A DNA stretch of 34,554 nucleotides from Elusimicrobiota bacterium (GTDB lineage Bacteria; Elusimicrobiota; Elusimicrobia; 2-02-FULL-39-32): the NCBI GenBank assembly GCA_021730935.1, contig JAKFYJ010000041.1:1-34554 (forward strand), given 5' to 3'. The stretch's first letter is position 1. Every line of letters starts with the position of its first letter. The position numbers and the translations under genes were made by a program. Shown one piece after another: positions 1 to 34,554 of the stretch. The notes under the pieces are model-generated. The model worked only from the letters and a program-made list of their open reading frames with translations, was not told where the DNA came from and made no database searches.

Positions 1-489
1 CCCATCCCCCGCAAATATTCACCAATTTCATTGTCACATATACAAACAAATAATTCGTCAGATTCGATGAATGATTTGTTGCAATTGCAGAATATAAATA
101 TGCAAACATTGGATTTAAATAAACGATCATGGAATCTGATCGGGCAATTACGGGTTGAAGGGCAGGTACAAGTTTCAGGGCAGGCACGGGGGCCTGCCCC
201 TACAGCAAAATTGTCGTTGCCTGATGTGGTTCATCGGTTTAAATCCATGACTACGAAACGATATTCTGATGGGGTTAAACAATATGGGTGGCCGCAATTT
301 TTCGGACGACTTTGGCAACGGAATTATTATGAACATATTATTCGTACGGATAAGTCATTGGATCACATTCGGCAATATATTTTGGACAATCCGATGCAAT
401 GGGAATCTGACGAGTTAAATCTGGATGGTGTCTTGAAAACAGCTCCCCGGGCGACGAGAAATAATATAAAAACATACCATGAAATTTGA
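1..489 (+). CDS. REP-associated tyrosine transposase (RAYT, IS200-like), 3' part
   Basis: The reading frame is open from base 1, so the gene runs off the left edge; a TTG at 31 is only an apparent start. The C-terminal half carries the family signature: a helix with VVHRFKSMTTKRY, then LWQRNYYEHIIR and YILDNPMQWESD, which matches the end of Y1-type TnpA(REP) proteins. The HUH metal-binding motif, normally N-terminal, is not in the window, so activity cannot be judged. Between these parts lies a low-complexity stretch (VEGQVQVSGQ) encoded by a REP-like hairpin at 178-206. Proteins of this family cut and join single-stranded REP DNA and are usually single-copy domesticated transposases. Three REP palindromes elsewhere in the window share the end of the internal hairpin and are plausible substrates. 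The TGA stop lies inside an 18-bp inverted repeat. Confidence 0.8.
   Translation, partial: PIPRKYSPISLSHIQTNNSSDSMNDLLQLQNINMQTLDLNKRSWNLIGQLRVEGQVQVSGQARGPAPTAKLSLPDVVHRFKSMTTKRYSDGVKQYGWPQFFGRLWQRNYYEHIIRTDKSLDHIRQYILDNPMQWESDELNLDGVLKTAPRATRNNIKTYHEI
178..206. repeat. REP-like hairpin inside the RAYT coding sequence
   Basis: GGGCAGGC (178-185) pairs with GCCTGCCC (192-199) across a 6-nt loop, followed by CTACAGC. Read on the minus strand the outer end is GCTGTAGGGGC, the same outer end as the REPs at 11127 and 12566. The hairpin is translated in frame as part of a Gly/Gln-rich linker. A third GGGCAGG at 160-166 lies just upstream. Confidence 0.7.
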
Positions 490-517
490 GTTGCTGTCGC
501 TCAATTTTCATGGTATG
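473..517. repeat. 18-bp inverted repeat at the RAYT stop codon
   Basis: The arm at 473-490 (CATACCATGAAATTTGAG) and the arm at 500-517 are reverse complements with one mismatch, around a 9-nt loop (491-499). The RAYT stop codon is inside the left arm. No T-run follows, so it is not a textbook terminator. It could be an element end, a 3' mRNA stem or a bidirectional block to read-through. Confidence 0.7.
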
Positions 518-592
518 GATATTCATATCAAAGGAACGCAAGTCGAAATGATCGGTGTCGCGAGCTTGAAGCAGGATCATAAGGAGAGTGAA

Positions 593-838
593 ATGGATTC
601 TAACTTAATAAATACCATGGGTTTGACTGAAGTTCAAAGGCAATTTTTAAATCAGAATGCCCTTACTAGTGATAGTGACAGGGCTCGAGCAAGAATTGTT
701 ACAGATTTTCACCTTGCAAACTCTAATGAAAAGTATGCACAGCAATTAATTAAAATAAATTGGGCACTCGTAATCGTTGGTAGTTTTCAAATCGTGCTTA
801 TCGCTATGCAAACTTGGATCATGTTGAAAAAGGGATGA
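593..838 (+). CDS. small single-pass membrane protein, unknown
   Basis: 81 residues. The frame is open back to 479, but ATG 593 is chosen because AAGGAGAG at 581-588 is a strong ribosome binding site, while 479 falls in the inverted repeat. Residues 1-52 are polar and probably helical (LTEVQRQFLNQ, SDRARARIVTDF). Residues 53-78 form one hydrophobic segment (WALVIVGSFQIVLIAMQTWI) ending in LKKG, so the protein is probably C-terminally anchored with its N-terminus in the cytoplasm. I do not recognise a family. It lies 39 bp before another unknown membrane-anchored gene and may share its transcript. The region is A+T-richer than the metabolic genes downstream. Confidence 0.6.
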   Translation: MDSNLINTMGLTEVQRQFLNQNALTSDSDRARARIVTDFHLANSNEKYAQQLIKINWALVIVGSFQIVLIAMQTWIMLKKG

Positions 839-877
839 AAATTGTTTTAATGAGACGATATTAGGAGCTAAATAAAA

Positions 878-1501
878 ATGGATATATACTTCATTATTAC
901 AATTACGGCTCTGGCATTTATAGGGTACAAGCTTAGACAAATCGTTGCTTTTTATGTGCAGAGAGAAAAATCTGATAAAGTTGAGAAGATTCAAAATCAA
1001 AAGCACAACTCAACAATCAATCCTTTATTTACTGAAGAAGAGATCGCACGCAAAAAACAAACATCTGAGGATTGGCAAAAACATGTTGAACGCTACTTTC
1101 ATGAATTATTGAAAAAGGAAAAGAAAGAAGTGGAAACGCATCAAAAATCGGGTAATAATAAACTAACTTTTGAACCAAGCGAAGAGCTTTTGAATATTAT
1201 TCTTCATGAATCCTTAGCGCTAGTGGGCAGAAATAATGCAAAAAAAGATTATCAAAAAATGATCGAATCAAATATCGCTATTCTGAATGGCGAAGCCATT
1301 GAAAAAGTAGAAAAAATATACGAGAGTCAAATTTGTGAAATTCCTTATGACAATCTAAATATTATTTATTCTGCTGATGCCTGGGTCCGTGAAAAAGCAC
1401 TAAGGGACATGTACGATGATTACTTGAAACATCGTAAGGAGTATTGGAGAGATAGCTGGGACTATATTGTTAAGAAAGAAGTACAGGATATTGACGAATA
1501 G
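878..1501 (+). CDS. membrane-anchored charged helical protein, unknown
   Basis: 207 residues. ATG 878 is preceded by TTAGGAG about 10 nt upstream. Residues 1-22 form an N-terminal membrane anchor (MDIYFIITITALAFIGY). The rest is soluble and very rich in Lys and Glu, with probable coiled-coil stretches (LLKKEKKEVE, EKVEKIYESQ), and ends in an aromatic, charged tail (YWRDSWDYIVKKE). No catalytic motif is visible and I do not recognise the family. It follows the 81-residue membrane protein on the same strand, so the two may form a pair. A+T-rich codon use suggests it was acquired with the RAYT-side accessory segment. Confidence 0.65.
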   Translation: MDIYFIITITALAFIGYKLRQIVAFYVQREKSDKVEKIQNQKHNSTINPLFTEEEIARKKQTSEDWQKHVERYFHELLKKEKKEVETHQKSGNNKLTFEPSEELLNIILHESLALVGRNNAKKDYQKMIESNIAILNGEAIEKVEKIYESQICEIPYDNLNIIYSADAWVREKALRDMYDDYLKHRKEYWRDSWDYIVKKEVQDIDE

Positions 1502-1526
1502 TTGCATTATTACGGAAAGAACACGA

Positions 1527-1697
1527 AGCGGAGATTTTCTTCTTTGAACGCTAAACGCGCGGCTTTAAGCGAGTGATTTTTTATTCATAATTCCTTTGGA
1601 GCGTTGTAGCACGACAAACGAAGTGGCGTGCTATATGAGCGACTCAATAAAAAATTGCGAGCGTTGCGCGTTAGTGAAAAGAAGAAAATCGGAGCGG
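1527..1697. repeat. long imperfect inverted repeat (about 170 bp) between genes
   Basis: Matched blocks pair in nested order: ATTTTCTTCTTT 1534-1545 with 1678-1689; AACGCGC 1554-1560 with 1666-1672; ATTTTTTATT 1576-1585 with 1646-1655; and TAGCACG 1607-1613 with 1627-1633 at the tip. Mismatches and small bulges separate the blocks. The stretch has no convincing gene. It could be a MITE-like relic, a structured RNA or a recombination site. Confidence 0.6.
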
Positions 1698-1706
1698 CTG
1701 AGCTGT

Positions 1707-1925
1707 ATGAATAAACAAAGATATTCGCATTATGTTATGAAGAAGATATCTGAAGGAGAATCGGACATCCGTAAGGGTAAAACATTATCTCATGAAGAAG
1801 TTGGAAGAAGGTTGATGAAACTGCTTGAAAAAGCAGAGGATGATATTGCTAAAAAACAGACGCGGCCTATGAAAATATTTCTGAAAGAGTTTAAAGCCCG
1901 TTATAGGATTTCAGAGAAAAAATAA
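1707..1925 (+). CDS. small antitoxin-like protein, unknown
   Basis: 72 residues from ATG 1707. The frame extends back to a TTG at 1596, but that part runs through the long inverted repeat and translates to unlikely protein, so it is excluded. The core SEGESDIRKGKTLSHEEVGR resembles the 'E-x-I-x-x-G-x-x-x-S-x-E-E-V' helix-turn of many small type II antitoxins. It is followed by a long basic helix (LMKLLEKAEDDIAKK) and a basic tail (FKARYRISEKK). No toxin-like partner is adjacent; the next gene is a cupin. Start and function are uncertain. Confidence 0.45.
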   Translation: MNKQRYSHYVMKKISEGESDIRKGKTLSHEEVGRRLMKLLEKAEDDIAKKQTRPMKIFLKEFKARYRISEKK

Positions 1926-1927
1926 TA

Positions 1928-2206
1928 GTGAGACTCGATCAACATAAAATCAAAAAATCCTGGGCCTCGCGCGGATATTCTTGCGGGCTTTGGGTGGACC
2001 CTCCGAGGCAGATTTGGGTGGATTATGTGCACGATGTGGACGAGCTCTTGATGGTGGCGGAAGGTAAACTTCGGCTTGAGATTTCGGGGCAATCGAAAGA
2101 GATCGGGCCTGGCGAAGAATGTTTCATTCCGGCCAAAGCACTTCACACGGTGGAGAACATCGGCGGGACAACGGCGAAATGGCTTTATGGATATAAGAAA
2201 AAATAA
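1928..2206 (+). CDS. small single-domain cupin protein
   Basis: 92 residues, probably starting at GTG 1928, two bases after the previous stop. The sequence follows a minimal cupin: strand WVDYVHDVDELLMVAEGKLRL, the turn IGPGEECFIPAKALHTVEN, then a final strand KWLYGYKKK. The first cupin motif normally has His-x-His; here the place is held by Val-Asp-Glu-Leu. Only the motif-2 His (ALHTVEN) is clear, so metal binding may be altered. Single-domain cupins bind small molecules or act as isomerases or regulators; the substrate cannot be told. Base composition is closer to the metabolic genes to its right, so it may mark the boundary of the core chromosome. Confidence 0.75.
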   Translation: MRLDQHKIKKSWASRGYSCGLWVDPPRQIWVDYVHDVDELLMVAEGKLRLEISGQSKEIGPGEECFIPAKALHTVENIGGTTAKWLYGYKKK

Positions 2207-2228
2207 TGCTGGAATTTAGGGAGATATT

Positions 2229-2489
2229 ATGGATCCAGATGTGAAAGCTATTGCGGAAATGACTCAGTCCGGCGGTTTCACGTTTGGTTCCATCATGGTG
2301 TCAATGCTCGTGAGCGGCATCGGTTTTGTTCTTTTTAAATATGGCCGCAAACAAGGGCGTTCACTTCAAGTCACCTTCGGCGTTATCCTCATGATTTTCC
2401 CCTATTTCATTTACGATATCAAATCCATGCTCCTGATCGCGGGCGGGCTTTGCGCGGTCCTATATCTCCTCTTAAAAAAGGGGTTTTAA
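2229..2489 (+). CDS. small three-helix membrane protein
   Basis: 86 residues, ATG preceded by GGGAGA. Three hydrophobic segments are visible: about 19-37 (GSIMVSMLVSGIGFVLFKYG), 48-63 (VTFGVILMIFPYFIY) and 67-83 (MLLIAGGLCAVLYLLL). The pattern Gly-Ser-Ile, Tyr-Gly-Arg-Lys-Gln and then Ile-Phe-Pro-Tyr-Phe recalls a group of roughly 80-residue proteins often loosely labelled amino acid transport protein. That label has little support, so I do not assign a function. It lies 8 bp before the likely yaeQ start and may be its operon leader. Confidence 0.65.
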   Translation: MDPDVKAIAEMTQSGGFTFGSIMVSMLVSGIGFVLFKYGRKQGRSLQVTFGVILMIFPYFIYDIKSMLLIAGGLCAVLYLLLKKGF

Positions 2490-2497
2490 ATCCGCCC

Positions 2498-3025
2498 ATG
2501 CAGATCCGCTGTTCCGTTCACCTGGGCCAGTCAGCAAAAAAACTTGTGCTCGTGAGCCAGGAAACGGAGACGGCGGAACACATGGCTTTGAAGCTGGCGG
2601 CATTCATCCTTTTCTTCGACGAAAATCCCCAGGTTTCCATCAGTTCCAAAAACCCCGCGATCTCTGACCAGGAGTTTAGGCCGGACTTGATCGCTTTGGA
2701 TGAGGCCGGAGCGACCAAGCTCTGGATTGAGTGCGGGAATGTGGCCACCCACAAGATGGACAAACTCATCCGCAGAAACAGGAACGCCCGCATCGCGGTC
2801 ATGAAAGGCACCGTCAGGGAAGGCAACAACCTGCGCGACTCCTTTGAGAAGAACGATGTTCCCAATTCGGAACGGGTGGAGATCTTCGCGTTCCCTGAAG
2901 GCCAAATTCAGGAATGGGTGGCCGCCATGTCGGACGCGGTGGAAATTTATGGCGAACCTTCCGGACACAGTTTTAATTTGGTGGCCAATGGGGTTCCGTT
3001 TTGTTTTGATTTCGTGAGGGTATGA
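2498..3025 (+). CDS. yaeQ: YaeQ family protein
   Basis: 175 residues from ATG 2498. An earlier in-frame start at 2450 would overlap the previous gene by 40 bp and is less likely. The YaeQ pattern is present: E-T-A-E-H-M-A-L-K-L-A-A-F with ILFFDEN following, then FRPDLIALDEAG, LWIECG and HKMDKLIRR. YaeQ has a PD-(D/E)xK nuclease-like fold, and the Asp of RPDL and the Glu of IECG fit that core. Its biochemical role is unsettled. Its stop overlaps the start of the GGQ release-factor-like gene by 4 bp (ATGA), so they are co-translated. In E. coli yaeQ also lies directly before arfB (yaeJ), which supports both calls. Confidence 0.72.
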   Translation: MQIRCSVHLGQSAKKLVLVSQETETAEHMALKLAAFILFFDENPQVSISSKNPAISDQEFRPDLIALDEAGATKLWIECGNVATHKMDKLIRRNRNARIAVMKGTVREGNNLRDSFEKNDVPNSERVEIFAFPEGQIQEWVAAMSDAVEIYGEPSGHSFNLVANGVPFCFDFVRV

Positions 3026-3381
3026 ACCTCAACGAAAATTTCCCCGTCTCTCAAGGGAAATTGGATCAGCTCCTTGCCCGCATCAAACAATTGAACATTG
3101 ATGTCCGAACCATCAGCGAACAATTCGCCCGGGGCGGCGGCAAGGGCGGCCAGAAAATAAACAAGACGGAGAACGCGGTGATTTTGACTTATCCCCCTCT
3201 GGACCTGCAGGTCAAGGTTCAGCGCGAACGCCAGCGTTCTTTGAACCGGTTTTTGGCTTTGCGCGAACTGGTGGACCAGATCGAGATGAAAATTTCTCCC
3301 CAAACTTCTCAGCGCCTCAAAGACATTCAAAAAATCAGAAAACAGAAAGACCGCCGCGCGCGACGGCATCTTGGTGTGTAG
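3022..3381 (+). CDS. arfB: GGQ-domain release-factor-like protein (ArfB/YaeJ type ribosome rescue)
   Basis: 119 residues. The peptidyl-tRNA hydrolysis loop is clear: RGGGKGGQKINKTENAV around residues 37-53, with GGQ and the NKT that normally follows. A charged C-terminal tail (KIRKQKDRRARRHLGV) fits the mRNA-channel tail that lets ArfB-type proteins enter stalled ribosomes without reading a stop codon. There are no codon-recognition domains, and the length is close to the ArfB and MTRFR families. It overlaps yaeQ by 4 bp. The TAG stop (3379-3381) is supplied by a REP palindrome whose centre supplies the dinB start. The name arfB rests on the family and yaeQ adjacency; a related release-factor-like subfamily is possible. 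Confidence 0.8.
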   Translation: MNLNENFPVSQGKLDQLLARIKQLNIDVRTISEQFARGGGKGGQKINKTENAVILTYPPLDLQVKVQRERQRSLNRFLALRELVDQIEMKISPQTSQRLKDIQKIRKQKDRRARRHLGV

Positions 3382-3405
3382 GGGCGATTCATGAATCGCT
3401 CCTCC
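3378..3405. repeat. REP palindrome, copy 1 (arfB-dinB junction)
   Basis: Left arm GTAGGGGCGATTCA (3378-3391), right arm 3392-3405, with two differences from the perfect complement. It contains the TAG stop of the upstream gene (3379-3381), an AGGGG (3380-3384) 6 nt before ATG, and the ATG of dinB (3391-3393). Stop and start are in the same reading frame, separated by three codons. Confidence 0.9.
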
Positions 3406-4632
3406 AGAGACCGCGTCATCCTTCATGTGGACATGAACGCTTATTTCGCTTCCGTCGAGCAGAAGTCCACGCCGTCTTTGCGAGGCAAACCCATCGTTGT
3501 CGTCGCGGATTCCCGCCGCCGTTCCGTCATCCTCACCGCTTCCTATGAAGCCCGAGCTTTTGGCGTGAAAACGGGCATGAATCTTTATGAAGCAAAAAAA
3601 CTTTCCCGCGAGATCATTGCCGTGGACGGGAACACGGACAAATATATGGACGCGACGGCGCAAATTTTGGAAGTCCTGGAATCTTTCACGGATGTGGTGG
3701 AGATGAACTCCTGCGACGAAGCGTTTTTGGATGTGACGGGGAGCTTGAAATGCTTTGGGACGGACGGTTTCGGGATCGCGGCGCTGGTTCAGCAAAAGGT
3801 GAGCCGACAGATCGGGCTTCCTTGTTCCGTAGGAGTCGCGCCCAACAAAGTTCTGGCCAAAATGGCTTCAGAAGTCAAAAAGCCCAACGGGATCACGGTC
3901 GTCCTTCCTGAAAATGTTCCGGCGTTCCTCTCAGAAATGCCCGTGGAGAAGGTTTCCGGCATCGGGCGCAAAATAAAAGAAAAATTAAACGACCTCGGCA
4001 TTAAAACCTGCGCAGAGCTTGGTCGATCAGAGATCGGATTCCTGGAACACCATTTCGGCGTCTGGGCTTATTGGCTGAAAAAAGTGGGGCTTGGGAGGGA
4101 CATGGATCCCGTTAAAAAAAATTCAGACGCTGACTTTGAAAAATCCATGGGCCACAGCACGACTTTTCCCCGCGACACAACAGATCCGGAAATCCTGAAA
4201 TCTTATCTGCTCCGCCTGAGTGAAAAAGTGGCGTTCCGTCTTCGCAGGCGCGGACTCGAGGGCCGCATCGTTTCTCTGGTGATCCGATACAAAGATTTCA
4301 CCACATTTTCCCACGAGCACCGCTTTTTTGACCCCATGAACGACGGGTTTGAAATTTTCAGCGCGGCTTTGAAGATCATGGAAAAAACTGTCCTGGAACA
4401 ATCGGTCCGGCTGATCGGGGTGAGTGTTTCAGGAATGGTTCCAACGCAGTGGCAGGAATTTTTATTTGAGGCGATGGGCCGGAGGCGCAGGGTGAACGGT
4501 GTCACCGACGAGATCAATAAAAAGTTCGGACGGTTCACGGTGAAACCTGCGAGCCTTCTTTTTGCTGAGAAGCACGGCCTCTTGGAGCCGCCCATTCCCC
4601 CTTTCATCTCGGCGCGCAGAATATTTGGCTGA
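3391..4632 (+). CDS. dinB: DNA polymerase IV (Y-family)
   Basis: 413 residues. Error-prone translesion polymerase. Catalytic residues are visible: Asp14 in HVDMNAYFASVEQ, with Phe19 at the steric-gate position that excludes ribonucleotides, and Asp109-Glu110 in MNSCDEAFLDVTGS. The palm and fingers are followed by the helix-hairpin-helix (VEKVSGIGRKIKEKL) and the little-finger domain (from about residue 235). Only one start is possible: an in-frame TAG lies 12 bp upstream and no other start codon comes before Asp14. The ATG is therefore the one in the REP palindrome. The arm AGGGG may serve as a weak ribosome binding site. Co-transcription with yaeQ and arfB is likely. No LexA-type operator was recognised. 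Confidence 0.95.
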   Translation: MNRSSRDRVILHVDMNAYFASVEQKSTPSLRGKPIVVVADSRRRSVILTASYEARAFGVKTGMNLYEAKKLSREIIAVDGNTDKYMDATAQILEVLESFTDVVEMNSCDEAFLDVTGSLKCFGTDGFGIAALVQQKVSRQIGLPCSVGVAPNKVLAKMASEVKKPNGITVVLPENVPAFLSEMPVEKVSGIGRKIKEKLNDLGIKTCAELGRSEIGFLEHHFGVWAYWLKKVGLGRDMDPVKKNSDADFEKSMGHSTTFPRDTTDPEILKSYLLRLSEKVAFRLRRRGLEGRIVSLVIRYKDFTTFSHEHRFFDPMNDGFEIFSAALKIMEKTVLEQSVRLIGVSVSGMVPTQWQEFLFEAMGRRRRVNGVTDEINKKFGRFTVKPASLLFAEKHGLLEPPIPPFISARRIFG

Positions 4633-4668
4633 ACTGATATGTTAAAATTGAAAACATAAATTCGAATT

Positions 4669-6312
4669 ATGTTCATCCCAAAATCCGTCGTTTGTCTCCG
4701 CGATTATTCCTGGCAGAAGTTTAGGGCCGACCTCCAGGCCGGCATCGTTGTGGGCATGGTGGCACTCCCTCTGGCGATGGCTTTCGCAATCGCTTCCGGC
4801 CTGCCTCCGGAGCGTGGCCTTTTCACGGCCATCGTGGCAGGATTTTTGATTTCCCTCCTCGGAGGAAGCCGGGTGCAAATCGGAGGTCCCACGGGAGCGT
4901 TCGTCGTGATTGTCTCCGGCATCGCGTCCCGGTTTGGATATGACGGATTGGTGATCGCAACGCTGATGGCGGGTTTGCTCCTGATCGGCATGGGCCTTGC
5001 CCGTTTCGGGAGCGCCATAAAATTCATTCCTTATCCTGTGATCACGGGGTTCACCTCAGGCATCGCGGTCATCATCTTCAGCACGCAAATCAAAGACCTT
5101 TTCGGCCTTCAAATGGCGTCGGTTCCAGCAGAGTTCCTGCCCAAATGGGCCGCTTATGTCCAGGCTTTTCCGACGATAAACCTCTATTCTCCTTTCCTGG
5201 CCCTCTTCACCATCCTCTGCATCAGCTTCTGGCCGAAAAACTGGCACAGGGTCCCGGGGCCCATCGTCGCGCTCGTCGCGTGCACCGCCATTGCCTGGTC
5301 TCTCAACCTCCCCGTGGAAACCATCCACAGCCGTTTCGGCGGCATTCCCACTGCATTGCCTTCCCCTCATTGGCCGAGTTTCAGCTGGTCGCAAGTCCAA
5401 CAGCTGTTTCCTTCAGCTGTGACAATCGCGCTTTTGGGGGCCATTGAATCACTTTTGTCTGCGGTTGTTGCGGACGGCATGATTGGGAGCCGGCACAAGT
5501 CCAACCTGGAACTCGTGGCCCAGGGGATCGCCAACATCGTGTCCCCACTTTTTGGTGGGATCCCTGCCACGGGAGCCATTGCCCGGACAGCCACCAACGT
5601 TAAAAACGGAGGACGGACCCCAGTTGCCGGAATGGTCCACGCCCTTGTTCTCTTGATCATCCTTCTCTGCGCGGGTTCTCTCGCGGAAAAAATCCCCCTC
5701 GCCTGTCTGGCCGGAATCCTCGTTGTGGTCAGTTACCACATGTCTGAATGGCGTTCTTTCCGCTCTCTGCTCTCAGGCCCAAGGAGCGATGTTGCGGTTC
5801 TTCTCACCACATTTTTTCTGACCATCTTCGTCGATCTCACCGTGGCCGTGGAAGTGGGCATGGTTCTGGCTTCGTTCCTGTTTATGAAAAACATGGCGGA
5901 CATCACCCAGGTGAAAGCTTTTGCTCGGGACACAGAAGAAAGCGGAAACGCGGAAATTTCAGATGCCCGAGCAGTGCCCGAAATTCCTGCAGGCGTGGAA
6001 ATATTCTCAATTCAGGGAAGCTTTTTCTTTGGGGCGGCGGACAAACTCCTGCAGACGGTCCGGTTCATGGAGACGCCTCCCAAAATATTGATCCTGGACA
6101 TGCAAGAAGTCCTTCATATGGACGCGACGGGGCTCTATGTCTTGGAAAAAATGCACAAAGACTGCGGATCACGCAACATCCGTCTCGTCATCACGGGAAT
6201 GACCCAACAGCCTTTGAGTGTGCTCGGAAAAGCCCGCAAGTTCGATGTCTTCGGCGAGAAGAATTTAAAAGGCAGTTTGTCTGATTTTTTGGAGGAGATT
6301 AAAGGGTTATAA
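4669..6312 (+). CDS. SulP family anion (sulfate/bicarbonate) transporter with STAS domain
   Basis: 547 residues. The N-terminal signature FRADLQAGIVVGMVALPLAM and the following GPTGAFVVIVSGI are typical of SLC26/SulP transporters. About 11-13 hydrophobic segments fill residues 20-420. The C-terminal part (about 440-547) is a STAS domain (ILILDMQEVLHMDATGLYVLEKM) that sits in the cytoplasm and modulates transport. The substrate is not certain: SulP proteins move sulfate, bicarbonate or other anions. Sulfate fits the assimilatory cysH and cysM in the window, although neither is adjacent. TTAAAAT at 4642-4648 is a possible -10. The 3' end overlaps the convergent thrC by 6 bp with no terminator between them. 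Confidence 0.92.
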   Translation: MFIPKSVVCLRDYSWQKFRADLQAGIVVGMVALPLAMAFAIASGLPPERGLFTAIVAGFLISLLGGSRVQIGGPTGAFVVIVSGIASRFGYDGLVIATLMAGLLLIGMGLARFGSAIKFIPYPVITGFTSGIAVIIFSTQIKDLFGLQMASVPAEFLPKWAAYVQAFPTINLYSPFLALFTILCISFWPKNWHRVPGPIVALVACTAIAWSLNLPVETIHSRFGGIPTALPSPHWPSFSWSQVQQLFPSAVTIALLGAIESLLSAVVADGMIGSRHKSNLELVAQGIANIVSPLFGGIPATGAIARTATNVKNGGRTPVAGMVHALVLLIILLCAGSLAEKIPLACLAGILVVVSYHMSEWRSFRSLLSGPRSDVAVLLTTFFLTIFVDLTVAVEVGMVLASFLFMKNMADITQVKAFARDTEESGNAEISDARAVPEIPAGVEIFSIQGSFFFGAADKLLQTVRFMETPPKILILDMQEVLHMDATGLYVLEKMHKDCGSRNIRLVITGMTQQPLSVLGKARKFDVFGEKNLKGSLSDFLEEIKGL

Positions 6313-7374
6313 CGACAGCGCTTTCTTGAGAGACGCCATGTCTGCGGGAATGCTTTCGGGTTTGTGGATGGTTTGGATGGCCCGTTCAGGGTCTTTGAGC
6401 CCGTGGCCTGTCAGGATGCAGACAATCCGGAGTTTCGCGATTCTTTTTTCCATCTTGCCTGCTTTCAAATATTTGATCAGCCCCGCCACGCCCGCCGCGG
6501 ATGCCGGCTCACAAAAAACGCCTTCGGTCTTCGCCAACAGTTTATAAGCTTCCAAAATTTCTTCGTCTGTCACGGAATCAATCACGCCTGCAGACTGTTC
6601 TTTTGCGGCCATGGCTTGTTTCCATGAAGCAGGATTGCCAATTCGGATGGCTGTCGCAATTGTTTCAGGCGATTTGATCGGTTTACCGCTCACGAGGGGC
6701 GCCGCGCCCGCCGCTTGAAACCCCATCATTTTGGGGAGGTTGATGCATCGGCCCTTGTTGCAATATTCCGTGTATCCTTTCCAATAAGCCGTGATGTTTC
6801 CAGCGTTTCCCACAGGCATAAACTGAAAGTCCGGCGCTTCGCCAAGATCATCCACAATTTCAAAGGCTCCTGTCTTTTGGCCTTCAATTCTGTCGGGGTT
6901 CAAAGAGTTGACCAGAGTGATGGGATATTTTTCCGCCGTTTCTTTCACGAGGGAGAGAGCATCGTCAAAATTGCCGTTGATCGAGATAACATTGGCGCCG
7001 TGCATGAGGGCCTGGGAAAGTTTGCCAAGAGCGATGTTGCCGGAAGGGATCAAGACCGCGCACTGGATCCCAGCCTGGGCGGCATAGGCCGCGGCGGAAG
7101 CAGAAGTGTTTCCTGTGGAAGCGCAGATGATGGTTTTGGCTCCTGCCTCAACGGCTTTCGAAACGGCCATCGTCATCCCGCGGTCTTTGAAGGATCCCGT
7201 CGGGTTCATGCCCTCAAACTTCAGATAAATTTCATAAGCGTCCCCCCCGATTTCTCTGGAAAGGTTCTTTGCCGGGATGAGAGGCGTCTGGCCCTCGTGC
7301 AGGGTGATGACGGGAGTTTTGGGGGTTACTGGGAGAAATTCCTGGTAACGGTCTATAATGCCTTGATAAGCCAT
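6307..7374 (-). CDS. thrC: threonine synthase
   Basis: 355 residues. It converts O-phosphohomoserine to threonine using PLP. The PLP lysine is Lys63 in NPTGSFKDRG. The phosphate-binding Ser/Thr/Gly loop is ASTGNTSASAAAYA and a second glycine-rich loop is MPVGNAGNITAYW. The length fits the short bacterial class. Its ATG overlaps the hom TAA by one base (TAATG), so translation is coupled. It is the last gene of the minus-strand run and ends tail-to-tail with the SulP gene. Together with hom it takes aspartate semialdehyde to threonine; the homoserine kinase step is not in the window. Confidence 0.95.
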   Translation of the reverse strand: MAYQGIIDRYQEFLPVTPKTPVITLHEGQTPLIPAKNLSREIGGDAYEIYLKFEGMNPTGSFKDRGMTMAVSKAVEAGAKTIICASTGNTSASAAAYAAQAGIQCAVLIPSGNIALGKLSQALMHGANVISINGNFDDALSLVKETAEKYPITLVNSLNPDRIEGQKTGAFEIVDDLGEAPDFQFMPVGNAGNITAYWKGYTEYCNKGRCINLPKMMGFQAAGAAPLVSGKPIKSPETIATAIRIGNPASWKQAMAAKEQSAGVIDSVTDEEILEAYKLLAKTEGVFCEPASAAGVAGLIKYLKAGKMEKRIAKLRIVCILTGHGLKDPERAIQTIHKPESIPADMASLKKALSL

Positions 7375-8684
7375 TAGTCTTCGATGCGGATCAGGACCGT
7401 TTTGGATTTGATGATTTTGAGTTTGTCGATGGTCTGGATGGCTTTCCGGACATTGCCTTCAAGCGCTCCATGGGTCACGATCAAAATGTTGGCGTTGGGA
7501 TATTTTTTGCGGTCGTCCGGAACCGGCGGCTGAAACACGGAAGCGATGGAAACGCCATCGTCGCCCAATATGCCGGTGATCTTGGAGAGCACTCCCGGCC
7601 GGTCTTCGGTGGTGAACCGCAGATAATATTTGGATTTGACATGGTCCAAAGCGAGCAGGTTTATTTTTTTCTTTTCATCATAGGTCACATAGGGGAGGCG
7701 CCCGGCCGTGTCTTCCGCGATGTGGCGGGCCACGAAAATGATGTCAGAGACCACCGCGCTTGCCGCCGCCATTTGTCCCGCGCCTTTGCCGTAAAACATG
7801 ACGTCGTCCGCCACATCTCCGTCGATGGAGATGGCGTTGTATTCATTTTTAACCGACATGAATGGGTGCGACAAAGGCAAAAATGTCGGGTGGACACGCG
7901 CTTCGACTTTGCCTTGATGCTCTTTGGCGATGCCCAGGAGTTTTAATCCAAACCCGAATTCTTTTTCTGCGATCTTGAGGTCAAAGAGGTCGAGTTTCGC
8001 GATGCCTTCGGTGAAAATGTCTGAAATCTTGACCCATCCGCCGAAAGCGATGGAAGAGAGGATCGCGAGTTTGTGAGCGGTGTCGATGCCTTCGATGTCG
8101 AAGGTGGGATCTGATTCGGCAAAGCCGGAACGGCGCGCTTCCGTGAGAGCGTCCGCGAATGTCATGTTTTCTTCCTGCATTTTTGTAAGGATGAAATTGG
8201 TGGTGCCGTTCAGTACGCCCGTGATTTTGCGGATCTTGTTGGCGGCAAGTCCTTCGTGCAGGCCCTGGATCACGGGGATTCCCCCGCCGACCGCCGCTTC
8301 AAAATAAACCAGCCGCCGGTGTTTTTGCGCGGTGGTCAAAATTTCGTCCCAGTGTTTTGCGAGCACCGCTTTGTTGGCGGTCACCACATGTTTGCCGGAT
8401 TTAAGCGATTCCAAAATAATCGTGCGGGCCGGTTCATAACCGCCGATGAGTTCTACGATGATGTCCACATCGTTGTTGTTGAGGAGTTTTTTATAATCGT
8501 CGGTCACTTGCGCGGCTGTGATCCCCATGTCGGACTTGGCCTTGATGAACTTGTCGCAATATTGCGCGAAATGAACCTGAGCGCCCACGCGGTGGCGGAT
8601 GATGTCCTTTTGTTTTTGCAGAACCTTGATCACTCCGGTTCCGACGGTTCCGAGTCCGATGAGTCCAATGCCTACGGTTTTCAT
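7374..8684 (-). CDS. hom: homoserine dehydrogenase with C-terminal ACT domain
   Basis: 436 residues from the ATG at 8682-8684. The frame stays open a further 83 codons upstream, but that part is the aminotransferase gene read out of frame (Arg/Pro-rich), so the longer version is rejected. The NAD(P)-binding loop is GLIGLGTVGTGVIKVL at the N-terminus. The catalytic domain contains VTANKAVLAKHW, GGGIPVIQGL and GVLNGTTNFIL. Residues from about 350 form an ACT domain (LRFTTEDRPGVLSKITGIL), which usually gives threonine feedback inhibition. The start overlaps the alaC stop by 4 bp (ATGA) and the stop overlaps thrC by 1 bp. Confidence 0.95.
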   Translation of the reverse strand: MKTVGIGLIGLGTVGTGVIKVLQKQKDIIRHRVGAQVHFAQYCDKFIKAKSDMGITAAQVTDDYKKLLNNNDVDIIVELIGGYEPARTIILESLKSGKHVVTANKAVLAKHWDEILTTAQKHRRLVYFEAAVGGGIPVIQGLHEGLAANKIRKITGVLNGTTNFILTKMQEENMTFADALTEARRSGFAESDPTFDIEGIDTAHKLAILSSIAFGGWVKISDIFTEGIAKLDLFDLKIAEKEFGFGLKLLGIAKEHQGKVEARVHPTFLPLSHPFMSVKNEYNAISIDGDVADDVMFYGKGAGQMAAASAVVSDIIFVARHIAEDTAGRLPYVTYDEKKKINLLALDHVKSKYYLRFTTEDRPGVLSKITGILGDDGVSIASVFQPPVPDDRKKYPNANILIVTHGALEGNVRKAIQTIDKLKIIKSKTVLIRIED

Positions 8685-9877
8685 TTTTTGATCTCTTTTA
8701 ATTTGAGGAATTTGTTGAGGCGCAAAAGCGCATCGTGGAAACGGTTGTCGTGAGTGACCAGGGCCATGCGGACATAGCCCTCGCCATAAGGCCCAAACCC
8801 TGCGCCCGGGGCGATCACGATCCCTGTTTCTTTGAGGAGATTTTCGCAGAAGGCCAAAGAACCCTTGTCTCGGAACCCTTCGGGGAGCTGAGCCCAAAGA
8901 TACATCGTGGCTTTGGGTTTGTCCACTTGCCACCCGATCTTGGCGAGGCCGCTCACCATGGCGTCTCTCCGGACTTCATAGCGTTTGGAAATTTCTTTGA
9001 TGCAATCTTGCGGCGCTTTCAAGGCCCAGGCCGCGGCAAGCTGAACGAATGACGGCACGCCATAATCCAAAAATGATTTGAACTTTTCCAGAGGCGCGAT
9101 CAATTTTTGGTCGCCCACCACAAATCCCACGCGCCAGCCGGCCATGTTGTATGTTTTAGAGAAAGAGAAAAATTCCACGCCGACATCCCGCGCTCCGGGC
9201 ACCTGGAGGAAAGAAGGCGCAACATAGCCGTCGAAAGTGATGTCGCAATAAGGGTTGTCGTGCACGACGAGTATGTCGTATTTTTTCGCGAAAGCCACCA
9301 CTTCTTCAAAAAATTTGAGGTCGTCCACCACCGCGGCCGTGGGGTTGTTGGGATAATTCAAAAACATGATCTTGGCGGCCCGGGCGGTTTTTTCGGGGAT
9401 CTTGGCCAGGTCCGGGAGCCATTTGTTTTCGGGTTTGAGTGGAACATATTCCACCGTTCCTCCCGCAAGGATGACGCCGTTGAAATGCACGGGATATCCC
9501 GGGTTCCCCACGAGAGCGACATCGCCCGGGTCCAGATAAGCCATGCAAAAATGCGCGATGCCTTCCTTGGACCCGATCAATGCCAAAACTTCTTTCTCGG
9601 GGTTGAGAGAAACTCCAAATCTTTTTTCCATCCACTCAGCCGCGGCGGCCCTGAATTTAGGCATGCCTTTGGCCTGAGGATATCGGTGCGTGCGCGGGTG
9701 CTCTTTCACTGTTTCGCAGAGGCGTTCGATGATGTGGGGCGGGGTCGGAAAATCGGGGTTTCCCATGCCCAAATCGATCACGTCCAGATTCTTGGCGTGA
9801 GCTTCCAGTTTGAGCGTGTTGATCCTGGAAAATAAATAAGGCGGAAGGCTGGAAAGTTTTTTAGAGGGTTCGATCAC
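8681..9877 (-). CDS. alaC: class I/II aminotransferase, AlaC-like (alanine/aspartate type)
   Basis: 398 residues, fold-type I PLP aminotransferase. Visible features are DLGMGNPDFPTPPHI at the substrate lid, NYPNNPT (174-180), Asp207 in VVHDNPYCDI, the Schiff-base Lys241 in FFSFSKTYNMAGWRVGF, and the substrate Arg near GYVRMALV. The sequence pattern fits the AlaC/LL-diaminopimelate-aminotransferase group. An AlaC-like gene directly before hom is seen in several non-enteric lineages, where it may supply aspartate or alanine. The exact substrate cannot be read from sequence. It overlaps hom by 4 bp downstream and the small membrane gene by 4 bp upstream, so it sits mid-operon. Confidence 0.8.
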   Translation of the reverse strand: MIEPSKKLSSLPPYLFSRINTLKLEAHAKNLDVIDLGMGNPDFPTPPHIIERLCETVKEHPRTHRYPQAKGMPKFRAAAAEWMEKRFGVSLNPEKEVLALIGSKEGIAHFCMAYLDPGDVALVGNPGYPVHFNGVILAGGTVEYVPLKPENKWLPDLAKIPEKTARAAKIMFLNYPNNPTAAVVDDLKFFEEVVAFAKKYDILVVHDNPYCDITFDGYVAPSFLQVPGARDVGVEFFSFSKTYNMAGWRVGFVVGDQKLIAPLEKFKSFLDYGVPSFVQLAAAWALKAPQDCIKEISKRYEVRRDAMVSGLAKIGWQVDKPKATMYLWAQLPEGFRDKGSLAFCENLLKETGIVIAPGAGFGPYGEGYVRMALVTHDNRFHDALLRLNKFLKLKEIKK

Positions 9878-10176
9878 AGGAAATCAGGGTCCAGTTTATG
9901 TTTGTTCCGCTCAATCCATTCGGGCAAAAGTTTCGCCATTTCCCAGCAGGCCCAACCGAGTCCGATGCTCGCCAGTCCATAAGCCATTTCAAAGCCGCTC
10001 CATCGGGTCCACTGTTCCTGGGTCACGAACTGCCACTTCTCGGGAGAATAAAAATTCGCTTCGGGTTCGCCGAAGAATGAATCAAAAAGCCCTTTGAAGG
10101 CGATGGTCCCGCCCCAGAGGACGAAAATCCACCCGGCGATTCTGGCCAGGCCGCGGACTTTGACTTTCTCGGTCAA
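9874..10176 (-). CDS. small membrane protein, unknown
   Basis: 100 residues. Two hydrophobic stretches are seen at about 8-27 (GLARIAGWIFVLWGGTIAFKG) and 62-80 (FEMAYGLASIGLGWACWEMA). The loop between them is rich in aromatic residues (FYSPEKWQFVTQEQWTRW). The C-terminus is charged (PEWIERNKHKLDPDFL). No family is recognised. Both ends overlap neighbours by 4 bp: upstream the HU-like gene, downstream alaC. It is therefore translated as part of the amino-acid operon and is unlikely to be a chance frame. Confidence 0.7.
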   Translation of the reverse strand: MTEKVKVRGLARIAGWIFVLWGGTIAFKGLFDSFFGEPEANFYSPEKWQFVTQEQWTRWSGFEMAYGLASIGLGWACWEMAKLLPEWIERNKHKLDPDFL

Positions 10177-10475
10177 TTGTTGGCTCCGACAGGCACGGAG
10201 GCGTCTTTGAGGAGCCGCTTGAAAGCAAGGCTCGGCTTGAAAGAAATCTTTTTGCCGGCCGGAAGATAAACCGCTTGGCCTGTCTGAAGGTTGCGGGCAG
10301 GTTTGGCCTTTCTCGCCTTGATGCGGAAGGTTCCCAATCCCGAAAGCGTGATGGTTTCTCCTTCTGACATGGCGCCAGCGATGCCTTTGACGAGGGATTT
10401 GATCACGCGGTTGGCCACCGAGTGGCTCACGCGGGCGCGTTCAGAAACGTTCAATACCAGATCTTTTTTCTTCAT
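10173..10475 (-). CDS. HU/IHF family DNA-binding protein
   Basis: 100 residues from ATG 10475. A longer frame to 10679 exists, but its first 68 codons overlap leuD out of frame and do not look like HU. The start is supported by AGAGGAA upstream. The fold is recognisable: helices MKKKDLVLNVSERARVSHSVANRVIKSLVKGI, the TLSGLGTFRIKARKAKPARNLQTG strand-and-arm region with the DNA-intercalating arm, then ISFKPSLAFKRLL. The usual arm motif R-x-G-R-N-P is altered to KPARNLQTG, so it is an HU-like variant. Such proteins bend and compact DNA. Placement between leuD and alaC by overlapping genes suggests shared expression, not shared pathway. Confidence 0.88.
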   Translation of the reverse strand: MKKKDLVLNVSERARVSHSVANRVIKSLVKGIAGAMSEGETITLSGLGTFRIKARKAKPARNLQTGQAVYLPAGKKISFKPSLAFKRLLKDASVPVGANN

Positions 10476-10491
10476 GGGAGATTCCTCTTTT

Positions 10492-11112
10492 TTATTTGAA
10501 ATTGCTGTTGTACGGAAGCTTTGCGGCAACGGATTTGATTTGGGTTTCCGCAGACAAAAGCTCTGCAGTTGAATCCCAGGTGCCTGCCACAAACGCGCTT
10601 CTGGCTTGTTCGGGAATGCTGATGGAAATCTGGAAATCGCCGTATGAAATTTCTTTATTTTCGATGTCGACTTTGACATCGCAGGCCGGGTCGTCTTGGA
10701 CGACGCTCATCAAGTTTGCGATGTCTCCGGGTTGCGTCGTGACTGCGGGGAGTCCGATGGCCGCGCAGTTGTCCGCAAAAATTTCAGCGAAAGATTCCCC
10801 CACGATGGCCTTGATGCCATAGCGCAGGATGCTCTGGGGTGCGTGTTCTCTTGACGATCCACAGCCAAAGTTTCTGCCCACGATCAAAATGCTTGCGCCT
10901 TTATATTTGGGATCGTTGAAAGGATGATCTTTGGGAGTTCCGTCTTCGTTGAAGCGGACGTCATAATAAACATATTTTCCCAGCTCATCGAAAGTGACGC
11001 ATTTCAGATATCTCGCGGGGATGATCCTGTCCGTGTCCACATCGTTGCCTGGCACAGGAACGGCTCGTCCTGAGATGGATTTTATCTTTAAGGCTTCCAG
11101 TGTTTTTGACAT
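10492..11112 (-). CDS. leuD: 3-isopropylmalate dehydratase small subunit
   Basis: 206 residues. It pairs with LeuC to isomerise 2-isopropylmalate to 3-isopropylmalate in leucine synthesis. Diagnostic motifs are GNDVDTDRIIPARYL near the N-terminus and GRNFGCGSSREHAPQ, the flexible swivel-domain loop that closes over the Fe-S cluster of LeuC. FAEIFADNCAAIGLP follows. The ATG is preceded by GGGAAGG on the minus strand. Between leuC and leuD lies REP copy 2, which gives leuC its stop. A tiny frame starts at the REP ATG and ends two bases before the leuD ATG, a possible reinitiation link. Confidence 0.97.
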   Translation of the reverse strand: MSKTLEALKIKSISGRAVPVPGNDVDTDRIIPARYLKCVTFDELGKYVYYDVRFNEDGTPKDHPFNDPKYKGASILIVGRNFGCGSSREHAPQSILRYGIKAIVGESFAEIFADNCAAIGLPAVTTQPGDIANLMSVVQDDPACDVKVDIENKEISYGDFQISISIPEQARSAFVAGTWDSTAELLSAETQIKSVAAKLPYNSNFK

Positions 11113-11126
11113 ATTTATACCTTCCC

Positions 11127-11154
11127 GTACGGGCGATTCATGAATCGCCCCTAC
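11127..11154. repeat. REP palindrome, copy 2 (leuC-leuD junction)
   Basis: Arms 11127-11140 and 11141-11154 are complementary except at the fourth base. On the minus strand it reads GCTGTAGGGGC, then GATTCATGAATC, then GCCCGTAC. The TAG at 11153-11151 is the leuC stop codon. The central ATG opens an eight-codon frame (MNRPYGKV) ending just before leuD. Confidence 0.9.
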
Positions 11155-12551
11155 AGCATTTCCCTGACATCTGTAATTTTCCCATTGATCGCGGCGGCGG
11201 CGACCATGGCGGGGCTCATCAAAAGCGTTCTGCCCGTGGCGGAACCTTGCCGGCCCTTAAAATTTCTGTTGCTGGAGGAAGCCGAAATTTCCCGGCCTGA
11301 CAATTTGTCGGGGTTCATGGCGAGGCACATGGAACATCCCGCGTTCCTCCATTCAAATCCCGCTTCGGTGAAAATCTTGTCGAGTCCTTCTTTTTGCGCC
11401 ACTTGGTCCACTTGCTGGGACCCAGGCACCACCATTGCGCGCACGCCTGCGGCGACTTTTTTGCCTTTGACCACTTTGGCGGCTTCGCGCAAATCAGAAA
11501 TTCTGGAATTTGTGCAGGACCCGATGAACGCCACATTTATGGGTGTGCCCTTGATGGGTTTTCCAGGGTTCAACGACATGTGGGCATAAGCTTCTTTTGC
11601 CGTTTCTCTGTCGTTGGCGGCCAAAGAGTCGGGGTTCGGAAGATTTTCTGTCACATGCACCGCCTGGCCCGGGTTGATGCCCCAGGTGACCATCGGCTCA
11701 ATTTCGGATCCGTTCAGCTCAACCGTGTCGTCATATTTCGCGTCGGAATCGGAAGCGATGGCTGTCCACCAGGAAACGGCTTTGTCGAAATCCGCGTCCT
11801 TGGGCGAAAGTTCCCGGCCCTTGAGATATTCAAAAGTGGTTTTGTCGGGGTTGATATATCCGATCCTGGCTCCGCCTTCAATGGCCATGTTGCAGATGGT
11901 GAGCCGCTCTTCCATGGTCATGCGGTCGATCACTTCCCCGCCGAATTCATAACAATATCCGATGCCGCCGTTCACCCCAAGTTTGCGGATGATGGCGAGA
12001 ATAACATCTTTGGCATAAACTCCCTTGCCCAGTTTGCCTTTAACAGAGACTCGTCTGAGTTTGGGCTTTGAGAGAGCCAAGGTTTGAGTCGCGAGCAAAT
12101 CGCGGATCTGGGTGGTGCCGATGCCGAAAGCCAAGGACCCGAACGCGCCGTGGGTGCTCGTGTGGGAATCTCCGCAGGCGATGGTCATGCCGGGTTTAGT
12201 GAGTCCCATCTCCGGCCCGATCACATGCACGATGCCTTGTTTCTTCGTCGAAAAATCGAACATTTTTACGCCGAAATCTTTTGTATTTTTTTCCAGCGCC
12301 TGCATCATTTCTTCTGCCAAGCCGTCAGCGAAAGGCCGGACCTGGTTTTTCGTGGGCACGATGTGGTCCACAGTGGCGAAAGTGTTTTGAGGGAACATCA
12401 CTTTCCACCCGCGTTCGCGGATCATCTGAAACGCCTGCGGGCTTGTGACCTCGTGGATCAGATGCAGGCCGATGAAAACCTGATCTTTCCCGTTCGGCAG
12501 GGTCCTGACTTTGTGTGATTCCCAAACTTTATCTAATAATGATTTTCCCAT
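11151..12551 (-). CDS. leuC: 3-isopropylmalate dehydratase large subunit
   Basis: 466 residues, the usual length for bacterial LeuC. The 4Fe-4S ligands are visible as Cys346 in GSCTNSR and Cys406/Cys409 in [12 protein letters not shown]. The aconitase-fold motifs [15 protein letters not shown] and [12 protein letters not shown] are also present. It forms the heterodimer with LeuD encoded next. Its last codon is CTG followed by the TAG of REP copy 2, so the repeat has fixed the C-terminus at EML. The start lies 15 bp after REP copy 3, which terminates sdhB. The other leucine genes (leuA, leuB) are not in the window. Confidence 0.97.
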
Positions 12552-12565
12552 GGTATTTTATTCCC

Positions 12566-12593
12566 GCAGGGGCGATTCATGAATCGCCCCTAC
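12566..12593. repeat. REP palindrome, copy 3 (sdhB-leuC junction)
   Basis: Arms 12566-12579 and 12580-12593 are complementary except at the second base. On the minus strand the TAG at 12592-12590 is the sdhB stop codon, preceded by CTG exactly as in copy 2. The central ATG opens a 15-codon frame that overlaps the leuC start out of frame. Confidence 0.9.
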
Positions 12594-13288
12594 AGCTTTC
12601 TGAATAATTCCTCTTTTTTAATTTCCCCGATCGCTTTTGTGACTTCAATGCCTCTGGGGCAGGCGTCGGTGCAGTTGAAAATGGTGCGGCATCGCCAGGC
12701 GCCTTCTTTTTCACCGACGATGTTCAAGCGCTCTTCTGAAGCCTGGTCGCGCGAATCGAAAATGAATCTTTGAGCGGCAACAAGTGCGGCCGGCCCAAGA
12801 AATTCGGAATCGGCCCAGAATGTGGGGCACGATGTGGTGCAGCAGGCGCACAAGATGCATTTCGTGGCGTCTTCAAATTTCATGCGGTCAGACTCAGACT
12901 GGAGGCGCTCTTTTTCAGGCGCCGCGTCATCGTTGATAAGATAAGGTTTGACCGCTTTGAACTTGTCAAAGAACGCATCCATGTCGACGACCAAATCTTT
13001 GATGATCTTGAACCCCTTCATGGGTTCGATCACGATGGGCTGTTCCAAATTTTGTATCAGTTCTTTGCAGGCCAGCCTGTTTCTTCCGTTGATCCGCATA
13101 CCGTCAGAACCGCAGACGCCGTGGGCGCAGGATTTCCTCAATGTGAGGGTCCCGTCCGTGAGCCCTTTCACCTGCAGAATTGCGTCCAGCACACGATCCG
13201 TGGGCTCGCAGTCGACGGTATAAGTCTCGAAATGCGGCTCTTTGTCCTTGAGCGGGTCAAACCTTTGGATCTTCAGTTCAACGTTCAT
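12590..13288 (-). CDS. sdhB: succinate dehydrogenase iron-sulfur subunit
   Basis: 232 residues. It carries electrons from SdhA flavin to quinone through three clusters. The 2Fe-2S ligands are in SCAHGVCGSDGMRINGRNRL followed by AC; the 4Fe-4S and 3Fe-4S ligands are in CILCACCTTSCP and NCTDACPRGIEV. The ATG overlaps the sdhA TAA by one base (TAATG), a coupling that keeps the two soluble subunits stoichiometric. Its TAG stop comes from REP copy 3. The order is sdhC-sdhD-sdhA-sdhB. Confidence 0.97.
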   Translation of the reverse strand: MNVELKIQRFDPLKDKEPHFETYTVDCEPTDRVLDAILQVKGLTDGTLTLRKSCAHGVCGSDGMRINGRNRLACKELIQNLEQPIVIEPMKGFKIIKDLVVDMDAFFDKFKAVKPYLINDDAAPEKERLQSESDRMKFEDATKCILCACCTTSCPTFWADSEFLGPAALVAAQRFIFDSRDQASEERLNIVGEKEGAWRCRTIFNCTDACPRGIEVTKAIGEIKKEELFRKL

Positions 13289-15024
13289 TAATATTTTCTC
13301 TCCTGGGGCTGGAATTTGGTGACGACCACAGGTTTATATTTCAAATCGGTCTTATTGTCCGTCAATGTCGCGAAAGAATGTTTCATCCACTGCTCATCGT
13401 TTCTTTTGGGGAAATCTTCCCGGTAATGTGCGCCGCGGGATTCCGTTCTGGCCAAGGCCGCGTCCACTGTGACCTGTGCCAAATCAAGCAAGTTGCAGAG
13501 TTCCATCGCTTCCAGCAAGTCTGTGTTGAAAACCTGGCTTTTGTCGGAAACTTTTATTTTTTTATATCGTTCCTTGAGCTTTGCGATGTCCGCCTGGGCT
13601 TTTTTAAGCGTCTCGCTTGTGCGGAACACGCCGCAGTTGTCCATCATGGTGCTCTGCAAATCTTGTCTGACGGAAATAACTTTTTCTTCTCCTGAAGCGT
13701 TTCTGAGCCATTCAATCTGAGCCAAAACTTCTTTTTCAGGGTCCGCCGGCAAAGGCGAAAAATCATTTTCGCGGCAATATTTGGCCATCGAAAGTCCTGC
13801 GCGGCGGCCGAACACCAAAATATCCACGAGAGAGTTTGTTCCCAGGCGGTTGGCTCCGTGAACGGAAACGCAGGCGCATTCTCCGGCGGCATAAAAACCT
13901 TTCACGACATTATTTTTCTCGTCGATCTGGACTTCGGAATTGAAATTCGTGGGAATTCCCCCCATGGCATAATGAGCCGTGGGCTGAATGGGAATCAAAT
14001 CAGTCGAAGGTTCCAGGCCCATATAAGTCCGCACGAAATCCGCGATGTCCGGCAATTTCGTTTCGATCACTTCTTTGCCGAGATGTGTCAAATCGAGATG
14101 AACATAATCCTTGCCATTGATGCCGTTGCCGTCGCGCACTTCAAAATAGATACAGCGGGAAACGATGTCGCGAGGCGCCAGGTCTTTGATCGTGGGGGCA
14201 TAGCGTTCCATGAACCGCTCGCCTTTGTTGTTGCGCAAAATTCCGCCTTCTCCGCGGCAGGCTTCCGAGAGCAAAATGCCCATTTTGTATATGCCTGTGG
14301 GGTGAATCTGGAAAAATTCCATGTCTTCCAAAGGAATCTTCCGCCGCAGAGCAATGGCCATTCCGTCGCCCGTGAGAGCGTGGGCGTTGGAAGTGATTTT
14401 GAACATGCGGCCTGAACCGCCGGTCGCGAACAACACGGACTTGGCGTGAAAAATGTGTACTTCGCCGTTAGAAATTTGATAAGCCACAACGCCTTTGCAG
14501 ACGCCGTTTTCCAGGATGAGGTCCATGACATGATATTCATCAAAGAATGTGACATTGTTCTTGATGCACTGTTGATAAAGCGTCTGCAGAATCATGTGTC
14601 CGGTGCGGTCCGCAGAAAAACAGGCGCGTTGAACGGGGGCTTTGCCGTGGTCCCGGGTGTGTCCGCCGAAACGCCTTTGGTCTATTTTTCCCTCAGGGGT
14701 GCGGTTGAAGGGCAATCCCAGATGTTCCAGTTCATAAACCGTGGTGACGGCTTCATTGCACAGGATTTCCACGGCGTCCTGGTCAGCCAGATAATCCGAC
14801 CCTTTGACCGTGTCATACATGTGCCATTCCGGGTTGTCCGGTTCCCGGTTTCCGAGAGAGGCTCCAATGCCCCCTTGTGCTGCGCCCGTGTGAGAACGAG
14901 TGGGATAAAGTTTTGAGAGGACGGCGGTCTGCACTTTCTCTTTGGAAAGAGCCAGAGCGGCATAAAGGCCTGCGCCCCCGCCACCGACGACAATTGCTTC
15001 AAATTTGTGTATTTTTACGCTCAT
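13288..15024 (-). CDS. sdhA: succinate dehydrogenase flavoprotein subunit
   Basis: 578 residues. It oxidises succinate to fumarate on covalently bound FAD. The dinucleotide-binding loop VVGGGGAGLYAALAL opens the protein. The FAD-attaching His is in RSHTGAAQGGIGA. Substrate-site motifs GGHTRDHGKAPVQRACF, QIHPTGIYKMG and HGANRLGTNSL are intact. The C-terminal cap contains RTESRGAHYREDFPKR. The start lies 4 bp after the sdhD stop. Frdx-type fumarate reductase is the alternative; the two-membrane-subunit arrangement and the sdhCDAB order favour succinate dehydrogenase in respiration. Confidence 0.97.
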   Translation of the reverse strand: MSVKIHKFEAIVVGGGGAGLYAALALSKEKVQTAVLSKLYPTRSHTGAAQGGIGASLGNREPDNPEWHMYDTVKGSDYLADQDAVEILCNEAVTTVYELEHLGLPFNRTPEGKIDQRRFGGHTRDHGKAPVQRACFSADRTGHMILQTLYQQCIKNNVTFFDEYHVMDLILENGVCKGVVAYQISNGEVHIFHAKSVLFATGGSGRMFKITSNAHALTGDGMAIALRRKIPLEDMEFFQIHPTGIYKMGILLSEACRGEGGILRNNKGERFMERYAPTIKDLAPRDIVSRCIYFEVRDGNGINGKDYVHLDLTHLGKEVIETKLPDIADFVRTYMGLEPSTDLIPIQPTAHYAMGGIPTNFNSEVQIDEKNNVVKGFYAAGECACVSVHGANRLGTNSLVDILVFGRRAGLSMAKYCRENDFSPLPADPEKEVLAQIEWLRNASGEEKVISVRQDLQSTMMDNCGVFRTSETLKKAQADIAKLKERYKKIKVSDKSQVFNTDLLEAMELCNLLDLAQVTVDAALARTESRGAHYREDFPKRNDEQWMKHSFATLTDNKTDLKYKPVVVTKFQPQERKY

Positions 15025-15028
15025 GTCA

Positions 15029-15427
15029 TCACATTTGCGGCTGGAAAGTCAGCACGACCAAAGTCCCGATCAGTAAAAAGATAAAACCAACGACATATAA
15101 AGCGGTCATGGAAAGAGTGCGCGCAAGTCCCGGGCGCAAATAATCGTCCAGGATGGTGCGGAGGCCGTTTAAACCGTGGATCATGGCGAGGAGAAGCATG
15201 AGCCAATCATAACTCCGCCAGAACATCCCCCAATCTCCGGCCCAGCGTCCGGCCACGAACTGATAATTCACGTTATCAATGCTGTTGATCAAATGCATGA
15301 TGACGAGGTGGCCGATGGCGAGGATCAAAAGGAGGACGCCGCTCACGCGCATGAAAAACCACGCGTAAAGCTCAAAGCGGCTTGCGGTGGGTGCGGGGCG
15401 GCTTCCGTAATGCGTGTTGGAGCTCAT
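15029..15427 (-). CDS. sdhD: succinate dehydrogenase membrane anchor subunit
   Basis: 132 residues with three hydrophobic helices: about 28-50 (FMRVSGVLLLILAIGHLVIMH), 75-93 (WLMLLLAMIHGLNGLRTIL) and 105-128 (SMTALYVVGFIFLLIGTLVVL). The His residues in AIGHLVIMH and AMIHGLNGLR are candidate heme b ligands. The HxLNGxR pattern matches its sdhC partner and is typical of the two-subunit, heme-containing anchor. It starts 2 bp after sdhC ends. Anchors are poorly conserved, so identity rests on topology and position. Confidence 0.9.
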   Translation of the reverse strand: MSSNTHYGSRPAPTASRFELYAWFFMRVSGVLLLILAIGHLVIMHLINSIDNVNYQFVAGRWAGDWGMFWRSYDWLMLLLAMIHGLNGLRTILDDYLRPGLARTLSMTALYVVGFIFLLIGTLVVLTFQPQM

Positions 15428-15429
15428 GG

Positions 15430-15786
15430 TCAGGAGAAGATGTGACGGATCATAAGATATCCCACGGGAATCATGATGGCGGTGAAAAGGACCATCATCA
15501 CTTTAAAAATCTGTGCGTGATATTTCGTCATGCCGGGCCAAAAATCAATCATGATGATGCGCACGCCGTTCAACGAGTGATATAAAACAGACGCGAAGAG
15601 GAAAACTTCTCCGGTGCGGAAAAGCGGATGGGCATAAACAGACATGACTTTGTCGAAAACTTCCGGGCCCCAGCCGACCAGCATGGTGTCGATGATGTGG
15701 GCGAACAAAAAGAAGAGGACCCCCACCCCGGTCAGGCGGTGGAATATCCAGGACCATTGCCCCGTTTTGCCTTTATAAAATGTCAT
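15430..15786 (-). CDS. sdhC: succinate dehydrogenase cytochrome b556 subunit
   Basis: 118 residues, three membrane helices. The N-terminal signature WSWIFHRLTGVGVLFFLFAH contains the Ser/Arg of the quinone site and a probable heme-ligand His. HSLNGVRIIMIDF follows helix 2. It is the first sdh gene. On the minus strand a TATAAAAT lies 8-10 nt before its ATG, in the short A+T-rich gap after the Omp85-like gene. It may therefore have its own promoter, with almost no leader, besides read-through from upstream. Confidence 0.92.
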   Translation of the reverse strand: MTFYKGKTGQWSWIFHRLTGVGVLFFLFAHIIDTMLVGWGPEVFDKVMSVYAHPLFRTGEVFLFASVLYHSLNGVRIIMIDFWPGMTKYHAQIFKVMMVLFTAIMIPVGYLMIRHIFS

Positions 15787-15794
15787 GAAAATAA

Positions 15795-15802
15795 ATTTTA
15801 TA
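15795..15802 (-). promoter_or_regulatory. possible -10 element before sdhC
   Basis: Minus-strand TATAAAAT spans 15802-15795 and ends 8 nt before the sdhC ATG. It is the only A+T-rich gap in the long minus-strand run. No good -35 was seen, so this is tentative. Confidence 0.35.
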
Positions 15803-15806
15803 TAAA

Positions 15807-17231
15807 TTAGAAGGGATAATCAATTCCGACGAAGAGCGCCACGCCCTGTTCGCTGTATCCCACTTCAATGTCTCCCACCACATTGGGCCGCACGATGCTT
15901 CGGAATCCGACGCCCCACACATGATGGAGGTCAGCCGGGCGGAACTTGTCTTGCTCGCGATAAACGGTTCCCGCTTCATAAAAAGGCGCCACTTCGAAAT
16001 CGATGTTCACATTGAAGGCTTTCAGGGTGTAAAAACGAATGCGCTCTTCGAGGGTCAGCATCATTTTATGGTTGTCGATGAACCGGCCTTCGCCGAAACC
16101 CCGGAGCGTGTCTTTTCCGCCCAGCCACTCGCGCTCATAAAGCGGCACGCTGTCGTTTCCGTTTTCCCCCTCGACGAGCCCGCGCCAGACGGTTACGAAC
16201 CGGGCGTTCCTGAAAGGATAATATCCCCGAAGGTCCGCGCCCAGCCTTTCATATTTGACTTCGCCCCCGATGCGCCCGGCCTGCTCGGCATAAATCTGAA
16301 AATAATGTCCGCGGATGGGTGCCACGGCGAGGTCGCGGGAATCATAGGACAGAGTGACCTGTTGGGCCATGGTCGTTTGGGGATTGTCCACGCCCGCGGG
16401 CAGAGGATTGAACCTGGATATTTTGGGGAGGCTGTCGATGGGCCCGTCCACAACCTCGGCAAAGCGGAATCGGTGACCGAGCGTGAACCTGAAATATTCC
16501 AGAAAGTTGATTCCCGCGATCGTTTCAAGGTGGTTGTCACGGAGCGTATAGTTGGACTGGCTCCCCAGCTGGGAATCGCTTCCAAATCCGAAAAAGCGGT
16601 TGGCGCCGTCGCGGTGGATGGTATAGTCAAACTTGAAATAGAGCCAATCCCTAAAAAATTTCGGGTCCTCATAACGCAAGGTGAAGCGCCGGTCCGTCTC
16701 AAGGGCATAGGATGCGAGGGTGAAAAACTGCGAGCCGGGGCGCGGATACCAATAATATCGGAATGTCGCGTTCGCTTTGAATATTTTGTTATAGGTGAGC
16801 GAAGGGGCCAGGATGTGCCGGACCACTTCCTTGTCGTCCACGAAAAGGAAAACGGGCAGGACGCCGACGGTGACGCCGGAATTGGGGTCGGAGGAGGGCG
16901 CGGGCAGATAGACCCGGGTTTTTCCCGGGGACGCCGCGATCATGACATTGATGATGCCCTGGAGAATTTTTCCGCCCAGGGAATGGGCCTGGATCGCCGC
17001 TTCCGTCACTTCTTTCGCCGCGGTCTCGGCTGTCTTCGTCACCGCTTCCGTCACGGGTTCCGCCATTTTTTTTATTTTGCGCGCCGGATTCTTGAGCTCT
17101 TCCGGAATGGCCGCCTTGATCCTCTGAATGTTCGTTTTCTTTTTGGGACGGGGTTTGTGTTCCTGGGCGAGGACAATTCCGGCCGCGGGGAACAATAGAC
17201 ATAAAACGAAAATATTTTTAAGAGTTTTCAC
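15807..17231 (-). CDS. Omp85/BamA-like outer-membrane barrel protein without evident POTRA domains
   Basis: 474 residues from GTG 17231. The open frame continues 141 codons upstream through the flippase gene out of frame, which is rejected. The GTG overlaps the preceding TGA (GTGA), a coupling start, and is followed by a clear signal peptide (TLKNIFVLCLLFPAAGIVLA, cleavage near AQ). Residues 25-85 are Lys/Ala/Thr-rich helix, not POTRA. The rest is strand-rich, with the Omp85 barrel motifs TLSYDSRDLAVAPIRGHYF, WLGGKDTLRGFGEGRF (the RGF lid-lock) and APFYEAGTVY, and ends in aromatic GIDYPF as outer-membrane barrels do. It is probably inserted in the outer membrane; its cargo is unknown. Confidence 0.82.
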   Translation of the reverse strand: MKTLKNIFVLCLLFPAAGIVLAQEHKPRPKKKTNIQRIKAAIPEELKNPARKIKKMAEPVTEAVTKTAETAAKEVTEAAIQAHSLGGKILQGIINVMIAASPGKTRVYLPAPSSDPNSGVTVGVLPVFLFVDDKEVVRHILAPSLTYNKIFKANATFRYYWYPRPGSQFFTLASYALETDRRFTLRYEDPKFFRDWLYFKFDYTIHRDGANRFFGFGSDSQLGSQSNYTLRDNHLETIAGINFLEYFRFTLGHRFRFAEVVDGPIDSLPKISRFNPLPAGVDNPQTTMAQQVTLSYDSRDLAVAPIRGHYFQIYAEQAGRIGGEVKYERLGADLRGYYPFRNARFVTVWRGLVEGENGNDSVPLYEREWLGGKDTLRGFGEGRFIDNHKMMLTLEERIRFYTLKAFNVNIDFEVAPFYEAGTVYREQDKFRPADLHHVWGVGFRSIVRPNVVGDIEVGYSEQGVALFVGIDYPF

Positions 17232-18280
17232 CGGCTTGTTGTTCCGGTTCTGAGAGGGGATTTTAATGTTTCCAGAGCGAAAAAAATGAGTCCCGCGAAA
17301 ACCCACAAAAGTTCGCGCAGGCGTTTCAAGATCGCGATGGAGAGCCCGGCGGGTTCGGAGAGGCCCAGGATCGTGAAGGAAAGCACCATGGTTCCTTCCT
17401 GGGTTCCGGCGCGCCAGGGGATGAAAAAGAGGAGGTGGTTGAGGAGGAGCGCGATGGTCCCGGTGATCGCGGCCGTCGCCCACGATTCGCTGATGTGCAA
17501 AAATTGAAGCACGAGCCAGATGAAGAAAAGCTCTTCCACCCAGACGAGCGCGCAGAGGATCACGGAGAGCGAAATGCGGAACCTGCCGGAACGATAGGTG
17601 TCGAAAACTTCTTCGTCCAGGCTGGAGAGCCGGAGCACGTGTTCCTGCATCCATTCTGTCTGGGACTCAAATTTTTTCAGAAGCCAGGAGAAGGGAATGA
17701 AAAACCCGATGCTCTGGAGCCAGGAGGCGGAGGCGATGAAAAGGGTCACAAGGCCGATGCCCACGCCGATCCTGAACTTGATGCCGAGGGTCAGGTCCGT
17801 GGAAAAGAGCGCCAGCACAAATCCGCCGCTGATGACCAGCCAGAATCCCAGGAGGACGCAAAATTTAAGCACGATGGCGGATGCTGCGGAGCGCGCCAGC
17901 CCCAGTTTTTCCCGAAACGCGATGGCTTTGAGGGGCTCTCCCCCCATGCGCGTGAGGGTGATATAATTCAGCGCGTTGCCTTCGAGGATCGTCTTGAACG
18001 ATTGCCAGAAAGAGATTTTTGCGTCGGGCCTGGAGGTGATGAGTTTCCAGGCCAGCGCCTCAAACACGAATTCCGTCCCCTTGAGAGCGGCGAGGACGAA
18101 AAAACCCCAGTTGATCAGGTGGAGGTTCGCGGAAATCCTTTCGGGGCCGAGTCGATAAACCATCCAGACCGAGAGGCCGAGCCCGAAAACGCCGAACGCG
18201 CGTTCCGAGAGCAGGACGAAGCGCGGAGTGATCTTTTCCTGAAGAAACTTGACGAAAGGCAGATTTTTCGGATTGAACAT
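17228..18280 (-). CDS. flippase-like membrane protein (LPG synthase TM-domain family)
   Basis: 350 residues with about eight hydrophobic segments. The family signatures are present: NALNYITLTRMGGEPLKAIA in the middle and HLLFFIPWRAGTQEGTMVL towards the end. This transmembrane domain (MprF flippase part; also stand-alone UPF0104 proteins) is thought to move lipids or lipid-linked sugars across the inner membrane. No catalytic aminoacyl-transfer domain is present. It sits between two outer-membrane protein genes, with a GTGA overlap downstream, so a shared envelope function is a reasonable inference. The substrate is unknown. Confidence 0.8.
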   Translation of the reverse strand: MFNPKNLPFVKFLQEKITPRFVLLSERAFGVFGLGLSVWMVYRLGPERISANLHLINWGFFVLAALKGTEFVFEALAWKLITSRPDAKISFWQSFKTILEGNALNYITLTRMGGEPLKAIAFREKLGLARSAASAIVLKFCVLLGFWLVISGGFVLALFSTDLTLGIKFRIGVGIGLVTLFIASASWLQSIGFFIPFSWLLKKFESQTEWMQEHVLRLSSLDEEVFDTYRSGRFRISLSVILCALVWVEELFFIWLVLQFLHISESWATAAITGTIALLLNHLLFFIPWRAGTQEGTMVLSFTILGLSEPAGLSIAILKRLRELLWVFAGLIFFALETLKSPLRTGTTSR

Positions 18281-18294
18281 CGTGACCGTATTTT

Positions 18295-19716
18295 TTAGGG
18301 GACGATGACGACTTCGCCCTCTTTGAGAGCGCCCCGCTTGATCTTGTCGCGGTTGGCGTCAAAGATCTGGGTCCACTTGTTGGCGTCGCCGTAATATTTT
18401 TCCGCGAGGGATCGCAGGGTGTCGCCTTTGACGACGGTATGGCGGAAAACCTTTCTGCCCATTTCCGGCTGGAGGACCTGATATTTCCGGAGTTCGTCCT
18501 GAGCGGCCGATTTCTTCTTTTCAAGCTCTTCGATTTCGCGGTTCAGCTTGACGAGTTTTTCCCTCTGTTCGGCGAGCTTTTTGTCCGCCCCTTCGAGATC
18601 CGCGATCGCGATTTCCGTTTTCTCCCGTGTGCTCTTGAGGTCCTTGTCGATCTTTTCATAAAGCGCGCGGTTTTCCCGGATGGCCGCTTCCAGCGTCGTC
18701 TTTTTATATTCCAGGTTGTTGAGGCTCATCTCCGTCTCGGCGGCTTTGCTCCGGATGGAATCGTCGAGATATTGTCCGAGGAGGGGCGCTCCGAAACGAT
18801 AGGTGAAGCTCACCAGAACGCGGTCGTTGGAACGGTCCAGATCTTTGTATGGAAAACCATAAGCCAAATCCAGTTCGATGGGCGGCAGAAGAGTCCCGAT
18901 CCCCACGACGAGCTGACGGGGATGTTCAGGGATCGTTCCTGTCCCGGCCCTCAGCAAGAGCAGTTTTTTAAAAAACGAAATTTCGGCGCCCGGCTGAAAC
19001 CGCGTCACGCCCCCCTGGGTCACCATATCCATCGCGAAGGTATATCGTTGATGCCGCCAGGCGCTTCCCAGACGGATAATGCTTCCGCCCCCGATGCTTC
19101 CCATGTTCATTTCCTGAAACGCCAGAGCCACGGACCAGCCGTCCAGCATGGCTTTCACATTGTCCTCAAACTGATATAAAAATCCGAGATCAATGCCCAT
19201 GCCGTAAGCCGTGCCTCCCGTGACGCCGTGAGCGGTCCGGCGAAACCGGAATGTGCCTCCGACGTGGAGCCGTTCCGGAACTTTCATATATGGCGTGAGA
19301 ACCCTGAAGCGTTCCGGGAGATAATCATAAGGCGACATGGCGACAGAGGCTGAAAGCGTGGTGTTCGCGTTTTCTCCCGTCCCGCCGTTGGAATGAAGCA
19401 AAAATCCCGCGGTGCCCAGATTCCACGCGTCTTTATAGAAACTCAGAGGCACGGCTCCGGCGGCGAGCAGATCCGTTTTGGGCGAGCCCGAAACCAGGGT
19501 CCTGCCTGCGTTGCCCGCGATTTCGATTTGTCTGACCGTCGAGAGCCCGGCGGGGTTATAAAGGATCGCGTTCCAATCGTTTGCGACGGCCGAGAATGCG
19601 CTGCCCATGCCATAGGGCCGGGCCGAATCCGCGCTGGGGAGAATTTCCGCCGACAGAATGCCTGAATAAAATAAGAGGATTGAAGTCAAAACGGAGCGCG
19701 TGAAGAGTCGGTTCAT
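18295..19716 (-). CDS. PorV/PorQ-like outer-membrane barrel fused to coiled coil and LysM domain
   Basis: 473 residues. Signal peptide at 1-23 (TSILLFYSGILSAE). The barrel starts with SARPYGMGSAFSAVANDWNA and YNPAGLSTV, the pattern of FadL-like PorV/PorQ proteins, and extends to about 315 (SFTYRFGAPLLGQYL). A charged coiled coil fills about 320-420 (KIDKDLKSTREKTEIAIADL, REKLVKLNREIEELEKKK). The end is a LysM domain (424-473; HTVVKGDTLRSLAEKYYGD). LysM binds peptidoglycan glycan, so the protein may tie the outer membrane to the cell wall, with the coiled coil spanning the periplasm. It heads the minus-strand run and has its own promoter-like sequence. Confidence 0.82.
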   Translation of the reverse strand: MNRLFTRSVLTSILLFYSGILSAEILPSADSARPYGMGSAFSAVANDWNAILYNPAGLSTVRQIEIAGNAGRTLVSGSPKTDLLAAGAVPLSFYKDAWNLGTAGFLLHSNGGTGENANTTLSASVAMSPYDYLPERFRVLTPYMKVPERLHVGGTFRFRRTAHGVTGGTAYGMGIDLGFLYQFEDNVKAMLDGWSVALAFQEMNMGSIGGGSIIRLGSAWRHQRYTFAMDMVTQGGVTRFQPGAEISFFKKLLLLRAGTGTIPEHPRQLVVGIGTLLPPIELDLAYGFPYKDLDRSNDRVLVSFTYRFGAPLLGQYLDDSIRSKAAETEMSLNNLEYKKTTLEAAIRENRALYEKIDKDLKSTREKTEIAIADLEGADKKLAEQREKLVKLNREIEELEKKKSAAQDELRKYQVLQPEMGRKVFRHTVVKGDTLRSLAEKYYGDANKWTQIFDANRDKIKRGALKEGEVVIVP

Positions 19717-19755
19717 CGACGACTATCTTAGCAAATTTGTTAGAATGTCAAAACC
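19717..19755. promoter_or_regulatory. divergent promoter region, barrel-LysM gene / folK
   Basis: 39 bp separate two divergent starts. For folK (plus), TAGAAT at 19741-19746 ends exactly 9 nt before ATG 19756. For the barrel gene (minus), TAAGAT (19730-19725) ends 8 nt before its ATG, with TTGACA (19751-19746) 15 nt further up. The two overlap, so firing of one may hinder the other. Neither gene has a ribosome binding site, which points to near-leaderless mRNAs. Confidence 0.55.
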
Positions 19756-20247
19756 ATGATGACGCGAGTCTATATCGCCGCAGGATCCAACCTCGGCAGC
19801 CGCAAAAAAAACATCGAAAAGGCTTATTCCCTCCTGGAAAAGCGCGGCATCCGCATCGTCAAAAAATCGTCTTTTTATGAAACTTCGCCCGTCGGCCCTG
19901 CCCAGCGCGATTTCATCAACACGGCCGTCTTCTGCCGGACCTCTTGGTCCGCACATGCGCTCATCAAAATATTAAAGTCCGTCGAAAAGGATCTCGGCAG
20001 AAAAAAATCGGTCCGCTGGGGTCCCCGGATCCTGGATTTGGACGTCATTTTATACGGTTCAAAAATCATCCGGTCAAAAAATCTCAGGGTGCCGCACCCG
20101 CATTATAAAGAAAGGAAATTCGTGCTCGAACCCCTGCGTGAAATCGCGCCCAACCTCCGTCCGCCCGGCTCCAAACTCACGATCGCCCAAATTTCGCGCA
20201 AATTGACAGATCCGGGTCAAAAAGTTAAACTCTATAAACATGCCTAA
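19756..20247 (+). CDS. folK: 6-hydroxymethyl-7,8-dihydropterin pyrophosphokinase (HPPK)
   Basis: 163 residues. It transfers pyrophosphate from ATP to hydroxymethyl-dihydropterin in folate synthesis. Family motifs are YIAAGSNLGSRKKNIEKA at the N-terminus, SSFYETSPVGP (pterin loop), RWGPRILDLDVILYG with the two metal-binding Asp residues, and VPHPHYKERKFVLEPL. Two ATGs (19756, 19759) are possible; the first is placed 9 nt after TAGAAT. The end overlaps panB by 8 bp, so folK and panB are co-transcribed. No folP or folB is in the window. Confidence 0.95.
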   Translation: MMTRVYIAAGSNLGSRKKNIEKAYSLLEKRGIRIVKKSSFYETSPVGPAQRDFINTAVFCRTSWSAHALIKILKSVEKDLGRKKSVRWGPRILDLDVILYGSKIIRSKNLRVPHPHYKERKFVLEPLREIAPNLRPPGSKLTIAQISRKLTDPGQKVKLYKHA

Positions 20248-21016
20248 AATCACCACGGCCGCGCTTCTGGACATGAAGAAACGGGGCGAAAAAATCACGG
20301 CTCTCACCGCTTATGACGCTCCCATGACCCGAATGCTGAACGAGGCCGGCATCGATGTCGTGCTGGTGGGCGATTCTGTCGGGAACGTAAAACTGGGCTA
20401 TGAAAACACGATCCCCGTCACGATGGACGAGATGGTCCACCACACCAAGGCGGCCAAACGCGGCAACTCGAACGCGCTCCTCGTGGCCGACATGCCTTAT
20501 TTGTCTTATCATTTGTCCCTGGATGAGACCCGCCGGAACGCAGGGCGCCTCATCAAGGATGCGGGAGCGGAAGCGGTGAAACTCGAAGGCGGCATTGAAG
20601 TTGCGGGCACGATCAAGGCGCTTGCGGACCTCAACATCCCCGTGATGGGACACCTGGGCCTCATGCCCCAATCCATCCATAAAATCGGCGGATACAAAAT
20701 TCAGGGCAAGACGGAAGTTTCAAGAGAAAAAATGATCACGGACGCGAAAGTCCTTGAAGGGGCCGGAGTTTTCGCGATCGTCCTGGAATGCATCCCCGAA
20801 GACCTGGCCGAAATCATCACCCAAAAAGTTTCCGTCCCCACCCTCGGCATCGGCGCAGGCTCCAAAACCGACGGGCAAATCCTCGTTTCCGACGACCTCC
20901 TCGGCCTCACTCTGGGCCCCGTCCCCAAGTTCGCGAAACAATATGCCGATTTGAAAACCCAAATTTCCAAAGCCCTTCAGCAATATCACAGGGACGTCAA
21001 AAAAGAAAAATTTTGA
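20240..21016 (+). CDS. panB: 3-methyl-2-oxobutanoate hydroxymethyltransferase
   Basis: 258 residues. It adds a hydroxymethyl group from methylene-tetrahydrofolate to ketoisovalerate, the first committed step to pantothenate. Motifs are ITALTAYDAPMTRMLNEAGI, VLVGDSVGNVKLGYENT with the Mg-binding Asp, KLEGG, GHLGLMPQSIH, and LGIGAGSKTDGQILVSDDLL. It uses a folate cofactor, which makes co-transcription with folK sensible. Its TGA overlaps a TTG start of the next gene. Confidence 0.96.
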   Translation: MPKITTAALLDMKKRGEKITALTAYDAPMTRMLNEAGIDVVLVGDSVGNVKLGYENTIPVTMDEMVHHTKAAKRGNSNALLVADMPYLSYHLSLDETRRNAGRLIKDAGAEAVKLEGGIEVAGTIKALADLNIPVMGHLGLMPQSIHKIGGYKIQGKTEVSREKMITDAKVLEGAGVFAIVLECIPEDLAEIITQKVSVPTLGIGAGSKTDGQILVSDDLLGLTLGPVPKFAKQYADLKTQISKALQQYHRDVKKEKF

Positions 21017-21879
21017 TCTGGACTTTCCCGTTCCTCTTCATCGCCGTCGTCGTCCTTTGGGGTTATCTTTCCTCCAACCTCATCATCAAAATCCCCCGCG
21101 AAATCATCACCACGGATCCCTCCGCTTTCGGAAATAAATTTCAGCCGTTCACGGCCGCGAGCGAGGACGGCATCCGCCTGGAAGGCTGGTTTGTCCCGTC
21201 GAAAAAAAAGTCCCAGACGACCCTCTTCGTCCTGCACGGTTGGGGCGCCAGCCGAAGCGACATCCTGCCCCGCACTGTTTTTCTTGCTCAGGAATATAAC
21301 CTCGTCTATTTTGATTTCCGAAACCACGGCGCTTCCGGCGGAAACGCCACGTCCCTCACCTGCTCCGAAATCAAGGATTTCATCAGAGTCGTCAAATATG
21401 CGCGCGAAAATTTTCCGGAGGCAACCCGGCAGATCGCGGTCTATGGTTTCTCCATGGGCGCCGCGGTTTCCATCGTGGGGTCCGCCCAAATTCCCGAAAT
21501 CCGCGCCGTGATCAGCGAAAGCCCCTTTTCCTCGTTCAACGAGATCGTGATCCGATACGCCGAGCGATTTTACGGCATCCCCCGTTTCGTGGTTCCGATC
21601 ACCTTGCTCGCCGCCCGGATGCGTCTGGGGTTTGACCCTGAAGAATGCGCTCCGCTTTATCATGTCGCCAAACTTTCTCCCCGCCCGCTCCTCATCATTC
21701 AGGCCGAAGCCGATGTCCGCATGCCGCCCACGGAAGGCCGCGGCCTTTATGAGACCGCGAAGGAACCGAAAGAGCTTTGGGTTGTCCCAGGCGCGGACCA
21801 CGGCGAAGTTTATGATCTCGCCGGCGAAGAATATCAGAAGCGGGTGTCAGCCTTTTATCGCAAGTGGCTCAAGCCTTGA
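21013..21879 (+). CDS. membrane-anchored alpha/beta hydrolase
   Basis: 288 residues from TTG 21013, whose last two bases are shared with the panB TGA (TTGA). No ATG fits; the longer frame to 20788 is panB out of frame and Arg/Pro-rich. An N-terminal hydrophobic segment (IWTFPFLFIAVVVLWGYLSS) is a signal anchor. The hydrolase core follows: LFVLHGWGASRSDILPR (oxyanion loop), VYGFSMGAAVS with the nucleophile Ser, the acid Asp in QAEADVRMP, and the His in PGADHGEVYDL. The layout resembles BAAT/YqkD-like esterase or thioesterase families. The active domain is probably periplasmic. The substrate is unknown. Confidence 0.82.
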   Translation: MIWTFPFLFIAVVVLWGYLSSNLIIKIPREIITTDPSAFGNKFQPFTAASEDGIRLEGWFVPSKKKSQTTLFVLHGWGASRSDILPRTVFLAQEYNLVYFDFRNHGASGGNATSLTCSEIKDFIRVVKYARENFPEATRQIAVYGFSMGAAVSIVGSAQIPEIRAVISESPFSSFNEIVIRYAERFYGIPRFVVPITLLAARMRLGFDPEECAPLYHVAKLSPRPLLIIQAEADVRMPPTEGRGLYETAKEPKELWVVPGADHGEVYDLAGEEYQKRVSAFYRKWLKP

Positions 21880-21884
21880 GCGCG

Positions 21885-22205
21885 ATGCCTGAAAATCTGG
21901 TTTATGTTTGTGAAGCGGATTTGGCGGAAGGCGAACTGCGCGGGTTCAAGATCGACGGAGACTGGATCATGATCGCGCGGCACAAAGACGAATTTTTCGG
22001 CCTGGACGCCGCCTGCGCCCATTCGGGATATCCCCTCTTCAAGGGAAAATTGAATGAGGACGGCACCATCACCTGTCCTCTGCATTATGCGAAATTTGAA
22101 TGCAGGACCGGAACCGTGGCCTCAAACCCCAGGATTTGCGACGATCAGATTGTGTTTAAAATTGCCGTTAAGGAAGGCAAGATTTTTTGGATTAAAAATC
22201 CGTAA
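21885..22205 (+). CDS. Rieske-type 2Fe-2S ferredoxin
   Basis: 106 residues from ATG 21885, 5 bp after the hydrolase stop; a GTG at 21864 would overlap that gene and is less likely. The Rieske ligands are complete: Cys44 and His46 in CAHSGYPL, Cys64 and His67 in CPLHYAKF, with the 17-residue gap usual for small stand-alone Rieske ferredoxins. The folding core GDWIMIARHKDEFFGLDAAC and the end GKIFWIKN fit. It has no membrane anchor and is cytosolic. Such proteins feed electrons to oxygenases or act in redox sensing; no partner is nearby. Its 3' end overlaps the opposite-strand LolA-like gene by 14 bp. Confidence 0.9.
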   Translation: MPENLVYVCEADLAEGELRGFKIDGDWIMIARHKDEFFGLDAACAHSGYPLFKGKLNEDGTITCPLHYAKFECRTGTVASNPRICDDQIVFKIAVKEGKIFWIKNP

Positions 22206-22773
22206 AGGCGTTCGCAGGCAGGGCGGGATTTATTTTCAAATCCTTCCACTCAAAAGATTCAACGATGTTTCCCTTCGTGTCCCGTCTCTCGATTTTTCTT
22301 AAAAATCCGTTCTCGTCGAAAACCGTCTTTTCGTTCGCGTCCCGTTTTTCACCGCAGATTTCCGCCATCCTGTGCCCCAAATCGGATTTGTCGATGGTCC
22401 CGCCGGAATCGGAGCTCACGCGCTTGCTCGTGAGCGGAAAACTCAAAACCATTCCCCCGAAACTTTTGTAAGGCCGAACTTTCACCTTGTCGGAAACCTC
22501 GGGATTATAAATCAGCACCGCACCCTTCCTCGGTTTCTCAATGTCCATGCGGATTTTTCCCGGCTTTTGATAGGTATATTTCATGAGGCTTTCAGTTTTT
22601 TTTCCCTCATGGTCCGTCACGGCGCGGTAGGTGCATTGATAGGATTCCACGGATTCCCAGGCTTTTTTAGACTTGGAGCAAACATCATCGGCCCGGAGCG
22701 ATGCCGGGAGCAATAAGACGGAAAGGATGAAGAGGATTTTGAAGTTCAGTGTTTTGGAGCGTGGAGCCCGCAT
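22192..22773 (-). CDS. LolA-like periplasmic lipoprotein-carrier-type protein
   Basis: 193 residues. The signal peptide is at about 8-29 (LNFKILFILSVLLLPASLRA). The mature part has the half-barrel pattern of LolA/LolB and MucB proteins: AWESVESYQCTYRAV, then ESLMKYTYQKPGKIRMDIEK, KGAVLIYNP, and ERRDTKGNIVESFEWKDLKI near the end. Two Cys (CSKSKK and SYQC) could form a disulfide. It may carry lipoproteins or lipids in the periplasm. The only good start is ATG 22773, which overlaps the cysH end by 28 bp in another frame, so its expression depends on the cysH message. The family assignment is by pattern only. Confidence 0.65.
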   Translation of the reverse strand: MRAPRSKTLNFKILFILSVLLLPASLRADDVCSKSKKAWESVESYQCTYRAVTDHEGKKTESLMKYTYQKPGKIRMDIEKPRKGAVLIYNPEVSDKVKVRPYKSFGGMVLSFPLTSKRVSSDSGGTIDKSDLGHRMAEICGEKRDANEKTVFDENGFLRKIERRDTKGNIVESFEWKDLKINPALPANAFTDF

Positions 22774-23438
22774 TCTTTATGTTCCGGATCTTCCCACCAC
22801 CAGCGGCCTGAGCGTATGTTTTCTCCGGGCTTGACCGCTCTCGTGCAGGGCGCGCACCCGATGCTGGCATAACCCTGATCGTGCAGGCGGTTATAGGGAA
22901 CTTTGTTGGCTTTGATATAGTCCCAAACTTGCTCGGTGGACCAATCGATCAAAGGGTTCAGTTTCACAATGCCTTTCCGGGGCGCGTCGTTTTCAACTTT
23001 GCCGGTTCCCGTCCGCGTGACGGACTGTTCGGCGCGCAGTCCCGTGATCCAGGCGTCCAGGCCCGACAAGACGCGGTTCAGAGACTGCACTTTGCGGATG
23101 CTGCAGCACTCTTTGCGGTTCTCGACGGACTCTTTGAACGAAAAAAATCCTTTTTCCCTTTCCAGCTTTTCCACGGCTTCCCTGTCCGGAAATTGGGACT
23201 CGATCGTGATGCCGTATTTATAACGCATGCGGTCCATCACTTCATAAGTTTCTTCGTTGAGCCGCCCTGTGTCCAGCGTGAAAACTCTGAACTTGTTCCC
23301 CGCAATTTTATGGAGCATGTCGATCAGGACAGACTCTTCGCACTGAAAACTGGAGGCGAGGGCGATGCGGGTTTTATAGGTGTCCAGCGCCCAGGAGAGG
23401 ATTTCTTGAGGGCTCTTCTTTTCTAGATCAGGAATCAT
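22746..23438 (-). CDS. cysH: assimilatory adenylylsulfate (APS) reductase, CysH family
   Basis: 230 residues. It reduces activated sulfate to sulfite. Four cluster cysteines, Cys111-Cys112 (RKECCSIRK) and Cys195/Cys198 (IGCAPCTRA), indicate a 4Fe-4S enzyme that prefers APS over PAPS. The catalytic Cys223 lies in the C-terminal KECGLH. FQCEESVLIDML and the TLDTGRLNEETYEVM region form the nucleotide-binding part; DGRAEQS-like GLRAEQSVTR and GRWWWEDPEHKECGLH complete it. Upstream on the minus strand a perfect TATAAT ends 9 nt before ATG with TTGGAG 16 nt further up. There is no ribosome binding site. It is divergent from purN with 20 bp between start codons. Confidence 0.93.
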   Translation of the reverse strand: MIPDLEKKSPQEILSWALDTYKTRIALASSFQCEESVLIDMLHKIAGNKFRVFTLDTGRLNEETYEVMDRMRYKYGITIESQFPDREAVEKLEREKGFFSFKESVENRKECCSIRKVQSLNRVLSGLDAWITGLRAEQSVTRTGTGKVENDAPRKGIVKLNPLIDWSTEQVWDYIKANKVPYNRLHDQGYASIGCAPCTRAVKPGENIRSGRWWWEDPEHKECGLHAPKH

Positions 23439-23475
23439 AGATTTACTATTATATCAGAATGGATATGAACTCCAA
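23439..23475. promoter_or_regulatory. cysH promoter overlapping the purN start
   Basis: On the minus strand TTGGAG (23475-23470), a 16-nt spacer and TATAAT (23453-23448) are followed by 9 nt and the cysH ATG. The -35 lies inside the purN coding sequence. On the plus strand TATTAT (23447-23452) or TATATC (23450-23455) can serve purN; TATATC is 9 nt before the second possible purN ATG at 23465. Confidence 0.6.
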
Positions 23476-24079
23476 AGTCCGTCTGGGAATCCTCGTCTCC
23501 GGCGGCGGCTCGAACATGCAGGCCATCGTGAACGCCTGCGCCACCCCGCACCTTGACTGCGCGGAAGTCAAACTCGTCGTCTCCAACCGTTCCGATGCCT
23601 ATGCCCTGGACCGAGCCAAAGAATTGGGCATTGAGTCTATGCTCATTGATCCCAAACAGTTTCCCGACCGGAACGCTTTCTATAAAAAAATCATTTTGGA
23701 AATGGAGTCCAGAGGCATCGGGCTCATCTGCCTCGCAGGATTTTTGCTGAAACTGGAACCCAACATCATTCAAAGGTTCAAGGGTCGCATCCTGAACATT
23801 CACCCCGCGCTCCTCCCCAAGTTCGGCGGCAAGGGGATGTATGGCCATTTCGTTCATGAAACCGTCATAAAAGCGAAGGAAAAAGAGACGGGCGCCACCG
23901 TTCATGTGGTGGACGAAGAGTTTGATCACGGGCCCATCATTTTGCAGAAGAAAGTCCCCGTTTTCCCAGAAGACGACGCGGGAAAAGTGGCCGCAAGGGT
24001 GCTCCAATTGGAACATAAATTGTTCCCGGAAGCGATTTCGCTTTATATTAAGGAATATTTAAGAAAAGGAAAGGTTTAA
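23459..24079 (+). CDS. purN: phosphoribosylglycinamide formyltransferase
   Basis: 206 residues. It formylates GAR using 10-formyl-tetrahydrofolate, the third step of purine synthesis. Motifs are LGILVSGGGSNMQAIV (phosphate loop), LICLAGFLLKLEP, the catalytic Asn and His in ILNIHPALLPKFGGKGMYG, and the catalytic Asp in HVVDEEFDHGPII. A second ATG at 23465 gives a protein two residues shorter and fits the 9-nt spacing from TATATC. The TAA overlaps the stop of the opposite-strand receiver gene, leaving no room for a terminator between them. Confidence 0.95.
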   Translation: MDMNSKVRLGILVSGGGSNMQAIVNACATPHLDCAEVKLVVSNRSDAYALDRAKELGIESMLIDPKQFPDRNAFYKKIILEMESRGIGLICLAGFLLKLEPNIIQRFKGRILNIHPALLPKFGGKGMYGHFVHETVIKAKEKETGATVHVVDEEFDHGPIILQKKVPVFPEDDAGKVAARVLQLEHKLFPEAISLYIKEYLRKGKV

Positions 24080-24501
24080 GCGGCGGGTTTTCTTGCGGAG
24101 ACGGTGCCCAGGATCTCGTGCACTCGCGTGGAAAGCTGTTTGACATTCACCGGTTTCTGAAAGAAATCCTTCACATTCGGCTCAGATTTGAGTTTTTCCA
24201 CATCCGCGTCCGACAAAGCCTTGGCCGTCACGATAAAAATGGGAATGCTGGTCGCGCCGTTCTTCTGAAGTTCCTTGAGGATCGCGATCCCGTCTTTGCC
24301 GGGAAGCATCAAATCCAGAATGATCAGGTCAACGATGGAAGTCTTTTTGGTCACGATCTGAACGACTTTTTCCCCGGAAGGAAGCCGCATGGCGTTGAAC
24401 CCTTCGCGGACCAGGGCCAGCTCAAAGAGATCCAGGATCGAGACGTCATCGTCGACGACTAAAATCGTTTTTGAACGCGGATCTTTGCTGTTTCCTTCCA
24501 T
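24076..24501 (-). CDS. single-domain response regulator (receiver only)
   Basis: 141 residues from ATG 24501, supported by AAGGAG about 9 nt upstream. The open frame continues to 25518, but that part is cysM in antisense and is rejected. The receiver residues are intact: acidic pair Asp17-Asp18-Asp19 (LVVDDDVS), phospho-acceptor Asp63 (ILDLMLPGKDG), Thr in IVTAK and Lys116 (FFQKPV). A basic tail (SARKPAA) follows and there is no output domain. Such proteins act by protein contact, as in CheY or SpoOF, or in phosphorelays. No kinase is in the window. It is one of the few core genes here with a strong ribosome binding site. Confidence 0.9.
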   Translation of the reverse strand: MEGNSKDPRSKTILVVDDDVSILDLFELALVREGFNAMRLPSGEKVVQIVTKKTSIVDLIILDLMLPGKDGIAILKELQKNGATSIPIFIVTAKALSDADVEKLKSEPNVKDFFQKPVNVKQLSTRVHEILGTVSARKPAA

Positions 24502-24585
24502 AAAACAAACTCCTTCTTCGTATTTGATGCGACATTGTAAACATAGCAGATAACCCTCAAAAAAACAAGGCATTAAAATTTTTGC

Positions 24586-24600
24586 TAAAATAAGCCGGAT
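24586..24600 (+). promoter_or_regulatory. -10 element of cysM, 9 nt before ATG
   Basis: TAAAAT (24586-24591) followed by 9 nt and ATG 24601, with no ribosome binding site. No convincing -35 was seen. It matches the spacing at cysH, folK and the MNT gene. Confidence 0.5.
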
Positions 24601-25530
24601 ATGAACTCCATTTTGGACCGCATCGGCAACACCCCCCTCCTTAAACTGGACTCTTTCAAGCAATGGATCCCCCCCAAGGTTGAGATTTATGCCAAGGCGG
24701 AATTTCTGAATCCCGGCGGTTCCGTGAAAGATCGTCCTGCCAAGAAAATGATTTTGGAAGCCATCAAGTCCGGCGAACTGACCAAAGATAAAACAATTTT
24801 GGATTCCACTTCCGGAAACACAGGCGTGGGTTATGCCATGGTGGCCGCGGCCCTTGGATATAAACTTGAACTCACGATGCCCGAAAACGCTTCCGAAAAA
24901 AAGCTGATCATCGAAGCCTTGGGAGCCCGCGTCATTTTTACGGACCCTCTCGAAGGTTCCGACGGAGCGATTGTGGAAGCGAAAAAGATTTATGATGCCA
25001 ACCCCGGGAAATATTATATGCCCGACCAATATTCCAACCCCAACAACTGGAAAGCGCATTATGAGACCACCGCCGAAGAAATCTGGAATCAGACGCAAGG
25101 CAAACTGACCCATTTTGTGGCCGGCATCGGGACTTCCGGCACTCTCATGGGCACGGGCCGCCGTCTGCACGAGCTGAACCCCAAAATTCAGGTGATCGCC
25201 GTGGAACCGTCCGTCGATGTCCACGGCCTTGAAGGCATGAAACACATGGCCTCTTCTCTCATCCCCGAAATCTACGACGAATCCGTTTTCGACCGCAAAA
25301 TCCCCGTCCACACCGAAGACGCCTATGAAATGACCTGCCGTCTTGCCCGCCAGGAAGGCATTCTGTGCGGCTATTCTTCCGGCGCCGCTCTCCAGGCGTG
25401 TTACGAACTCGCCCTCGAACTCAAAGAAGGCCTCATCGTCACCGTTTTTCCCGACCGCGGCGAGCGATACCTGCGCACCCAATTCTGGGACGAAGTCCTC
25501 AAGTATTGGGAAGGGCATTGGAAGAAGTGA
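24601..25530 (+). CDS. cysM: cysteine synthase (O-acetylserine sulfhydrylase family)
   Basis: 309 residues. A PLP enzyme that replaces the acetyl (or phospho) group of activated serine with sulfide. Motifs are LDRIGNTPLLKL, the PLP-binding Lys43 in NPGGSVKDRPA, TSGNTG (70-75) that binds the substrate carboxylate, GIGTSGTLMGTGRRL for the phosphate, and CGYSSGAAL near the end. VTVFPDRGERYL fits CysK/CysM. The choice of CysM over CysK, and O-acetylserine over O-phosphoserine, is uncertain. With cysH and possibly SulP it forms part of sulfate assimilation. Its last 13 codons are duplicated downstream at 26043 and, degraded, at 26837. Confidence 0.9.
   Translation: MNSILDRIGNTPLLKLDSFKQWIPPKVEIYAKAEFLNPGGSVKDRPAKKMILEAIKSGELTKDKTILDSTSGNTGVGYAMVAAALGYKLELTMPENASEKKLIIEALGARVIFTDPLEGSDGAIVEAKKIYDANPGKYYMPDQYSNPNNWKAHYETTAEEIWNQTQGKLTHFVAGIGTSGTLMGTGRRLHELNPKIQVIAVEPSVDVHGLEGMKHMASSLIPEIYDESVFDRKIPVHTEDAYEMTCRLARQEGILCGYSSGAALQACYELALELKEGLIVTVFPDRGERYLRTQFWDEVLKYWEGHWKK
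25488..25526 (+). repeat. 39-bp direct repeat, parental copy (cysM 3' end)
   Basis: The sequence from GGACGAAGTCC to GGAAGAA at the end of cysM recurs base for base at 26043-26081. The interval between copies is exactly the toxin-antitoxin pair. It begins with a small GGAC-GAA-GTCC hairpin. Confidence 0.95.
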
Positions 25531-25558
25531 TACAGATTAAAAAGGAGAGAATTTAAAT

Positions 25559-25747
25559 ATGATAAAAATTAAGCAAGAGGTCAAAAATCTATTGTCCCGA
25601 TTGCCGGACAACTGTTCCCTCGAAGACATTCAATATCATCTTTATGTCATACAAAAAGTAAACCGGGGGCTTCAGGATTTTAAAAAAGGCCAGTTTTACA
25701 CGCAGGACCAAATTGATAAACGAATGTCAAAATGGACCGGAAGGTAA
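25559..25747 (+). CDS. type II antitoxin (partner of ParE/RelE-like toxin)
   Basis: 62 residues, with AAAGGAGAG ahead of ATG 25559. The sequence is a short helical protein (IKQEVKNLLSRLPDNCSLED, then HLYVIQKVNRGLQDFKKGQ) ending in FYTQDQIDKRMSKW. This 'Q-x-Y-x-x-x-E/Q-x-x-x-R-x-x-K-W' end is typical of small antitoxins that wrap a RelE/ParE toxin. It has no obvious DNA-binding domain. The toxin gene starts 16 bp before its stop, so translation is coupled and the antitoxin is made first. The pair is bounded by 39-bp direct repeats. Confidence 0.78.
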   Translation: MIKIKQEVKNLLSRLPDNCSLEDIQYHLYVIQKVNRGLQDFKKGQFYTQDQIDKRMSKWTGR

Positions 25748-26034
25748 TCTGGTCTCACGAAGTCGCTTCCGACATGGAAGCCGTCGCAGATTACATCGCC
25801 AAAGATTCCCCCTCTTATGCCGCCGCATTTATCCGAAAAATTCTTGATGTAGGCAACTCCCTCAATAAACATTCCGAACGAGGTCGCATCGTTCCTGAAT
25901 ATAAAAATCCGACAATCCGCGAAGTTTTCGTCAGAGATTATCGACTAATTTATCAAGTTCAAAAATCATACGTAAAAATCCTGACGCTCATCCATGGAAG
26001 CCGCGATCTTGCGCGCTGGATCGGGAAGCAATAA
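25732..26034 (+). CDS. ParE/RelE family toxin
   Basis: 100 residues. The fold pattern is clear: KVIWSHEVASDMEAVADYI, AAFIRKILDVGNSL, then GRIVPEYKNPTIREVFVRDY with RLIYQV, and the end ILTLIHGSRDLARW. These proteins are either ribosome-dependent mRNA nucleases (RelE) or gyrase poisons (ParE). The conserved Arg in REVFVRDYRLIY fits both; ParE is slightly favoured by the IHGSRDL ending. The antitoxin gene overlaps upstream by 16 bp. The downstream 39-bp repeat of the cysM end starts 8 bp after its stop. Confidence 0.85.
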   Translation: MDRKVIWSHEVASDMEAVADYIAKDSPSYAAAFIRKILDVGNSLNKHSERGRIVPEYKNPTIREVFVRDYRLIYQVQKSYVKILTLIHGSRDLARWIGKQ

Positions 26035-26042
26035 CCCTTCAA

Positions 26043-26081
26043 GGACGAAGTCCTCAAGTATTGGGAAGGGCATTGGAAGAA
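26043..26081 (+). repeat. 39-bp direct repeat, exact copy of the cysM 3' end
   Basis: Identical over 39 bp to 25488-25526 and lying outside any gene, so it is a duplication product, not coding sequence. The match stops on both sides at single-base differences. It is immediately followed by the MNT promoter-like TAAAAT. Confidence 0.95.
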
Positions 26082-26089
26082 ATAAATGG

Positions 26090-26104
26090 TAAAATCAAAC
26101 TGAT
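26090..26104 (+). promoter_or_regulatory. -10 element of the MNT gene, 9 nt before ATG
   Basis: TAAAAT (26090-26095), 9 nt, ATG 26105. No ribosome binding site and no clear -35. Confidence 0.45.
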
Positions 26105-26428
26105 ATGAGCCGGCAATATGCCAAAGAATTAAAGAGAATTGTCCAGCGGTTGGTGCGATATTACCATCCCGAAACCATCATATTGTTCGGTTCTCTGGCC
26201 TCCGGCAAACCGCAGTCATGGAGCGATATCGATCTTGCTTTGGTCAAGAAAACAAAACGGCGCTTTCTTGACCGGTTGAAGGACGCTTTGATCACCGCCC
26301 AGCCCAAAGAAGCCCTCGATGTTTTAGTTTACACTCCCGAAGAAGTTTCGACGATGGAATCTTCCGGAAATTCTTTCTGGATTCATGAGATCAAAGAAAA
26401 AGGCCGAGTCCTTTACCAGCGGCACTGA
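26105..26428 (+). CDS. minimal nucleotidyltransferase (MNT) of an MNT-HEPN pair
   Basis: 107 residues. Pol-beta type nucleotidyltransferase: ILFGSLASGKPQSWSDIDLAL holds Gly29-Ser30 and the metal-binding Asp41 and Asp43. The third acidic residue is probably the Asp in EALDVLVYTPEEV. In characterised MntA-HepT pairs the nucleotidyltransferase is the antitoxin that AMPylates the HEPN RNase. The HEPN gene overlaps its end by 44 bp. The pair lies between an exact and a degraded copy of the cysM 3' end. Confidence 0.88.
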   Translation: MSRQYAKELKRIVQRLVRYYHPETIILFGSLASGKPQSWSDIDLALVKKTKRRFLDRLKDALITAQPKEALDVLVYTPEEVSTMESSGNSFWIHEIKEKGRVLYQRH

Positions 26429-26831
26429 GGCCTGGCTGCGTTTTTCTGGCGATGACCAGAAAGCCGCCAGAAATCTCTTTAAAGACGGTCCATGGAACAT
26501 GGTTTGCTTTCATGCCCAACAGGCCGCTGAAAAATCACTGAAAGCCTATTTGCATCTCCGCTCAAACGAAGTCCCCCGCATCCATTCACTCGGAAAATTG
26601 GTCGAATTGTGTTCACAGCACGACCGAACTTTCCAACGCATAAAAAATGACGCCCTTTCATTGGACCGATATTATATCCCCACGCGTTATCCCGAGGCCG
26701 CGCCCGGAATGCTCGAACATGGCCTTCCCGAAAAATCAGACGCAAAATCCGCTCTTTCCGAAATGAATCGGATTGTTCGTTTTACCGCAATAAAACTGAA
26801 AATGCCCATCAAAGGGCCTTTGGGGATATGA
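26385..26831 (+). CDS. HEPN domain protein (putative toxin of MNT-HEPN pair)
   Basis: 148 residues from ATG 26385; a shorter form starting nearer EAWLRFSGDD is possible because the first 15 residues overlap the MNT gene. The helical core reads FSGDDQKAARNLF, MVCFHAQQAAEKSLKAYLHL and PRIHSLGKLVEL, the standard HEPN layout. DRYYIPTRYPEAAPG follows as in HI0074-type proteins. The catalytic R-x4-6-H of HepT RNases is not clearly present, so whether it cleaves RNA is open. Defence or stress toxin-antitoxin role is inferred from the pairing. Confidence 0.83.
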   Translation: MRSKKKAESFTSGTEAWLRFSGDDQKAARNLFKDGPWNMVCFHAQQAAEKSLKAYLHLRSNEVPRIHSLGKLVELCSQHDRTFQRIKNDALSLDRYYIPTRYPEAAPGMLEHGLPEKSDAKSALSEMNRIVRFTAIKLKMPIKGPLGI

Positions 26832-26836
26832 GACAG

Positions 26837-26879
26837 GTACGAAGTCTGGAGAATTGGGGAGGGAATTGGAAGAAGTGAT
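26837..26879 (+). repeat. degraded third copy of the cysM 3' end
   Basis: ACGAAGTC, ATTGGG, AGGG and ATTGGAAGAAGTGAT align in order with the end of cysM, at roughly four matches in five by hand alignment and one 1-nt gap. It closes the MNT-HEPN module on the right. Confidence 0.75.
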
Positions 26880-26962
26880 CATTGATCTTAATCCAGCCCT
26901 GATTTTGGCTTTGGAAACTCGACATTTATCAGATTAATGTATGCTCGCCATAAAGGATTGAG

Positions 26963-27928
26963 ATGGCTATAAAAGATAAGCTCTTCAAAGTGTTGTGTGA
27001 CAAAAAGACCGTAATAACACGAGCAATTTTGTGGAATATTCCCCATAACTCTGGGAAAGACGAGATCTGCCTCAAACTTGGTCGCTACAAAAAAGATCCA
27101 AGGGTGATTGTTCAAGAGATTTTAGAGTCAGTCAATCCTAAAAGTGAACTGACTTTAGACGAGACGGAGTTCTTGGCCCTTATTGATTTTCTCCGAGATA
27201 ATTATGAACCTTTTAAGCAAGGATTTAAAGCATTTATTCCTCTTGACCGTCCATATGACGTAACCAATGCATCTCAGATACGTGCGTTATTTTCCTTACC
27301 TGAAAAAACTAAAATCGTTGACTTCATCCTTAAGAATAATGTCATTCCAGAGGAATTAGAATTAGCCCTAAAGAACGCTCGACGAACAAAAGCGATTAGA
27401 GAATTTGAAAAAATGCTTCCACAGAATTTTCCTGAAACGATTTGGCAGAAATGGTTTAAAGAAAATAGTTGGATACTTGGAAGTGAATTTGTCCGAATCC
27501 TTGACGAGAGGACAATAGATGTGGAACATATTTCTGACTTCCTTCTTGAGGCGTATGATGGATTTCTTGACATCATTGAAATCAAGCGGCCACAGGGGCA
27601 GCTTCAGTTCTGGTCTGTTGCAAAAGATCACGATAATCATATTCCTTCTCAGGATCTGGTTAAAGCAATCACTCAATCTTCCCGATATTTACTTGAAATC
27701 GAAAGGGAAGCGAATAGCACAAAGTTTCTAAAGCGAACCAGTGATGTCCAGACGATTAAGCCTCGCTGTATTTTGATTTTTGGACGTTCACATGACTGGA
27801 ATGATGCACAGAGGGAAGCATATCGTATTCTAAATTCCGGTTATCATAACTTAACTATCATGACATACGATCATGTGCTCCAGCGTGCTAAGCGAATTCT
27901 GGGCTTACCCACAAATCAATCGTTGTAG
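26963..27928 (+). CDS. sduA: Shedu-like antiphage nuclease (DUF4263, SduA)
   Basis: 321 residues, with AAAGGA about 8 nt before ATG. The C-terminal half matches the Shedu nuclease domain: NFPETIWQKWFKENSWILG, then DFLLEAYDGFLDIIEIKRP with the PD-(D/E)xK core (Asp192, Glu206-x-Lys208), and QDLVKAITQSSRYLLEIE with the following Gln/Tyr helix. RCILIFGRSHDWNDAQREAYR is the late conserved strand. The N-terminal 150 residues are a variable, probably sensing region. Shedu proteins are single-gene antiphage systems. Its A+T-rich codon use differs from the core genes, which fits acquisition. A palindromic repeat follows its stop by 8 bp. Confidence 0.82.
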   Translation: MAIKDKLFKVLCDKKTVITRAILWNIPHNSGKDEICLKLGRYKKDPRVIVQEILESVNPKSELTLDETEFLALIDFLRDNYEPFKQGFKAFIPLDRPYDVTNASQIRALFSLPEKTKIVDFILKNNVIPEELELALKNARRTKAIREFEKMLPQNFPETIWQKWFKENSWILGSEFVRILDERTIDVEHISDFLLEAYDGFLDIIEIKRPQGQLQFWSVAKDHDNHIPSQDLVKAITQSSRYLLEIEREANSTKFLKRTSDVQTIKPRCILIFGRSHDWNDAQREAYRILNSGYHNLTIMTYDHVLQRAKRILGLPTNQSL

Positions 27929-27936
27929 CCAACAGT

Positions 27937-27967
27937 GCTCTTGAGGTCAGGTCCCGGACCTGATACA
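27937..27967. repeat. island palindrome, copy a
   Basis: A perfect palindrome TCAGGTCC-C-GGACCTGA (27947-27963) preceded by GCTCTTGAGG. It matches copies b and c in layout. A separate small hairpin AGTAA-TCG-TTACT follows at 27971-27983. Confidence 0.8.
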
Positions 27968-28007
27968 GTGAGTAATCGTTACTCGGTCAGAAGGTTGGCA
28001 AGGTTTT

Positions 28008-28418
28008 ATGAATAAAGCACTCGAATGGTTTTTTGAAAATCCTCCTGAGCATCGTCCTTGGTGGAAGGTCATTGCTTGGTGGGAAATTCGTCGCATTCCT
28101 TACAACATAATCATTGGTGTTGTTGGTTTTATCAGTCTTCTTTTATTTTTTCTATTCATTCATCTAGCCCATGAGCTAAAACCGGGAGAAGATGCTATTG
28201 AGCCCTTGGCTCTTATTTTCGCCCCCATTCTCATGAATTTTGCTTACACTGCTGGTTGGGTAATTGAGCTACTTTTACGACTTATTTGGCATGGCAAGCC
28301 AGGTCAAATTGGACCTAAATTATTAAAGTCAGGGCTTCTTTTTTCGCTTTGTGTTGTTCTATTACCATCCGTTTTGTGGTTTACAATTTGGCTATGGCGT
28401 TCCGCGCAAATATTCTAG
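28008..28418 (+). CDS. three-helix membrane protein, unknown
   Basis: 136 residues. It starts with a Trp- and Pro-rich amphipathic stretch (FFENPPEHRPWWKVIAWWEI) and RRIPYN, then hydrophobic segments at about 35-54, 67-88 and 107-128. The WWKV-x-WWEIRRIPYN opening is distinctive. I have the impression that similar unannotated proteins exist widely, but cannot name a family. First gene of a same-strand set of five small genes, between palindromes a and b. Confidence 0.65.
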   Translation: MNKALEWFFENPPEHRPWWKVIAWWEIRRIPYNIIIGVVGFISLLLFFLFIHLAHELKPGEDAIEPLALIFAPILMNFAYTAGWVIELLLRLIWHGKPGQIGPKLLKSGLLFSLCVVLLPSVLWFTIWLWRSAQIF

Positions 28419-28428
28419 GGGTTAATTT

Positions 28429-28674
28429 ATGATCTATATTGTGCTCACAGCGAATGGTTTAGAAAATATCCTTTCAGCTTTAAACAAGCCTGGAGAATTG
28501 TGGTTAGTTCCAGGTGTTACCGATGATAATTTTATAGCTAAACTTCGTGCAAGTGGTTGGGGTGTGACTATTTGGACACATACAATTGATTTTTCGAATA
28601 AAGATGAGCTTGAAACAGCATTGACAACGGTTAGAGAGCATCATCCCGAGCAATCAATTTGGCTGGAGGCTTAA
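28429..28674 (+). CDS. small soluble protein, unknown
   Basis: 81 residues, preceded by AGGGGTT. No membrane segment. The sequence alternates strands and helices (YIVLTANGLENILSALN, ELWLVPGV, GWGVTIWTH, ELETALTTVREHH). It ends with QSIWLEA. Its TAA overlaps the next ATG by one base (TAATG), so the two are coupled. No family recognised. Confidence 0.6.
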   Translation: MIYIVLTANGLENILSALNKPGELWLVPGVTDDNFIAKLRASGWGVTIWTHTIDFSNKDELETALTTVREHHPEQSIWLEA

Positions 28675-28985
28675 TGTTCCAACTTTTAGGTCTTATATTT
28701 CTTACTGGTTTATTAATAGCAACCCTATTCGGTCTCATAACCTTGGGGCTAACTTGCTACTACTTATTCAATTCTTCTCGGCGCCATAGAGGCATACACA
28801 TTCTCAAATTTGGCATCGCCGGAGTCTTGGTGTTCATTGGTCTGCTCGCAGTTCTTTACTTGACGCATGGTGAGGATTTATCCAAAAAGTTTTGGATACA
28901 AAGTTGCTATATTGGCTTATCAGGATATGGGGTACTGGGAAGTATTGCTTTGATATTGCAACGACATAAAAGCGAGAAAATCTAA
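28674..28985 (+). CDS. three-helix membrane protein, unknown
   Basis: 103 residues from ATG 28674, which overlaps the previous stop by one base; an upstream GTG-like extension is not needed. Three hydrophobic segments are seen: about 3-31, 41-60 and 72-92. Short charged loops (NSSRRHRG, THGEDLSKK) and a basic tail (RHKSEKI) put the C-terminus in the cytoplasm. Coupling to the soluble 81-residue protein suggests the two act together, for example as a membrane effector and its regulator, but this is inference. Confidence 0.6.
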   Translation: MFQLLGLIFLTGLLIATLFGLITLGLTCYYLFNSSRRHRGIHILKFGIAGVLVFIGLLAVLYLTHGEDLSKKFWIQSCYIGLSGYGVLGSIALILQRHKSEKI

Positions 28986-29023
28986 ATGACTAACCAAGTG
29001 CTCCAACGAATATTTCACCGTCT

Positions 29024-29482
29024 ATGAAATTAACAATAAAATTTTTTCTTTTCTCGCTTATTCTTGCTGTTCAATCGGCAAAAGCGGCCGATATCGAATT
29101 GCCCAACAAAAGTTTCAAATGGAAGGTTACTATGAGCGAGATTGGGAAAAATGGGCCTGGAATCACAAAATCTTTCGATCAGCCAGTTGATGGACTAAAA
29201 CTTCAAACGGGAGCTGGAGATTGCTATTTGTCGATTCTTCCTGCCTTAAAAACTGATAATAGCACGAGTCCGGAACAGTCAGTTAATTTAACATGCAATT
29301 CTTTTTCAACCGGTGCGCTGTGCCGTGAAGGAGACAAAAGGTCAGGATGGCTTAGCGGAGTTCTTGAGGGGAAAAACAAAGTTGTTGCTATCAACGTGAC
29401 ATGCGATCAATATGACGGGTCGTCCTTTCATGACAGTTTTTGGGATCACTTAAAGGACGTTATTGCAAGTCTATGGCACTGA
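29024..29482 (+). CDS. secreted small protein with signal peptide, unknown
   Basis: 152 residues. A textbook signal peptide covers 1-21 (KFFLFSLILAVQSAKA, cleavage after AKA). The mature part has four Cys (GDCYLSI, LTCNSF, ALCREG, VTCDQY), enough for two disulfides, so it probably folds in the periplasm or outside. No catalytic motif was recognised. The next gene starts 10 bp downstream and encodes a small soluble cytosolic-looking protein. Confidence 0.65.
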   Translation: MKLTIKFFLFSLILAVQSAKAADIELPNKSFKWKVTMSEIGKNGPGITKSFDQPVDGLKLQTGAGDCYLSILPALKTDNSTSPEQSVNLTCNSFSTGALCREGDKRSGWLSGVLEGKNKVVAINVTCDQYDGSSFHDSFWDHLKDVIASLWH

Positions 29483-29492
29483 GCTGAACTTA

Positions 29493-29765
29493 ATGGCCTC
29501 GCGTGAGATGTTACAGCTTGCTGATGATTTGGAACGAGTCTTAGATGGGAAGCTTTCTATTCCTTCATTGCGGGCTCACTACTCACATAGTTTTGAATTG
29601 ATCTTATCAAACCTGGAGCATTATGAAGCAGATTCCGATATTCGAAGAAAAGATCCAACTTATGCGAAAATGCAGAATGAAGAAATGGCCAAGTTAATAA
29701 GTTTATTGCGTTCGGGGGCAAGCTTAGTAGTCGTGGAGAAAATTAGCTTTCTTCATCCATCTTAA
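29493..29765 (+). CDS. small helical protein, unknown
   Basis: 90 residues from ATG 29493; a TTG at 29463 would overlap the previous gene. The sequence is helical and acidic (MLQLADDLERVLDG, SFELILSNLEHYEADSDIRR, YAKMQNEEMAKLISLLRSG). I do not recognise it. Last gene before palindrome b. Confidence 0.55.
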   Translation: MASREMLQLADDLERVLDGKLSIPSLRAHYSHSFELILSNLEHYEADSDIRRKDPTYAKMQNEEMAKLISLLRSGASLVVVEKISFLHPS

Positions 29766-29798
29766 ATGTCTGATATTTTGCTGGAAGGCCCATTTGTT

Positions 29799-29829
29799 CC
29801 CCTTGGGGCCAGATCCGGGACTTGACCCC
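29799..29829. repeat. island palindrome, copy b
   Basis: CCCCTTGGGG (29799-29808) followed by an imperfect palindrome ending in TTGACCCC (29829). The middle GGGG can pair either with the left CCCC or with the right CCCC, so two exclusive hairpins are possible. Confidence 0.8.
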
Positions 29830-29849
29830 CGAACGCATTAGGTCTAAAA

Positions 29850-30194
29850 TTGAAAAAGTTTAATATTCCTGGTATTGGGTTGGCAGGGCTACATGCAGCG
29901 CTCATAGTTTACCTGCTATATGCGATTTTGCGAGGTGGTGAGCCTGATTGGCCCATGTATTGGATGTTGCTGGTTTTTCCAGACTTCCCATTATTGTTTA
30001 TAGAGTCATTTATTTTAAGAGCTAATATTATTCCGTCCCACATAGCATGGTTCCCTATTACTTCTCCACTGAGTAGCATTTGGAACTTTTGGCTTCCACT
30101 GCTAATTCTCGGAGTTGGAGGAACTTTTTGGTGGTATTATATAGGCGTAGTACTCAACCATATTGTAATAATATGCGTGAAACGAAGAAAGTAG
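29850..30194 (+). CDS. membrane protein, unknown
   Basis: 114 residues from TTG 29850; no upstream or nearby ATG is available. Three hydrophobic segments are visible: about 9-28 (GLAGLHAALIVYLLYAILRGG), 36-55 (YWMLLVFPDFPLLFIESFIL) and 81-108 (WLPLLILGVGGTFWWYYIGV). It ends in KRRK. No family recognised. It is the only gene between palindromes b and c, so it looks like one gene cassette. Confidence 0.5.
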   Translation: MKKFNIPGIGLAGLHAALIVYLLYAILRGGEPDWPMYWMLLVFPDFPLLFIESFILRANIIPSHIAWFPITSPLSSIWNFWLPLLILGVGGTFWWYYIGVVLNHIVIICVKRRK

Positions 30195-30199
30195 AGCAT

Positions 30200-30229
30200 C
30201 CCCGCGGGGTCAGTTCGCGGATCTGCCCC
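30200..30229. repeat. island palindrome, copy c
   Basis: CCCCGCGGGG (30200-30209), then TCAGTTC, GC, GGATCTG and CCCC (30226-30229). Same tripartite CCCC/GGGG/CCCC layout as copies a and b, 5 bp after the preceding stop codon. Confidence 0.8.
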
Positions 30230-30230
30230 G

Positions 30231-30285
30231 TGAGCCGAATAACTGATATATTCGGCTCACAAAACCATTGATTTTGAGCCGAATA
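30231..30285. promoter_or_regulatory. inverted and direct TGAGCCGAATA sites upstream of fic
   Basis: TGAGCCGAATA at 30231-30241 and its exact inverse at 30249-30259 form an 11-bp inverted repeat with a 7-nt loop. A third copy is direct at 30275-30285 and a partial ATTCGG lies at 30358-30363. The 11-bp repeat could be an operator or the end of the palindrome-bounded segment. Confidence 0.6.
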
Positions 30286-30304
30286 TGAATTACCCTTTGA
30301 AGAT

Positions 30305-30391
30305 TTGGCGATTAATTGGCATTTAGTTGGCGATTAAGCATTGACATTATGCATATATTCGGTTAAAATAATGGCGATTAGTTGGCGATTA
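30305..30391 (+). promoter_or_regulatory. fic promoter flanked by five 11-bp-phased repeats
   Basis: A near-consensus promoter TTGACA (30341-30346), 17-nt spacer, TAAAAT (30364-30369). TTGGCGATTA or a close variant starts at 30305, 30316, 30327, 30371 and 30382. Intervals are 11, 11, 44 and 11 bp, so all sites face the same side of the helix. Three precede the -35 and two cover the expected transcription start, a layout suited to repression by looping or cooperative binding. Confidence 0.8.
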
Positions 30392-30395
30392 ATTT

Positions 30396-31580
30396 ATGCA
30401 AGAATATATTAATAAAATAAAGGGAATTAACAAATTCGGAACGAAAGTTTGGCGTGAGATAGAAGAAGACCGCCAACGCAAGTCTCAGCCCGTTCAGTTG
30501 GCCGGAAAAAACAAAGAGCCTTTCTGGTTTGTTCAGCACCCTGTAATTTTGGGTTTGATATCTGAAATCGAAAGAAACAGGGGATTTTTGTCTTCCCTGG
30601 TCCTCCCTAAAAAATTCCTGGCTAAACTCCAAGCGGAAAATCAAAAAAAAGAAGCCTATTATTCCAGTCACATCGAGGGCGCAGTCACCTCTCTGGAAGA
30701 CGCCTTGCTTCATCTCAATAAGCCTTCCAGGAAAGATTATGGGGACGAAAGCCTCCAAATGATCATGAACAACCGAGACGCCTTGGATTATCTGCGGACT
30801 CAAGCGTCGTATCCTTTCAGCCACGACATGATTTGCCGACTGCACAAAATCCTTGTTGCCAACACCCATAAAGAAAATCCCATTACCGTTGGGGATTATC
30901 GCCATGGACCCATTTATGTGGTCAATGGTCAGGGACAGGTCGTCTATGAGGGCCCTCCCGCGTCCGATGTGAGGCTGATGATGGAGGCCTATGTTCAATG
31001 GTTAAACGAAGAGGACGAACTCCATCCATTGATCAAGGCGGCTCTGGTGCATTTGTATTTTGTTCATGTGCATCCTTTTGACGACGGGAACGGTAGGTCG
31101 GCAAGAGCGCTTTCAAATTTATACTTGATGAAAAAAGACTATCAATTCATCAATTTTCTCTCCCCATCAGATTATTTCGATCATCACCGAGGGGACTATT
31201 ATAAAGCGATTCAAGACACCGAATCCCACGATCGTGACGCCACCTTTTTCATTATTTATTATTTGAAGGCTCTCGTTGATCAATTGGGATTCGTTCAGTC
31301 CGAAATTGTAAAAGAAAGAAAAGCAAAAAATATTCATGATGCTTTAAATGAAAAAACTCGCGAACAGCTTAACAAACATCAAATCAAGGCCTTGAGTTGG
31401 ATGCTTGAAAGCAATCGGCCCCTCACGACAAAAATATATTGCAAACTTGGACGGTGCTCTGATGAAACAGCCCGCAAGGATTTTAATCGGATGATTGAAT
31501 TGGGGATTATTAAAAAGAGGGGACAAGGACGGACAACGGGATATCTTCTTAATAAGATGGCACTGCAAGAAAAAAAATAA
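30396..31580 (+). CDS. Fic family protein (AMP transferase type) with C-terminal winged helix
   Basis: 394 residues. The Fic motif is complete: HPFDDGNGRSAR at 226-237, with the catalytic His226. An inhibitory helix motif S-x-x-x-E-G is at 90-95 (SSHIEG), so this is a self-inhibited class II Fic. Residues 45-110 form the N-terminal Fic_N-like region (FWFVQHPVILGLISEIER). The last about 60 residues form a winged helix (ALSWMLESNRPLTTKIYCKL, MIELGIIKKRGQGRTTGYLL). Fic proteins transfer AMP or other groups to target hydroxyls. The DNA-binding end and the phased repeats before the gene suggest autoregulation. It closes the defence island. Confidence 0.93.
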   Translation: MQEYINKIKGINKFGTKVWREIEEDRQRKSQPVQLAGKNKEPFWFVQHPVILGLISEIERNRGFLSSLVLPKKFLAKLQAENQKKEAYYSSHIEGAVTSLEDALLHLNKPSRKDYGDESLQMIMNNRDALDYLRTQASYPFSHDMICRLHKILVANTHKENPITVGDYRHGPIYVVNGQGQVVYEGPPASDVRLMMEAYVQWLNEEDELHPLIKAALVHLYFVHVHPFDDGNGRSARALSNLYLMKKDYQFINFLSPSDYFDHHRGDYYKAIQDTESHDRDATFFIIYYLKALVDQLGFVQSEIVKERKAKNIHDALNEKTREQLNKHQIKALSWMLESNRPLTTKIYCKLGRCSDETARKDFNRMIELGIIKKRGQGRTTGYLLNKMALQEKK

Positions 31581-31609
31581 TGTAAATTGGTCTCGGAACG
31601 GGAATCCCA

Positions 31610-31673
31610 TTGGAATAAACCGCATCAAAATCGTATAATATAAAGAAATACAGAAAAGACCGCCCTCTGGCGG
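31610..31673 (+). promoter_or_regulatory. tRNA-Leu promoter and leader hairpin
   Basis: TTGGAA (31610-31615), 18-nt spacer and TATAAT (31634-31639) precede the tRNA by about 42 nt. In the leader, CCGCC (31660-31664) pairs with GGCGG (31669-31673) around a CTCT loop, ending 8 nt before the tRNA. Confidence 0.6.
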
Positions 31674-31681
31674 CCGATTTG

Positions 31682-31762
31682 GCCCTCGTGGCGGAACGGC
31701 AGACGCGCTGGACTTAGGATCCAGTCCTTAACGGGGTGCAGGTTCAAATCCTGCCGAGGGCA
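31682..31762 (+). tRNA. tRNA-Leu (anticodon UAG)
   Basis: The acceptor arm GCCCTCG (31682-31688) pairs with CGAGGGC (31755-31761), with discriminator A at 31762. The anticodon stem CTGGA/TCCAG encloses loop CTTAGGA with TAG at 31715-31717. The T arm GCAGG-TTCAAAT-CCTGC is canonical and a class II variable arm is present, as expected for leucine. CCA is not encoded. It reads CUN codons, mainly CUA. Trigger factor starts 24 bp downstream, so the tRNA and tig may share a transcript. Confidence 0.95.
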
Positions 31763-31786
31763 AAACTACATAAAGGCAATAAAACC

Positions 31787-33082
31787 ATGGAAATCACACT
31801 CGATAAAGTAAAATTCAAGACGGCGGAAGAAAAACCCTGCAAGGTGACCCTCTCGATCAATGTCTCGCCCGAAATCGTCAAGGGCCGCAAAGAGAAAGTG
31901 GCCCAGCAGTTCCAGAAACTGGCCCAGCTCCCCGGGTTCCGCGCCGGCAAAGCGCCTCTGGACCTCGTGCGGCAGAATTTTTCCAGCAAGATCGCGACCG
32001 AAGCCCTGGACGAGATTTTCCGGGACTATGTCCCCCAAATCCTCAAGGAAAAAGAGCTTGTTCCCATCGTGACGCCCACCGTGGATAAAGTTCAGTTCAA
32101 CGGCGGAGACACCCTCAGCTTTGAGCTGATCGTTGAACGCAATCCCGAATATAAAGTGAAAGATTATAAAAAAATCGCCGTCACGAAAAAGACCAAAAAA
32201 ATCAGCGATGACGATGTCACGAAGGAACTTGAAGAACTCCGCGAACGGAACTCTCAGCTGGCGCCTTCCACGAGCGAAATCGCGGGCAAAGACCATTTCG
32301 TCGCGATCGATTATGATGGGACCGTTGAAGGACAATCCCTCAAAGAATTGAAAGCAGAAAACCAGCTCGTGAACATGGCTTCCCCCCAGACGATCCAGGG
32401 TTTTGCGGAAGGCATTTTGGGCATGAAAAAGGGCGAGACAAAAGAAGTCGCGGTCACATTCCCCAAAGAATATCCCAGCGCGTCCGTTGCGGGAAAACCT
32501 GTCGTGTTCAAAATCACGCTTCAGGACATCAAAGAGAAAAAGATGCCGGCGCTCGACGATGAATTCGCGAAGGATTTTGAATTGGCTTCTTTGGAAGAGC
32601 TGAAAACGAAAGTCCGCGAATCTTTGGAAAAGAGCCTTGAGAAGGCGCAAAAAGTGGAATTTGAAACCCAGCTTATGGACCACCTCGTCAAGGAAAACGA
32701 TATTCCCCTCCCGGAATCTCTCGTCGAGATGCAGCTCAATTCCATGCTGGAGCGCGCCAAGCAGATGATGGAACGCCAGGGCCTGAAATCCGACATCGCG
32801 GGCGACAAGGAAAAGGAACTGCGGGAAAAATATCGCCCCCAGGCCGAGCGCCAGGTGAAGATCAATTATATCCTCTCCGGCATCGCCAAACAGGAGAATC
32901 TTCTTGCTTCCGACGAGGAAGTGAGCGCGGAACGGCAAAAATATAAAGACAAAACGCCTGAACACGCGGCTCAGATCGACAATTATTTCGACGAGCACGG
33001 CCACCATGTGCAGGCCCAGCTCACCGACGAGAAAGTTCTTAAATTCTTGGAAGAAAATGCTAAAATAAAAGAGGTCGCATAA
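31787..33082 (+). CDS. tig: trigger factor (ribosome-associated chaperone)
   Basis: 431 residues from ATG 31787; the open frame reaches back into the tRNA, which is rejected. The ribosome-binding signature GFRAGKAP (50-57) lies in the N-terminal domain. The FKBP-like prolyl isomerase domain spans about 150-240 ([39 protein letters not shown]). The helical C-terminal arms run from about 255 to the end, with [18 protein letters not shown] and the long charged helices. It folds nascent chains at the exit tunnel. AAGG lies 11 nt upstream of the start. It is followed by clpP and clpX, the order found in many bacteria. Confidence 0.95.
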
Positions 33083-33104
33083 CTACAAAAGGAGCCAAAA
33101 CCTA

Positions 33105-33716
33105 ATGCCATCCATCATCCCACAGATCATCGAGCGTTGGACCCAGGGCGGAGCCGTCGGATACGACATTTTTTCCCGACTCCTGAAAGACCGCATTATC
33201 TTCGTCGGCGGATACGAAGGCCAGTTCACAACGGATTCGGCCAATCTCATCATCGCCCAGCTCCTTTATCTTGAAGCGGAAGATCCCGAGAAAGACATCA
33301 ACCTCTATATCAATTCCCCCGGCGGCATGGTGACGGCAGGCCTCGCAGTTTATGACACGATGCAATATATCCGTTCCCCCATCACCACCATCTGCATGGG
33401 CATGGCCATGTCTTTCGGCGCGGTCATCTTGTGCGCTGGCACCAAAGGCAAACGCTTCGCTCTTCCTTATTCCCGAATCATGCTCCACCAACCCTTGATC
33501 ATGGGCGGCGGTATCGACGGCCAGGTCACCGACATTGAAATCGAAGCCAAGGAACTCACGGACACCAAGGAAAAATTGACGCGGATCATCGCCAAGCACG
33601 CGGGCCAGACCTACGAGAAGGTGAAAGCGGACACCGAGAGAAATCTTTATATGTCAGCGGAAGCGGCCAAAGAATACGGCCTCATCGACGAAGTGATCAA
33701 GCCCAGGAAACCATAA
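33105..33716 (+). CDS. clpP: ATP-dependent Clp protease proteolytic subunit, with Asn in the triad
   Basis: 203 residues, AAAGGAG ahead of ATG. It forms the barrel that degrades substrates fed by ClpX. Nucleophile Ser103 is in [14 protein letters not shown], and His128 in RIMLHQPL. The third member normally is Asp in the motif T-E/D-R-D; here the motif is TERNLY and the residue is Asn180 (codon AAT at 33642). Listeria ClpP1 has a similar Ser-His-Asn triad and low activity by itself. The substitution is visible in the sequence; its effect here is inference. Otherwise the protein is normal in length. The LYINSPGG and [15 protein letters not shown] motifs are intact. Confidence 0.95.
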
Positions 33717-33718
33717 AC

Positions 33719-34554
33719 ATGTCGACGTTTCGGGACGAAAAAGAGCTGTTCAGCTGTATTTTCTGCCGCAAGTCCAAGAAGGACGGGCTTAAACTCATCG
33801 GCGGAAACGGCGTTTATGTCTGTGAAGAATGCATCCGGAACTCTTATGACCTCCTGAGCAAAATCACCGACGAAGACGAGCGCCGCACGCTCTTAAAACA
33901 AATCCCGAAACCCGCGGAAATCAAAAACTCCCTGGACGAATATGTCGTCTCCCAGGAGCGGGCAAAGAAAATTCTTTCTGTGGCGGTTTATCAGCATTTC
34001 AAGCGCATCGAAGTGTCTGAAAAACTTTCCATCGCGAAGGCTCCCCCGCAGGGCGGTTTCTGGAAAGGCGATAAAAACAAGGTTTCCTCTCCGGATTATC
34101 ACAATGTCGAACTCCAAAAATCCAACATTATCCTGATCGGGCGGACCGGCACGGGCAAGACGCTTCTCGCTCAAACCCTTGCGAAACTTCTGCACACGCC
34201 TTTCGCGATTGCGGACGCCACGACCCTCACCGAGGCCGGATATGTCGGCGAAGACGTGGAGAACATCATCCTTCGACTGCTCCAGAGCGCGCAATATGAC
34301 GTGAAACGCGCGGAACGCGGCATTGTCTATATCGACGAGATCGACAAGATTTCGCGCAAGACCGACGGGCCCAGCATCACGCGGGACGTTTCCGGCGAAG
34401 GCGTTCAGCAGGCGCTCCTGAAAATTCTCGAAGGAACCACCTGCGCAGTTCCCCCTCAGGGCGGACGCAAACATCCCCAGCAGGAATATATTCAGGTTAA
34501 CACCACCAATGTTCTTTTCGTGTGCGGCGGCGCTTTTGAAGGGCTGGAACAGGT
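33719..34554 (+). CDS. clpX: ATP-dependent Clp protease ATP-binding subunit ClpX (partial, runs off the window)
   Basis: 278 codons are visible; the 3' end is outside the window. It starts 2 bp after clpP. The N-terminal zinc finger has Cys13-x2-Cys16 (SCIFC) and Cys35-x2-Cys38 (CEEC). The AAA+ core shows Walker A GRTGTGKT (141-148), where Arg replaces the more usual Pro, the pore loop GYVGEDVE, Walker [10 protein letters not shown] (202-210), and [13 protein letters not shown] at the edge. It unfolds proteins for ClpP. The linker between zinc finger and Walker A is somewhat long (residues 95-130 hold a Pro/Gly-rich insert). Confidence 0.97.

Follow-up and report, generated by a model that had tools for sequence, protein, structure and literature searches.

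Can a dispersed palindromic repeat provide both the stop codon of one gene and the start codon of the next, and how would it come to do so? The question is raised by a 28-bp element at the boundary between a gene for a release factor (RF) domain protein and dinB in an Elusimicrobiota genome (assembly GCA_021730935.1). The element lies in contig JAKFYJ010000041.1, of which the whole stretch of 34,554 nucleotides (the window) was analysed. The initial annotation proposed that a single REP palindrome supplies TAG, AGGGG and ATG at this boundary, that a mobile-type repeat has thus become a complete translational junction, and that this exceeds the intergenic role usually ascribed to REPs. Features relevant to this proposal are listed in Table 1.

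Table 1. Position of the repeat, its constituent signals, neighbouring genes and related features in the window
Feature	Position	Strand	Evidence and remarks
GTAG-type 28-bp palindromic repeat	3378..3405	+	left arm unaltered, two changes in right arm; ~26 genome copies, 0 in control
Stop codon of RF-domain gene, i.e. TAG of the repeat	3379..3381	+	same position used by 9 other source-genome copies and 4 in congener G002
AGGGG, weak ribosome-site-like stretch	3380..3384	+	6 nt 5' of ATG; duplex energy
ATG at repeat centre, only plausible dinB start	3391..3393	+	codon listing; native Met of G002 aligns with Arg6 (AGA, 3406-3408)
RF-1/GGQ-domain gene, 119 aa, upstream partner	3022..3381	+	PF00472, 8e-16
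dinB, DNA polymerase IV-like, 413 aa, downstream partner	3391..4632	+	PF00817, PF11799, PF11798, PF21999; NF002677 above cut-off
Second repeat copy (L011)	11127..11154	-	its TAG closes leuC, ahead of leuD
Third repeat copy (L012)	12566..12593	-	its TAG closes sdhB-like gene, ahead of leuC
REP-associated tyrosine transposase-like fragment, contig edge	31..489	+	PF01797, 22 bits (cut-off 23); NF047646, 36.2 bits (cut-off 80)

The element reads GTAGGGGCGATTCATGAATCGCTCCTCC and carries GTAG at its left end (3378-3381), its consensus being G[TC]A[GC]GGGCGATTCATGAATCGCCC; with 28 bp it falls within the size range of GTAG-type REPs (~20-40 bp). Coordinates and open reading frames agree with the proposed anatomy: all three signals are contained in one palindrome, and TAG and ATG share a frame and are separated by 9 nt, a few nucleotides in one orientation as expected of a coupled pair, provided that both genes are cotranscribed, which is assumed here. 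Codon-by-codon listing reveals that ATG 3391 is the first ATG, GTG or TTG after the TAG, and that GTG 3427 (codon 13), immediately 5' of Asp14, follows as the next possible start. The claim that dinB has no other usable start is thereby borne out, and translation is predicted to begin at 3391. The downstream ORF bears IMS, IMS_HHH and IMS_C domains of Y-family polymerases and matches NF002677 (DNA polymerase IV), and the RF-domain protein gives only weak, sub-cutoff matches in NCBIfam, ArfB among them.

As a palindrome, this copy is imperfect. Its right arm contains GCTCCTCC in place of GCCCCTAC, and the predicted RNA hairpin is for this reason weaker than that of a perfect copy (-13.8 versus -20.3 kcal/mol). 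We considered the possibility of a special hairpin at the junction and rejected it, since folding of the region is unremarkable relative to shuffled sequences (z -1.31) and the native start region of congener G002 is not more open (opening energy 18.9 kcal/mol, compared with 14.5 in the source genome). Duplex energy of AGGGG is -5.6 kcal/mol versus -11.8 for the native G002 ribosome site; the gap narrows to -10.8 versus -12.1 when a longer 16S tail is used. An Rfam search returned tRNA as the sole match.

Copies of the repeat were gathered by pattern searches and their loci extracted as stretches. Three occur in the window (0.00 expected in the shuffled window), two of which flank leuC. About 26 are present in the source genome with differing flanks, and none was found with the reversed-pattern control. 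Most of these copies reside at gene ends, as in GTAG-type REPs, their number being lower than in classical REP-rich genomes. Weak pattern matches within ORFs (L017, L028, L032, L033, L035, L036 and the similar pair L024/L034) were left out of the junction evidence. With at most one mismatch, the repeat core has 7 matches in congener G002 and 2 in congener G001; the other 38 relatives searched yielded one match in all, with one mismatch. Related GTAGGGGC...GCCC(C/G)TAC palindromes are scattered sporadically elsewhere in the class. Presence of the repeat at orthologous sites varies between congeners, and for two loci (L007 and L016) no orthologs were found in the four genomes searched. The multi-copy nature of the palindrome, far beyond that of shuffled sequences, is thus confirmed, with the reservation about its right arm made above.

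Several copies deserve separate description. One repeat lies inside gatA and another ends it (L001, ORF 1522-3018, minus strand); the C-terminal region of GatA contains VGATHASPLP, the peptide that a related GTAGGGGC palindrome encodes in frame 1. A further copy (L031, G000:C6, about 25570-25597) encodes part of a PolA-like N-terminus (MTTHSVRATHESPLLLLIDAYG), and the proteins of relatives begin with MPK or LPK. The same convergent junction is occupied in the source genome (L020) and in G002 (L066); in one genome TAG closes the cupin gene, in the other the gene that faces it. Downstream of panD, where the source genome has a GTAG-type repeat, G002 possesses another long palindrome (AGGGGACACCTTACTTAATTCGCTGAATTAAGTAAGGTGTCCCCT; L083, G002:C76).

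We then asked what the RF/dinB junction looks like in relatives. Gene order YaeQ - RF - dinB is conserved in both congeners and in G006, a member of the same family. No repeat is present in G002, where the two genes overlap at ATGA (GGCATGAACCGCGTC) behind an AAGGAGG ribosome site; a GTGA overlap, likewise without the repeat, occupies the junction in G006. Residues 7-11 of the source DinB (DRVIL) align with residues 2-6 in G002 (NRVIF), so that the position of native Met is now taken by an arginine. The RF protein is 3 residues shorter at its end than in G002, which means that insertion was not perfectly neutral, and since the two DinB proteins are only ~63% identical, the exact insertion point cannot be read. 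Comparison with this empty site shows that the repeat has apparently replaced the native ATGA overlap and that the native dinB ATG is gone. Orthologous dinB genes do begin elsewhere, about six codons further in. Such starts had been named as evidence against a repeat-derived junction; insertion predicts precisely this difference, and the reading is not refuted by it.

We consider it probable (about 0.78) that a dispersed GTAG-type repeat entered at or just before the dinB start, at a native ATGA overlap, and that its in-frame ATG took over. Entry of the repeat, loss of the native start and takeover by the repeat ATG would have followed one another in this order. GTAG set directly before ATGA would give NN|G TAG, the exact stop phase of the upstream gene. 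The upstream protein would stop at once, near its native end, any change would be confined to the third position of its final codon, and the downstream ATG would survive, so that the spot just before ATGA would be the least harmful site of insertion. At dinB, the central ATG of the repeat would be in frame and serve as the new start, the native ATG being lost and the first DinB residues (about MNRSSR) being new and repeat-supplied. In the transcript, AGGGG would be held in the hairpin stem, with ATG in or beside the loop. Termination at TAG would place a ribosome over the left arm, which would open the hairpin and allow restart 9 nt downstream, weakly aided by AGGGG. Reinitiation is strongly distance-dependent according to reporter work (PMC10666635); for this reason the native -4 overlap probably couples the two genes more strongly than does the junction at dinB, where restart at +9 nt is probably less efficient.

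Use of TAG was scored across copies. Ten of 26 source-genome copies close a gene at repeat position 2, namely gatA, panD, genes for a polysaccharide deacetylase and an epimerase, pepP, the RF gene, leuC, the sdhB-like gene, kdpB and a cupin gene (names from domain matches and sequence inspection); the stop is TAA in the epimerase copy. Four more copies do so in G002. Among genes reading into a repeat, 14/17 enter it in the TAG frame, far above chance (p = 5e-5 against equal thirds), a count that rests on our reading of ORF data and on three frames that may differ in tolerance. As for the remaining three, two source-genome genes continue through the repeat in frame 1 (L021 and L029) and one ends a base later (L006). 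Where orthologs without the repeat could be compared, repeat-ended proteins stop 0-3 residues from the orthologs' ends. Of seven same-strand junctions that allowed comparison, six correspond to a -4 or -1 overlap in one or more relatives. Each of the seven has G as the last base of the codon preceding TAG, in agreement with the first base of the repeat. That many copies end genes with their own TAG can be explained by insertion before ATGA, because the stop phase is then set automatically; no preference of a transposase for stop codons is therefore needed. This geometric reason fits most sites.

A preference of this kind is nevertheless conceivable. The transposase of the repeat might target stop codons or TAG-like bases, in which case TAG would be partly native and its phase would reflect target choice instead of selection among random insertions. 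The ends of gatA, panD, the sdhB-like gene and lexA, which coincide exactly with those of their orthologs, are consistent with such targeting, as is the native TAG that ends gatA in both congeners and panD in G001. Elsewhere, however, the relatives' native stops are TGA or TAA (pepP, leuC, the sdhB-like gene, lexA, xseB), so TAG was mostly brought in by the repeat. Moreover, some copies are situated in frame 1 inside or at the start of genes (polA, the stretch within gatA), which implies insertion at other sites too. We regard targeting of stop codons as unlikely, and prefer insertion just before ATGA.

Use of the central ATG presents a different picture. Its frame joins that of the downstream gene in 7/17 cases (p = 0.33, again on our reading of ORF data), i.e. 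at chance, and ATG as an enriched feature of the repeat was dropped. A start at the repeat ATG is forced in dinB and in a G002 gene for a membrane protein (L070), whose next in-frame start candidate is GTG at repeat position 149; in its source-genome ortholog (L037), ATG is lost and the start lies further in. At three more places (L003, L006 and L065) the repeat ATG probably starts exported-looking proteins. The respective protein starts are MNRPYGMVLGLLSTAVFIMAC, MNRPYIFVLALISAVLFSAVKA and MNRPCIIAIFMFSLFGCAG, the last one in G002 and with MKFRTVILIFSGFFLQGCAG in its G001 ortholog. Repeat-coded MNRP(Y/C) probably opens these proteins and contributes a basic residue to the beginning of the signal peptide. 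At L006, a TRL-family gene upstream stops within the same repeat, and the downstream ORF has no Pfam match. Full stop-plus-start junctions are rare, being confined to dinB and L006 in the source genome, with a near-case at L065 in G002. Use of the ATG as a start thus appears opportunistic. What stands of the "complete translational junction" is that TAG and ATG of the dinB junction are both repeat-derived; such junctions are uncommon among copies, and AGGGG is a weak ribosome site.

The chance phase of ATG, like the weakness of AGGGG and its sequestration by the hairpin, would suit the idea of a plain intergenic REP with fortuitously fitting TAG and ATG and no translational role, dinB being either poorly expressed or started at GTG 3427. 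A start directly before Asp14 would, however, delete a segment conserved in all close orthologs, the dinB frame is unbroken across 413 codons with full domain matches, and the TAG phase exceeds chance, which together render this idea improbable. A chance palindrome or a misjoin, conceivable in a draft metagenome-type assembly of 96 contigs, is scarcely credible in view of the many near-identical copies, their absence from controls and the identical gene order across the junction in three relatives.

Among known repeats, we classify the element at dinB as REP-like and of the GTAG type, with supply of a start as an added use. Like GTAG-type REPs (Di Nocera et al. 2013, PMC3733652; Nunvar et al. 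2010, PMC2817692), it is a short palindrome with GTAG at one end, its dispersed copies are mostly found at gene 3' ends, and some lie within genes, DNA polymerase genes among them. Unlike them, it is almost symmetric (GTAG...CTAC or GTAC), has only ~26 copies, can use its central ATG as a start codon and resides in a genome that yielded only a fragment of a transposase-like gene. Termini of GTAG-type REPs "often provide" TAG to flanking ORFs (PMC3733652). Stop supply has accordingly been known since 2013, and the claim of a more than intergenic role retains its novelty only for the start: in the open-licence papers covered by our literature search, no REP was reported to supply a start codon, and nothing relevant was found on the exact repeat sequence or on Elusimicrobiota palindromes.

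In E. coli, a gene is translated less when a REP lies within 15 nt of its stop codon (Liang et al., as cited in PMC12306157). Such REPs resemble the present case in that the ribosome must meet a hairpin at the stop codon; at RF/dinB, in contrast, the stop belongs to the repeat and the second gene begins inside it. Rickettsia palindromic elements, as described in PMC3733652, are likewise palindromes turned protein-coding, comparable to the MNR(P) starts, the PolA N-terminus and the stretch inside GatA encoded by the source-genome repeat. They differ in sequence and phylum, and at dinB coding starts from the ATG of the repeat. Termination-reinitiation overlaps (PMC10666635) share the proximity of stop and start in one operon, the native G002 junction being a classical -4 overlap, whereas the RF/dinB spacing is +9 nt, the ribosome-site-like stretch is different and all these parts derive from the repeat.

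The transposase-like fragment at the contig edge is at most a candidate for acting on the GTAG-type repeat. Its ORF, open to the contig edge, contains a GTAG-like palindrome (GGGCAGGCACGGGGGCCTGCCCCTAC) that is translated through. Two full PF01797 matches are present in G002; TAGGGGC and GCCCCTA are absent from L176, the one G002 PF01797 locus scanned.

In congener G001, the RF/dinB junction carries a palindrome unrelated to the GTAG-type repeat (L062/L197, G001:C35:16040-16109). It belongs to a second family of 58-79 bp, whose ends ATCCCACCACCTG...CAGGTGGTGGGAT are conserved and whose inner hairpins vary. A strict pattern search of 235 class genomes detected 7 copies each in G001 and G002, 5 in G018, 2 in G146 and 1 in G148, and none in the source genome or with the reversed control. 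Besides L062/L197, copies of this family are located in L184, L185, L187, L189, L190, L193, L195, L198, L201-L203 and L206-L209. Among the 22 distinct listed copies, 18 (from G001, G002 and G018) read NTGA-TCCC...GGG-ATGA, in fuller form TGA-TCCCACC...GGTGGG-ATGA. In these 18, TGA is in stop position, preceded by a frame of at least 50 codons in 14 (short in L185, L187, L207 and L209), and ATG opens a downstream frame, interrupted in L189 by a stretch of Ns. A TTA...AA-like context surrounds the other four copies (L205 of G018, one in G148 and two in G146). Flanking gene pairs, named by sequence inspection, include thiC/PHP, pyrG/kdsA, yggS/proC, gcvPA/gcvPB and RF/dinB.

Members of this family look as if they had entered ATGA gene overlaps and duplicated the ATGA in doing so; among the loci examined for empty sites, one was found at RF/dinB only. 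We give even odds to the reading that at least two unrelated palindromic families in this Elusimicrobiota genus act as insertable gene-junction cassettes, which would enter stop/start overlaps and leave each neighbour with its own stop and start. As part of that reading, the GTAG-type repeat would be an imperfect cassette (TAG by phase, ATG sometimes) and the second family a clean one, and the latter finding may matter more than the GTAG-type junction itself.

Operons are rich in genes that share stop and start bases, and such sites should be closed to insertions. Empty-site comparisons suggest that mobile palindromes can open overlap junctions with little damage to either protein. They also suggest why GTAG repeats end genes so frequently, and how mobile DNA can replace a start codon together with the first residues of a protein. 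Gene starts adjoining such repeats are easily misannotated. Stop supply by such repeats being already known, the less familiar part is supply of the start codon together with the stop.
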